Below are positions 1 to 64,000 of a stretch of DNA of 64,000 bases, one piece after another. Under the pieces are notes generated by a model. It was not told where the DNA came from. It worked only from the letters and a program-made list of their open reading frames with translations, and searched no databases. The position numbers and the translations under genes are program-made. Positions within the stretch are counted from its first letter, which is position 1. Every line of letters starts with the position of its first letter. The stretch comes from Massospora cicadina (lineage: Eukaryota; Entomophthoromycota; Entomophthoromycetes; Entomophthorales; Entomophthoraceae): the NCBI GenBank assembly GCA_022478985.1, contig JAKSZP010012140.1, positions 41,435-105,434 on the forward strand, written 5' to 3'.

Positions 1-431
1 AAGAAAAAAGATTTTCATGAACAGTTCAATAATGAGGATTTGGAATTGTATTATGAAGAGAATTCCTCAAAAACCTGGAAAGAGAGAGAGATCTATCAGT
101 TCAAGACTATTTACACTTGATATAAAAATTTCTAATCTACATATACATTTTGAGCGCGTCAAGGAGACCACTAGAAGAGCACAGTAAGCTTCCATTCCAA
201 TAGTGAGAGGACCTTCACCCATAGTGAATCTTAAATCTGCCATAAAGGATTTGAAAATGAATTTTTTTCTCAAGTAAGAGAATGGGATAAACATTTGGCT
301 CTGAATGATTATGGAGAGCATTTAGATAGCATGAAAGCAGGCTGTTTAATATGGACAAGAGTATAGACAAGTTGAAGGAATAACCGCATACTATACCAGA
401 ACCTACCTTTACTTAAATAGTCACACATTTA
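1..431. other. No gene recognised; presumed 5' part of E1 gag
   Basis: This stretch precedes the recognisable capsid homology of E1. By comparison with E3 and E6 it should encode the coiled-coil N-terminal part of Gag, but no convincing reading frame survives. No LTR, tRNA or promoter was recognised. Confidence 0.3.
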
Positions 432-510
432 AGAAACAGGTATTGACATTGATGAATCCCCCCCTCGGGTTGGGACCATCTAGTACTAAAAAAAAGAGAC
501 AGGTATTGAC
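432..510 (+). mobile_element. Ultrashort retroposon insertion 1 with 16-bp target-site duplication
   Basis: A 47-base insert (448-494) ends in CCATCTAGTACTA plus an A-tail. It is flanked by direct repeats at 432-447 and 495-510 sharing ACAGGTATTGAC, 15 of 16 bases identical. It is the longest of four inserts in the window with the same 3' end; its 5' extension is C-rich followed by GGGTTGGGA. The TSD and A-tail fit target-primed reverse transcription with extreme 5' truncation. Confidence 0.85.
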
Positions 511-561
511 CACTCACTGACTGCCATGCAACCGCTCATGTGCGTACAGACCCAATGAAGA

Positions 562-935
562 AGATCCTAACTTCAGACCTTACTTTAAGGCCATGTACAC
601 ACCTGGAGAAGGAACACTTGTAGTTTTCCTTAAGATTCGCAAAGAACAGCATGGATGGCACTAGCGACCGCCAAAAGGCTTGTTATGCGCAAGGGTGTAT
701 GAGTTTTGAGGCTCAAGAAAACCTTTGCGCGAGCCTACAACCTGGACTTACTTGGACCAAAGTAAAGAGCAACCTGCCCTCAGATTTTGGTAGTGAACAA
801 GATGTCCATTACATAAAACAAGAGTCCCTACTTATGAAAATGGGTAAGAACAAGTCAGCAGAAAACTATGACTCTTGCTACTATCTCAAAGCTCAAAAGA
901 TATTACAACGGAAACTATGGATTTACCTACAGCAA
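562..935 (+). pseudogene. Gag capsid fragment of E1 (family A)
   Basis: About 567-650 reads as FKAMYTPGEGT followed by a hydrophobic stretch. A frameshift leads into 651-935, which contains TSDRQKA, a tryptophan-containing segment and FGS. The same landmarks in the same order occur in the E6 capsid (FIPGEGS, ATDRQKAKHILSCLG, FGSKQA) and in E3 (ATDQQKVKHI, FGSNQ). This identifies the capsid core of the structural Gag protein. At least one frameshift and several lost residues make it non-functional. The ultrashort insertion at 951 lies just downstream. Confidence 0.7.
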
Positions 936-937
936 GA

Positions 938-978
938 ACAGTAATGCTGATCTAGTACTAAAAAAACAGTAATGCTGA
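938..978 (+). mobile_element. Ultrashort retroposon insertion 2 with 13-bp target-site duplication
   Basis: A 15-base insert, TCTAGTACTAAAAAA (951-965), is flanked by perfect direct repeats ACAGTAATGCTGA at 938-950 and 966-978. It has the same 3' end and A-tail as the inserts at 448, 56635 and 57914, and is the shortest of the four. It interrupts the E1 gag relic. Confidence 0.88.
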
Positions 979-1465
979 GTTCATTCTAAAATTATCCAAC
1001 TTTTAAGATGAATATGACACTTAAAAGCAAGTGTGATGCTCTTAATGGCTATCAAAGAAGCATTACTATCATATAAGGACATACAACACGGAGTATAAGT
1101 CAACTGAAACATCACCTTGAAAGACTTAAAAGGCATTAATTTTCCAAAGACAAAGGCGATAAACCAGAGGACAAAAAAATTAAACCAACAGAACGCCTGA
1201 TTCATTGAGAACTGACCTGCAATAAGTGCAATCAACTCAAACTTTTACAATTTTGTCTACTAATTTCCACCTTAAAGAAGGATACGCCCAAAGAGATACT
1301 ATGAACGCTATAAAGTGGGTGGATCTTCATATTGAAGGTCAAGACGATAATGGAGATTTTTTAGCGCTAGCGGTGCCCAACTTAAAAGGGGGAGCTGCCA
1401 CATATCTTTATTTAAAAATTGACCAAACAAAGAGATTATCATAAATAAGAAACCTAATATGGCCC
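979..1465 (+). pseudogene. Lysine-rich Gag tail and capsid-like fragment
   Basis: Around 1130-1225 the + strand is lysine-rich and has a CNKC pair that could be a decayed nucleocapsid knuckle. The open stretch 1226-1444 (72 residues) includes DLHIEGQDDNGDFLALAVP and NLKGGAATYLYLK. This resembles the fungal Gag pattern in which a hydrophobic strand precedes a Gly-Ala-Ala helix. I could not align it to the family A capsid, so it may belong to another retrotransposon inserted here. Weak call from pattern only. Confidence 0.35.
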
Positions 1466-1797
1466 CTAAGCTAACAGCCTAGGAAGCCATATCAAAAGGT
1501 GAGTAAGCTTTGGGAAAATTTTTGTTTGGAGCATACTTTAGCTGGCAGACCATGGCGGACAACATAGGGATTATGGCATCAGCAGAATGTGGCATAAAGA
1601 GATAGAGCTGGGGTTCTCTTCATTAATAAGGCCAGGTTTATCCATCACCTCAATGTATTGAGCAAGTTTCTGCTCAGCAAAAGTGATTAGAGAAGGCACA
1701 CAAGAGAATGACTTGATGCGCTGGTGGGTTTGAAGATAGTTGGTATCAAATATCAAAGTTTTTTGCTGCATCAATGTATTTGCAACTCACACAAAAA
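1466..1797 (-). mobile_element. ORF1-like fragment, inverted partner of 3015-3355
   Basis: The reverse strand encodes IKSFSCVPSLITFAEQKLAQ, then YIEVMDKPGLINEENP. It aligns over its whole length with the + strand block at 3015-3355, at DNA and protein level. The segment around LAQYVEAM and ADAPTPMLSTMVCHL of that partner resembles the C-terminal region of HL-1 and HL-2 (LAEYITAIFMVGN and ANAPTPLLSTLTCTL, spaced almost equally). It is therefore probably a piece of a related ORF1-encoding element. The function of this domain is unknown. Confidence 0.5.
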
Positions 1798-2217
1798 GTG
1801 ATCTCTTCAATTTCATATTTTGCATCTTATTCAAATTCATTTGATATATTATGGATAGGAATTCCCCAACGAGGATCTCCATCACCCCATGAAGATGTTG
1901 ATGATGATAACAGCGATAAAGATTTATACAATGAAGGGTACCATGTGTTAAGGTACCTAGCGCGGTGGCTAACACCTAGGTTAAGAGTCAAAGGAAATTA
2001 TGGAAATACAATGAGTTTAATATAACTGCCTCAAGAAAACTAGCCTACATGTTTTATTAACTCAGGTGATGAAGGAGAGCAGCTGTTGATGGCTACTTTT
2101 AAGAGCTTATAATTGGATAGCAAAAATACAGTCACTACAACGAGCGCTGAGCTCTGAGTTAGTTTGAAGAATCTGACACTAATGTTCTGACCACTGGAAA
2201 CCCTTTTGGAAAAAGTG

Positions 2218-2550
2218 TGACGAAAGTGGATGTGGTGACCCAGAAAGTGAGCTTCTTTGCTGTGATAAACACTGAAACTCCAGCCAACATACTGTCCTAT
2301 AAGTTCATGAAGAGGATGAAGATTTTGGCCAATAGCTACTATACCATGAAGTACTAAACTGACAGAACTGAAATACCCGCGCTTTAGTATTATACTCAGA
2401 GTTACCTTTAGTCTTTGGACGCATGGTAAAAATGGCACCAGAAATGTTTTTGTACAATGACTACTACAACAATCTAATCAGGATGCAGCTCCTCAAGTTT
2501 GGAGCACTGATCGACTTTACAGCCAACACTGTGAGTATCTTGAGTATCAA
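2218..2550 (+). pseudogene. Retropepsin-like protease fragment of E1
   Basis: The + strand reads AVINTETPANILSYKFMKRM, matching MAILDTGSPVNVISSRLMKK of the E6 protease. The C-terminal part (about 2430-2545) reads MFLYNDYYNNLIRMQLL, corresponding to NNDYDMLIGTQFM of E6. Retropepsins need an Asp-Thr/Ser-Gly triad to cleave Gag-Pol; here it has become Asn-Thr-Glu, so the enzyme is dead. Stops and a frameshift separate the two halves. Confidence 0.65.
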
Positions 2551-3014
2551 TTTCTGTTGATTTTTAGTAATGAGGACTCCAAACTGCTAAACAACAGACG
2601 TGTTAGTGGAGACAGATAATTTAATCTACCCCATTAACTACGCCATTACAGAAAAGGGTGTTAAGCAGCTACCCTCCACAGTTAGAGTGGAAGCGAGCCA
2701 CTACTGAGAACTAATGAAACCACGGAGATCTTATCAGGGTATCAATGCTGGATGACCCTGTAGATCAGTGTGGATATTCTGTCAGATTTTATTTTGAAAG
2801 TTTACAATTGAACCAGAAGCTGCGAACAAGAAATAATATTTGACTGTATTCTATGATACAAACTACTTGTGAGAGTTCACCATAATCTTAATAATATTAT
2901 AGCCCAACCAATAAGAGTTCAGAAAGGAAAAATTAAAGCACAGGCCAGAATAACCAGTTGCAATAATAATGACTCAGTACACGCTGTAGGGGACTTTTTT
3001 AAGATCAGGTTTTA
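2551..3014. other. Decayed spacer between E1 protease and RT; no feature seen
   Basis: By position this is the protease-RT linker of E1. Stops occur in all frames and no motif survives. Confidence 0.3.
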
Positions 3015-3355
3015 GCTCACTTTTGGTGTGAGCCGCGCTTGCATCAATGCAGCAAAAACTTCTTTTTAGACCCCCATTATCCTGAAACCTGCTGTCACAT
3101 CAAGTCATTTGTTTGTGTGCCAGCTCTCATCACTTTCTCTGAGCATCAACTTGCTCAATACGTTGAGGCGATGGACACCGCTGGCCTCATTAACGAAGAA
3201 AACCCACAACTATACCTCCTTATGCCTCATGTTGCTGATGCTCCTACCCCGATGTTGTCCACCATGGTCTGCCACCTAAAGCAGGCGCCAGACAAACATT
3301 TCCCAAAAGCTTCCTCGCCATCTGATATGGCTTTCTAGGCTGATAACCTAGAAGC
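3015..3355 (+). mobile_element. ORF1-like fragment, partner of 1466-1797
   Basis: Open from 3039 to 3338 (99 residues), with IKSFVCVPALITFSEHQLAQ, then YVEAMDTAGLINEENPQLYL and ADAPTPMLSTMVCHL. It is inverted relative to the 1466-1797 copy, and both extend to a shared CTAGGCTG end. The Pro-Thr-Pro-x-Leu-Ser-Thr block and its distance from LAQYV match the C-terminal part of the HL-1/HL-2 product. The mariner palindrome begins three bases downstream, at a TA. Confidence 0.5.
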
Positions 3356-3357
3356 TA

Positions 3358-3908
3358 CAAAGTGCATTTAAAAATCTCTGGGACTAACTTTTAAAGACAC
3401 AACTTTACAAATAAATAAACTTTCTTTTATCATAAATTAACATACAACCTTTCCCTCTCTATACATATTTATATTGCTAAAACAATTATTAAAAGGTATG
3501 TACATAGTTCCTATTTTGTATAACCATGTTTAAACCAGCTGTCACATTCTTCTGAATTGTCTCTACTTTATTAAAAGGGTGAACCTTCAGTGCCACCTTC
3601 AGATTATAATTATTTACACTATTCACCAGACTTGGCTCTGTCTAACTTCTTTCTGTTCTCTAATCTGAAGGTGGCACTGAAGGTTCATCCTTTTGATAAA
3701 GTAGAGACAATTCAGAAGAATGTGACAGCTGGTTTAAACATGGCTATACAAAATAGGAACTATGTGCATACCTTTAACAATTGTTTTAGCAATATAAATA
3801 TGTATAGAGAGGGAAAGGTTGTATGTTAATTTATGATAAAAGAAAGTTTATTTATTTTTAAAGTTGTGTCTTTAAAACGTTAGTCCCAGAACTTTTAATT
3901 GCACTATG
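3358..3908. mobile_element. Mariner-derived palindrome (fold-back element)
   Basis: Two nearly identical inverted arms (3358-3606 and 3661-3908, about 249 bp each) surround a 54-bp spacer. Each arm contains the 3' part of a mariner transposase gene and its terminal inverted repeat. The outer ends read CAAAGTGC on the left and GCACTATG on the right. A TA dinucleotide flanks each side (3356-3357 and 3909-3910), as expected for Tc1/mariner insertion. Only a few mismatches separate the arms, far fewer than in the surrounding Gypsy sequence. Transcripts would fold into a long hairpin. Confidence 0.85.
3612..3829 (+). pseudogene. C-terminal fragment of a mariner transposase
   Basis: Reads HYSPDLALSNFFLFSNLKVA, then LKVHPFDKVETIQ and a short tail ending KVVC. 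This matches the classic mariner landmark YSPDLAPxDFFLFPKLK, which holds the third catalytic aspartate of the D,D34D triad. Here that position is Asn (SNFF), so catalysis would be lost. The N-terminal DNA-binding domain and the first two catalytic aspartates are absent. The right arm of the palindrome carries the coding sense; the left arm carries its reverse complement. Confidence 0.8.
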
Positions 3909-3910
3909 TA

Positions 3911-4029
3911 TATTAGGTTTTTTATTTATAAAATCCCTTTTTTTTGGCCCATTAAAATAAAGATGCATGGCGGCTCCCCCTTTTGGGTTTGTCACCACTA
4001 GAGCTAAAAAAGATAAGCTCAGGTTTTGG
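3911..4029 (+). other. Possible longer relative of the ultrashort retroposon 3' end
   Basis: The segment 3970-4009 (C-run, TTTTGGGTTTGTC, ACCACTAGAGCTAAAAAA) resembles the 3' part of ultrashort insertion 1 (C-run, GGGTTGGGACCATCTAGTACTA plus A-tail). I could not find a convincing TSD, only AAAGAT on both sides, so this is a suggestion. Confidence 0.25.
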
Positions 4030-4960
4030 ATGCGACTCCTAAAAACAGAATGAACTTAAAAGCTATCTTAGGATTCAGTGACATATTTGGTTCTGGTTCT
4101 AACAAATATGGTCTCTTAAAGGGCGTAATCCACAAGATAGATACCAGATCAGATATACAGTTCAAATCAAAACCCTACTGGCACTTAAAAAAAGAAGATG
4201 AGTTATTGCTCAAGAACTGAATCAACTAGCCAAAGCAGGACTTAATATTCCATCAAAGAGTCCCGGGTTACACCAATATCTCTAGTATGCAAAAAAGGAT
4301 AGGACTCCTTAAATTAGTCTTGGAATACACCTTTGAACAAAAATAACCAAAAATGATTTTTACCTTTTCCAAGCATAAATGGTACTCTGAAACGCCATTG
4401 AACGACCAAGATAATTCTTGGGGATGAGGTTGGCCAAGAACACAAGAAAATGAGCTATTACCACAGAATCAGAAGAAGTTTGTCCTGATCAGCAGTCAGG
4501 GTTGTATAAGCCAACAGAGATGCAGCAGGGGCTCTGTAACGTTCGTGCTACCTTCCAGTGTATGATGTATCACATTTTTATTGAACTCAAATTTTCCAGG
4601 GTTGATTTAATAAAATGACGTTACTGTGTTCAGCTGAACCTTCCAGAATCATCTTTAATACATCTTCAAAATCTTTACCAGCTGAAATAATCAAATTTGA
4701 AGTTGAAAAGGAGTAATTGCACCTTCCTAAAGGAGCAACTAGAGTTCCTCAGTTTGAGATCAACCCTGAAGAATTAAGCCCCAGGTTGGGAAGGTCAAAG
4801 CAATCGTGGCAATAAAGCCTCCCTAGAAGCTGAGACACAAACAAGTGTTCTTTGTGATGGTAAGATATTTTGGAAATTTATCCCCCATTTTACATACTTG
4901 GCCGCACCCCCTACATACCTGCTGACAAAGAAACAAATTTTTAGTGGGGCCTGTAACAGG
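4030..4960 (+). pseudogene. Reverse transcriptase fragment of E1
   Basis: Around 4200-4330 the sequence reads NQLAKAGLNIPSKSPG then YAKKDRT, corresponding to the fingers block of Gypsy RT. Around 4490-4580 it reads SGLYKPTEMQQGLCNVRATF and FQCMM, the counterpart of GLFEPTQMPQGLCNAPATFQ in E3. The catalytic YxDD box that should follow is unrecognisable. Several stops and frameshifts are present. Confidence 0.7.
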
Positions 4961-4984
4961 AGCAGGCTTTTGAGAGTTTAAAAT

Positions 4985-5330
4985 AATATTGGTTCAGGCG
5001 CCAATTTTGTTATACCGTTATTTTAACAAAACATTTTTCCTCTACACTTGTTTGAGTAAAATTGGGCTTGGAGCGGTATTGGCCTGATTGGACGAAGAAG
5101 GGGTAGACCTCCCAATTGAGTATTATTTAAAGTTTTTAGGAAAGCCAATAAAAACTACAATTCCATGGAGAGAGTGCCTGGTGGTGATATAAAAATCAAG
5201 CATTTCTGACCTTACCTTTATGGGGTACACTTTAAGGTTGTAATGAATAATGTATCACTACTGATTGAAGAGTATGAAGAGCCCCGACGGACGCCTTACC
5301 ATATGGGCAGCACTTCTCCAGGGATAAGAT
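4985..5330 (+). pseudogene. RNase H fragment of E1
   Basis: Position, plus the motif LYGVHFKVVMNNVSLL near 5215-5270 (compare FTIITDHALLRW of E3), identify the C-terminal half of the RNase H domain that removes RNA from the RNA-DNA hybrid. The catalytic Asp of the TDH motif is Asn here. The rest is barely recognisable. Confidence 0.5.
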
Positions 5331-5559
5331 TTTGATATCATCCTCTGAGTAGGGGACAAGCACCCCAACGCTGACAGACTATTGCAATTGCCATTGTTCT
5401 AATTAAATGCGCCAGAGAGAAATTGACTATGCATGAACTTATTGTGCTAACAGAAGATGCATGGTAGGCAAAGACAGATGAGGTGAATACCGTCCTAGAA
5501 AAGCTGTTGCAAAGACACCAGTAATGTTGATGGGAGCCTGCAAAAGAAGGTTCAGAATA
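5331..5559. other. E1 RNase H-integrase linker, no feature seen
   Basis: Decayed coding sequence by position. Antisense open stretches here show no domain signature and are taken as chance. Confidence 0.3.
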
Positions 5560-6017
5560 AATGGTACCCATAAATACAATCCAGAGACCATATGGAACTG
5601 GTGATGAAAGCGCACAAGTACGTCGTTTATGGACAGGTTCAAAAGGTGTTAGCCTACTTGAATAAACGGATTTACTGGGAGTACATGTCTTATGAATCTC
5701 CTAGGATTTGGCAGTATGTATACCTTGCGCAAGTATCCTATCTCTGGAAAAACGCTTTGAGCTCTCCCCAATTCAACTTACAGCTCCATTAGGCAATATG
5801 TCTTTTATTGTGGTGGACCACCTCTAACTGCCTCCAATGGACTAAAGATCATACTTGAAGCATTTGATCACTTTAATAAGTGGTTCAAAGCCTCTTCAGT
5901 TAAAACATATACCACAAGATTAGCAGCTTGATTCCTCTTCAACCAAGTCATAATTAGACATAGATGCTCCTAAATATTTCTTATGGATAATAAAAATTAA
6001 TATCATATGCTATGACT
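5560..6017 (+). pseudogene. Integrase, 5' part, of E1
   Basis: Near 5592-5730 the product VMKAHKYVVYGQVQKVLAYL, then IYWEYM, aligns with the H2C2 zinc-binding region of the E3 integrase (HSTLGHGAVKKTHKWL, CYW). The second His and both Cys are lost. Downstream segments MSFIVVDHL, EAFDHFNKW and LMDNKN match VGPLPTG, LAVDHLTKW and LLLDNVLN of the E3 catalytic core, in mixed frames. The gene stops at the HL-1 insertion and resumes at 7969. Confidence 0.7.
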
Positions 6018-6329
6018 AAGATAATTGGAACTATCTTTTTCGCTTGGCATAACTTTCAGAGCAAATTTTACGGTTAATAAAAGTAAAAAATTAATTGCCC
6101 GCCATAGTTTCACTCCAATGTCACTGGATTCCCCGCCAGCTGCCCCAGTGTGGGGAAGTGGCAAAACTTCCCCCACCATTTTCCGTCCAACAGGAAAACG
6201 CGCTTGGACTAGCTCGCCCAGTCATACCAAACCCCTGGGATAATTTGTTCCTCCCAAGGATTTCGACGCCAACCTTGCTCAAACCTAAGTGGTGCCCCGC
6301 TGCCCCCTAGTGCTCCACCTGAGCAACAT

Positions 6330-7300
6330 GTTTTTTGGCTTTAGTGTCAAATATGGGAAACTTTCCCCCCACAATGACCAAGCATTATCAAAATGGCTCA
6401 GGCGATGATGCATACCGCCTGCTTTATTGACTTCCACCCCTATAAGGGGTGATTTGATATCAGCTTCACCTGTGAAGCTGATGCTGCCACTGTGGCAATG
6501 GTGCCCCTGGTCTTCCAGGATACACCTCTTCCAACAACTCAGATCAGGTTCCCAGAAGACACCACCTTGGTGGTTTAGTTCGCTGCTTTGCCTACCCACC
6601 TTCCCCATGAGGTGCTCCACCAGGAGCTGATGGAAGGTTTGGCAGCCTATGGCTCCAACCCCATCTTTCAATTTATGGTCCCAGATGGGGCCACACGCCT
6701 TGCTGGGCCTCAGGTGTATGCCATGATCAGCCCTGAAATGAACAAAATTTCCCAATTGATCCCCCCTCACGCCGCTATCCCCTCTGCTCCCAATCAACTG
6801 TACTGGGCCCAAATCGAGGGCAGATGGACGATTTGTCCATCCTGTTTTGAGTTAGACCACCCAAAACGCAAGTGCCCATATCTAGCTGCTTCTGACGGCG
6901 CTGATAGTTTGTCTGATGACCACCAATCCGCTGCCCACCCCACGCCAAATCTAACATGGGGTATGATCCTACCTCCCCCTCCCCAAAGCCTGTTGCTGCA
7001 GCTGTACCTGCAACCACCAATCAGCTTCCACCTTGCCCCAGTGCCACACATGACTCTTCCAATCAAGTGCAGGATTGGACCCCAGTTCAATCCCATGCAA
7101 CTTCCAACAAATCAACTAATCCTCAACCTTACGCCAATTCCCCAATTTAATTCAATCAGAACTCATGGGAGCTTTTGGATGAAATCAACGAATCAGGTAA
7201 TATCATTGAAGAATCATCACTGCAAGTCGACCAGTTCTGTAATGCAAAATGGGATGCAGAATGCCCCCCTTGTTTATATTCATTACAGATAAATACCTAA
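6330..7300 (+). pseudogene. ORF1-like protein of HL-1, RRM-like region plus CCHC zinc knuckle
   Basis: In one frame from the ATG at 6393: a cysteine/aromatic segment (HTACFIDFHPYKG), then LPTHLPHEVLHQELMEGL and AAYGSNPIFQFM, typical of RRM-like LINE ORF1 proteins. A perfect CCHC knuckle follows, CPSCFELDHPKRKC (spacing 2-4-4) at about 6838-6880. A Pro/Ala-rich tail continues in another frame from 6956. In-frame stops occur near 6450 and 6578. Such proteins bind element RNA. HL-2 has lost two knuckle cysteines (CSSF and A in place of C), so HL-1 is the better preserved here. Confidence 0.7.
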
Positions 7301-7953
7301 CCATTCTACAGTGACTAGTAGCGTGCAGTAGAAGCAGCTGACACATCAGATTGCCGTCCCCTCTGCAAAGCTGCCACCAAATCTTTGGTGGCGCTCTCAG
7401 GAGGAATTCCGCCTCCTGTTATACCTGAAAACTTACTTTAAAAAGTAAAATTAATGTGAAAAAACTACACAAAAAATGTCACTGACGCTATCCAGAACGT
7501 GGTAACTGTAGCACGGAATCCAAAAGCTAAGATCACCCAAACCAATATTGCCACGTTTGTTAAACTACCAGATGCCCGCATTTGAGCCAAAAAAAACTTG
7601 AGCTGAATATATTACTGTCATTTTTATGGTTGGAAAAACTTGGATACCAATCATCAAATATATTGAACCACATATCACCGATGCACCAATGCCCTCACTA
7701 TCTACCTTGACATGCACCTGCTCTGGGTAGAGATAGATGCTGCCATAGATGAGCCCCTCAAACCCCCTCCCCTTCCACCATGGATGGATAAGCGGTCTCC
7801 GCTACCCACCTGGTTGGATATGTTGTTAGGTACAATTCAATCGATCTGTCCATTTTGGGCATTTTAATTTAGAACCAATTATTTACATTAGTTTTAGTTC
7901 TTAGTTTGGTAATGTCCATCCCCTGGTTGGCTTACCTCAGTTAAATAATGAGA
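7301..7953 (+). pseudogene. C-terminal ORF1 region and 3' UTR of HL-1
   Basis: Comparison with HL-2 shows conserved coding character to about 7800, including a segment equivalent to LAEYITAIFMVGN and ANAPTPLLSTLTCTL. It related by eye to the fragments at 1466-1797 and 3015-3355. Beyond about 7830 the two copies still align (TTTAGTTTGGTAATGT, CATCCCCTGG) to the terminal GTTAAATAA, which I take as the 3' UTR and simple tail. Confidence 0.6.
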
Positions 7954-7968
7954 AAGCTAATTAGAACT

Positions 7969-8210
7969 TTTTGGAGCAAAGCAATAGTTAACCACTCCTA
8001 AAATTATCTTTTATGGCAGCGTCAAGTGAACAAATGGAAGCTTAGGAGGGATACTGGGAAGATGGCCCTCAACTAATTGGTTGGTATGAGATCAGTTGGT
8101 ACCCTCCGTATTGTTGGCTTACAAGCTTAGTCACCACAGAACAATTGAGTTATCCCCTTATAAGCCCTATATATAGGTAGAAGAAGCACTGCCAACCCTG
8201 CTTACACCAA
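7969..8210 (+). pseudogene. Integrase, 3' part, of E1
   Basis: After the HL-1 TSD, the frame reading GRWPSTNWLVWDQLVPSVLL and AYKLSHHRTIELSPY aligns with the E3 integrase segment SDPARWNHYLPSALLAYRVS, CVIKMSPFEALYG. This is the end of the catalytic core. It contains several stops. Its presence on the far side of HL-1 shows that HL-1 inserted into integrase. Confidence 0.7.
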
Positions 8211-9429
8211 ACACTTCGTACTGGAAGAGCCTGATGCCTGGAAGCTATCAACAAGTGTTATGGATGAACTTACTATATTATGATTTAAGGCCTCAATTTA
8301 GAGGCGACCATCATAAAGCCAATGGGAGAGTCGTAGATGAACTAGTCTACCAAAGATCAGCCTAGGAGAGAAATTACAGCTTTATAATTTATGGGTTTAA
8401 AAGCCATAGAATTTGCAGGCCATCTGGACTAGGCCTGAAATTTTCTTGGGATATAGAGGAGCAAAATGCCTAATCCAGTATGAAGATACTAACTTGGTAA
8501 CTAATTCAGAGCATGAATAGCACCTACAGTCATACCCACAGTTTTTCTTGGGGGGAAGTGTCATAAATGAGGCTGCAAGGACACCAGTTGAACATTCCTT
8601 GACCACTGGAATGAGCAGAGTCCAGTCTCAAACTGTCAGATTTGTGAGAAACTTATTTGCCAGGAATATAATTGTATAACCCCTTTTAAAGATTCAGTTA
8701 ACCCAAGAAATTTACTTAACACTTATGATGAGATAATTCAAAATTGTTTGATACCTGATGCTTAAAAAATAAGTTAAGATGATGAAGTTGCCAAAATTTA
8801 CTATGAATTAAACACTTTTATACCTTTGGGGGACAAAATAATTTGCAATTAGCTGATCATGAAGTGATGACCCAACAGTATTACTCTGATGGGAATAATT
8901 GAGCTTCCCATGATACATTACCAAAAACAGCAAACAACCAATTTTAATGAAAACTTGATGAAAGATGCATCAAAGGTATGTCGTTGAATTAATCAGAAGG
9001 TGAACAGCATATATTAAATTGTTAAAAAAAGCAAAACTCAAGGAGAAGATATAGCCCAAAACCCAGAAGTAGGAATTGAATAAAGAACTATTGGGCATCC
9101 AAGTTTGGGGGTAACTAATGTGAGAAGGAGTTCGCAGATACAAGAATTATAAAAAATGGATGAAGCAACCAAAGAAGCAGTCAAACGCCGCCTTACTAGA
9201 GGATCCTGAAAACTCCAATATTGCTAAAGCAAATCCCAAATTATTTTAAATTCATTATTAATTTAATTCTTAAATTTTGACCTAAAGTACAAAGAAATTT
9301 ACTTTTACCTTTTAAAAACCCTTCTCCACAAAAGCTCAATTTATTATTTTTGTTTCACTTATATTGGTAAAAGTGATCAAATACCCAGTAACTTGTCCAG
9401 GATTAGCGATTGATCATAATACAGTAACC
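8211..9429. other. Unassigned AT-rich sequence
   Basis: It begins as the probable integrase tail and 3' end of E1. I could not identify an LTR. A TATA-like CCTATATATAGG occurs at about 8170. Frames are full of stops and there is no RNA gene or repeat that I can name. Confidence 0.3.
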
Positions 9430-9755
9430 AGTCTGAGATCTACTCTGAATGAAAAAGACACTTGTTTATGAGGATATATTGGAGTCAAGCTGACAAGGGA
9501 GAAACTGGATTGGATTCTGGTGTGCCTCAAGGGCCAAAGGTAAGCAATCATATAAAAAGTGTCAAAAAGAGTTTATATGGGTGTGAGCATTTAAATAAGA
9601 GAATTGCGCTACATATCGTAGTGTCTGCAGAGAAAATGTTCATTAAAGATAATGATGCCTTACTCAACAGTTGTCTGTATCCTAATCTGTGCAGAACAGA
9701 TTACTCAAGCAGCAAATTGGCCTTGCAAATTAAGAAATCCGGGTTGGTGAGCTGA
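9430..9755 (+). pseudogene. Copia-type reverse transcriptase fragment
   Basis: The open stretch 9462-9755 (97 residues) contains PQGPKVSNHIKSVKKSLYG and, 33 residues on, NSCLYP. In Ty1/Copia RTs the box LKKSLYGLKQ is followed at this distance by DPCVY, so motif and spacing agree. No YVDD box or flanking integrase was recognised. It is the only Copia signal in the window and lies between two family A Gypsy relics. Confidence 0.55.
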
Positions 9756-9879
9756 ATCAAAAGAAGAAAGTCAACAAGCTACTGGTAACATTAAAAAATC
9801 TTTCCACCTTCACGTATGACTTTAGAAAAATAAAAAGGGGACATACACAATATAGTAAAGATGATGCTCCTACCATCTA

Positions 9880-10640
9880 ATTTTGGCCTACTGGAAAAGA
9901 AATTTAGAAGAAGATCATGTTACTATGGAGCTCAAGTAACTGTTAACACTAGGACTTCTGGTGCCTTCAATATCCTTGGGCGTCGCCTCTCTTACTTTTT
10001 TGCAAGAAAAAATGGAATTAACTAAGATGCTATGGAATACCACAATCAATTTGCAGCCCAAAAGGACAGCTATCTTTTGACTTAGATTGATGACTCACTA
10101 CACCTACTATCTGGAGCTTAGTATTTTTAAAGTGATGATCTTGCCAGCGGGTACTGGCTGAATGAGATTGCTCATAAGGATCAAGACAAATTCTTACTAA
10201 TCTCTAAAAGGACTATTTGAGCTGACCTGAATGCCACAGGGGCTATGAAATGCTCTTGCCACCTCTTAATGGGCTATGGATGGGAAAATGGGTGACCTGA
10301 AGTTAATGTGTGTTCAAATCTAACTTAACAATATTACCATATTTACAAAATTTATTAATGGGCACTTGGAACACTTTTGTCAAGACTTTGATTGACTTAG
10401 GCCGGCTTCCTTGAAACTCAAGCTTCCTCATTGTTTGTTTTCCATTCTGAAATGGAGTTCCTTAAGCATAAAGTCACCTTTTGGGGATCTGACCTTTACA
10501 CAACAAAGTTCTTTTTTTAAGAAAATGTTTCCTCCCCATAGTCTTGATATCATAAATGTTTCTTATCTTGGTGGGGATTAAAGGCAACTCATCCCGTGGC
10601 TTTCTGATCTTTCTGAGCCTTTAGTCTACCTACTTCAGAA
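9880..10640 (+). pseudogene. Reverse transcriptase of E2
   Basis: Recognisable segments include LLVPSISLGVAS, LTFLQEK, IDDSLHLLSGA, DDLASGYWLNEIAHKDQDK and a frameshifted counterpart of PQGLCNAPATF (10230-10260). These match the fingers-to-palm order of Gypsy RT. The catalytic YxDD is not recognisable near 10320-10345. Stops and frameshifts are numerous. Confidence 0.7.
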
Positions 10641-10679
10641 GAACGTTAGCTTTGAGTGGTATCCCAAGAAGGACCAAGC

Positions 10680-11010
10680 TTAAAACCTCCTTTAAAAAGC
10701 CTTAATTACCCAGCCTGTCCTAATTCATCTGAAGTTTGATCAAGACTTTTTGCTATTCACCAATGCCAGTAATGTGGATGTGGGGGCCATTTTGGCCTAG
10801 TTATACGATCAGCAAGTAGACTGACCTGTAACTTACTCAGAAAACCTTATTCAAAGATGATTAGACCTACAGCGCCACCAGATGGGAGTGCTTGGCTATG
10901 CTTCTTGCCATTAAGAATTTCTAACCTCATTTGTATAAAATGCACTTAATTATTGTAACTGATCACGCCTCCTTTAGATGGCTCCATCAGATGAAAAAAC
11001 CTAATGGGAG
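10680..11010 (+). pseudogene. RNase H of E2
   Basis: QDFLLFTNASNVDVGAILA (10740-10797) corresponds to the strand with the first catalytic Asp (FTDAS; here FTNAS). Later, in shifted frames, RWECLAMLLAIKNF, then TDHASFRWLHQMKKPNG, match AILLAIKHF and TDHALLRWLQQMKD of E3. The first catalytic Asp is lost. Confidence 0.7.
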
Positions 11011-11329
11011 ACTATCAAAATAGGCTATATGGCTACAAAGTTACGATTTTATATCATTCTTCATGCTGGTATAGCCCAACAGAACTCGGACAGGTATTGA
11101 AGATACCTAATTTAGCTGTGCTTGTATCTGAAGAGGACCATTTTTACAATATGATTGTCCATCCTGACAGGTGGAATTTGAAGACATTATAAATTAAAGA
11201 AGAGTTACAATCTATGAAAAAGGACAATAGATTAAGATTGGGATGCTCTATAAATATATTTTTGGAGAATGGTTACTTATGTGAAACCATCCTCTCAAAT
11301 CGAGGTGATTCTTATAGGTCACTCCAGCA

Positions 11330-11985
11330 CGTGACATGCAGCATCAAAAAAGAGGTGTGATTGGCTGGAGAAATAAATATTAAGACTAAATTCATATAGA
11401 AAATCTCAAAATTATCAGAAGCATGTTTAACTTGTAGTATGCATAATTTTCCAAGCTCTTTCTATCAGCAGAAAGTCTTGTCACCCTCGTTGCCATCTAA
11501 TGTGGCCAATGTGGACGTAGTGGGGCCTTTATCCATGGGTCGCCAAGGTCATCGCTACACTCTACTCACCATTGACCATCTAAACAAGTAGTTGAGGCTA
11601 TAATTGTCCTTTCCATTACTGCAATAGCTATTACCTTATTCCTTTTTTGCTCTAACTTCACACAACATGAGTGCACAAGGATTTTATTCTCTGGCAACCT
11701 GTTATTTTTTGAATCAAGTTGTTTAAGAACTGACGTAATTACTTAGTACCAGCCAACACTTAATACCAAAATATACCCTTTATCCAATGGGCATAATATA
11801 AGAAAAAAGTAATTTAGTATCTATTTATTAAAAAGGCGGCCACCAATACCATGCAATGAATCATAATCTACTACCCACTTTGTTAGCTTACTATATTAGT
11901 TACCATTGCATAATCATGATTTTGCGTTCTAAGCATATATGGGAGAGAACCCCAATTAAACAGCAGTGTAAGTCCTGGAGACCAG
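11330..11985 (+). pseudogene. Integrase of E2
   Basis: CLTCSMHNF (about 11430) retains the Cys pair of the H2C2 region. ANVDVVGPLSMGRQGHRYTL, LTIDHL (11497-11580) gives the first catalytic Asp region. A segment near 11760-11860 corresponds to the HPxTNG block and KAAATNTMQWNHYLPT. LAYYISYHC and WERTP (11886-11960) give the end of the core. Compare VGPLPTGLHGHKYI and LAYRVSYYC of E3. Frameshifts are common. The gene ends where the GC-richer block starts. Confidence 0.7.
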
Positions 11986-12889
11986 CCCCTGCAACTAGAT
12001 AGGGAGCAACACCCCTTCCAGACAAAAAGAGGCCCAAAGGCCCAAGTAGACCCCCTGTTGCAATTGAGCGACTTGGCACATGTGGTAGATGAGCGCTGGG
12101 TGACTGCTCTTCGCCACAAGGATAGCCCGTTCCCACCCGTTCCCCCTCCTCAAACCTTGTTAGTTCAATAGAAGGGGTCTGCAGAGAGATTGCGCAAGCC
12201 AGGGGCCATGGGCAGGCCCCTGAGACCCCCCCCAATCCCCAGGAAAACTATGTCAAAATTTTGAGGAAATAGCCTGCACCATCATAGCCCAGTCTGCAAA
12301 TTCTGGTCTGAGGGAGCCGGTCTAGACTGTTTGGCACTGGAAATCAGGTCAGAGCATGATTCAGATTTTGAACCAGGCACCAAATAACTTGGACCAGTTT
12401 CCCCAACTCTCTGGGCAGATCCAGGAAGTTCAAATCATGTAAAAAGTTCAATTGAAAATTTGGACCAGGTTTTGAACAATGCAGCCCAGAAGCCACAGCC
12501 TCATAGGACAAATCCGGGAAATTTGAATAATGCAAACAGGTCGACTTGAATGACAGGGCCCAGATCAGCACCATCAAACTGATTTGGTCCCAAAAATGTG
12601 GAAAAATTTGCAAAAGTTTTTTTTCGATTTTTGCCAAGATTTTGACATCCTCCAACTCCCCTCTACACCAGCCAACCAAATCCATCGCCAAACCCCAAAT
12701 GGGCAATCGCATAATACCTCACCCATGAGATTCACCCATACTTAAGGCAACTGCCCTGTACAGGGTCAGTTGTCAGTTCATTTACTTATCTTCTCACGCT
12801 TTGCACTTAATAAACCACAAATACCCCATTCAGCTTGCTGCGGCCTCTGTCCGCTTTAATTATTAATTAAAAATTACGCCAATTGATCC
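11986..12889 (+). mobile_element. GC-richer block, possible LTR of an unidentified retroelement
   Basis: Base composition changes abruptly here from AT-rich relic to C-rich sequence, directly after the E2 integrase. The right part (about 12740-12889) looks like an LTR R-U5 region: CTTCTCACGC, a polyadenylation-type AATAAA (12809-12814), then a GC-rich tract and TTAATTATTAATTAAAAATT. A possible start is the TG at 11967. I found no second copy to prove an LTR pair, so the class is inferred. Confidence 0.35.
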
Positions 12890-13860
12890 AGCAAAGCACG
12901 CTGCTGTCCGAATCCTTATCCTGATGTTCAATGACTGGATTATCCAGTCACTCGGCCCCATCATGCAGCAGCAGATTGTAAATACAATAAACCAGCTGGC
13001 CCCCAACTTCAAACCTTCTGTCTTGTTCATTATCATTCATCCATTTAATACAAACCGTCCTATTCGTTTCTGCTGCTGGTTCTTCCAAAATGCTCCCCTG
13101 TTGGAGCAGCATTAGGGCACCTCTACCCCACTGATCGCAGACTCAGGGTCCATACCTGGTCCGCCCACTGATGGACCAGCCCAACTGTGGGGCCTGGAGC
13201 ACGGCGTTCTGAAAAAGCTCAGCCCCAATGCTCTTTGTGGGGTCCATCCCCCTCCAATCTCACCCCTGATTGCGTGGCAGCCCTTGTGTCACCACTTGCT
13301 GGTGCAAAAGCTCACTTGTTAAAATCCAAATGCCAGCAACCATGAACCCCAGAGGAGTCATCATCCTCACTGCCTCTCCCACCGTTGGGGGTTGCCCCCA
13401 CAAGCTTCGCAATTGCCCCCATTGCAACCACCTGCTTTGCCTTGGTGGCCTTCAGTACATCAATGAACTTTTGCTTTTCTCACGTCCCATATAGAACTCC
13501 ATTCCTACAAGTCACTTGGACTGCTGTGGCTATGGTATTCTGGGCCCTCCATTGGGTGCTCATGATTCATGATTTGGAACCCACTCTAATTCTTATCAGC
13601 CAAATCCATGACAAGAGAAGTCCTTCTCTGGTAGACTCTTACAATCTTAAAACTGCTGAACTAGCTATGAAAGCACAGTTATAAGAGATATTCAGATTAC
13701 AGGAACTTTTCTCCCAGAGTATTAATACAAATACTACAAAGGATACTGCGCAATCCAATGCCCATTGACTGGCCCTCACCACCTTCAATATTGTGGATAT
13801 CATTTATATTATCATCACCCTGGCAGTTGAAAGAATAAGTTTGACACCTCTTGGTTGGTT
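12890..13860 (+). pseudogene. Proline-rich Gag/ORF1-like region, unidentified
   Basis: Downstream of the LTR-like end, the + strand encodes FNDWIIQSLGPIMQQQIVN (12924 on), then Pro/His-rich sequence and, at 13620-13680, a charged helix LVDSYNLKTAELAMKAQL. The layout (LTR-like end, then a Gln/Asn-rich helix and proline-rich tract) would fit the start of a Gag gene. No zinc knuckle or enzymatic motif is visible and the frame breaks repeatedly. Confidence 0.3.
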
Positions 13861-15299
13861 AATATTGTATATTGTTAAAGGCAGGTTCTGAGAATTCCAT
13901 TGCTGATGTCATACAAGGCATTATGTTTATTAGAGTTTATGGTAAGTTCATATGGCCCTATGTCCCCCTCTTGTAGGATCTTGAGGAGGGCACTGTTGGC
14001 ATTTGTAAGTGAGAACAATATGAATAGATCAAATATTAGAGCAATGAAGTGTTCTATTACCATATCCAAGTCAAGCATCCCTAATCTGTACAAATTGTCA
14101 TCTGATAGGTCTATGCCCCCAAATGGGCAAGAACTTGCATATGGGGCTCAAAAATTATCACATGTGATGCCTACCGGGGCCACTGATTTGCAAGCTGTGA
14201 AAAGCACATTCTAATACCCAGAGCTACAATTTTTAAGCACAATAATGTAAGGATCTTAACAATTAAGACGTTATCATAGGGAGATGGCTGCTGCTCAACC
14301 CTCCTACTAATGAGAAGTAAAGATACTGATTGAGGAGGACCCAGAATCCCATTCTACCACAAGGCTCCCTCACACCTTATAAAAATTGAAGAACTAACAT
14401 AATAAAGTTAGTTTTAATTTCTATAGCCTTACTTATAATATTTTAAGTTACTTTCCATATTTCTATCAATAGCAATATGAGTTGTAAGCATAATAAAGGC
14501 CATTTAGCAGACACTACTAAAGTGAAAGTACTTAGTCATTAACTCAGAAGCCATTTTCCTATCAAGTGCCATCCCAAAGAGAGCTAGAATTTCGAACAAA
14601 ACATCACTGGGTAACCAAAAAAGTATCTATTAAGCTTTATTTTATTAGTAAAGCAATAATTCTAAATCATACACAATCTCTTATATTAACATATCCTTAC
14701 CTAACAAGGTTGCCCTAAGGTCCTCTACAGAAATAGTGAAAGAAGGTTTAGGTCCAGAAACTTTAAAATTTGGCTACATGTATGGGCACTCAGCAACTCT
14801 TTTTGGCATCCTAAAAAGTTAATATGTATGGTAATGTGGAAGGATCAAATGGCACTTTAGATTCAATTTTATGCAGGTTGTCACTTATGATCCTCTAAGC
14901 TGAAATCAATACTTTCCTAGCGCTCACATAGCGTACTTTATTAGTTATCATTAGAAACTAAAGATTTCATCATTATGAGTCTTATATGTTAAAAACCTGA
15001 AAACTAGCCATAATAGCTTAAGAGGTTTTACTCTTCTAAATATGAAGACTCAGATAAGGATAAGATGATATTGGCTTAATAAATCATTCAACTACAAGCA
15101 GATTATATGACTATCATAATTAAAACAGTGACTAAAGAGGGCCAAGCTGCTAACGAGTTCAGTAAAGCCTCTACCCTCCCCCAAATCTCAAATTTAGTTC
15201 TATACTGTCATAATTGCATTATCTAAAGTGATAAACTTGGGTCAATCTGGGAAGGCACTAATATAATCACATACAAGAGAATTTGTAACGTTTTATATA
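13861..15299. other. AT-rich sequence, no gene recognised
   Basis: A 104-codon open stretch (13900-14214, +) has no domain I recognise and no repeat partner here. The rest is stop-rich. No RNA gene, hairpin or terminal repeat was noted. Confidence 0.3.
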
Positions 15300-15420
15300 A
15301 AGAGGAGTGGATAGCATAGTGGGGTGGTTCCTGCTACCCTCTGGATCTGGTTTTTTTGGAACATGTTCAAAACCAGCACAGGCTAAACAAAAAATTCAGT
15401 GTAGTATATTTGTCCTTAGG
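15300..15420 (+). repeat. Possible SINE head with pol III A-box-like sequence
   Basis: TAGCATAGTGGG (about 15311-15322) fits the A-box consensus TRGCNNAGYNGG and lies in a context resembling a tRNA 5' half (GTGGATAGCATAGTGGGGTGG). A B-box (GGTTCGANNCC) is not clear downstream, so this may be a decayed tRNA-derived SINE or chance. Confidence 0.25.
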
Positions 15421-18400
15421 TTGACCCGCCTTGTTTACTTTTTAACATTTTATATGAATGTCTAGCTATTAGAATTATTAGCAGAGTACATAGGCAAAAG
15501 TATGTTGCTATTACCACATCATATTCTTGAAAGGTGGTAATGAAAAATATCTGGAAGCTTGTTCTTCCAAGAAAAAAATGTAGATGTATAATTGCTCAAA
15601 TAATTTATATGATATATTACTTTAGGGATCTAAATGATCTAACTCCACTGTTCGCTATTATATAACCTAAACCAAGTTCAAACATTAAAGTACAAAAAAG
15701 AGCCCTTTTATAGAGCTTTAGGGGATTCAAAGTACAAAAATTTGTACTACCTTTGAAGTCATTTTCAAGTCAATTAAACAAAAAATTGTGTATAAAGGCA
15801 ACTAATTAGATGAAGCAAAACAAAGGTTATGAAGTGAATTGTTACACAATAGTCTAACTGACCAAAGATTGCTAAGCTAGTATGGAATGAAGAATACTAT
15901 AAGGTGATTTAAATGATCAGAAATGAGGATCTGAAAGGCTGACCTCTCGATTCTAAACACAATAACCTGTATCATGAATGCTCCATCTATAAACTTTATA
16001 TTAACTAAGACGTTGAAGAAAATGACACATACTGCCAGATACAGTGGATTGACATGGTAATCAATAGACCAAGTAATAGTCTAAAAAGTTTTGTTGGATC
16101 TAGAGTCTCATAACTTAACCAATAAACATAACACTGGAAGAAGCGCTGAGCATCTGTGTCACTTGTTTTCCCCCTACCACGTGAGATATAGAATCTTAAC
16201 AAAAGATATTACGTTATCATAGCCTTTATCTAGGGGAAAACTCTAAAAAATCTCCTTATAATGAGTTTATAACCCCTAAGTTATTATTCAAATAGAGGAT
16301 TGAATTATTTATATCTTTCTGCTTGATCTACTAGTTCAGTTTATGGTTTAAATAACTTTTCCCAAGTCTTCAGATAGTTACCAAATTTTCTAACTTTTGC
16401 GGCTGTCATTATTATGAAAATCCTGAAGCTAAGCACCTGCAAGCAGTACATTTAACAGAACTTCTACATATATAAAGGATATATTAACATGTGTTCTAGA
16501 TCACTTATGTTTGGATTTTAAATTTAAAATTTGCAACTCTTAGTTCATAGGCACCTACCAAGAAACCATGAGTCTGGCTAAAGTATCTGTCTACAGATGG
16601 ATCATGACTTTTTATAATTAATGTTTCAGCTAGTATTATGGTATTAACTGGTCAAATTGATGGGCCTCATAGGTTTGATAAGCAAGGGTATTTACTTACC
16701 AGGATAAAATTTTATTGGAACTAACGTGCCAAAGAACCTGGTTTCAATCTTGGATGCTTTAGCACTTAGTATAAAAATTAAGGCCACAAGGTAATGCTGT
16801 TATGATATTATGGGAAATGGTGTAAGTGGTTTTATTAGATTGAAAGAAAATTAATTAAGTTGTACACTTGTTGTATGTTGCCTTGGTTTATACGTCTCTT
16901 GTTTATTTTTTATATTGCAAACCAAAGCATAAGCCAAGATTGGAATATCCACCACAGGCTGCATTACTAAAGGGTTTAGACCCTCCAAAAGACATACTAT
17001 TTGAAAGTTGAGGTGAATCAAACTTAATATAAATAAACACAGGAATTATGGACTTTATTTACATCATTATACAGGGTAAAAAATCACCTTCAACCTACAA
17101 GATGCAGGCAGTTGATTAATATATCTAAGGGTGGGGGTAAGTTCATATTAAAGTTTAAGTGCATAGAAACTACCAAACTTTAACTTGAATAATTCACTTT
17201 GGGGTTTGATTTTATAACTCAGGTTTTGATAATCTGGTTCTGGTTTTGATCATTTAAATCTACCCTGGCAATATCAGAATTTTTTAAACGTTAAAATCCT
17301 GTAAAAAACTAATTTGGTATCATTTTTATTAGTGAAAACAATTATATCTATATTATTAGTACTTGAGGGTTACCTCAGGTATCATATTATTTACAAACAA
17401 GATGCACCTGGTTGAGCAGTATTTTGAGATTGGACTTGCCTGTGTTAATAATACTTTAACATACTTCTAAATTATAACAGAGGTGCATGATCTTTAGCAT
17501 ATATTGCTATGTTGTCTCAGTGATGGTAATGGTATTGGGCCTGGGGTCAGTTGGGATGGATTGGAGAAACATAAGGAACAGCCGCCAATAATCTCTCATC
17601 TAGGGTGTGCCTTAGATCATTAATCTTATTGTGAGGCAAGGCCCTAGGATTGGCTCCCATCTTAGTCCTAAAGGGGTGTAGGGTTTGTTCCAGCTTGAAT
17701 GAAATATGGGAGACTTACAAATACCTGCTACTATTCTGGTGCAGGTGTTGTTTATAACAGGTAAAAAACCTATACTGGCTAGGAAAAGACAGAGTTTCAA
17801 CCCCATCACATTTTGTATTATTTTATAAATATTGGATAAAGATGTTGGGATAAAAAAGGAAACAGGGTGGTTGCCTAGCTGAGTAATTTCAGCTACCATA
17901 AATCTCTTTTATAAATATAGTTTGCTAAGCAATTCATGTTTAGTTGTGTAAATTAGTAAACAAGAAAGGAATTTATCTTTAGTTTTAATTTATTAATTGG
18001 CTAAAGGTTCATAATGATTATTTATAGCTTTTTGGTTAGTTAAATAGGTCTATGGTTTTTCTTGAGTAGTTTGCATGTCTTTTAATATAAACAAAAGTCA
18101 ATCAATTAGAATCTTCTGATAAATTTATAAACATCATAGCAAAGCATGGGTATCAGGATGTTAATAGATTTATAGAGTAAACTTCACCATGACTTAAATT
18201 TGTATAATTCCAAAAATTTTAGCACTGTAAAACGCTTTAGTATCCCATAATCATTTTTTTATCTAATATTATTACTATTAACTGAAATGGTAAAACACCC
18301 TATTGAGATTATCATAAATTCATACCTATAAATGAGGACTTTATTGACCTAGGAATGTCCCTTCAAGCAAAGACTAATTTTATTAAAGGTCTCCTGACCT

Positions 18401-18507
18401 GGGGATGTTACCCCACCAACTAATGGGGCAAATAGGGAAATAAAATTAATGGGAAGGAGATACATCCTAATAAAATCATATCAAAAGTTTGTTATACCAT
18501 TAATTGT
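15421..18507. other. AT-rich sequence, no gene recognised
   Basis: No retroelement motif survives that I can name. A 95-codon antisense open stretch (17612-17899) lies in a locally GC-richer patch (17530-17720) but carries no recognised domain. Confidence 0.3.
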
Positions 18508-18870
18508 TTGTACCGCCTTACTATTTGCTAAATTGATTTGGGGCATTGGTGCGCAATGCCAATGAAGTGAAATGACTAAGCATTCTTCAAAAATTCAGAA
18601 AATTTTTAATTTAACCATTTGAGAGATATTTGATTTACCATAGAATCAGCCATTGGTCTTAAATTATTCCAGGTTTGAAACCCCCTAGAAACTGAAATAA
18701 AAGGGGAGGGTACTCCAGTGTTAGAGTATGTACTCACTACCACTACCTCCTCAAGTTTAATCCTGGTAGTTGAGCTTTGGGTAGGGGACAATTAAGACTG
18801 TGTTGGTATTATGCACCAATGCCTTGAACTAAGATATCAAATAGCAAGGCGGTCTCCATGGAGTTTCTGG
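18508..18870. repeat. Inverted pair of a SINE-like repeat
   Basis: The left arm (18508-18575) and the reverse complement of the right arm (18800-18868) share ACCGCCTT, CTATTTG and GGCATTGGTGC in order. To the left of the right arm, 18715-18785 resembles a tRNA-derived head: TGTTAGAGTATGTACTC, then a degenerate B-box CAAGTTTAATCCTGG. GGGTAGGGGACAATTAAG downstream resembles the 5' part of repeat R (GGGTAAGGGACAAGTAAG at about 20193). This suggests a decayed SINE family with two inverted copies. Confidence 0.4.
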
Positions 18871-20009
18871 CCTATCATACATCATGCATGGCGGTTTTCC
18901 AGATTTTTATCCTCCTTTCACATTTCTAAGATTCCCCTTAATCTATGCGGTATCATCCCCAGGTCACCCACCTCAAATAGAATTTAAAAGTTAAAATTTG
19001 AAACTGTAATAAGAGCCCCTTGTAGCCTCCCAATAAAGTGATTAATTATACATCAATAGTATACATTAAATTTACATCATTTTTATAACATTATTCTTTT
19101 CCTTGGGAGTTTACCTCAATAAAACGCCCAGAATGACAGAGAATGCTGCGGATTGATAAACAAAGGACCAATATAAATATTTCATCACGCTAGCTACCTA
19201 CCTTGGAATTTAGTGGAATCTGCTTGATCTGTGACAAATTGGCAATCCTATCATAGAACTACCTGTAAACGCCTATCAAAGCCAGTATGCAACTTTAATG
19301 CTAGTGTGACTTTACACCTAGTAAACTCTGGAGGTTTTCTAAAATAGCCTCATTGATATATGATTGGAGGCATACAGCTCGTGGGGAGATGACTATGAAG
19401 TGATGACTGGCAGAAGCTGTGCAAGTGTCAAGCCTTCTCACAGGTGCATCCAGAAATGGCACTGCGCCGCCTTCCCATTAGACATCTTACATGAATGATA
19501 AAAAAGTGCCCACGCTAAATTCTACATCTGGGTAAACTATCTTTAATAAGTTCATTCAAAACAAAATACAACGATTACAAAGATGTCAACCAATTTATGG
19601 ACAAATCGAAGACCTCTTAAGACAATGGCATCAGTCTGGCAACTGAAGCTGCAATGATATGAATCAATAGTTATAAGAATGTTTTTCATGAAGAAGTTGA
19701 AAAATATTACCTAAATGCTGTCCTCATAATGCAACCATCATGTGCTGACCGTGTGATGAAAAATCTGCTGCCAGTACGCACGCCTATTCAGTCATCAGAC
19801 AAACAACTTGACAACCAAAAAACTTTAATTAAGAGGAAGAAGATCCAGGGTTGAAATCGCCCCAAATTACAGCTGATCAGTCCTTCTTTTAAATTTTCAC
19901 TATAGATGAACACCCTTTCAGAGGAATTGCAACAACTCACAACTTTTGTGCAGGGATTTCTCCTACAAGCAACGTTCACTTTCAGTACTGCAACAAACCT
20001 GGCTTCATA
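18871..20009. other. Unassigned sequence left of repeat R-A
   Basis: Contains stop-rich, possibly formerly coding sequence (for example 19430-19480 and 19600-19780), but no motif I can name. Confidence 0.3.
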
Positions 20010-20945
20010 TAAGGTAGTTTTAGAATCCTTACTAGCGCTGTAAAATGGTCCACCCAGACAAAGTATGTCCTGTGATATCCCATGACATACTTGTAGGCAC
20101 AGATCGCAAGACAAGAAGGAACTTATTAAGTCCAAAGTATCCAAGATGGCTACCCTCTCTGATCTATAGCTATAACTTATACAAATTTTGGGTAAGGGAC
20201 AAGTAAGCCTAAGTTGGTTCTAATGGTTTTCTTGATGGAGTTGCCGGCGTTTCATTTATGTCTTTGCAGTTTGCTAGTTAATGAATTAATAAAAACGGGT
20301 TATTGCATTTGATGTAAAGATGGGAATTTGAGACCCATTCCAAAATTTCATATTACCCTTCAGAAAAACTAAAAACAGTTAAAAACTTAAGTTTGGGCCT
20401 AATCAAGATAAAGAAAGATGTTGATGGTAAGTTGATCTTATTGACCAGATTTGGCTTAGTAAACAGCAAAAGGATCCTTTACCGCCTCCCCAATTTCCTT
20501 ATAGTCATTTTTTGCTAGACCAACATCCTTGTTGGTTGACTCCTTTCATACCAATATAATCTTTACCAAATGAATACTTTGTTTGGCTTTTCTGCAGACC
20601 TCCTAGAGGAGGTCTCAGATCATAGAGGTCAAATTATTTTCACAAATAAATGAAGATCACATTTGCCATTGATAGAATCTGTACCTCTTTATAATGATAC
20701 CAAGTCTAGACTCTAAGTTGTAATCAGTAATGGACACCTCATTAAAGCCAAAGAAATCCTCATTTTCTGGTCTACCTGGTTACTTATATAGTTTTAAACA
20801 CATATAAATTTGTCATCTTGGTGCTGAAATCTCACATGCTTCCTGTTAACTCTTGTGCTTGTGGTTTGTTCCATGGGTTTTTAGGTGTGTATTCACCGTC
20901 ACCTCTCCAAGATTAGAGTGTTACAGACACTCTTGGCATTGGGAA
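20010..20945 (+). repeat. Repeat R, copy A, with three hairpins
   Basis: This block aligns with 48045-48995 (R-B) and 54918-55730 (R-C), all on the + strand. Shared landmarks include GGCACAGAT, GGTTCTAA, CCAATTTCCTTATA and TTGGTTGACTCCTTT. Three palindromes stand out: ACCAACATCCTTGTTGGT (20519-20536), AGACCTCCTAGAGGAGGTCT (20596-20615; 8-bp stem), and a bulged stem at 20907-20936 with GAGTGT and ACACTC arms. It has no terminal repeats or coding domain that I recognise. The class is unknown. Confidence 0.65.
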
Positions 20946-22542
20946 GGCCTTCCTTTTTACGATATATATATGCATATTCTCAATTTTGGGCTATTTGTGA
21001 GCATTAAATAGGTGCAATGGCTAATCATGATGGTATCTATGCTGCTTACCATGGCGTTTTTGTTTGTATTATATCTTGTGCAGATTTGCATTATTCTTAC
21101 TACATCCAACTGGGAGGTAAATACCCTTCCAAATTGCACTTGGTGGCTCTGAATCTTTATAGGTTTTTTATGTAATTATTCTAAAACCCATAAAGAAGTA
21201 TTTTCCGATATTCAGCAGGGCTAGCTTGTATTGTTTTGAAGCTTCTGTTATACAAAATATTTACAACTTACATCTGTTCTCATGTGGTGTTGGCTTTTAT
21301 GTAGAGATTTTCCACATACTTTAAATTAGATTAAAAGTATTAAGAGCTCAGTTCTATCTATGGAAATAAATATAAGGGTAGAACGCCTTTTGGAAGAACG
21401 TTAACCTGCCATTACTTCCTTCAAACATTCTTTGAGTCCTTTGCACCTTGTTAGGTGGGTGCCCATTGGTGTCCTATTTATATATTCTGTAGTTGGTCCC
21501 AGACCCTACTTTTATCTGAAAGTTGTAAATTAAATTTCTCTGATCTACTTTGAAAAAAGTATAATGAATAATAAGGTGTGGCGGGTCTGGCCTTCCAACT
21601 TCAATCATGTTATCAAATCTCTCCTTGGCATTTCCCGCCCAAAACCAAAGGTGGGACAGGTAATTATGTGCAATTTTCTCACCCGTGGAGACATAAAATA
21701 ATGCCCTTTGGAACACTAATCCTCTTTTGAGAATATGGGCTTCCTTTATAAATATACATGTTCTTGGTAGAATTTAAAAGTTGGCAGGGGTCTAGCCTTA
21801 AATTATTAATTTGTTATTTTGGTAATCTAGTCACATTTGATTCACTTTCGGAAATCCTAATATAAATTGCTCTCAAAAAATTCTTTATTTATAAATGAGG
21901 GCGCATCTTTATATGACACATTTTTGTTCTTGACTGAACTCAAGAGTTGCAGTAGTCTAGTCCCAAGAAAGTAATTATCTTTTATCTGATATAATTTCTG
22001 CTTCAGAACTTCTTTCTGCATCTGATGCAAACCCTAATTAGAGGGGTCTTGCCATTATGGTGATGGATAGCGATGTCTAGCCTGCTGTTGGAGATTCAAC
22101 TGCGATGACCAATTATAATCAATCTTGAGATTCAGTGTCTCAGTCTAATAAGATCTTAAAAACCCCATTGAGATATCTGATTCTCAGATAGACTAACAAT
22201 TGACACTTTGGAGTTATCAGCCTCCTCTGGAGGATGAGGCTAAGCAATCTGAAGAGTCCAAGCCCTCCACAAGAAGGTTGATCCCATCAAATAGGAACCA
22301 TATAATTTCTGAACATCACAAGTATAGTGAAAATAATCAAACATATTGGTCATCTATTAAAAAAATATTACCTCAGTTGAAGCACAAAATACTTCATGAA
22401 GAACTACCAAATCTAACACTATAAATACCTCATTTATAACTAATAAAGTACACTACTTTTGTCTCATGTAGCTCGATTTTGTTTAATTCTGAACAGAATT
22501 CTGTATTCCAAAAGGAACCTATTATTGCAACAAAGCTAATTA
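20946..22542. other. AT-rich sequence, no gene recognised
   Basis: Stop-rich in all frames apart from a charged, low-complexity 74-codon stretch (22200-22424, +) that might be part of a Gag linker. The right edge, 22527-22535 (GCAACAAAG), is the left half of the inverted flank of E3. Confidence 0.3.
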
Positions 22543-22957
22543 TGTCAGCGCTACTGTTCATCAGACTGGCACCGGGGTTTGAAGTGGCTTAAAAGCTGGA
22601 AAATTTGGAAAAGCACTGAGAAGGAAATGGGAAAAATGGGTTAGAATACCAAATACTTTATTAAGATAAAAGGATTCAATATTTCTAGGGTGCGTTAGGA
22701 CTCAGTGCCTTTGGGATTGTAAGGGCCTCATCTGTTAAGGATCTTTACTGATCTTCCAGAATGGCCTCCTCATGGGCGTCCTCAATGGATAGCGTTGCTC
22801 ACCTGACTGAATGGGTGGAAACGCCATCCCACGTGACTCAGGAATAGGGGAGGAGGATCCTGAAATAGATTTAGCTCAGGTAGGTTTGACGATTGATTTG
22901 GCATGGCCTGGTTCATTAGAAGGGAATTCAATTTGATTTTTATCTAATTTTCTAACA
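22543..22957 (-). repeat. 3' LTR of E3
   Basis: Begins TGTCAGCGCTAC on the + strand and ends TTCTAACA. It aligns throughout with 28640-29049, sharing AAAAGCACTGAGAA, TACTTTATTAAG, CTGACTGAATGGGTGG and GGGGAGGAGGATCCTGAA. By eye the pair differs at perhaps 15-20% of positions, so the insertion is not recent. Confidence 0.9.
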
Positions 22958-24216
22958 ATGCCCCCCTCATGATCCTGTTGGAGGGGGAAATACAGCTGTA
23001 GGAACCAACCATGCACCAGATTTACTACAGTCCCTTGGTTGACATTAGCAATGGAGTACTCAGACTTCACCTTATATATCATTTTATAGGGGCCTGACCA
23101 AAGTATGTCTAGATTGTTCTGTTGGCCTCCAGGTCGATGGTGATAAAAGAGAACAAGGTCACCTAATTGAAAATCTGGTAAGGCTGGTCATCCGAGATTA
23201 GATTGGGATGTCTCTCTTCTTGTGGTGGTGATAATGCCTTGAGTGGCTTGGGCTTGAAGCTGGACAATTTCATTGGCTAGGGCCCTCATGGTTAATTTGG
23301 AGTTCTCAGGGGTGGAGGCTTCGAGCAGTGGCTGGACGCTACTTGGTAGCTGAGGTGCCCGCCCATAAAGGGCTTCAAATGGGGACATCTTGATGACACA
23401 GTAATAGCTCACCCTGTAGGCAAGCAAGGCGCTAGGTAGATAATGGTTCCAACGGGCAGGATCTGAGGCGGCCAACTTCTGTAGGATGGAAACAAGAGTC
23501 CCATTAGCATATTCTACGGCCCCATTAGTAGATGGGTGGTAGGGGGCAGCGAAACTCTGAGTAGTGCCAAATAACGAAGTTAGTTCTTGTACTACCTGGG
23601 AGGCGAAGTTCAATACATTGTCCAAAAGTAAGGTCTGGGGGCACTCGTGCTGGGTGAAAATGGAGTGAACAAGAAAAAGAGTGGTAGCCTTGGCAGTGGC
23701 AGCAGGGACTAAGATTGCCTCGACCCACTTAGTTAAATGGTCTACAGCTAGGATAATATACTTGTGGCCATGCAATCCTGTGGGAAGGGGACCCACCACG
23801 TCAATGCTAATGACATTGAATGGTTTGGTCAGCGCAATGACTGAGTGCTGAAATTGAGGGTTAGCTCAGTCATGGGATTGGCAGGTCATACAAGCTTCCA
23901 AGACCTCTTGGATGGTTTCTACCATTTGGTCCCAGTAACATCGAGGCTTCAGCCATTTGTGAGTCTTCTTAACCGCCCCGTGTCCCAAAGTAGAATGCCC
24001 TTCCAGGATGACATTGGTTTGAGAGGAGGGGCAGATATAGGGGAGCCACTTCTTGTTGACTTTCTTGTAGAGTAGCCCATCCTTGATTTGAGTGTCTTGA
24101 GCCATTCGGCGGAGTTCAGCCTGAACCTCAGGAGTTTCCAGTTCCCATTGTTCGGGCTGTCCTATCAGGTCATAGAGCCAACCTTCCTCAGGCGTTAAGA
24201 CTGATAACACTGGCAT
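22876..24216 (-). pseudogene. Integrase of E3
   Basis: Zinc-binding region 23866-24216: HSTLGHGAVKKTH, then CMTC (H2C2). Catalytic core 23188-23830: ISIDVVGPL (Asp 1), LLLDNVLNF (Asp 2) and TNGAVEYANGT (Glu). Exactly 35 residues separate Asp 2 and Glu, so the DD35E triad is intact. The C-terminal part (22876-23082) includes YKVKSEY and VVNLVHGWFLQLY, and the frame runs through the PPT into the LTR. No chromodomain is recognised. Stops (for example before 23188 and around 23865) and frame changes break the chain. The protein would insert the cDNA into the genome. Confidence 0.88.
22958..22968 (-). promoter_or_regulatory. Polypurine tract of E3
   Basis: On the - strand this reads GAGGGGGGCAT directly before the 3' LTR, the expected position of the plus-strand primer. 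The same tract (GAGGGGGGCAA) adjoins the LTR of E6 at 58816-58826. Confidence 0.85.
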
Positions 24217-24600
24217 CCTGGAGAGGCTGTCAGCATTCTGGTGTACTGTGCCTACGCGGTGGATGATGGTGAAATCGTAGCTTTGTAGTCATAGAGAATT
24301 CCTGGCTAGCCAACCATCATAGTCTTTCATTTGTTGAAGCCACCGGAGCAAGGCGTGGTCTGTAATAATAGTAAAATGAGTAAAGTAGATATAGGGCCGG
24401 AAGTGTTTGATGGCTAATAGGATGGCTACACATTCTCTCTTGGTGATGCTGTAGTTCCGCTCAGCCTTAATTAGCGTCTTACTGAAATAAGCCACGGGGT
24501 GATCCGCCTGGTTCTCATCATGTTGAGCTAGGATAGCCCCAACGGCGATGTTTCTCGCATGAACAACAAGAAGGGTTGGTCAAAGCAAGGATGAACTAGA
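24217..24600 (-). pseudogene. RNase H of E3
   Basis: AYFSKTLIKAERNYSITKRE (catalytic Glu region), then CVAILLAIKHFRPYIY and FTIITDHALLRWLQQMKD (third acidic motif TDH) are well preserved at 24289-24495. The first strand, with QHDENQADH, lies just upstream in a shifted frame. One stop follows ARNSL. It degrades the RNA strand during reverse transcription. Confidence 0.85.
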
Positions 24601-25620
24601 GCAGGTTTAGTACATAAGGCCATACATAAAGCGTTAGAAAGCCTGTTCCTGCTCAGGCCACCACTCAAATGGTACATTCATTTGCAGGAGATAGAACAGT
24701 TGTTCAGCTAGGTCAGCAAACTGTGGAATAGACTGACAGTAATAGCCAACCATGCCAAGAAAGACTTGAATATCTCATAAGCTTTGGGGCCCGACATCCT
24801 TTCTATGGCGTCGACTTTGTTGGGTATAGATTGGATGTCATGCTTAGAGACCTGGTGTCCTAGAAACTCCAGCTCAGGCTGGAAGAAAGAGCACTTTGAG
24901 AGCTTGAGCTTGATGGAGGCCTTCATGAGACATTCGAAGACTTCCCTGAGATGCCCTACATGTCCATTAAAGGTTCGCGAAAAAATGGTAATGTAATCCA
25001 GGTAGAAGAGGACGCATGAGAGCTCTAAGTCCCCAAGGATCCCATCCATGGCACGCTGGAACGTGGCAGGGGCATTACAGAGGCCTTGAGGCATCTGGGT
25101 GGGCTCAAATAGCCCCTCATTGGCGATTAGAGCGCACTTGGCTCTGTCTTCAGGGGCAAGCTCACCTGCCAATATCCGCTGGCGAGGTCCATGGCTGAGA
25201 AGTATTGGGAACCCGCAAGCAGACAGAGAGAATAGTCAATCCAGGGCAGGGGATAACTGTCCTTCTTGGTGATGTAGTTAAGTCGTCAATAATCCATCAC
25301 CACCCAGTGCTTGCAATCCTTCTTTCAGACCAGCAGAAGAGGGGAGGCCCAAGGACTATGCGATGAGACCAAGAGCCCAGCGTCAAGTTTTTGTTTAAGT
25401 TCCACCGTCACCTGAGCCTCTTTGACCTTGCTCTTTCAGTAAGGCTACTATAAAAAAGGGTGAGCGTCCACATTTTCTACATGGTAGAGGCTCCACTCAT
25501 TCTTCCAAAATCATAGGTTGAAGTTGAAAATAGGTCTGAGTATTCCTACAACAGCTCCTGAACCATGGGTCGCCCTTTGTCAGAGAGGTCCTTCCCAAAA
25601 TTAGCGTCAACCAGATTAAT
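24601..25620 (-). pseudogene. Reverse transcriptase of E3, active site YLDY
   Basis: GLFEPTQMPQGLCNAPATFQ and RAMDGILGDLELSCVLFYL (24990-25100) are typical Gypsy palm motifs. The YxDD box reads YLDY (about 24978-24990), replacing one metal-binding Asp. The thumb side reads LKLSKCSFFQPELEFLGHQV. The fingers (25180-25450) are recoverable only across frameshifts (VMDY, SYPLPW, LASGYW). The protein family copies element RNA into cDNA; this copy should be inactive. Confidence 0.85.
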
Positions 25621-26112
25621 GAGGGTGGCAACTCCAAGCTGAAATCCATCAAGTCCCCAAAGCTTTTAAATTGTCAAAAGCCCTTATTGGTAATAGGCAG
25701 ACAAGCGTCGGGACTGTTCAGACCTACGATCTTTGGTTTGTCAGTCAGGTTAGCTAGCAACACAGAAATTGACCTGGCATATGCTGGATCAAGGATCCTG
25801 GGGCTGGTCAGCACTTCCTTAGGAGAGGGGTTATCTAGGCCTCGGATTTCCAACAAGTACCCTGCAGGAATGTTGACATGGACCCAAGTGTTGATGATGA
25901 CTTGGGACTTTGGGGGTACAGAGTCTCCCTGGACAAATATATTGGCATCCCTTCCAGTCCGTCAACAGCAGGTGGGGGTAGTCAAACTTGAGAGCCCCTG
26001 ATATGATACTTAAGCCAATTGATTCAGCCTTCAGTCTCCAGGAGGCAGGCTCAGGCTTTGACCTCCGCCTTAGAGTCATGAGTAGTTTTCAAAACCAGAG
26101 GGACTCGATGTC
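25621..26112 (-). other. Protease-RT linker of E3
   Basis: By position this is the Pol spacer. Short open stretches (ADPAYARSISVLLANLTDK near 25780, and LSIISGALKFDYPHLLL near 25980) have the character of the region between retropepsin and RT in Gypsy Pol. Several stops are present. Confidence 0.5.
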
Positions 26113-26415
26113 CTAGAGGGAGAGGAAACCACCATCATAATGGAGCACTGACAAATAGTCTTGAAGGAACTGAGTCCCAAGGAGCAGGTCATAACAGGGG
26201 TTGTCTAGTGCAACTGCGGGGGTGTTCACAGCAAGCTTTCCAAAACGCAGCGGCAAGGAGGAATAAGCTTTTATAGAATGGGTACACTGCGGGCTGGCTG
26301 TGCCATATTCCATGTAGTGGGGAAGGTCCGGAGCAATCTTGACCCATTTCATCAACTTGGAGGAGATGAGTTCATGGGGGAGCCACTATCAACTATGTCA
26401 AAAACTAGAATCTTG
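26113..26415 (-). pseudogene. Retropepsin-like protease of E3
   Basis: VFDIVDSGSP (26372-26402) carries the Asp-Ser-Gly catalytic triad. After a small indel the frame continues as MKWVKIAPDLPHYMEYGTAS, ending ALDNPCYDLLLGTQFLQDYL. The E6 protease shows the same blocks (LDTGSP, LMKKIKLAPDLEYNQDYGTA, NNDYDMLIGTQFM). A stop lies in the DSG frame just after the triad because of the indel. The enzyme would process Gag and Pol. Confidence 0.85.
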
Positions 26416-26622
26416 TGGAACCAGATGGCGACTCAGGAAACAGACCTCCAAATTAAGGCGGTAGCTTGTGGAACATGGGAGAATCATCAGAAGAGTAAAC
26501 AGTATCAATGTCTTTATTGTCTTCAAATACCAAAACTACTTCTTCTGGTACAACGGCTTCAGTTTCATTCACAGAGGATAATTGAGGCTGGGTAGGGATG
26601 TCAGCATAAAGCGCCTCGTCCT

Positions 26623-28579
26623 TCATGCTGACGGCCCTTTTCCCGCCTCCTCAGCAAGACGTTTCAAGCAAGTCTTGGCACTGTGTCTAAAACCATTACA
26701 ATAGGTGCATTGAGGATGTGGATTCTTCTGGTTTTTGACTACTTAGACCATAGGGCGGTTAGAGGGGCCATTAGACATAGCCTTAAAGTGTAAGGTCAGG
26801 GAAGGGATCTCGTTGAGGGCCTCCTTGATCTCCCAAATACAGGTGAACCCATTCTTCTGCCCGATCATATGCATTTGAACCTTAGGATAGGATCCCAAGG
26901 CAGAGATGACAGTGGTGATAGCGTCATCCAGGGTAATATGATTTGTCATGAACAAAGGTTGTGCCTGGGCGTAGAACCAGTTGGCAAACTCCATAGGGCT
27001 TTCTCTTTTATACAGTCAAATGCCCATGAACACTTGCTTTTGGTTGGCCAGAGTTTGATTGCTTCCAAACTCTCGGATCAAGGCTGTACAGACCTGTTCC
27101 CAGATATTAAACTCCTTCAAATGGGGGGTCATGATCTCCCAGGTGGTGCTATCTAAACAGGAGTGGATATGCTTCACCTTCTGTTGATCGGTGGCCTCTT
27201 CAATGGAACTCTTGTAGGCGTACAAAAAGGAAGCAATACTTTCACTTTCTGGGAGTGAACCTTTCCTTGAAACTAGGTTTAAAGTTATCTACGATGGGAG
27301 TGGAAAGGGTGTTAACGCCTGGGATGGGTACCAGCTCCAAGTTCTGTTTCTGCATATTCCCAAGGAGCCCACTGATCCAGCTGCTGCTGCAAGATTTCTA
27401 AATCCTCTTAGATGTAGTCCAAATTCTGGCTGAGGGTGTAAGCAGAGGCCTTATTGGCAACCTGCTCCTTCAGGGATTAATTCTCGCTGTTCTGTAGATG
27501 AAGCTGGCTTTTGAGGGTGGTCAACTGGATTTTGAACCCTCGACAAGTTTGCTATAGCTAGGAGATATGAGCATTGGTAAGCTTAGCGAAGGCACTGATG
27601 TTATCCATCTCATCTGACAATGCCTCAATAAAGACCCTGGGGTTGAGGGGGACACTGTCCAATTGGAGCTTGCATCCCAGTGTCACCTTTTGGATTTGAT
27701 CCCTTAAGGCAGCCAGGGCGGTCATTACATCCCTTTGCCAGGGATCTTTGGGTTTGCCCAACGTTGAAGGGCCTCGGGGCCCTGGAGGTCTGCGGGGTCC
27801 TTTGGGTCCAGCTGGCCCTTGAAGCCCTTCAGGGCCTTCAAGACCCCTAGGACCTTCTGGCCCAGCACTCATGGAGGGGTAGTCATGAGAAGCCAGCTCT
27901 TGGTAGTGCTGTTGTAGGGATTGTACCAATTCTTTGACTTAGAGGAGACGCCAGGTCCATGTTGCCTTAGATAGCTGAGCATTTTGACGAAATTGCTCCT
28001 CAAGGTAGCTGGAGATTCCGCTGTCCAACACTACAATTTGATTGTGGATATCATTGATTAATCGTCAGTTATCAATAATAGCTTCACAGCTGTTGTGCAC
28101 AAAGGAAGAGGCGGCGTCATAGAAGTTGACAATGTAGGAATGTAAATTCTGGGCGAGTCCTAGTTGCCAGGAGACCACCTGGTGGTGTAATCCAACCAAC
28201 TGAAGGAGGTGATGGATAGCAGGGTGGACAAAGCTACAAAGGTAGCGGTCAGGCCCCAGGGCAAGTTCCCCAGCTGGCAATATGGCCGATATGTAGAGGT
28301 CCTGCACTGTGGAAGGTATGGAGGAGGCATGGGAGCAGCTGGAGCAGCCGCCCATGGAGTAGATGCCATTTATTAGTTGTTGGATGACATCATTGAGGTT
28401 TTCATACTTGAGTTGGTATTAGATCCCATCAAGGAGGGCAGCAAGAGTTGAAAAGTGGCCCAAAATTCTACCCTCTCCAGCTGCAAGGGCAGCATTGAGT
28501 ATTGCGAGATACTAACCCAACGATTAACGCTTCTCAACTGACCAGTTGTTTGGTTATCAGGGCTGCTAGTATTTTCCAT
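26623..28579 (-). pseudogene. Gag polyprotein of E3 with collagen-like tract and CCHC knuckle
   Basis: A likely start ATG is at 28579 (MENTSSPDNQTT), about 40 bases inside the PBS. Order: N-terminal helical region (28060-28579), coiled/Gln-rich stretch, about ten Gly-X-Y triplets (27768-27863), capsid core (26743-27250: ATDQQKVKHIHSCLD, FGSNQTLANQKQ, ITLDDAITTVI), then a perfect CCHC knuckle CTYCNGFRHSAKTC (26668-26709). It stops with TGA at 26623-26625. Frames change several times because of indels. Gag forms the particle and packages RNA. Confidence 0.82.
27768..27863 (-). other. Collagen-like Gly-X-Y tract in E3 Gag
   Basis: GPEGPRGLEGPEGLQGPAG, then PKGP, RRPPGPRGP: about ten Gly-X-Y triplets with one interruption, uninterrupted by stops. 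It lies between the N-terminal helical region and the capsid core. The equivalent position in E6 has no such tract. Confidence 0.85.
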
Positions 28580-28617
28580 TTTTGTGATAGATGTTTTCAC
28601 TTAGGACAGCTCGGAGT

Positions 28618-28635
28618 CCCCTGTAGTGAGAACCA
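28618..28635 (-). promoter_or_regulatory. Primer-binding site of E3
   Basis: On the - strand this reads TGGTTCTCACTACAGGGG, four bases inside the 5' LTR. It begins TGG, as expected for pairing with a tRNA 3' CCA. Near-identical sites adjoin the LTRs of E6 (61883-61900) and E5 (30944-30961). Confidence 0.88.
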
Positions 28636-28639
28636 CTTC

Positions 28640-29049
28640 TGTTGGCGCTACAGTTCTGCGGACTGGCGCCAGGGTTTGTGGTGGCTCAAAGATGGAAATT
28701 TCAGAAAAAGCACTGAGAAAAAAATGGGAAAGATGGGTAGAATACCGAATACTTTATTAAGCTAAAAGGCTTCAATATTTATAGGGTGCATTGGGACTTG
28801 GTGCAGGATCGCTGGGACCTCATTCACTCAGGATCTTTACTGATCTTCTGGGATGGCCTCCTTGTGGGTATCCTCTATGTATAGTATTTCTCACCTGACT
28901 GAATGGGTGGAAACGCTGTTCCACGTGATTCAGGAATAGGGGAGGAGGATCCTGAATTAGATTTAGCTCGGTAGGTTTGATGACCAATTTGTCATGGCCT
29001 GGTTTGGAAGAAGGGAATTTGATTTGATTTTTATCTCGAATCCTGAAAA
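28640..29049 (-). repeat. 5' LTR of E3
   Basis: Begins TGTTGGCGCTACAG on the + strand and aligns over its full length with 22543-22957. The outer end is degraded (CTGAAAA where the partner has CTAACA). It would hold the promoter for the - strand transcript. Confidence 0.9.
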
Positions 29050-29818
29050 ATAACTTTGTTGCCTTGTTTCCATCTTTTCAAGAGCCATAAATTAATAATT
29101 TCGTAGCCTTTGTAGCGCCTGAATATTACAACTTCTCATGAAATTCCAATACCAGCCATCTGATTAGTGCACTGCCTTTATAACCCAAAAACACCATTTC
29201 TTTACTATAAGTTTTAGATAAAAACAAGCCTATCATAAGCCCTTGCAGGTCAATACCAGAATCATTTTCAGTTTATCATATCACCCCTGAGGATCTGCGC
29301 TTGACCACCTACTATGATTTGCCACACTCTGGAGGCATAAAACTATTCAATATTACTATTGGAGGTAGGTATGCTACTGCAGAAAATACTGTTGGATATG
29401 TACCTTTACTTGTAATGGTGGCAATCTACACCGCTCAGTTTTTTTTCAAAACCATATCCTAAAGGCATTAGTATGCCTGAAGCAAAACATACTAGTAATC
29501 TTTTGCACTGTCTGTTATGAAGAAAACCTACTCCAAGGATTCTTTGCTTTCTGCAAATCTATCTTCATCTTAATAGAAACTAAGACGACTATTTTGGTGG
29601 TACTAATGCATCAGATAACTATATTGACTGGGGCCTTTCTTACTACATTGAGTTGCACTATAACCTGGTGTATTTTAGGACATGTGCCTCTCAGTGTATT
29701 TTTGCTCTGAAGGTTCATGTAATGATTGATTACCTAGATAGGTACCACCTGGATGACCACTACTTGGCAATAAAAACTATTGCATCTAATTATCATGTTA
29801 GTGTTGTGGCGTAAAATT
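29050..29818 (+). pseudogene. Gag end and protease of chromovirus relic B1
   Basis: The + strand reads YHITPEDLRLTT near 29280, matching VYQITP of B3. Then TTILVVLMHQ follows (29580 on), the decayed version of TTILVDTGTTENF, and MIDYLDRYHLDDHYLAIKTI (29720-29790), equivalent to MVDYQVGNCHLSDHFQAIKK in B3. The protease triad is lost. The sequence breaks at 29818, where E5 begins, and continues after 36956 with KFEGQYLYISKR (B3: KFDVRTNLKE). Confidence 0.65.
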
Positions 29819-30940
29819 TGATAAAAAATTAGTTTTGCTGAAAAAGTCTCAAAAAGGGGCTGATCCTCGTCCTATGGAACGAACCTTTCAAAAACCCAAA
29901 TTAAATTTTTTTAATGTTAATAATAACTGGTCAGAATACCAATAAAGCCTCTCCTAGTATCATCCAGCGATCAATCTTTTACAGAAATATAAAGAACCTT
30001 TTATAGGCTTTTATTAGTATATATATTAAAAACAGAAGCCTTTATATACCCCCTGCTAATGGATTACTATGACAGTAAGTCAACATGAATTCAGAAAATG
30101 TACCTGATCAAATAATGATCAAAAAGAGTATGAGCATGATTTTTAAAAACAATGCGCACAACAAACCTCTTTTTTATCTTTGGATTAACAATTGATGATA
30201 GACAAAGTACTAAAATCGCAGACAAAGGGAGTTTATCAAATTATATGATTCCAATTAATAAGGATATGTCAAAAGTAAGAATAAAAAGTTAATTTTGTAA
30301 ATATAGTAATTTGAGAGAACTGAAATATAAATGCAGCCGCAAGGGACACATAAGCCATGGGAACCACAGGAGCCACATTTAGTCTCATATATCAGCCACA
30401 CATTCATAAATACAAGAACCACACAGTAGATCCTGTGGAAGCGACCCATAGAATCAGATAAAATCATGGAATTGGACTATGCTGATCCAGAAATCAAAAT
30501 AAAAAACAAAGTTGCTTTTCTAAAAAAATTGACAAAAAATAAACCAAGTCAATAATAAATAATTAAAAGCCCATACTACTATATATACTTTAATTGTTAA
30601 TCCTTGAAAACAACTTCTTTCACAGACCCATCAAAATTGTTCTTTTTACTTAGAGCTAAAAAGAAAAAATAGAATTACTATCAAAGTTTTTGGACTTGGT
30701 CTTAATGTTATCAGCAGAGGTTGAGTGGAGCTCTGTTTTTCTTAGGATCGACCAATATCAAGTTTATTACTAAGCTTAACATGGTTGAACATGCTTGGAA
30801 GTATAAGTAAAAGCCCCATATACCAATGAACAAAACTCACTAAATTGCTTAGCAATGAACAATTATAAAGACATAACTTATCACTGTTGGCTCACCTCCT
30901 TCAATCTGCACCACAAAATCAAGTGGGCCACTACAGCAAT
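29819..30940 (+). repeat. 5' LTR of E5
   Basis: Aligns with 35842-36955 through CCTCGTCCTATGGA, AAAGTTAATTTT, CATGGGAACCACAG, GGAGCCACA, AACTTCTTTCA and CAACATG/TAACATG blocks. It starts at TGATAAAA. Identity by eye is low, with many indels, but order is conserved for more than 1 kb. Confidence 0.78.
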
Positions 30941-30943
30941 AGT

Positions 30944-30961
30944 TGGTTCTCACTACAAGTG
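30944..30961 (+). promoter_or_regulatory. Primer-binding site of E5
   Basis: TGGTTCTCACTACAAGTG, three bases after the 5' LTR. It shares its first 14 bases with the PBS of E3, which supports both the LTR boundary and the family assignment. Confidence 0.82.
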
Positions 30962-33289
30962 TAAACACCAACTGATTGTAAAATGTTCTATGGCGATACC
31001 ATAAAAGTTTAAAGTGGAGAAGACCTTCCAGAATATAGAGATCTGGAGAATAATTACAAGTTGTTAAATGAGTTGAAGCAGCAAGTAGCTCATTTAATAA
31101 GTGATATAGGAAGAGTCAGACCACCACTAATGCAATAAAAGGCAAGAAATCTGGCCTTGACTCAGTTAAATGTAAGATTGGATATTATGGGAATGGAGAA
31201 CAACAAAACATAGTAAGTTTAAACACAATTTTTACCAATGTGGAAAGTCACAACAACCAGTTAGATCACTTGAAACAGGATGTGGACAACATGAAAGTCA
31301 AAGAAATTTCTCCTTGTATATTATTACTATATTTTGTTGAATCAACTACCAGCACAAATACACCAGAGTTAGTTTTACAACCTGCCCATCAAATTAAATC
31401 TGAAGAGGATCCCAATTTATGCCCATTTTTAAATAATAAGTAGTCTTGGCTAGGGACTATAGCAAATTTATTCAGTTATGCAAGAATGAATAGATAGACC
31501 AGCAACAAGCAGAAAGCTCGCCATATTCAGGGATGCATGAGAAGAGAAGCAAAGGAGGAGCATAGAACCACAAATCAACTCCACCACACTTGGGCAAATA
31601 TAAAGCGATTCTTATCACCAAATTTGGAAGTACAAAGGACGGTAAAAACATGAAGCAAGAACCATAGCTGTAAAAAAGGGGAAATCTGAGTCCTTTGTGG
31701 ACTATCAAACCAATTTTACCCTAAGGACCAACAACTTTAGACGACTAAGTCCTTAGATATAGTTACCACAAGGGCCATCTTGCTTAGTTTTCTCAAATCA
31801 CAATCGCACCACCTGATGCATATGACCTTAGCAGTAATATCCGCCAAAATCCTGAATGCTTTTAGGGATTTTTAAGTTTGGTTAAAAACGCATATAGATG
31901 GAGTTAAGACACCAAAACCAGCAACGCCGCCATTACAGTAAGTCTAATTACGTTGCTCAAAACAATGAGGATGAGACTAAAGAGAAGGCTATAAGCCAGT
32001 TATATGGAAGAATGCAAATTTCATCAAGTTTAAATATACTGACTATCAGAAGATTGGGTAATTCTGGAGATAGTTTTCTAAGCTTAAAGAAGATAAAATG
32101 GAAGAACCTGAAGAGGAAGTCTTGGGATAGTCATTTAGGTTGCAAAACATGCTAACAGAATTGATGAAATTGATCCTGGTATGAAAGTTTTGCCAAAAAA
32201 CTAAGCCATTTGAGCCCCAAGCAAAATGTTTGTGCCCGCCTACCTAAGACCTAACCAAGCTTTCCTGAGTTCATATAGCAGTCCTTCTTGGATTAAACTT
32301 ATATGACCAATTATATAGTAGACATTATATTGTATGGCAATAATATATGGAACTATGTTCAAGAAGGTTGCAATTAAAGAATGCGAGTCACTCAAAGTAT
32401 GTAAGGAGTCAAGCTTTCCTGAGGACTTTAGTAAATTCAGGAAAAAAGTCACTGCAATCCAAACTGCAACGTGAATATCAGCAAGAGTATTACAAAAGTG
32501 GAAGCAATATACAAAAAGTTAAGAAGTTAGCACTACTGTAAACCAGCGCTTTAGTCAATATAACGTCTTCACAGCACATGAAGAAATTATTAATTTCACA
32601 AATACCAATCATCAGGCCAAGTTCTGGACTTCCTTGCCTAAGTAAATAAAGCGCTAGGGGCTTATTCCGCGTTACCCTTATAATTTTGACAAATTGTTTA
32701 TCTGCTTCAGCTGTGGTAAAAGAGTTTTTAACTACAATTTCATCATACAAATGCAGTTCTGAGCTGATTTTTGTTGAAACATAACCTTTAACCAGAATTA
32801 AGTCAAACAAATAATTACCTGATGCCACAGCGTTTCAAGATGAGGAGAAGTTGGAATGATAGTGGCGAGTATGCCTAGTCAAAACTACTCAAATATTTAC
32901 TCAGTAAATTATGCAGTGAAGATGTAGGAAACTAAGCAGCTACCACTAGCATTAGAAGCTGAGTCTGGTTTTCCCTTGTACGCTAGCAAAGAGTTGGTAT
33001 TATTGCCCTGAGAACAGAAGTTCTGATGGCCTAATCAATATATATATACAAACAGATTATGCTTGAGATCTACTACCTCAAGGATCTAGAGACTAGGAAC
33101 CTAGAGTGATACCTGTATTTTACAATTCAATATAACAAGGAGAAGTCAACGTTCTACTTGTTACATTGTCAAGCATCTTATTAAACCAAGAATGGTTAAA
33201 CATAACCAAAGTAAAGACTTTTCACACCACAACATTAAATCAGTTCATAATATCTCTAGTATAGAAGTAATTGGGCTACATGAGCCTGA
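30962..33289 (+). pseudogene. Gag-protease region of E5, barely recognisable
   Basis: Helical, Gln/Asn-rich segments near 31040-31300 (LNELKQQVAHLISDIGR; NNQLDHLKQDVDNMK) fit the coiled N-terminal Gag of family A. No capsid, knuckle or protease motif could be placed with confidence between 31450 and 33290. Small open stretches on both strands in this interval (for example 31898-32155 + and 32490-32828 -) carry no domain. Confidence 0.4.
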
Positions 33290-33960
33290 TGTACAAGAAA
33301 AAGGTGAACTTAAAGAACCCTTAAATTAATATATAGATTTTCATAAGTGAGCCTAATGATTATGGCCTTTTTGAGGGAAGAGTTACAGGATTAACACTGA
33401 AAGTGCCATACCTTTTGATCAAAGCCTTACTGACGATACAGAAGATGAGAGGAAGTTCCTTTATGGGAGTTACAATAATATATAGATGTAGTCCTGGTAC
33501 ATTTCTTCAAGAGTCCTTGAGCGTCGCCCCTTCTTTAAGTGCAAAGAGAATGTGCCCCACTGTATAGTCATGGATTACAGAAGGCTCAGTGACTTGATTA
33601 AGAAAGATTTGCACCCTTTACTGCGCATTGATGTTGCTACGAAATGACTTACAGAATTATGTTACTTTTCCTCTATGGACTTGGAAAGCTGATTATGGAA
33701 GTTGGAGCTTTCAACAGATGATCAAGAAAAGAGCTCACTGATCAGCAGTCAGGGATTGTTTAAGTCAACAAAGGATGCAACCAGGCTTTTGCAATGCTTC
33801 GCTATGTTCCAGAGAGCAATGGATCTGTTTTCTAAAATATCATAAAATTTTAAGTTTTTTATCTACTATAAGACATCATAAGGCCAACAAGGCATCAAAG
33901 GATTATCTGGCACACCTGAAGAGAGATTTACCTGCTTAAGTAAGAACAGTATTAATCTGA
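33290..33960 (+). pseudogene. Reverse transcriptase of E5
   Basis: FFKCKENVPHCIVMDYRRLS, then DLIKKDLHPLLRID (33530-33640), is the fingers block (VMDYRxLN, K.YPLP.ID). SGLFKSTKDATRLLQCFAMF and QRAMDL (33755-33830) correspond to GLFEPTQMPQGLCNAPATFQ. The YxDD box has decayed. Several frames are needed. Confidence 0.7.
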
Positions 33961-34850
33961 AGACAAGCAAGTGCTCATTACAAAGCGTCAGTTAAAATTT
34001 CTGGCCATGAAATAAACCAAAGAGGAATCAAGCCCTAGAAAAAATAGTAGTTATTGCAGGATTAGTTCCTCAGATACATTAGAGATTTCCAGGTGTCATT
34101 GGGCACTGTATAATACTAATATTATTTCATGTTAAACTCCATGGAAATCACAAGCCACTCACGCACCTTTTTAACAAATGATAATTGTTAAATTGGAAAA
34201 AAGAGCAAAAAGATGCTTTAAACTAACTCAAGCAGAAGTTGATGATAGCTCTAAAACTGATTTACCTAGAATATGAAAAGATAATATGTAAAATCAACAC
34301 TAGAGATAATGTTATGAGCTCTCTTATCTCAGTTGAACTAAGAAGGAGTAGATCACCTTATAGATTTCTACATAAAGACATTTAACAGGGCAGAGCACAT
34401 TATACAGTTAAAGTGTGAAAGTGCCTAGCTGTGATTAGAGTCATACGCCACTTCTGACCTTTCATTTAAGGCATGAAATTTAAGATAATTATAAAATACG
34501 CCCTACTGAAAGGGGGTTAATGAATATGAAGGATCTGATGAAAGACTTGCAAGATAGGCTTAAAAAAAGTAAAGCTAAGATCTATCTGATCTTTCATTTT
34601 ACAGGAGAGAAGTATATGAAAGCAGATGGCTTGCTGAGATTAATCATTTCACTTGTAAGAACATGAGTTTAGTAGGACTTAAAAGCTTAATTAAAGACCT
34701 AAAGAGGATTAAGAAGATGATTATGCAGTAAAAAATATCCTGAAGAACTGTCCAAGAGAGACAAGATTCAGAGAAGGAAAGCTGGGGTAGATAGTACATG
34801 AGAAATGGCTAACCACTGTGAGTCAAGAGCGCGAATGGCAATAATAATGG
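33961..34850 (+). pseudogene. RT thumb to RNase H region of E5, decayed
   Basis: By position it encodes the connection and RNase H domains. Near 34600 the short segment MKADGLLRLI recalls the HxNADxLSR end of RNase H. Otherwise it is stop-rich. Confidence 0.4.
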
Positions 34851-35841
34851 AAGGGCATTATCAAGTAGACCTCTAAAGGTCACCAAGTACCCGCATCTCA
34901 AATAAAGATTTTTACTGGAAAACACTGTTAGACGATACTAGTGGGCCAAAGACCTCTGTTTAATATGCCCAATACAAGCCGCTCCAAAGAAGTCGGAGTT
35001 TAAGTTTATTAACAAGTTCAACCTTTCAAAATGTCTCCATGGATGTTGCAGAACCATTTATGAAGTTATCCAAATGGGAATCATTATATCATTGCTGCAA
35101 TAGATCACTTTATCAAGTGGACAGAAACAATTGCAGTCTATAGGTCTACTACAGAGTTCTTTGATATTCTTATACAATGAGGTAATTACTTGCCAAGGTT
35201 TCTCTGTTTATAATTAAATTTAAGATAATAAAAGGAACTTCATCTCAGATGCTGTTTGATACTTGATGGACTTAGTGGGAATCAAGCAGCAGTTTACCAC
35301 GCCATAAAACCCTCTTGCAATGGAAGTGCGGAAAGAAAGAACAGAATTCTTGCATTGATAATGAAGAAGATTACAGTTACCCTTGAATTAAAATGGGACA
35401 TTTTATTGCCATCAGTCCTGTATGCTTACTGGCTGAGCTAACACAGGACTATTAGTATTCTACCACTCAAAACAATATATGAAAAAAAGCTGCCTTATGG
35501 AGTTTTTTAGACCCAATGATGGTAGTGGCTAGTATATTTACCACTTTAAAGATACCAAGAAGAGTTAGAAGTGGAGATGAGATTCATCTTAACGTTAGCA
35601 GTAACATTATGAAGTAACTAATGGAAAGTATAAAAGACTTACTTTGCCTATATTTTAGGTGGGTAGAAGGTGATGTTCTATTACATGTGCATAGGACAAC
35701 TTGAGAAGTTACAGGCTCTTTGAACAGGTTCTTCAAGCCTTGTCATGAAAAGAGGTTTAAATGCTCTATCAAGGATATACTTTCACATCACATATAATAG
35801 AGTCCACATGTGGCACTTCAGGTCTATCCTTAGGTCTCGTA
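34851..35841 (+). pseudogene. Integrase of E5
   Basis: CLIC near 34950 may be the Cys pair of the zinc region. HYIIAAIDHFIKWTETIAV (35085-35140) matches YIILAVDHLTKWVEAILV of E3. The open stretch 35256-35441 contains YHAIKPSCNGSAERKNRI, matching the HPSTNGAVEYANG block with the catalytic Glu, followed by KWDILLPSVLYAYWLS (E3: RWNHYLPSALLAYRVS). The C-terminal part runs into the 3' LTR. Confidence 0.75.
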
Positions 35842-36955
35842 TGAGATTCATAATGTTGAAAAAGGCTCACCTAAATGTGTTAATTCCTCGTCCTATGGAG
35901 AGACCCGTTCAGAAAACCCCAAATATATAATAATGGCGATTCTAATTTTATAGCTGTTCAAAATAAAGATTAAGTCTTTTCTAAAACATTCAGCAATAAA
36001 ACTTAACAGAAAAGTCCAAAGCCCCTTCAATAGGCTTTGATTGGTCTAAAATTTCCTGTAGCAGAGGCTTTATTTACTCCTGACTGCCGTTTTGCTTTAA
36101 CAACCAGTCACAACGACGCCAGAGGACTCACAAGATTATACTGTTAAAAAGGGTAGAAGCATGACATTGCAATTTAATTCCCCTCAAGTAACACCCTGTT
36201 ATACCTTTGGGTTTACTTCTGATGACAAACATGTGGCAATACACCATTAAATAATAGTTTCCAACTTTGTACACCTCTGAGTGAGAAGAATAATATAGAA
36301 TTGTGAAAAAAGTTAATTTTCTAAACATAATAAATTTTAAAAGACTGAGGATATAGTGAAGCTGCAAGAGCCAAAGTCCAAACGGGAACCACAGTAGCCA
36401 CAGTTAGGCTCATAACAGCAGCCACAAATTTTTAAAATACAATTACTCCACAACCTTTGGATGAAACGCATAAAATGTAGACAATTAGGGATCTGAACTC
36501 TGATGACCATGAAACTAAGATAAAAAATGCAAAATTGCCTTGTAAGAAGAAATTAATTTGATATTAAGTCCTACTCTAAGAACTCAATCCCCCATACAAA
36601 TATATATTCAGATCTTTTTATAATAACTTCTTTCATAAAGTCTGCCTTTATTGGTGTTCTTATTCAACGAAAATAATTCCAGATATAAAAGAATTATTTT
36701 AAAGGGCTTAGACTGACTTATAATTATCATTAGATGTTGAGAGGAGTCTGGTGTTCCTAGAAACTGCAATTGTCAAGTCATTCTAAGGCTTCAACATGAT
36801 TGAAAACACTTAGAATTTTAGAGTAAGAATCCTATGTACTAAAGAGTAAGACACTTTGAATTTACTAGTGATGCACAATGTAAAAAAACTAAATTATTAA
36901 AACTGGTTCAGCCCCTTTAATCAGCACCCCCTGAGCAAGCGAATTACTCAGCAAT
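35842..36955 (+). repeat. 3' LTR of E5
   Basis: Partner of 29819-30940. It starts at TGAGATTC, equivalent to TGATAAAA, and ends AGCAAT immediately before the TSD AAATT. Confidence 0.78.
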
Positions 36956-38040
36956 AAATTTGAAGGTCAATACCTATATATATCTAAAAGAGTGGTAAGG
37001 GGTTATTATTCCTATGTCTGAAGTAAACACTCTGAGAAATTTGCCACAATAACCAAATGTACATAACTTCAGTATTGCGCCTCTTCTGAAGCCCACTAAA
37101 GAAGTTAGACTTCTCTTTCTGTTTATAAGGGTTAAATTTTTCATTTGATGTGGGGTTCACTTTGAATTATCTGATAATTTAGTTTGTAATTTCAAGCTCA
37201 TAATCGACCTGTTTCACATAAATACTAATCTCTTTGACTTTGCAAATAAAAGTAAGCATTTGATGTTTGGGTTACAGAGTTTCTTGGTATATAATCCCTT
37301 TTTAGCCTAACTCTCCAGTATGCTCACCACTCCTCTTTGGAGAGAAAACAGTTGGTACTCTACGTTCTTGAGTAGTTTATGGTAACTTGAACATTGTCAC
37401 CATAACCAGTCTTCATCACATTCCTATGGTGGCACAAATTGCCCATTATGTGGAGAAAGACAAACTCTTCTAAAGTTGTAATGCTTGATCGCCCTTAGCC
37501 ATATTTCACGTCAAAAAGGTAAAGTGTTCTATAACATTCCATACCAGGATAGTAATATCACTTCTTGATTTGGTTTAAAATCTTAAGAATGCGCCTGCAA
37601 TTCTACAACGTCATATTGATGCAGCGTCAGGAGAGTTGATAGGTGTATGTGCTATGCCATATATTTATGACATTAAGGTTTTCACCTTTGATCTAGGATT
37701 CCATAAGTTAAATTTGCAGAAAGTGGTATAACATTTGAGAATGGAAAAGTTGGTCATCCAATAAATAATCTGAATTTTAAAGTATTATGTTACCTTCTTA
37801 GCAACATTGTACTTGACAAAGGCACAAATGATTACCTCAGACAAGAGAAAGAAAGTTGTGTTTATCCATTCCAATTCAAACTATAATTAAGAAGCCCTTT
37901 GGCAACATAAACGTTTCTATACAAGTTCACACCAAAACTTTTAGTTTAAGCTGCACCCTTATATAATTTTAGTGGAGTAAAAACACTTCAATGTATATTT
38001 ACACTGGGTGAAGGCTTACAGACCATGAAGTGAATTTTAC
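36956..38040 (+). pseudogene. Reverse transcriptase of B1
   Basis: NFKLIIDLFHINTN (37185-37230) matches DFKLTVDLVHISS of B3. SPVCSPLLFGEKTVGTL (37315-37365) and VAQIAHYVEKDKLF (37430-37475) follow, then a frame equivalent to LKNAPAILQRHIDAAS (37580-37630). The catalytic box is YIYD in place of YMDD. DKGTNDYLRQEKESC-like sequence near 37815 equals DQGHMITPDKEKAI of B3. It is clearly the same lineage as B2 and B3 and is inactive. Confidence 0.75.
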
Positions 38041-38460
38041 TTTCCACGTTGTTTCTTCACCACATGGAATCAGAAATAAAGTTTATAGCAATTAGTGACG
38101 CTTCCAACTTTGCTATTGTTGTAGCTATAATACAAGTGGGCAAAGATAGTGTTAGGCACCTGTTAAGATATTTCTCTCACAAAATGTCATCACCTGAGTC
38201 AAATTACGCTGTTTATAATAAGAATTTATTGGGAGTAGGGGAAGCTGGAGCCTATTGGCGCCATCATCTGCATGGTTTCTCCTGCCATTCTACATTTGTA
38301 TCAATCATTGGGCTTTGGTGTACTACCCGGCCCCTCATTTCCTATTGCATGGCAACCCGCTGGCATGAGACTCTTTCACAATTTGTGTTCTCTATGTTTT
38401 CACAAAAAGCAAGGAGAATGGTTAGATTGACTCTCTATGCTGTAATCCTGCCTTAGTTCC
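38041..38460 (+). pseudogene. RNase H of B1
   Basis: Open for 135 codons (38049-38456): KFIAISDASNFAIVVAIIQV, then LRYFSHKMSSPESNYAVYNK. These match EFIVSNDASNFAIAAALLKV and YFSKKMTLPELNYAVYDK of B3. The catalytic Asp of SDASN and the Glu of PESNY are kept. The second half shifts frame near TRWHETLSQFVFS. Confidence 0.8.
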
Positions 38461-39089
38461 TTATCCAAGGAAGTGGAGCTTCATAAACCCACAAAGTGAA
38501 TCCTCCTGGTAAATTTGAATCTAAGCAGCCCTCCACCAGCACATTATTGTGGTTTTTGCTTCTCTAGAGAACTTAGAGGAGTTTTTTTATGAAATTTTAT
38601 CATTTATCAATCTTTATATGCTGAGTATACCTAAAAACTAATCAAATGCAATTTTATTCATTAAGATATAAAGAAGAGGTACCATAAAAATGACGGTATG
38701 GTATGGCTAGTGATGCTTATGGGTTCCATAAGAACCCCTTTGTCTAGAGATAATCAGGGAAGACAATATGATGGTTTATCCATAGGGCACTATGGGAAGA
38801 TGAAAACACGGAGCTTATATGCTATATGTATAACAGGAAGTAAATTTCTTCAAAGGTTACTTGGTATAAAAATATGTGCATCTTCTGAAACAGGATATAA
38901 CCAAATTTTCATCCTTTTGTTTGTTTGTTGGTACCAGTTTAAAAAGCATGGGGACCCTGGTATCCCTCTTGGTGGATTTTATTGTGAAGCTACCCCTCTT
39001 TGTTAGATGTGATGCTATCATGGGAGTGGTGGACTGGTTCACCAAGCTCTCCCATTACATTCCATTTAACACCACAGTACCAGCGGCTC
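38461..39089 (+). pseudogene. Integrase, 5' part, of B1
   Basis: After a decayed zinc region, 38940-39090 reads LVDFIVKLPLFVRCDAIMGV, then VDWFTKLSHYIPFNTTVPAA, a standard Gypsy integrase core start holding the first catalytic Asp. It stops at GGCTC (39085-39089), where B2 inserted, and resumes at 45990. Confidence 0.82.
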
Positions 39090-39963
39090 TGTAAAGAAAT
39101 TGTCTGTAACTCTCTCATTTCAAAAAGGTGATGGGAATGCATTACCACAAGATAAGCGATTAACCCTTTAATAACAGGGGAAACAGTGCACTGTCAGGAG
39201 GGCATTAACCAAAGACCCAAGGCGAGGGTTTATAAACTTAAAAAACTCCAAAAGCTAAAAACGTCAGAGCCTGGTTAAACCCCAAATTGGAGTCTATCAC
39301 CAGGTAAAGATAGTTGTCAAGGCTCTTTAGGTCTTCAAAAAGCAGAGGTCCAGGCTCCACCAAAGGTGTAACGGGATTGGATGATAATTGGGAAAGAATT
39401 TAATGACTTACATTATTCAAGACCTCAACCAGGAGGTAGGCAAGAAGTCAAACCACATAATCATAATAAGATATAACAAATGAGATTTAGTTTAAACAAA
39501 TTTCCAACATAGAAGGTTGGCCTCAAAATTTATTATTATACAAATTGGGGAATTATCCTCCATTTGGAGCGGCACTGCACCCAACTTTACTAATCTATGC
39601 AACTTTATAATTTTTGTCATCTTTTAGCTTGAGTAACTTCGCACTCAGGTGATTGAATGGAGATAAGCTCTACCAGATATGACAATAATGTAAATTGAAC
39701 TGTACTTGAAGCCCCATTTTCCAAAAAAGCCTAAGGACCCAGCATAATTAATAATATAGCTGATGCGTTTTAACGCCATGGATGTATAATCATATAGCCA
39801 TCAAGCGCACCTCCAGAACCAACTTGGCATATCTTGCCTTTCCCCAGCGTTAATCCAAGATATGCTTCAGGTCAGGATGGCTTGCCATCTTGTCCTATTG
39901 GCCTCATCATGCACAGCATTATTTGATATTCAGTCCCCACAATGATGTCATTTAACCATAACA
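39090..39963 (-). repeat. 3' LTR of B2
   Basis: Aligns over its full length with 45120-45989: AACAGGGGAAACAG, GCACTG, ATTATTCAAGACCTC, GGCACTGCACCCAA, TAGCTTGAGTAA, TTTTAACGCCATG and CCTCCAGAACCAACTTGG are shared in order. By eye it differs at roughly a quarter of positions. Confidence 0.9.
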
Positions 39964-40270
39964 TCACCATCTTATTTTTTGGAGCTTCACCCTTCCTCCT
40001 TGTGCTTCAGCCAAGGAAAAATTCTTATAAGCGAGAGCTAACTTCATGGAGGAGAAACCTGATTTAGCCTTAGGCCCCGCAGCCTCCAGGAAACACTTGT
40101 GGAATGCATTAATAAGTTCTTGTTCATGGATGCAGTCACGTTCTGGTACCCAGCTTACTTGTGTATCATTAAATATTTTCCATGAACAGGTACTCAAATC
40201 TTCTCTCTACATGATGAAAAGTTACAACCTCCTCTACCTCTAAATTCAGTGTCCCATCCACAAAGTATTC
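39964..40270 (-). pseudogene. Chromodomain-like C-terminus of B2 integrase
   Basis: The - strand reads LEVEEVVTFHHVERRFEYLF, then, after a break, SWVPERDCIHEQELINAFHK and CFLEAAGPK. This is the typical chromodomain order: YEVEEIL, WEP, then an FH...FP.AAGP helix. In chromoviruses this module is thought to steer integration to heterochromatin. Two stops interrupt the middle. Confidence 0.75.
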
Positions 40271-41550
40271 CTATGGAGACTCTGGTGGGGAACCCTCAAA
40301 CAAGATCATCTTTATTATGAAGCACAACAAAGATCCAAAACGATGGGAAAAGATCTAGTTGGTACAATGCATGACCCTCATTCCTGACAATGGGTATGGT
40401 CCTTACCTCTTTGGCCCCATTTTTTTCATGACTGCTTTTTTGGGATATTTCTGACATCAAGCTTCACGATATTTCCCTTCTTGTATGTTGGACCCTCACG
40501 TCTCTTTCCATAAGAGTCCTCCTTGTAAACCTTTATAGTGACATCCTAATTAATGTTAACCCCTTTGTGTAACTTCTTAATGTACTTGGTAAAGACCACC
40601 ACTGCGTCTACTTTGGACCCAAAACTGAGCTCCATGTTAGAAGCGCGGTTGAAGATATGATTGGCAAATTAATGGAGAACACCCAATTAAGGTACTCTGG
40701 TCGTTTTTATAACTAAACTTGGCAGAGGAAAATGAGAAGTTCATTCAGAATGCTCAGCTTTAATGTAACACCGGAAGAACTTTTCAAATATGGTTCACTC
40801 GTTCTTTCTGCCCATCTGATTGGAGGTGGTAGGCAGTAGAATGGTACGGACTAATCTAAAAAGTTTTTCACAATCCTCCCCAGAAATATGATGTGAACGA
40901 TCTGTGGTTGCTAATAATCTCCTGGGCACCCCATGGAGGGAAAGCACATGGGAAACATAACTTAGCCATTTGCGCCGCTGTTACTGTGGTATTACTTGAT
41001 ATTAAATGGTAAACTTTTTATACCGGTAAATCACAGCAATGATAGCATCATACCCTTTGACAAGGGTAGCTTCACAATAAAATCAACTGATTAGAAAAAG
41101 TCCAGGATCCCTCTGCCTTTTAAACTTGTACCAACAACCCCACGATATGCTGAAAATTTGGCTTCATCCTATTGCAGATCAATAACTCTTTATAATAACA
41201 TGAAACCTGTGGGGCAAATCACTTCCATTTATAGATACAGCGGATAAGCTCCAAAATCTTAGCCTTTTAGGTGCCCTAGTGTGATACTATCATGGTTTAA
41301 CAGGATTCTTTCCAGATGGGTGGTCCAGAGAGAACCCATAAGCGCCTCTACAACCTTACCATCTCATCCTTTACATAGAACCCATTAGTTATATTCTTCT
41401 ATTTAAATTGCATTTAGCGAGAACAATAGTGTATTCTAATAATATGGACTAAGAAAGAATGACCTTTCTGAACATACCATACATTTTCAAGTGCTCCAGT
41501 AAATCAAAACCTGGAATGCATACATGGTTTGGTAGTTACATGGATACAAT
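40271..41550 (-). pseudogene. Integrase of B2
   Basis: On the - strand near 40790-40840, a segment reads TTSNQMGRKNE, the decayed HPQTDGQTERVN block with the catalytic Glu. Around 41040-41090 LVDFIVKLPLSKGYDAIIAV-type sequence marks the first Asp region. Stops and frameshifts are frequent, but order and strand agree with the adjoining chromodomain and RT. Confidence 0.65.
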
Positions 41551-42112
41551 CTTTCCATGAGGAATCACCAAGTGGGTGTTATGCAACTCCACCTACATGA
41601 GATCAGGTGCCAACTCAGGGTTTTGACTCAGAGTGTCTGCGAAACCATTCTCCTAGCTCTTGTAAACAAAAAAGATAACACAAATTGTGCAAGGGATCAT
41701 GTCACAGATTATCCATGGGGTCAGGACATGAGGAGCACAGTAGTACAATAGGTCATAGCATTCTGTATGGACGCAGAATAGTTGGGAAGAACCATGTAAA
41801 TGATGACGCTATTAAGTCAGAGCTCTAACTACCGCCAATAGTTCCTAGAGATAAACAGAGTAATTCAACTCAGTAAGGACACTTTCCAAGAAAAATATCC
41901 CACAGGATACCCCACTTCATCTCCACTCACTTGTAACAATGAAACAGCTATTGAAAAATTGGAAGCATGTAAAGCCACTATAAACTCCCTATCAGGATCC
42001 ACATTGTGAGAAACTGATTTGGAAAGCAGGGTGCACTTTACTGCTTAAAGCATCATCCCGTGCAGAGGAGCATGGAAGAACTTTAGCCCCACTGTCCTTA
42101 TATAAAAGTGTG
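41551..42112 (-). pseudogene. RNase H region of B2, decayed
   Basis: Placed by position between RT and integrase. The reverse strand holds ELNYSVYL-like and GNSFADTLSQNPELAP-like segments (41590-41890), compatible with PELNYAVYDK and the NGLVNALS end in B3. Catalytic residues cannot be judged across the frame changes. Confidence 0.5.
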
Positions 42113-43023
42113 CTACCTCAGAAATTCTTGGCGCAAACTTTTAAAGTAAGGTGTAAGTCCCCAAAACCTTCTTAGTTCTTTAACTGAGGTTTGTGTGGAC
42201 CAATCACAAATTGCCTTCTCCTTGTCTGAAGTGATCATGTGGCCTTTGTTGAGAATGATGTTGCTCAAGAATATGACCTGGAACCTGAAGAACTCACATT
42301 TACTTATTCTAAGGGTCAAATTAACTGCCATTATATGCTCAACTAAACGGCGTAGGTGGATCACATGGGATGTTTGATTGAGGGGAACACCATGATGTCA
42401 TCCATGTAGGCTACCGCGCATATCCCTAACAACTTTATACATTTGCATCAACATGATGTTGGAAATTTGCAGGCGCTTTCTTTAGTTCAAAAGCTATGAC
42501 TCAGAATTGGAAAATCTAATTCCTGGTATGAATGCAGTGAGCCATTACTGCCCCTTTTTGATGCGAATATGATTAAAAGAGTTCAAGCAATCCAATTTGG
42601 AGAGGAACCTTGCCTTCTCCAAATAACGTGAAATTTGTGCCTCCACCAGAAATGGATGCAAAATTATGTATGGTAAATTATTCAGGTTATCATAATTCCA
42701 CTTAAGGGAGTAGAGTACCATCTGCTCATTTTATGAAGAGAAGTGGTTAGCATACCTGAGAAATATGCTGAAATATGGCTCCCTCAGCCAGCTTTTTCGT
42801 AAACCACACATCCTAAGCTACATTTTTTCGTAAAATCAAAGGGTAAATGGGGGGTTATGCGCACCAAGTCAATTGTTAGTTTGAATTCACAATCTAACTC
42901 AGAATGATTTGGCAAGGCACTTGCTGAAGCTGCATCAAATAAAGATTCTGATCCTTTCAAGCAGGAAGGTAAGATCACTTTAGAGTGAGATTTATCAGAA
43001 TGTAAGGCTAGGCATGTGTACAT
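42113..43023 (-). pseudogene. Reverse transcriptase of B2, YMDD retained
   Basis: HSELDCEFKLTIDLVRITPH (42830-42900) is the pre-RT block seen in B3 as YDRDFKLTVDLVHI. The catalytic box VAYMDDIMVF is intact near 42388-42415. HLRRLVEHIMAVNLTLRISK, then CEFFRFQVIFLSN and GHMITSDKEKAICDWSTQTS, follow as in B3. Frameshifts separate the pieces. Confidence 0.8.
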
Positions 43024-43420
43024 TAAGCCATTGGTGCCGATTACCTTGAGTGTCTACTTCAGATATGAGGATTCTTCGTTTCTGTCCACTTGTTAAGAAA
43101 CAACGTCAAGGTGTTCGCCTTAAATTGGTTCTAATATAAAAAATTTTCACTACTCCATTCCAAAAAATTATTGGGTAAAAAAGATTTTTAACTGTCAAAA
43201 AGCTGTCAGCTAAACGGTAGCTTCCCATTTGGTAATCAACCAAACCTTGTCATTCACTGTAGATATTCTGAGAGGCACCCGCCCTAACCACACCGCCAGG
43301 TAAGTAGCTTAATTCAATGTAGTCAGTTAGAGCTATGTAGATAAAATTCCTAGAGGCTCCAGTATCACCAAAATAGTTGTTCTGAATTTTCCTAAAGGGT
43401 AGGGAAGGGTTGAAGAAAGC
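43024..43420 (-). pseudogene. Protease of B2, DTGA triad retained
   Basis: FGDTGASRNFIYIALTD lies at about 43325-43372, with DTGA at 43355-43366. It corresponds to VDTGTTENFMDQCLAD of B3. GLVDYQMGSYRLADSF-like sequence follows downstream (43190-43250), like MVDYQVGNCHLSDHF. A stop lies shortly after the triad block. Confidence 0.75.
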
Positions 43421-45119
43421 AGAATATAGCTAAAATTTTTATTGATTACAAATAAAGACTACAGATCCACAGCGGGTTCCTCCTGGACTTATTCACACCC
43501 CCAGGTGTGTTTTTCCATCAAAAAATGATGGAGGGTAGTTTGCAACCCTTAACACTGAGAGTACATACCCCACGGTATCCTCAGAAACAGTATACTTACC
43601 AACATTTTGTAATAATAACGTTTGTTAAACTTCCCCATTTTCTGAAAATCATCTTTGGGTCAAGAGCAGGTTCTCAGGGGTGATGTGATAAACAGGAAGC
43701 TTTTCAATATTTGCCCTGAAAGACTTTACATCTGACTCATTTTTATTTATATTAAACCCATTAAACATGACGTTTTCGGAATCAGAGACAAAAAATCCAA
43801 TCTGAAGCGGCTTGTAATTCATAATTCTTTACCAACATGGTGATACTCCTTATGATGGGGAATTGCCAAGCTTCATGGGAGGGAGATCCATGGCAGCAAT
43901 AACCTCAAAAGTTTTATTGATTTTGACTCAGGCTAGAATCATGTAAACCTTAATTTCATCAAAACTGAGGGAGTAGCAGCGGGAGCCACTGCCCCATCAA
44001 AAGCAAAACCCATTTTTGTGGGATCCATATTTGTAAGGGTCTTATCAAGTATATCCTCAGCCAAACTAATCGAGTCATTTAACTTTAACTATTGATTAGA
44101 CCCCAATGAGCCTCACAATTGCCCAAAATCTAAAAATTTTGAAGAAAATGAAATCTCTTAATATAAAGGAAAAGCTTGAGTGCTCAGGGGCGGTATTTTA
44201 GAGGTCTCTATGAATGAAACCAACGCGGCTAAATTACCTGGTTTTTTAAATATCAGGGCTAAACCCCCATTTTCCTCTAAAATCCTCTGCCACCAAAAGT
44301 AAGGATAAAAGCTTCTACCTCCAAAATAGTGCTAAACTTTCTGGTTGGTATTTATTGGGGTCGATGTGGGTGAAAAGGTTATGCTAAATTACCTGTCCAT
44401 TTTCTGGTTGGGGCGGGGAAATCACCCAAAAGAGCCTCAATCAGAATATTAAAGTCAGCAAGGGGAGTTCACTATACTAGAAGTTCCTTACTGGTGGCTT
44501 AGGAGTGAAACTAAGAGATGACATTTTTACTACGTCAGACAAAGGTAAAGTATGGCCCAAACGCACTAACTACTTATTTATTGTCACAAGGGGCGTCCCG
44601 CCTGGCGGAGAGTATAGAACTCATAGTAGGTTAAAAGGAAACCACGTTAGGATAACTTACTTTCAGAATGCTTTCCAATCCCTCAACTGAATTCCTTAAA
44701 TGAGGCTGTTCACATAACACTTAAAGACTTAATCCACTATGCTGGGAGACTATCAATACAGCAAATCTACGTTATGAGAGGTCATATGAGAATTATAAAT
44801 TATTTATAAGGATAGAAGCTTCATAATCCATGGAAGCTAGAAGCTGTTGAATCTCAAAATTTACTTCCTGGTTTTGGTTTCTTTATTACCAGCAGTATCC
44901 AAAAAACGCTCTGAAACCACCAGGTAAGAGCAGGTATGGTAGTGACTTCCAATTTTGCAGTGGTGCGAGTAACGCTGAGTTTTACAAAAGTAAAATAAAC
45001 AAAAAAGCTGTGGTAATAAGCATCATGACCATGACAAATGGCAAGTACCCAGTTGATAATCAACAAGAGCCCCACTTAGAGAACTTTATGCACATATTTT
45101 ATTAATGTTGGTCAACTAT
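43421..45119 (-). pseudogene. Gag region of B2, poorly recognisable
   Basis: Position inside the 5' LTR makes this gag. A short N-terminal frame (44854-45075) and acidic stretches exist, but I cannot place a capsid or knuckle motif. The expected PBS just inside 45120 is too decayed to call. A small + strand open stretch at 44505-44690 is taken as chance. Confidence 0.45.
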
Positions 45120-45989
45120 TGTCATAAGAGTGTCTTTAAATTCTTCATTCACAGAGAAATAGTGGGGAATTCCCCACCACACAAACCAGGTATTTAACCT
45201 CTAACAACAGGGAAACAGAGCACTGTAGAGGAGTTTGGTACCCAAAGGCCCCAGGGCAAGGGTATAAAAATCTGAATAAACTCCCAAATAAGCTAAAATC
45301 ACTAGAGCCTGTTAGACCGCAACTTAGGGTCATCATAAGGTGAAATTGTGTCAAAGGTTCTTGGGCCTTCAATAAGCAGATATAAGTTTCAATAAGTGTA
45401 ACAGGATCTGACGATAATTTGGAATGAATGCAATGATCTAAATTATTCAAGACCTCCTAAAGGGGATTGGCAAGGAAGATTAACCATTTGCTCATAATAT
45501 AATTAAAAAATTTGGGTTTATTGTAAACAAGTTGATGAACAAATTCTGTGTCAAAAATTGGTATCAAACAATTGAGGGGGATCATCATCCATTGGCGAGG
45601 CACTGCACCCAAATTGACAATAAATGCAACTTTCCATTCATCGTCATACTGTAGCTTGAGTAAGCTTGCACTTGGGTGACTAACTAAAGCTAATTTAACC
45701 AGATTTTGTAATATTATAAACTAAACGGGATTAAATCCCCATTCTCAGATTAAACATAAAAGCCCGTCTTAATTTTCAATAAAGCTGGTGCATTTTAACG
45801 CCATGTATATAACGCTTATCTGAGCATCACATTCACCTCCAGAACCAACTTGGGACATATCTTACATTAGCATGAGTTGGTTTATAGAGCGCGTGATGTC
45901 TGGTTGGCCTGCCAAGTTGATTATCTTTGACTCATCACGCTCGACCTTAATTCAACGTCAGTCCCACAATGATTTCATTTAACATGACA
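45120..45989 (-). repeat. 5' LTR of B2
   Basis: Partner of 39090-39963, ending ATGACA just before the TSD GGCTC. The reverse strand begins TGTCATGTTAAATG. Confidence 0.9.
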
Positions 45990-46920
45990 GGCTCAGATGC
46001 CCAAGTATCTCATTTCCTAAATTTTCTCATTCATGGGGTGCCTCAGGAAATACTTAGCAACTGAATCCATGTTTTACATCTATATTATTGGAGGAGCAGT
46101 TCAAGAACCTCTTGAACTTACCTTTTCATCCTAATGCCTTACGCCCTCATTCTGATGGGCAGATAGAATGAGTAAGACTAGTTTGGAACAATTATTGAAA
46201 TGATATCAGTGGCTAATCATTTATATTGAGCCTCACTCCTTCCTTTAACGCAATTTATCTACAACAACCATTATTCTTTGTTTAAGTGTTCTAACTTCTT
46301 TGCAAATTATGGCTTTTACCCCGAATTTAACATGGGACCCAGTTGTGGTCCTGAGGTAAAAGCTGTGGTTTACTTACCATGCTTATCAGAAAAGTACACC
46401 AGGAATTAAACATAAACTTAGAGGCAGCCATGAAGATCTACAAAGAAAATGCAGATGGTAGAGGAGGGTATGACCTGAATGTGTGGAAGAAAATCTTGTG
46501 ATGCTTGATTCTGAGAACATCTCAATATTGTAGTCATGCAAGAAACTGGGGCCAAATCGTATAGGACATTACCGCATTGTTAGAAAGGTGGGCATGGATT
46601 CTAACCGTTGGATCTTCCACCAAAGTTCCAAGTATTAGACACATTCTACTAGAGCAAACTGATTCTTTAGAGGGACCCCTCTTAAGATCACAGAGTCATA
46701 TCTCATAGATGGGGCACCTTAGTGGGAATTGGAGGAAAATTCGGCCTCCCATTTTGTAATTAGAAGGCTTGAGTAATTAATATCATAGTAAATTTCTTGT
46801 CACCTGAGAAAACAGCTGGTTTAAAAACTATTATTGTGCTCATGCGCAGGACTCCATTGATATATTCCACAAGATATTTCCTGATGCTGCAGGCCCTGAG
46901 CCAACCCAAAAGTCGCCGCC
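45990..46920 (+). pseudogene. Integrase 3' part and chromodomain-like tail of B1
   Basis: After the TSD, B1 continues: IHGVPQEILSN (about 46025-46065), FTSIYWRS (46075-46100), then, in other frames, PYALILMG equivalent to PHSDGQIE, the TDGQTER block with the catalytic Glu (46140-46170). KIYKENADRH (46430-46460), KLGPNRIGHYRIVRKVGMD (46545-46595) and AHAQDSIDIFHKIFPDAAGP (46835-46895) match the integrase tail and chromodomain C-terminal helix of fungal chromoviruses. Confidence 0.78.
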
Positions 46921-47559
46921 ATAAAACTTGCTCCAGCTCATAAAACGTTTCCCTAGCAAAAGCCTCAGGAGGAGAGGTAGTGGCTCAAAAGCAGAGGGTA
47001 ATGCCGTATCCTATTGGTGGAATTCTGGCTAGTTGGGTTGCTCGCTTGGTGACAGCCTGATTTCCCACAATATGACAGATTCAGTATTCTTAATATGTTT
47101 TGCAGCCTAAGAGATAGGAGGCCAAAGTTACCCTCTTAGCTAACAAAGCTTTAACCCTTTTTAAAGAAGGAAAGATTAAGTATATTATGATTAAGTTTTA
47201 AATAATAAATTATAATTTTTCAACAATAACCAAAATTTTATACCCCTTGTGAACAAAAAACACAATTGTTATTGATTAAGAATCAAGATTATTCTCATGC
47301 AATTATTTATATATAAGGGAAAGGTTATATAATGGGTATATCAGAGGAATGACATAAGGCAATGCTTAGGCTTCACAAATCTTCCTCCTTTTCTATATTT
47401 CTAATCAAGCAGGAATCGGGATCCAGGGATGCATCCAACATTAATTAATAGTTTTAATTGATATTGTCAGAATTGAGATCTGAGAATGCAATCTGGACTA
47501 TAATGATATTTGTGAATATTAATCTTAATCCAACCAATGTATTTCTGATGGCGTTTAGT
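46921..47559. other. Unassigned sequence after B1
   Basis: AT-rich, stop-rich. The 3' LTR of B1 might lie here but has no visible partner. Confidence 0.3.
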
Positions 47560-47815
47560 ACTCTGATTGTTGCAAACAAGTCAGAATGGATAGCAACTTG
47601 TTTGGAGCCAATCACAGTGCTGAACAAGCTTGGCACTTCCTCGTGGTTTATACAGTCTAGCCAAGCATTTGTATGTTTAATAATTCTTATTATTTATTGA
47701 GAGTACTTTGAAATGGATGGTAGCTTGTCTGGTGCTAAGCAGAGTGTCAAACAAGCTTTGCACTTTTTTCATGGCTTGTACAGCTTCAGTCAATAAGTCA
47801 AATGTAAGATAAATT
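47560..47815. repeat. Two-unit diverged tandem duplication, about 130 bp
   Basis: Unit 1 (about 47578-47665) and unit 2 (about 47708-47795) share AATGGAT, ACTTGTTTGG/GCTTGTCTGG, CAGAGTGT/CACAGTGC, AACAAGCTT, GCACTT, and GTTTATACAG/GCTTGTACAG in the same order. No further unit is visible. An 80-codon open stretch (47458-47700) overlaps but has no domain. Confidence 0.5.
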
Positions 47816-48044
47816 CATCTCGCTGAGGCTTAGGCTCTAACCAATGGAAAGCGAGCTGGGTGAAGTCATAGGTTAAAAGTAGTATGCTCCTAGCCATTCA
47901 GGAGCAAGTAATATTGCACTTGTTTGAAACCCCTCAGGCTATAAAAAGGGGTTCTAAAATCGTGAGCTCTTTTCATACATTAGTATTAGTATATATAGTA
48001 TATAAATTATATATATATTAAAATTGATAATTATAAAGATTGCC
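47816..48044. other. AT-rich spacer
   Basis: Contains a TATA-rich run (47985-48020). No gene seen. Confidence 0.3.
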
Positions 48045-48995
48045 CCTAAGGTAGTTGAGAGAGGGGAACCTGATGTTAAGGTCGATGCTCCAATACCCTT
48101 CATTAGAGAGCAGATATTGGTTTCTCCAACATGCATGACATAACTGTGGCACAGATTAGGAATAAGGAGAAGCTTTATTAAGTCCAATGGAGTTAAGTTG
48201 CTCGCCATCCCTAATCTAAAAACATATTCTAGATCAACGTTTGGTAAACTCCATGCCCAGGTTAGTTCTAAGGGTATTATGAGGGGGTTGCCAGAATTTC
48301 ATTTACAGCATCTAGTTTAATAATTATTAAAATAATAAGAAAAGGGTCATTGCGTTTGTTTGTTAAATGGGGATTTGGGTCTTATTCAAAATATCACAAT
48401 GATCAAATATGGCAAAACTTCAACTTCAATCTAAACTTTTTTATGGGACTAATCAATTTACAACACTACTGTTGGTAAGTTAAATTCTTTTGGCTTGATT
48501 TGGCTCAGTGCCACACAAGATGAACATTCTAAACCTCCCCCAATTTCCTTATAATAAATTTCACTATACCAGCATCCTTATTGGTTGACTCCTTTAATAA
48601 AACACTATAGTATTTATATCAATTAAATATTTTTTGGCTTTGCTAAAGACCTCCTTAAGCAAATCTCAAATCATATTGGACATTTTAAACTCACGAATTT
48701 ATAAAAAATTGTTTCATCATTTAATAAAACCTGGGCCGCTTTGTTTTAAGCCCCAAAACTAGACTCTGAGTTGCAATTTCTAACTGGACTTCTCTATAGA
48801 GCCCAAGCAAATATTCGTTCTCTTAGTCTACCAAAATGTTAATAAAAATTAAATTTAAATCTTTATTAGTCATCTTGGTATCAACACTTTCTGCAGTGTT
48901 CTATTTCCTCTTGTAATAGTGTTTTTCAAAAAGTGTTTGGACGTGCATTCCTATCATTTCTTTAAGAACAAGAGAGTTAAGACACTCTCTTAACA
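48045..48995 (+). repeat. Repeat R, copy B
   Basis: Aligns with R-A from TATTAAGTCCAA through GGGGGTTGCC, CCCCCAATTTCCTTATA and TTGGTTGACTCCTTT to the terminal hairpin. The hairpin at 48970-48991 (AAGAGAGT and ACTCTCTT) pairs perfectly. The first hairpin (48568-48585) is partly eroded and the second is lost. It is the most decayed of the three copies. Confidence 0.62.
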
Positions 48996-49649
48996 TGTCA
49001 AGTGAGAATTACCTAAAAATATTTCCAAGGTACTTCCAGAACCAGAGTAGCCACTTCGCTCATTCAGTTCCATAATTTTACTACAAATACTTCCAATGCT
49101 ATATGAGGGAGCGGAATAAGCACTACCCACCATATGCACACTATCAAGCTGCTCAAGCACCAGTAATTAGTGTGGAATGGGGACAATGCATGACCAGAAC
49201 ACATACTGTTAGAACCAGGTGAGGCTAAGTTAGCTCTGGTTGCAAACTTTCAGTTCTCAAGAACCACACAAGAGCCCAATTAACTCTTCATATAAAGGCC
49301 ATGAAGCCTGAAAGCCAATGAAGGTTAAACACCTTAGTAAGTTCATGACAGTTGCAATATGCGCCATGATTCATGAAATGCTTATTAACAATATTACAAA
49401 CTTTAAAAGATTAATATGGAAAATAGTTTAAAATAAAAGGGACATGAGAAAGCCCAATATCAGTAATTCTCACATGTAAGAACACTAATCTATATAATAA
49501 GAACTGGTCTGTGGATTACTGCGCTGTCCTTGGGTACTGCAACTAGTTCTTAGGTTACAAATATTCTGCAGTCCACACTTTAGAGGAAAAGGTCATAATT
49601 ACAAAATTGTCATAAATTTGGGTTAAGGAAGAATTAAGGGGCATACTAT
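48996..49649. other. Unassigned AT-rich sequence
   Basis: No motif, repeat or RNA gene recognised between R-B and the left edge of C1. Confidence 0.3.
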
Positions 49650-49899
49650 GATTGGCTGCTTTCTAATTTGGTTTCACAAAACCTTTTAAAACAGTTTTCT
49701 AATAAAGACAAGCTCCAAATTCGGAGGTCCAGTGCTCAATTGGTACTAATCTTGTTAAAATGGAAATTTATATTGGGGTCTGAAAAGGGAGAGTTAGAGC
49801 TGATGTTCAGAGATATAAAATTTTGTAAAATTGTTTTGTCTTTCTATAAAAACTAAAAAAAGGATTTGGAATTTGAGGATTGAGAAAAATTTAGTTAAA

Positions 49900-50810
49900 T
49901 GGTGATAGTAGGGGAGAACTTATCTGGTTAAAATTCGAAAATCCGACACTATAGTTGGAGAATTTTTAGACAAGAGTCTAATATTATCATCATACAACCA
50001 TTAGGAAAGGTGGATTTTGAAGTGGGTGATTTAATGCGATAATAGTTGAAGTTGCCTCTTGGTCAATTACCTACTGTGGAAAGCCTTACACTTATGCTAG
50101 GCCGCCTCCAGTGCAGCCCAAGCCGCCAATCTGTCAGATTTAGTATTCAAACGCTCAACATATGAAGAACAAGCCCAAAAAATCCTTCTGGAGGAGTTTT
50201 ATGCCACTAAAAATGCAAATGAGAATAATAGCCAACACCAGTATTTAATAAGATACAACATCTTTAAGATAATAAAGATGATCTACTATACAAAGAGAAT
50301 AAAGGTGCTGATGACCACATGGAATACCTAGTAAGAATATGGTGAGCTAAAAAACATAACAATATCTCCTGCACTTGCTAGAATTTTCCAAGCAGGTTTA
50401 GAAAACCTAAAGCTAACAAAAACTGGACAATGCAACTACAACAGCTGTCCCAACAGAGGCTTATTTAATATTTTAGAAAACAATCATCAAATCTTTGCAT
50501 TCCACAGCAACTCACTGTGCCAGCTACTAAACTTGCATCATATCAACTCAAAAGGTACTCAAGTAAAATGATCTTACATGGATGATTCATTTAGTAACCT
50601 TTATCATAAGTTAAAATTCAGTCCTGCGTTAGCTAATTACTTCTATCAAGCTATCAAACTCCATAAATTTGAAACAGGGGCACAAAACAAGAACACTACT
50701 CACCAACACTGGAGCTACCCACACCATAGGGTCACTTTTGGATACGCCGCCCCAATTCTTTCTGACATGGGCTCATCAATAGATATTACGACTAAAAACT
50801 CCTATTAGAT
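49900..50810 (+). pseudogene. Possible Gag of C1
   Basis: Stop-rich sequence with Gln/Asn- and Lys-rich segments and the 76-codon stretch 50578-50808 (FSNLYHKLKFSPALANYFYQ). Placed as gag by its position upstream of the RT. No knuckle or capsid motif was proven. Confidence 0.3.
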
Positions 50811-51329
50811 ATTGTTTGGGAAGACATTATTTATTGTGAAGTGGATTTTCTGTTGGCGAGGGTCTCATAAAGCTTGTTTGGCTAAGTGTTTGACCTCCAA
50901 GTGGAATAGTGGGTAAAATACGCTATATCTTGACATGGTAGTTTAATCCATAATCATTTACAATTGTTGCTCTCTTAACAGGTTATAAAAGAGAATGGAT
51001 ACACACAAACTTTAAAATAAATTAATGTTATATGAAAAATAAAAATGGTTATAGAATTCTTGTTGGATGCCTATTACAACCCTCTGGATTCAGTCAATGC
51101 TATGCACCTGTCTACCTATCTGTATGGCGAGATATATGAAAATATAAACAATTTGAACTATATGTACAATCAATAAAGAGAAGAATTGGTAAAGATCCTC
51201 ACTCAATTAATATGCATTTTGTCATGACAGTAATGACATTCCCCTCTTGACCCTAGGTTTGCATTGTAATGACATTAACAATGCTAAACCCATTGTTGAT
51301 GTCCTTACTACCTATTTAAAGCCTAAGAA
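50811..51329. other. C1 spacer, presumably protease region
   Basis: Stops in all frames. No Asp-Thr/Ser-Gly motif could be identified. Confidence 0.25.
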
Positions 51330-51487
51330 AATATGTTATTACGGACATTAAGAAGGGGCAGGCCTATGACTTTATCCAAACCTCCTAATATGGCCGTTCC
51401 TAGCTGTAGTCGTCCCCAAAGGAAAGTGAGACCTCTGGTTGTGCATCAACTACATTACAAAGAACTGAGTAACCAAGAAACATGCAT
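51330..51487 (+). pseudogene. Reverse transcriptase, fingers part, of C1
   Basis: In one frame 51398-51480 reads AVVVPKGK, stop, DLWLCINYITKN, stop, VTKKHA. This is the Gypsy fingers motif VVVPKKxGKWRLCxDYRKLNxVT. It ends at the TSD AAGAAACATGCAT (51475-51487), where HL-2 begins. Confidence 0.72.
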
Positions 51488-53422
51488 AATTTTATTTAAC
51501 GAGGTAAGAGACCAGGGGATAGACATTACCAAACTAAAAACTTAAACTTAAAAATAACGTAACTAATTGATTCAAACAAAACATAATATGAGATTTTAAA
51601 TGAAACACACCAAACAAAAACAACCAACCAGGTGGGCAGTGGAGATCGCTTATCCCTCCATTGAGGAAAAGGAGGGGGGATTAGGGGGCTCATCTTCAGC
51701 AGCAGCTATCTCTTCCCAGAGTAGGGTGCATGTCAAGGTAGATAGCAAGGGCGTTGGTGCATTGGCGGTATATGGTTAAATGTCTTTGATGATTGGAACT
51801 TCCAAGTAATTGCCAACCATAAAAATGGCAGTAATATATTCGGCTAAAGCTTTTCAGCTTTAATGCAGGCGTCTGGTAGTTAAACGAATGTGGTAATATT
51901 GGTTTAGGTAATCTTAGCTTTTGGATTCTGTGCTACAGCTACCATGTTCAAAATAGTGTTGGTGACATTTTTGTGTAGTCGTTTTACATTAATCTTCCTT
52001 TTTGGAGTAAGATTTTTGGGGATAACAGGAGGTGGAAGTCCTCATGTGAGCACTGCCACTGATTTGGCGGTGGCTTTGCGGAGTGGATGGCAATCTGTTG
52101 TGGCAGCTGCTTCTACTGCAAGCTGGTGGTCACTGTGGAATGGTTTGGCATTTGGCCATGGGGAATATAAGTGAGGGGAGAATTTTGCATCCCATTTTGT
52201 ATTGCAGAACTGGTCAACTTGCAGCGATGGTCTTCAATGATATTACCTGATTCATCAATTTCATCCAAAAACTCTCATGGGATCTGAAAAATTGTGTTGG
52301 GGAATCGGTGTATGGTTGAGGATTGGCTAATTATTAATGATTGCATGGGATCGAACTGGGGTCCATCATGCACTTGATCAGAAGAATCATGTGTGGCACT
52401 GAGGCAAGGAGAAGGCTGATTGGTGGCTGCAGGTGCAGCTGCAGTAACCAGCTTTGGGGGAGGGGGAGGTAGGATCATACCTCATGCTAGAATTGGTGAG
52501 GGGTGTGCAGTGGATTAATGGCTGTCAGATGACTATCAGCGCCGTTAGAAGCAGCTAGATATAGGCGCTTGCAATTGAGTGCTCTACCTCAAAAAAGGAT
52601 GAACAAATTATCTGTCCGCCCTCAGTGCGGGCCCAGAACAGATGGTCAGGGGCAGAGGGGATAGCATCACGAGGGGGAATTATTGGGGCAATTCTGTTCA
52701 TTTAAGAGCTGATGGTGGCATACGCTCAAGGCCCAGTAAGGCGTGTGGCCCCATTTGGGACCACAAATTGTAAGATGAGGTTGGAGCCATAGGCTATCAA
52801 ACCTTCCATCAGCTCCTTGTGGAGCACCTCAGGGGGAAGGTGGGTAGGCAAACATCAAACTGAACCATCAAAGTGGTGTCCACTGGGAGCCAGGTCCAAG
52901 TTGTTGGGAGAGGTGTATCCTGGAAGACCAGGGGCACCATTGCCACAGTGGCAGCATCAGCTTCGCAGGTGAAGCTGATATCAAAATACCCCTTATAGGG
53001 GTGGAAGTCAATAAAGCAGGCGGTATGTATCACCGCCTGAGCCATTTTGATAATGGCTTGGTTATTGTAGGGGGAAAGTTTTCCCATATTTGACACTAAA
53101 GCCAAAAAACATGTTGCTCCAGTGGAGCACTAGGGGGCAACGAGGCACTGATTTGGTTTGAGTGAGGTGGGCGTCAAGATCCTTGGGAGGAACGTTTTGT
53201 CCCAGGGGTTTAGTATGACTTGGCGAGCTAGTCTATGCGCGTTTTCCTGTCAGGCATAAAATGGCTGGGGGGTTTCGCCACTGGCCCACACTGGGGCAGC
53301 AGACGGGGGTTTATGATGACATTGGAGCGAAACTATGGCGGGTGATTAAGATTTACTTTTTATTAACCATATAAATTGCTCAGAAAGTTATGCTGAGTGG
53401 AAATAGACAAAGAAACATGCAT
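51475..53422 (-). mobile_element. HL-2: ORF1-only non-LTR retroelement with target-site duplication
   Basis: The element body is 51488-53409 (1922 bp), between perfect 13-bp copies of AAGAAACATGCAT (51475-51487 and 53410-53422). It is antisense to C1 and separates two adjoining parts of its RT. It is colinear with HL-1 from the 5' end (CAGCATAACTTTCTGAGC on the - strand) to the 3' GTTAAATAAAAT. The 3' end carries an A-rich simple tail, not a long poly(A). Confidence 0.88.
52200..53110 (-). pseudogene. ORF1-like protein of HL-2, knuckle destroyed
   Basis: The N-terminal frame (52809-53105) reads IIKMAQAVIHTACFIDFHPY, then KGYFDISFTCEAD, AATVAMVPLVFQDTPLP. These match HL-1 almost residue for residue. 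The knuckle (about 52560-52615) reads CSSFFEVEHSIASA, so the second and last Cys are gone. A Pro/Ala-rich tail (52275-52478) matches the 6956-7150 frame of HL-1. Stops and a frameshift separate the parts. Confidence 0.68.
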
Positions 53423-54060
53423 TCTTTGTTGCTGATTGTAATTTTTATCGCCACAGGGGGCGCACAATATTTCACTAATATCAACTTTTACTCTTAATAC
53501 TACTTACTGGTGATGAAGGAAAAATCCATTCTGAAAATAGTGTTTGTTACCAAATTTAGTCATTTTAAGAAACCTCAAATATCTTCTAGTCTTACTAAGG
53601 CACCTAGAACCCTCCAAAAAGCTGTAAAAATTATTCTGCAGATCAACTTGTTAAAGTTTAACTGTCTATCTCAGTAACATTTCATCTTTTACTCTAATTT
53701 CCAGCAACAACTCCAGGACCTAAGAGTGGCATTTTGGTTGATTAATGAATCTAATATAAAATTAATATGTCAAAATTAATGCTTTGCGCTAAGGATCTGA
53801 AGCTTCAGGGACATAACATCTTCCTGGTAGGATGTGCAATAACTCTCTAAGATTAAAACAATTTACACATGGATGGTCCCAGACAATTCAGCAAATATCT
53901 TTAGTCTTTTGGGATCCTTTAACTACTAAGCTATTACAAAAACCAGCAAGGTAGTTGCCCCATTGTATCAACTTCAGAAGAAAGAAATCCAAAGAAAAGT
54001 TGCTAACACCTTCCACCAGAGTTTTATTAGCTTAAGAAATGCATTTATTAAGCTCTCATA
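53423..54060 (+). pseudogene. Reverse transcriptase, palm to connection, of C1
   Basis: Directly after the TSD: TGGAQYFTNINFYS (53451-53492) is the palm strand with the first catalytic Asp position (usually F.K.DLRSAY; here Asn), then KSILKIVFVTKFSHF (53520-53565). Downstream SKVVAPLYQLQKKEI and FHQSFISLRNAFI (53945-54055) are the RT-RNase H connection (VVAPLYxLxKK). The YxDD region is lost. Confidence 0.72.
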
Positions 54061-54460
54061 GTGATCTTTTATAACTTTGTTAAGAGCTTTAATTGTTCAT
54101 AAATTCTAGAGAGTCAGCCATCTGAGCTTTTCACACGGAGCTACAGGGAGATAAGTACATATATGACAAATTTTATCATCAGGAAATTTGCTCCAGCGGA
54201 ATAGAATTATTCTTCTTACATAAAAGAAGTCCTGATTGTAGTGTTTACTCTTAGGAGATCTCAGTACTACCTGTTGGACCAGTGAGCCACTATAATCACA
54301 AACAATTTGGTGGCGAGCTTTCTGTTAAAATTCATCCTGAATACATTCCAAGTATGTTGGCAGTATAAACTAGTGGAGTTTGACTTCCAGTTTGTTTATC
54401 TTCCTGGACGACTCAATGCAGGGGCAGATGGGGTTAGTGAAAATTTTACAACAGCTTCAC
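54061..54460 (+). pseudogene. RNase H of C1
   Basis: Recognisable in shifting frames: LRRSQYYLLDQ-like sequence (54250-54280), ITNNLVASFLLKFILNTF (54295-54345), then YKLVEFDFQFVYLPGRLNAG and ADGVS (54365-54440). The last block is a close match to the RNase H C-terminus (LxEFDFxFVYxPGRxNAGADGLSR). TDH has become TNN. Confidence 0.75.
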
Positions 54461-54917
54461 AGGGCTGGCGATTTTCCATATAGGATATACTTTTTTAAAA
54501 TGTTCTCCTGCTATTGTGGAAGTTTCTACAAGATTCTGAAGTGTCAAACGAGATAAGGATATACTTTTGTTCAAAAACGTTATATAAACTTTTTATTTTT
54601 TAAAACCACTTGTATGTATGCCTCAAATGACCAGTCTCTTGAAATGCAAGAATCAAATGCATACAGTGGATGAAATAATTCCACAATATTGCCAAGCATT
54701 TAATAGAATAAGCCACATTGATGAGAATTTTTGAAGTATACTGGGGGATAAATGCTACACCAATAACAATAATTATGTAGCCATCTGACATGCTTGCAAA
54801 AGATTGTCATTTCATCAGGTGCACAGAAACCCATGAACCTTATAGAAACGCCTTAACTATTTGAAATGTGGGCTATAACTGTCATGGTTAAATGACGTCA
54901 TAGTGGGGACCAACCCT
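54461..54917. other. C1 integrase region or spacer, unresolved
   Basis: Should hold the integrase zinc region of C1 by position, but no HHCC pattern is visible. An antisense open stretch (54600-54791) has no domain. Confidence 0.3.
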
Positions 54918-55730
54918 AAAGATAAGGCTGGGTGACAGGAGGCCCAGAAGGTGCAGCTTCAGGCCCTCCCTGACCTCAGGCACACACTAGACCAACGCTG
55001 GGTACAAGCCAAGTATGCCCTGGTTGGTACTAGTGAGGTGCCTAACGCCCAGCCCCTTATGACGGCCCAGGCGTTGAAATGGATGGTTTACTTGATTAAT
55101 GCAGACGGTTCAATTTGGTTAGTTGAGAAACAGGGTTTTAAAACCTGTTCCATTTTACAAAATCATGTGTTTGGGTTGGATCCAACTTTAATTGATTACT
55201 CAATTGAAGTCAGTTTCGGTATTTATTACCAATTTGGATGGTAGTGTTTGCCTATTGGTGAATTGGTGCTTGGGACTGCTTCGAAGACTCCAAATTTCCC
55301 CAAAGAAGTTTAATTATGTTTTCCATGACCAACAATCCTTGTTGGTTGACTTCCCAATAAACATTTTCCCATTTACGTTTTTATTTATGATAATTTGAAC
55401 AATCCTGTGCACAAACCTCTTTGAGGAGGTCTTGAGCTCCATAAACCTTTCTATTTTCAATATGATTAAGCTATTCCCTAGTGCATCGTTGGTTCGCCCA
55501 GGTTCCCTCTCTGGGTCACTTAACTCCTTCCTCATTGTGCACCGCGTCGCTTTTTGTGGGTTATTTATTATAATCATTGCACTTCTCTGCCTAAGTTGTT
55601 ATTGCTTTAGCACCCTTGGCTGGACTCTAATAACTTTTGTACTAACGGCTAGCTCCCTAGCGTTGGCCTTGTGCACTATGCACTACCACGCTTGGAACAG
55701 GAGAGTTATAGACACTCTCCTTACATTAGT
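54918..55730 (+). repeat. Repeat R, copy C, best preserved
   Basis: GC-richer than the other copies. Hairpins: ACCAACAA-TCC-TTGTTGGT (55328-55346, perfect 8-bp stem), ACCTC/GAGGT within 55413-55432, and GGAGAGT-loop-ACTCTCC (55700-55720, perfect 7-bp stem). Shared blocks with R-A include CCTTGTTGGTTGACT, GAGGAGGTCT and GTTATAGACACTCTC/GTTACAGACACTCTT. It overlaps a hydrophobic open stretch (55432-55785, with LFIIIIALLCLSCYCF). R-A and R-B show no such frame, so I do not call a gene. Confidence 0.68.
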
Positions 55731-56169
55731 TGACCAACTCTTCAATTCTGTGTGCACGAAATTTTTCCATGTGGAACATTTCTGAGGTAGAAACAGTAGG
55801 CGCCAGCTGTGGGCTTTAGCTGTGGTCAGCTGCACCACTGTTTCCTCTTTTTCCCAATGATTTGAGCAACTCAGCGTTATTATGGTTTCCTCCAACTAGA
55901 AAGCACTCACCCTTCATGCTTGTACCTGTTGGATACGGACGCTTTGAGCTCTGAAAGTCATGATTCCCTGACTTTCCGCCAAAATAACAATTTCAATTTT
56001 AATAAATAGGTTTTATTTTGATAGCGCTTTCAGACAATGCCAGTAGAATTGGTTCAGATGGCCCTGAGATGTTAGCCTTGGATAACATTGGGCATTCCAT
56101 TGATGTTATGGGAATAGTGTTTCACATCTAAAAACGCGTTTCATGAACAAAAACACTATGTATACCTCT
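55731..56169. other. Spacer between repeat R-C and B3
   Basis: Mixed composition and no recognised motif. It may include the 5' LTR or gag of B3, but no LTR partner is visible. Confidence 0.3.
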
Positions 56170-56499
56170 GAACCATACTACTCTCTCATGACTCAGATAA
56201 GGAACCTATTCCTGTGTACCAAATCACCCCATAAAATCCCCGTTTGACCTCCTCCATGATTCACAGAACTCAGCTAGCTGAAAAAACTGCACCTACAATA
56301 TGAAATTGTTTATGCTACTGCTGTAGATATGGTGGAATATGTGACCTCAGTAGTAAGAGTGGACAAGTATCCCTCTCCATTCTTCGATTCAAAATCATAC
56401 CAGGGTAATATGTTATTGCCAGATGAAGAGTTTGGTGGTGACTTAGTGGCATTTTTGGCTTTAAATAAAGATCATTCTGGGTAGTTTCTATTGAATGCT

Positions 56500-56880
56500 A
56501 TCCTTTCCTCCCTTTTAGAGAAACTCAGCACTACTATTCTGGTGGATACTGGCACCACTGAAAACTTTATGGACCAGTGCCTAGCTGACTATCTTTGGGC
56601 TGAGTTACTTGCCAGATAGTATGGTAAGGGGAGGACCATCTAGTACTAAAAAAAGTAGTATGGTAAGGGGAGGGGCGTCCCAAGGTATTCCCGCTTTGAA
56701 GATCATTGAGATGGTGGACTATCAGGTTGGCAATTGCCACTTGTCAGATCACTTCCAAGCTATCAAAAAACCTCTTATACCCTATCATCTGGGTGTGGAG
56801 TGGTGGCGGAAGTTTGACGTTAGAACCAACTTGAAAGAGAATACCCTATCCTTAACAGTAAAAAGGGCCGCACACTAGTT
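56500..56880 (+). pseudogene. Protease of B3, DTG triad intact
   Basis: TTILVDTGTTENFMDQCLAD (56530-56590) holds the retropepsin triad at 56545-56556. After the ultrashort insertion come IIEMVDYQVGNCHLSDHFQA and YHLGVEWWRKFDVRTNLKEN. Insert plus TSD copy add 39 bases, which keeps the phase, but the inserted TAG reads as a stop. Confidence 0.82.
56617..56673 (+). mobile_element. Ultrashort retroposon insertion 3 with 18-bp target-site duplication
   Basis: A 21-base insert ACCATCTAGTACTAAAAAAAG (one base over a 20-mer if split as ACCATCTAGTACTA plus A-run plus G) at 56635-56655. It is flanked by perfect 18-bp repeats TAGTATGGTAAGGGGAGG (56617-56634 and 56656-56673). Same 3' end as the other three. 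It lies in the B3 protease. Confidence 0.9.
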
Positions 56881-57009
56881 GTTCCTTTGTCTGAGGTTGA
56901 CGCTCAGGGTGACTTGCCCCACTGGCCCCACCTTCACACCCTTAGCCTTGCCTCTATGCTGAATCCCACTGTGGTGGTTCCCATACCTTCTTGTTTGGAG
57001 GGTTTGTAA

Positions 57010-57976
57010 TTCTCTTTTGATGCAGCTTTGGCTGACGCACTACTTGATCATTCCAAGTATGACCGTGACTTCAAACTCACTGTGGATCTGGTGCATATTT
57101 CTTCTCCAATTTACCCCTTGACCATCTGGGAAGAAGAGGCGTTAAATTTGTGGGTGAAGGAGCAGTTAGCCAAAGGTGCGATTTTTCAGCGGACCTCCCC
57201 TGTTTGCTCCCCTCTTCTCTTTGTTGAGAAGGCTGATGGTCCTCTGCATTCATGCGTAGACTATGGGAACCTCAACAACGTTACTGTACCAGAACTCCAT
57301 CACATCCCTTTAGATTCCCAGATTGCACGCTATGTTTGAGAAGGCGAAGGTCTTCTCAAAGTTGGATTGCCTCAATGCGTTCAATAAGATTTGGATTAAA
57401 AAGGGACAAGAGTGGTTGACCGCATTCTGCACCAGAAAAGGGAATTTCCAGTTTTGAGTCATTCCATTTAGGCTTAAGAATGCCCCTGCTATTTTTCAAC
57501 GCCGCATTGATGCAGCGTTGGGGACATGTTAGGGGTATATGCGGTTGCCTACATGGATGATATCCTTGAGTTTTCCAAAAACCAGAGTCCCATGCAGTAC
57601 ATCTTCAGCAAGTGGTAAAGAGGTTAAAGGCAGCCAGCCTTACGTTGAAGATTACCAAGTGTGAATCTTTAAGTCCTAGGTCACTTTTCTGGGCAACGTT
57701 ATGTTTGACCAAGGACACATGATAACTCCAGACAAGGAGAAGGCTATTCATGAGTGGCCCACCCCCACCTCATTCATGAATATGAGGAGCTTTTTGAGGA
57801 CGTGTACGTTCCTTAAGAAGTTCACACCCAATCTTTCTGAGGTGGCAGCTCAATTATACAAGGCTAGCGGTGCCAAGGTGCTTCAGTAGTCCCCCATTTT
57901 GGAGGATGCTTTCTTTTTTTAGTACTAGATGGTTGGAGGATGCTTTCCAAGCAGTTAAGTGCACCTTGTTGTCCAC
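57010..57976 (+). pseudogene. Reverse transcriptase of B3, YMDD retained
   Basis: YDRDFKLTVDLVHISSPIYP, then AKGAIFQRTSPVCSPLLFVE,KADG (57150-57240) and SCVDYGNLNNVTVPELHHIP are the fingers. KVFSKLDCLNAFNKIWIKKG and LKNAPAIFQRRIDAA are the palm. AYMDDILEFSK (57546-57580) is the catalytic box. GHMITPDKEKAIHEWPTPTS follows. Frameshifts near 57330 and 57525 and a few stops break it. Ultrashort insertion 4 and then E6 interrupt the connection region. Confidence 0.88.
57899..57947 (-). mobile_element. Ultrashort retroposon insertion 4 with 15-bp target-site duplication
   Basis: A 19-base insert (57914-57932) reads CCATCTAGTACTAAAAAAA on the - strand, flanked by perfect 15-bp repeats TTGGAGGATGCTTTC (57899-57913 and 57933-57947). 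It is opposite in orientation to the other three. It interrupts the RT-RNase H connection of B3: ILEDAF reads on both sides. Confidence 0.9.
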
Positions 57977-58815
57977 GGTGGGATCCGCCAATGGATGCCA
58001 CAAATAATATATTAAAGTGAGATATTTACTCTTTAATAAAAGTATAAAATAACACTTAATAAAGTTTTTTATGTTTTTTACTATTCAGGCAGGGTAAAAC
58101 CAGGAAAAGGTCCTTTTCTAAATACTAGCTTTTCCTATTTAAACTAGTTCGAATCTTGAGACCAGGGGTATTTGAGGCAAAAGAATGCAAAGCTCAGTTA
58201 TCCAAATTAGGAAATATAGGCTTTTGGCCTATCAAATCAAAGATAAAACTTTTTTGGAGGTAAAACTGTCCTGTGCGGTAACAATTTGATAAATTGAATC
58301 CAATCACCAGCAAGTAAAATCTTTTCACCTCAGTGGTGGTCAAACTCATGTGGTAATGATTGGGTAATTCGGCGGTGGTTGGACCCAGATGGTATGATTG
58401 GCTAATTTTTACCCTATCATCCTCGAGTAAAATCTTTGCACCTTGGCGGTGGTCAAACTTGGATGGTAATGATTGGTTAACTCACACCCAATCATCAACA
58501 GATAAAATATTCTTGCCTTGCGGAGGTTCAGATCCATGCGATATTATACTCCTCAAATTTGACCAAGGAGTCAGAGTAATCCTATTATTAATTATTACCA
58601 TTTTAAGCTGATTTTTATGATCAATCGTATTTTTCTGGTTATTAGGATTCCACCAAGAATTCACTAAGGTCTTTTCGCTGTGGGTACTCATATTGTTGAT
58701 ATCCACAATATTATCTAAAAGTTGGGCAGGTGATGGGCAAATCATGGTGGCAGATTTGAGAGCACTTATGCCTCCAACATTCTTTTTCTTAGATAGAAAA
58801 GGAGAATGTCCAACA
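57977..58815 (-). repeat. 3' LTR of E6 (long form)
   Basis: 839 bp against 720 bp in its partner. The extra length lies at about 58300-58500, where related units with GGTGGTCAAAC, TGGTAATGATTGG and TAAAATCTTT occur about three times. The partner has about one. The outer base is G where the partner has T (GGTGGGATCC against TGTGGGATCT). Confidence 0.92.
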
Positions 58816-59792
58816 TTGCCCCCCTCAAGAATTTTGGTAGGGGTGTTGCAGTGCTTATTGGCAGCCTGCCCTTTTTTAGTCGCTGTTTTTGCAAGGTTGG
58901 TGTACATGCAGGAGGACTCCTTCTTGCTGGGTCTGTTATTGGCTAGAACTAAAGGAACTTCATAATTGAGCAACAACAAGAACCCTTGCTTCATATTGAT
59001 AATGCCATCATACTCAATCATAAACTGAGTACCTATAAGCATGTCATAATCATTATTCTCTAAAGCCACTGTGGGGGCTGATAGAATAAGCTTCCTAATA
59101 TGAATGGAAAGGGATGAGTAAGCACCCAGTGCACGGGTGTTGTTGGGACCAGCGGTTCCATAGTCTTGGTTGTACTCCAAGTCAGGTGCGAGCTTGATTT
59201 TTTTCATCAACCTGGAGGAGATTACATTTACCGGAGAGCCTGTATCTAGAATGGCCATCACCCAAACTTTTTGAATGACCACTTCAACCTTCGTGAGTAT
59301 CCCCCCAAAAGTGGGCGATAGCATTAAGACCTCCTTGAGATGGGAATTGGAGGTTAATTTACACGCAGTCTTGGAGTAGTTTTTTTGGATGGTTTGCATG
59401 GTATGGCCATGCTGGATAGGGCAAATAAGATGATACAACACCTCATTTGCGTCGCTGGCAGTATCAATGACAATTTGCTCCCCTAAAACTTGGCAGAGAT
59501 ATGTCTCTTCAGGTATGGTGGCCTCATCTACTCCTCCAGCATTCAAGCGATCAGGAACTTCCTCTTCATCAGGGGCTCCTACAACGCAATAGCTGACCTC
59601 ATCCATATCCCCCTCAGAATCATCTCCTGAGGTATTGGTAACATGAGGGTATGGCATAAGTTGGTTAAATGAGTTAGGCACATGAGATTTGTCAGCAATA
59701 GGTGTGCCTTTCCCTATGCTGACATTTCTTTTCCCTGCTCCTGTCCTCGGCGTCAGCTTTCTTTTTCCAGCACATAGCCTCCATGTGTCCAA
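58482..59792 (-). CDS. Protease-containing open frame of E6
   Basis: An uninterrupted frame of 436 codons. It overlaps the gag frame by about 100 bases (59692-59792) in a different phase. An acidic linker (GDDSEGDMDEVS, APDEEEVPDRL) leads to the retropepsin: MAILDTGSPVNVISS with an intact Asp-Thr-Gly (59238-59246), LMKKIKLAPDLEYNQDYGTA and NNDYDMLIGTQFM. The rest continues through the PPT (KILEGGNVGHS) about 330 bases into the LTR. No RT motif follows. It would cleave Gag if expressed by frameshifting. It has no obvious ATG near its start. Confidence 0.85.
   Translation of the reverse strand: MDTWRLCAGKRKLTPRTGAGKRNVSIGKGTPIADKSHVPNSFNQLMPYPHVTNTSGDDSEGDMDEVSYCVVGAPDEEEVPDRLNAGGVDEATIPEETYLCQVLGEQIVIDTASDANEVLYHLICPIQHGHTMQTIQKNYSKTACKLTSNSHLKEVLMLSPTFGGILTKVEVVIQKVWVMAILDTGSPVNVISSRLMKKIKLAPDLEYNQDYGTAGPNNTRALGAYSSLSIHIRKLILSAPTVALENNDYDMLIGTQFMIEYDGIINMKQGFLLLLNYEVPLVLANNRPSKKESSCMYTNLAKTATKKGQAANKHCNTPTKILEGGNVGHSPFLSKKKNVGGISALKSATMICPSPAQLLDNIVDINNMSTHSEKTLVNSWWNPNNQKNTIDHKNQLKMVIINNRITLTPWSNLRSIISHGSEPPQGKNILSVDDWV
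58816..58826 (-). promoter_or_regulatory. Polypurine tract of E6
   Basis: GAGGGGGGCAA on the - strand, adjoining the 3' LTR. It is ten of eleven bases identical to the tract of E3. Confidence 0.87.
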
Positions 59793-61842
59793 ACTTGTTG
59801 CAGTATTCGCACTGAGGGTGTTCAGAACGTTTTGCTTTGGGGTTTTGCTCTTCAGGGCCCATTATCTGAAGGGGCTTTTCCTTGTCTTCAATAGCTAAGG
59901 CCCAAGGCTTAGGCTTTGAATCCTCAATGGTTAAAACGCGAGGACAAGATACTGCTCCACGTGGAACTTTGGGCTTGTAGAAATTGGTGACATCTATTAA
60001 CGCTTCCTTGATGTCTTAGACGGTATGGAAATAGCATTTAACGGAGGTGATGTGCATAGCTAGAAATGGGTGAGTAGCCACTCCAGTCAAAACGGCGGCT
60101 ATAGCATCATCCAAAGTCAACATCTTTGAGGTTAGCAACGTCTGGGCTTCCATATAAAATCGTTCTGCAAAAGTGGCCACTGACTCTCCTTTTTGGATAC
60201 TCATACGCATAAAGGCTTGCTTTTTCATGCTTAAAGCTTGTTTTGAGCCAAACGTGTTTATGAGAGTTTCTTTAACTTCAGACCAGGTGCTAAGAGCATC
60301 CATATGTGGGACCATCACCTCCTGTGCCATGCAGCCTAAACAGGAAAGGATGTGCTTGGCCTTCTGACGATCAGTCGCCCCTTTCATAGCTGCTTCATAA
60401 ATGTATAAAAACGAAGCAATGCTGCCCTCACCGGGGATAAACTTCTCTTTAAACGTAGGTTTGAATGAATTATAGTCATTCCCAGAAAGGGTATGAATAC
60501 CTGGAGCTTCTGCTTCTGAGGTTTCAGAGCGGTAGCTTAACTGATCAAAGGCCCACGAAAGGCGATCAAACTGGTCATGCATGGCTTCAAGTCGGGTTTC
60601 CATGTTAGATAGGGCTTCTAGGGGCACGGATTCACATAGTCTCAATCGAGCTTCGATCCCTGATTTTTGAGTTTCAAGATCTTCTACTCAATTCTCCATT
60701 GCAGAGACTTGAAAACAGAGTTGTGACACCATTGAGCTTAGGTTTAATTGAGCAGTTTCCACGGCTTTCACGTGGTTCTTCAGCTCTTCTTTCATTTGGT
60801 TACACCCTTCATCATCACGAGAGTGGGAGCTTGGGCCTTATACTCCATCCTTGATCTGCTCATACTTCTGCTCGACCTTCATTAGTCAACTAAATACTTC
60901 CTTCAACAGCATAGGGCTTTCCAGCGAAGCTTTCATCCCTTTTGCTTCAATTTCACATTCAGTCAGGCGACGTACCAAATATTTAGTATTTTCAAATGAA
61001 GCTTTGAGAGCTAGCTCCTTTTCTAGTTGAACAACCTTGGCCGCGAGGGTGGTGGTGCTAGATGGTTCAAGCAACAGACGACGTTCAAGCTCATCAACAC
61101 GCGAGAAGGCCTGAATTAACTGCCGCTCCACCACAGCCATATGCTGTTCATATTTCTCTTGAAGGACAGAGTTGGGGGCTGAAAGGTCACAATGTGTTTG
61201 TTCAATTTGCTTTTCAAGTTCTTTAGCAAACTCCTCCAATAATGAGCGAGTGCTAGTGGAGGATGCGTTCAGTTCATCCTGGAATATCTTCATGGCCTCC
61301 TCGATGTACTTTACAATCCCAGTGTCCATGGTAGTGAGTTAATCATACAGCTGAATGATGAAGTAGCGATTAGCTTCCACACCAGATCTGACTGCTCCAA
61401 GATGTTTGGAAGTCAGTTGTTACAATTTATCATAAGCTAGATTCAGAGCTGCATGAGTATCTAGGTGTCGATGAAGCTCTTCATGATGGCTGGCTAAGAG
61501 ATGCCTCATATGGACCAAAGCAGGGTGAGCAAAATTGCGTACATAGGTGGTCAAATTTGTAAGCTGACCATAGGTCTCTGGGAGAACACTAGTCTCATAA
61601 AGAAACAAGTGGCGTTCCTTAACTAGAGATGCTCATTCGCGGGACACAATGTCACCAGGGTTAAGGATGCCATGAGTAAGGTTCCTCACAGCTTCAGTGA
61701 CTGGCCAAGTGATGCAATGAGACTCAGGTATTAATATATGCTCAAATGGTTCTTCTTCAAACATCAAAGCAGTAGGGCTGTCCATTCAATCATCTTCTTC
61801 ATTTCCTTCCCCATTTTGCACCCAACGGGTGACACTCTCCAT
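59692..61842 (-). pseudogene. Gag of E6: coiled coils, capsid, CCHC knuckle
   Basis: One continuous phase from ATG 61842 (MESVTRWVQNGEG) to TGA 59692-59694, with no frameshift. Eight in-frame stops (61788, 61635, 61422, 61341, 60888, 60840, 60690 and 60018) are all TGA or TAA. Order: N-terminal helical region, long coiled coil (60886-61329, with LEEFAKELEKQIEQTHCDL), capsid core (60016-60490: FIPGEGSIASFLYIYEAAMK, ATDRQKAKHILSCLG, FGSKQA, LTLDDAIAAVL), linker, and a perfect knuckle CEYCNKFGHMEAMC (59770-59811). Close relative of the E3 Gag, without the collagen-like tract. Confidence 0.9.
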
Positions 61843-61882
61843 TTTTTTTGTTAATATTTATTGAGGTATTTAGGGGGCTCGA

Positions 61883-61900
61883 CCCCTGTAGTGAGCACCA
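61883..61900 (-). promoter_or_regulatory. Primer-binding site of E6
   Basis: TGGTGCTCACTACAGGGG on the - strand, three bases inside the 5' LTR. It differs from the E3 site at one position. Confidence 0.88.
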
Positions 61901-61903
61901 ATT

Positions 61904-62623
61904 TGTGGGATCTGCCAATGGATGTCACAAATAATATATTAAAGTAAGATATTTACTTTTTAAAAAAGTATAAAATAACACTTATTAAAGTTTTTTATGT
62001 TTTTATTATTCAGGCAGGGTAAAACCAGGAAAAGGTCCCTTTCTTGATACTAGCTTTTCCTATTTAAACTAGTTAGAATCTTGAGACCAGGGGTATTTGA
62101 GGCAAAGAATGCAAAGCTCAGTTATCTAAATTAGGAAATATAGGCTTTTGGCCTATCAAATCAAAGATAAAATTTTTTTGGAGGTAAAACTGTCCTGTGC
62201 GGTAACAATTTGATAAATTGAATCCAATCACCAGCAAGTCAAAACTTTTCACCTCAGTGGTGGTCAAACCCATGTGGTAATGATTGGTTAACTTGCACCC
62301 GTTAATTGATGGGTAAAATCTTCTTGCCTTGTAGAGGTTCAGATCCATGCGATATTATACTCCTAAAATTTGACCAAGGAGTTTGAGTAATCTTATTATT
62401 AATTATTACCTTTTAAGCCAATTTTTATGATAAATTGTATTTTTCCAGTTTTTAGGATTCCACCAAGAATCACTAAGGTCTTTTCGCTGTGGGTACTCAT
62501 ATTGTTGATATCCACAATCTTATCTAAAAATTGGGCAGGTGATGGGTCAATCATGGGGGCAGATTTGAGAGCACTTATACCTCCAACATTCTTTTTTTAG
62601 ATTGAAAAGGAGAATGTCCGACA
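61904..62623 (-). repeat. 5' LTR of E6 (short form)
   Basis: Aligns with 57977-58815 except for the missing repeat units. Matching runs such as CAGGCAGGGTAAAACC and GGTAACAATTTGATAAATT are almost unchanged, so divergence is low. Confidence 0.92.
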
Positions 62624-63293
62624 TCTACATCTGCTCTTTGCCATGTCAACCCTTCAAAGGAGTTCATTGTGTCTAATGATGCCTCCAACTTCGCCATAGC
62701 GGCTGCCTTGTTAAAGGTAGGTGAATATGGGATAGAGTATCTGGTGGGATATTTTTCTAAGAAAATGACTTTGCCAGAGTTGAATTATGCCGTTTATGAC
62801 AAGGTTCTTACTAGCAGTGGTGGAGGCTCTGACTTATTGGCGTCACCACTTTAATGGATCATCCTAACCCTTCTGGGTACATACAAACCACCACGCCTTG
62901 CTGTACTACCGCGCTCCTTATGTCCTAACCTCACAGCAGACCCGTTGGCATGAGAACCTTGCCCATTTTGTGTTAACTTATGAGTTCACCAAGGGCAAGG
63001 ATAATGGTTTGGTGAATGCTTTGAGCTGCAACTCTGCTTTAGCGCCTGATCCCATGGAGTTAGAAGTTCATAACACACAGTTGATATTTCCGCCAAATAA
63101 AATTGTGTATCAACTTCCCTTTCCCCCAGCCAGCAGTCCAGCGCTTATCCCTCTGGAAAATGCGGAGGAATATAGTATGTTCAGAAAGGTAGTCATTTCT
63201 CAGCCATTATTGACTGAATATACTATGATACTGCTAAGAGCGCTTTGAATCAAGAGGATCTCTCCAGGGGCTATCACGCAAAGAATGAGATGG
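62624..63293 (+). pseudogene. RNase H and integrase start of B3
   Basis: KEFIVSNDASNFAIAAALLK, then VGYFSKKMTLPELNYAVYDK (62655-62805), keep the catalytic Asp and Glu. TRWHENLAHFVLTYEFTKGK, then DNGLVNALS (62940-63030), form the C-terminal end of RNase H. Then comes the pre-integrase linker (EYSMFRKVVISQPLLTEY). A frameshift lies near 62815. The + strand stops matching B1 at about 63290. Confidence 0.85.
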
Positions 63294-64000
63294 TGTAAAC
63301 TTTTGGGATGTTTACTGCACAGGTTGGTCGTTGAGTGAAACTACAAACACTAGTTTTATTGTGACAACTAGTAAGTTGAGTCTTCAAAATAAGTGGCAAC
63401 GAATCCACTCTGGTAATGGTAATTGAGAAAACAACTAGGGAGTTATTTTCCCTTCAATCTTCAATTTAGAAGTATATATAAAACTATATTGCAGTTTAAA
63501 TCTGTTTTTAAAGAAAATGTTAGGGGTTTTTATAGGCAAAAGGCGGACAACTTTTCAGAAAAATTTTCTATAAATCAACTGATTAGTCCCCCAAAACTTC
63601 TAACCCTTGGGATTAACTTATGACGGTAGTGAATGTCTTCATCTTAATTAATCTCCAGCAGTGTAACCGTTTACAGATTGGCAATCATCCCCATGTGTTA
63701 GGAACTGTACACAGATGGTTTGGGGCCATGTTACCTTATTATGACTACTAGCTACTACCAAAACAAGCATTAAAACGCTCCAATAGCTTCATTAAAAATG
63801 ACCCTAATTGTTCAGCGCCTCTTCTGTAATGATTTATTATAGCAATCTGACTATTGGCAATCATGCCCTCATTGATTAACTAATTATCATTGTTGGGCAT
63901 GATGCCCAACAATATATTAATCAAACCAATCGTTGGATTATGGCCTTTAATGAAATTCAACTACTAATTTAGTTGTAGATGATCCCCAATGAAATACAAA
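63294..64000. mobile_element. Possible LTR start of a further element; no gene
   Basis: At 63294 the B3 integrase is replaced by TGTAAACTTTTGGGATG, followed by a TATA-like AGTATATATAAAACT (63472-63486) and AT-rich sequence with a GATGCCCAACAAT repeat near 63900. An LTR is plausible but the partner is outside the window. No coding region is seen. Confidence 0.3.

Follow-up and report, generated by a model that had tools for sequence, protein, structure and literature searches.

The window, as the whole analysed stretch of 64,000 nucleotides of Massospora cicadina DNA is called here, hosts four very short inserts. All end in the 3' terminus of a LINE followed by an A-run, and all are flanked by target site duplications (TSDs; Table 1). 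An original prediction, made from the sequence alone, had placed four such inserts at these sites and had described three of the TSDs as perfect. All four are present, and three of four TSDs are free of mismatches; lengths differ from the predicted ones by about one base because the A-run overlaps the start of the TSD. The pattern CTAGTACTAAAA, with one mismatch allowed, has four matches in the window, all exact, against a mean of 0.55 in shuffled sequences, none of which (0/100) reaches four.

Table 1. LINE-derived inserts and flanking duplications in the window
Feature	Position	Strand	Description
Insert 1	448..493	+	roughly 40 nt from the LINE 3' end, spanning the predicted hairpin in full and falling in the second stop zone, and A-run
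Insert 1, 5' TSD copy	431..447	+	17 bp, one mismatch with partner
Insert 1, 3' TSD copy	494..510	+	17 bp
Insert 2	951..964	+	10 nt of LINE and A-run; among the shortest
Insert 2, 5' TSD copy	937..950	+	14 bp, perfect
Insert 2, 3' TSD copy	965..978	+	14 bp, perfect
Insert 3	56635..56655	+	14 nt of LINE and A-run
Insert 3, 5' TSD copy	56617..56634	+	18 bp, perfect
Insert 3, 3' TSD copy	56656..56673	+	18 bp, perfect
Insert 4	57914..57932	-	13 nt of LINE and A-run, opposite strand
Insert 4, TSD copy on A-tail side	57899..57913	-	15 bp, perfect
Insert 4, TSD copy on truncated side	57933..57947	-	15 bp, perfect

Five pieces of the window surrounding the inserts have no Pfam match. A remnant of a Ty3-type reverse transcriptase (RT) is found at 57010-57336 (PDB 4ol8, E 2.3e-5), flanked by inserts 3 and 4; the arrangement is consistent with LINE stubs having landed in older Ty3 remains. 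A screen of 359,820 bases for any short insert flanked by TSDs detected 98 pairs, against 2 in shuffled sequence, the latter counted without a complexity filter; the screened loci had been picked by motif, and only the window portion (4/5 pairs) is unbiased. Inspected by eye, the pairs of this screen included no further recurring A-tailed class, and many of the remaining ones resemble tandem repeats. Locus L033 features a tandem array (2329-2700, unit of about 100 bp).

The inserts belong to a family dispersed genome-wide. In the assembly (1.47 Gb; 1,469.9 Mb in 16,968 contigs) the exact pattern CTAGTACTAAAAA (motif and A-run) is found 39,550 times, compared with 143 for the reversed pattern, and CCATCTAGTACTAAAAA 32,013 times, against none; these counts were made without a TSD check, include at the shortest length the related family B introduced below, and are lower bounds as counts of repeats. 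A sample was assembled from 100 motif places (contigs C1-C5, the first of the 39,550) and the four window sites, and the removal of one duplicate left 103. TSDs scoring at least 11 flank 81/103 distinct sites, against 2/2048 in a control where flanks were re-paired between sites. Chance occurrence of the motif, or a sequencing artefact, has on these figures a negligible probability, and was dropped after window shuffles, reversed-pattern counts and TSD controls. The search for motif plus A-tail, followed by a TSD test on the flanks, had been suggested in the original prediction, together with the outcomes that would contradict it: hits mostly devoid of TSDs, or all part of one longer repeat without variable 5' truncation. 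Neither is seen in the sample. Flanks of two sites 6.4 kb apart (L003 and L004, contig C1, about 177896 and 184309) are identical over the stretch compared, and mark a local duplication or an assembly repeat.

By best alignment 95/103 sites are assigned to the main family, denominated A, and 8/103 to family B, three of the eight being 10-nt matches assignable to neither. Less than 50 nt of LINE sequence is retained in 87/95 family A copies, and 79 of these 87 have a TSD. TSD lengths span 11-23 bp. Among the first 66 sites with a TSD, A occupies TSD base 1 in 61 and base 2 in 56, and base -2 is A or T in 59; the total length of the A-run has its mode at 6, and insert plus TSD add 27-69 bp to the target (66 cases). 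A-runs tend to be longer in long family A copies (Mann-Whitney p 0.03, 8 versus 87). The 3' end of the inserts is constant, a feature partly set by the search pattern, and the 5' end is variable; the marks of target-primed reverse transcription (TPRT) originally claimed for the window are found across the sample. Microhomology at the 5' junction averages 1.08 nt against 0.37 expected (0/2000; 61 junctions without extra nucleotides). Extra nucleotides are found at this junction in 18/79 short copies with TSD, and are in part alignment indels. Among such copies are L061, L066 and L020, and the added nucleotides are A-rich in L061 and flank-like in L020.

The source element was predicted to lie outside the window, and to be recognizable as a long element with the same 3' terminus. 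Such an element has been found. A 96%-identical sequence of more than 1.5 kb, ending as the inserts do, is common to two of the first eight loci. Five long copies were followed for about 6 kb upstream: four of them extend for 5.5 kb or more, and L018 ends at about 510 nt. Flanks of L018 match at 13/14 positions; the other four are without TSD in the stretch searched. No long copy is present in the window, as a 3-kb long-copy locus matches it only at two short inserts, and a copy of about 6 kb has no match to it above 100 bp. In copy L026, read in separate pieces, a long first ORF is followed by Exo_endo_phos (8.2e-6), RVT_1 (3.6e-33) and zf-RVT (2.4e-6) domains. The Exo_endo_phos match exceeds its cut-off, and places an APE-type endonuclease upstream of the RT. 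The RT piece matches 11 PDB sequences, the best specifically named being human L1 ORF2p (E about 1e-37 to 1e-36), with an alignment to residues 46-555 (8uw3, 4.3e-37). The sole NCBIfam match is to a model of group II RTs, far below its cut-off. Among the best 120 of 7,991 scored proteins, the best named match is labelled as a plant LINE protein, and other named matches come from the early-diverging fungi Lichtheimia, Rhizopus and Mucor. Judged by these sequence matches, the inserts derive from a LINE of the L1 type that has endonuclease, RT and zf-RVT domains.

A SINE or another small-RNA parent was also considered, and dropped: the short bodies align to the 3' end of the LINE, and long LINE copies end alike. 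No SINE head (Pol III promoter, tRNA, 5S or 7SL) was found, the window having no Rfam match at gathering score and the inserts no other body. Because of the fixed 3' end with its A-run, the variable 5' end, the TSDs, the A-rich nick site and the existence of a LINE with the needed domains, the origin of the inserts by TPRT is close to certain. L1 LINEs have been reported to account for 6.3% of M. cicadina, a substantial fraction being unique among the relatives compared, and their expansion to have come after that of Ty3 elements (PMC11105155, accessible text). The recent activity claimed in the original prediction stands in relative terms only, on the order of these expansions and on the 64/81 TSDs free of mismatches.

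The lengths of the stubs do not form a continuum, a feature overlooked by the original prediction. Sorted by LINE length, the 87 short family A copies fall into two zones located at a predicted terminal hairpin: 63 end at 9-24 nt (zone I), 20 at 38-49 nt (zone II), and only four in the interval 25-37 (25, 26, 29 and 29). As the search motif requires 9 nt, zone I cannot begin lower, and shorter stubs would escape. Twelve copies of the 38-49 class match the LINE to exactly 42 nt. No copy has a length of 30-39 nt, against 12.1 expected under constant drop-off (P 2e-6). When the overlap with the TSD is removed the three intervals contain 64, 4 and 19 copies, one of the four being at 36, and the sharp class is split into 6 copies at 41 and 7 at 42. 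The remaining eight family A copies comprise the four of at least 5.5 kb, that of about 510 nt, and three covered in part. Drop-off per nucleotide is accordingly 6.6% at 9-24, 1.0% at 25-37 and 9.9% at 38-49, followed by one event in 24,657 nt, an exposure including three long copies over part of their length. The 58 nt recorded for L028 reflect an internal deletion close to the 3' end of what is a long copy.

Genome-wide pattern counts agree with the sampled distribution. Exact matches of at least 9, 13, 17 and 21 nt number 39,550, 32,013, 18,943 and 12,051, corresponding to losses per nucleotide of 5.1% (9-13), 12.3% (13-17) and 10.7% (17-21). One exact subtype (five C, TT) was followed further, and has 1,227 matches of at least 30 nt, 910 of at least 36, 292 of at least 46 and 242 of at least 53. 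Its loss is steepest, 10.7% per nucleotide, between 36 and 46; the values on either side, 4.9% (30-36) and 2.6% (46-53), are upper limits, since exact matches are also lost to sequence variation.

A hairpin can be formed by the 37 nt that precede the A-run. Its outer stem is GAUG/CAUC (34-37 with 9-12) and its inner stem UCCC/GGGA (28-31 with 14-17); between the two lies an internal loop of 2x1, and beyond the inner stem a bulge of UU and a short stem at the apex. Zone I lies in the 3' arm of this putative structure, and the commonest single stop, 14, is where the inner stem has its foot. Zone II starts at the end of the hairpin, abutting AATAAA (42-47). Family B (L017, L051, L055, L067 and L075) shares with family A most of the last 22 nt or so and the hairpin layout, and has a different body. 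The layout is maintained by other letters: relative to A, both sides change at 10/36 (U-A to A-U), 11/35 (A-U to C-G) and 14/31 (A-U to C-G), compensatory changes that rest on two families only and are thus few events. The A/B pair table was parsed by hand, in a register from which MAFFT departed for the 5' arms. The folding energy of the hairpin is no better than that of shuffled sequences (z -0.07, 0.68, -0.86, -0.78). In L026, taken with about 20 more upstream nucleotides, the minimum-energy fold is a different structure, and minimum-energy folds depart from the shared layout also in family B copies L051, L055 and L075. One or more of the named stem pairs are lost in the long A copies L026, L087 and L104, and in L017, L055, L067 and L075 of family B; in L055 most inner pairs are broken, and in three other B and 3/8 A copies one or two outer ones. 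Support for the putative hairpin thus comes from covariation between two families, and not from energy.

With two stop zones and hardly any intermediate lengths, the distribution points to an early barrier followed by processive synthesis. The interpretation favoured here, to which a probability of about 0.6 is given, is that the inserts are 5'-truncated TPRT products of the L1-type LINE, the RT of which would abort at the terminal hairpin and become processive after escape. The hairpin predicted for the last 37 nt or so of the LINE RNA, directly before UAGUACUA-A(n), would load the RT, as the 3' stem-loop does in LINEs of the stringent type. Starting on the A-run, the enzyme would have to melt its own loading signal, and would mostly drop off either in the 3' arm (zone I) or just past the hairpin, at AAUAAA (zone II). 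An RT getting past this region would be committed to processive copying. Aborted cDNAs would still be joined to the target, often via microhomology, to leave a TSD-flanked stub; the microhomology at the 5' junctions is fitting for the capture of unfinished cDNA. The role of the hairpin as barrier is inferred, and its further role as loading site is drawn by analogy with LINEs of the stringent type. Zone II tells against the hairpin model, lying beyond the hairpin and needing an additional cause, for which a factor bound to AAUAAA, or the hairpin re-forming behind the RT, are candidates. Against it is also family B, which has the layout, yet the five clear copies sampled are all long over the stretch covered.

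The chief rival traces the short lengths to the templates rather than to their copying. LINE RNA cut beside or within the hairpin might yield A-tailed 3' fragments of about 42 and of 10-20 nt, retroposed in trans by the LINE machinery, in which case the 42-nt class would amount to a SINE-like parasite of minimal size. This would explain well the sharp class at the hairpin base, whether taken as 12/87 copies at 42 nt or as those at 41 and 42 after correction, and is in line with the empty 30-39 interval. Extra junction nucleotides can arise from run-off at an RNA end, and the 18/79 junctions that have them count on the same side. Zone I is broad (9-24), not the mark of a discrete cut, and microhomology at the 5' junctions suits incomplete cDNA better than run-off; cut templates are on balance unlikely, if a serious competitor. 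Assembly or selection could conceivably distort the picture, long copies being collapsed or purged and short ones retained. Copies of about 6 kb may be under-counted, as the probable source assembly was built from Nanopore reads with an N50 of 5.2 kb (PMC9584336, accessible text). Copies of 50-3000 nt should assemble, however, and a single one (L018) is found among the eight long copies, three of which are covered in part; nor would selection clear the lengths 30-39. Such a distortion is very improbable as the cause of the pattern.

Low processivity, with random 5' truncation at no special stop and a smooth excess of short copies, has data on Anolis in its favour. In this genus many CR1 insertions are shorter than 50 bp, and L1 copies either truncate early or are complete (PMC5389967, accessible text). 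Ultrashort LINE stubs as such are hence not new. Early truncation in Anolis L1 means short of 1 kb, according to the same text, whereas in Massospora it means 9-49 nt, in two zones at the predicted hairpin. Random truncation is already disfavoured by the empty 30-39 interval, and also by a drop-off more than a thousandfold lower beyond 50 nt, a figure drawn from one event. It is held to be improbable, though somewhat less so than distortion by assembly or selection.

Early abortion at the hairpin, the preferred reading, can be taken one step further, and more tentatively. TPRT would here feature an abortive-initiation phase and an escape step, in the way of RNA polymerase leaving a promoter: gripping the 3' hairpin, the RT would make 9-24 or 38-49 nt and mostly fail, and once past the hairpin and AAUAAA would be processive over thousands of nucleotides. 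We regard this analogy as possible, at somewhat less than even odds. If it is true, initiations that failed have left TSD-tagged footprints in the genome by the tens of thousands.

The Massospora LINE resembles human LINE-1 and the L1 superfamily in the APE-type endonuclease domain, the RT aligned to ORF2p, the A-tail, the variable TSDs, the A-rich nick site and the 5' truncation. Human L1 insertions also have 5' junctions with microhomology. The Massospora element differs for the short and tight A-run and for the prevalence of copies below 50 nt. UnaL2 is a stringent-type LINE with a 3' stem-loop. Other LINEs of this type, SART1, ZfL2 and one plant L1 lineage, similarly associate a bulged stem-loop near the 3' end with a short simple tail, and in SART1 poly(A) goes together with stringent recognition (PMC3747384, PMC5135761, accessible text). 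Abortion at specific positions of the stem-loop was not met in the accessible parts of these two sources; the stem-loop described here is a predicted one. Truncated LINE members usually measure 100 to 1,000 bp according to a review (PMC3747384, accessible text). Searches of the openly licensed literature found neither a LINE with stops mapped to its own terminal hairpin nor a description of ultrashort LINE stubs in Massospora; words starting with 'truncat' have 0 occurrences in the main text of PMC11105155, and ultrashort copies were not met in its accessible parts. The new point is the length distribution, with two stop zones at a predicted terminal hairpin.

5' truncation of LINEs is widespread and poorly explained. 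The stops, marked by TSDs and naturally available in very large number, chart the first 50 nt of TPRT at close to single-base resolution, so that the step from initiation to processive copying, and the part a 3' stem-loop plays in it, can be measured from sequence. The data suggest that, in such a family, the majority of insertions can go uncounted when copies are tallied by repeat masking, and that such stubs form a mutation class that is readily overlooked. The original statement that ordinary masking would pass over bodies as truncated as these is plausible.

Two further features of the long elements may be mentioned. The family B copy L017 encodes an ORF in which a CCHC-like motif is discernible by eye. 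In family A, the LINE 5' region of L013, L026 and L028 hosts tandem repeats spaced about 378 bp, which we take to resemble the promoter monomers of some LINEs.
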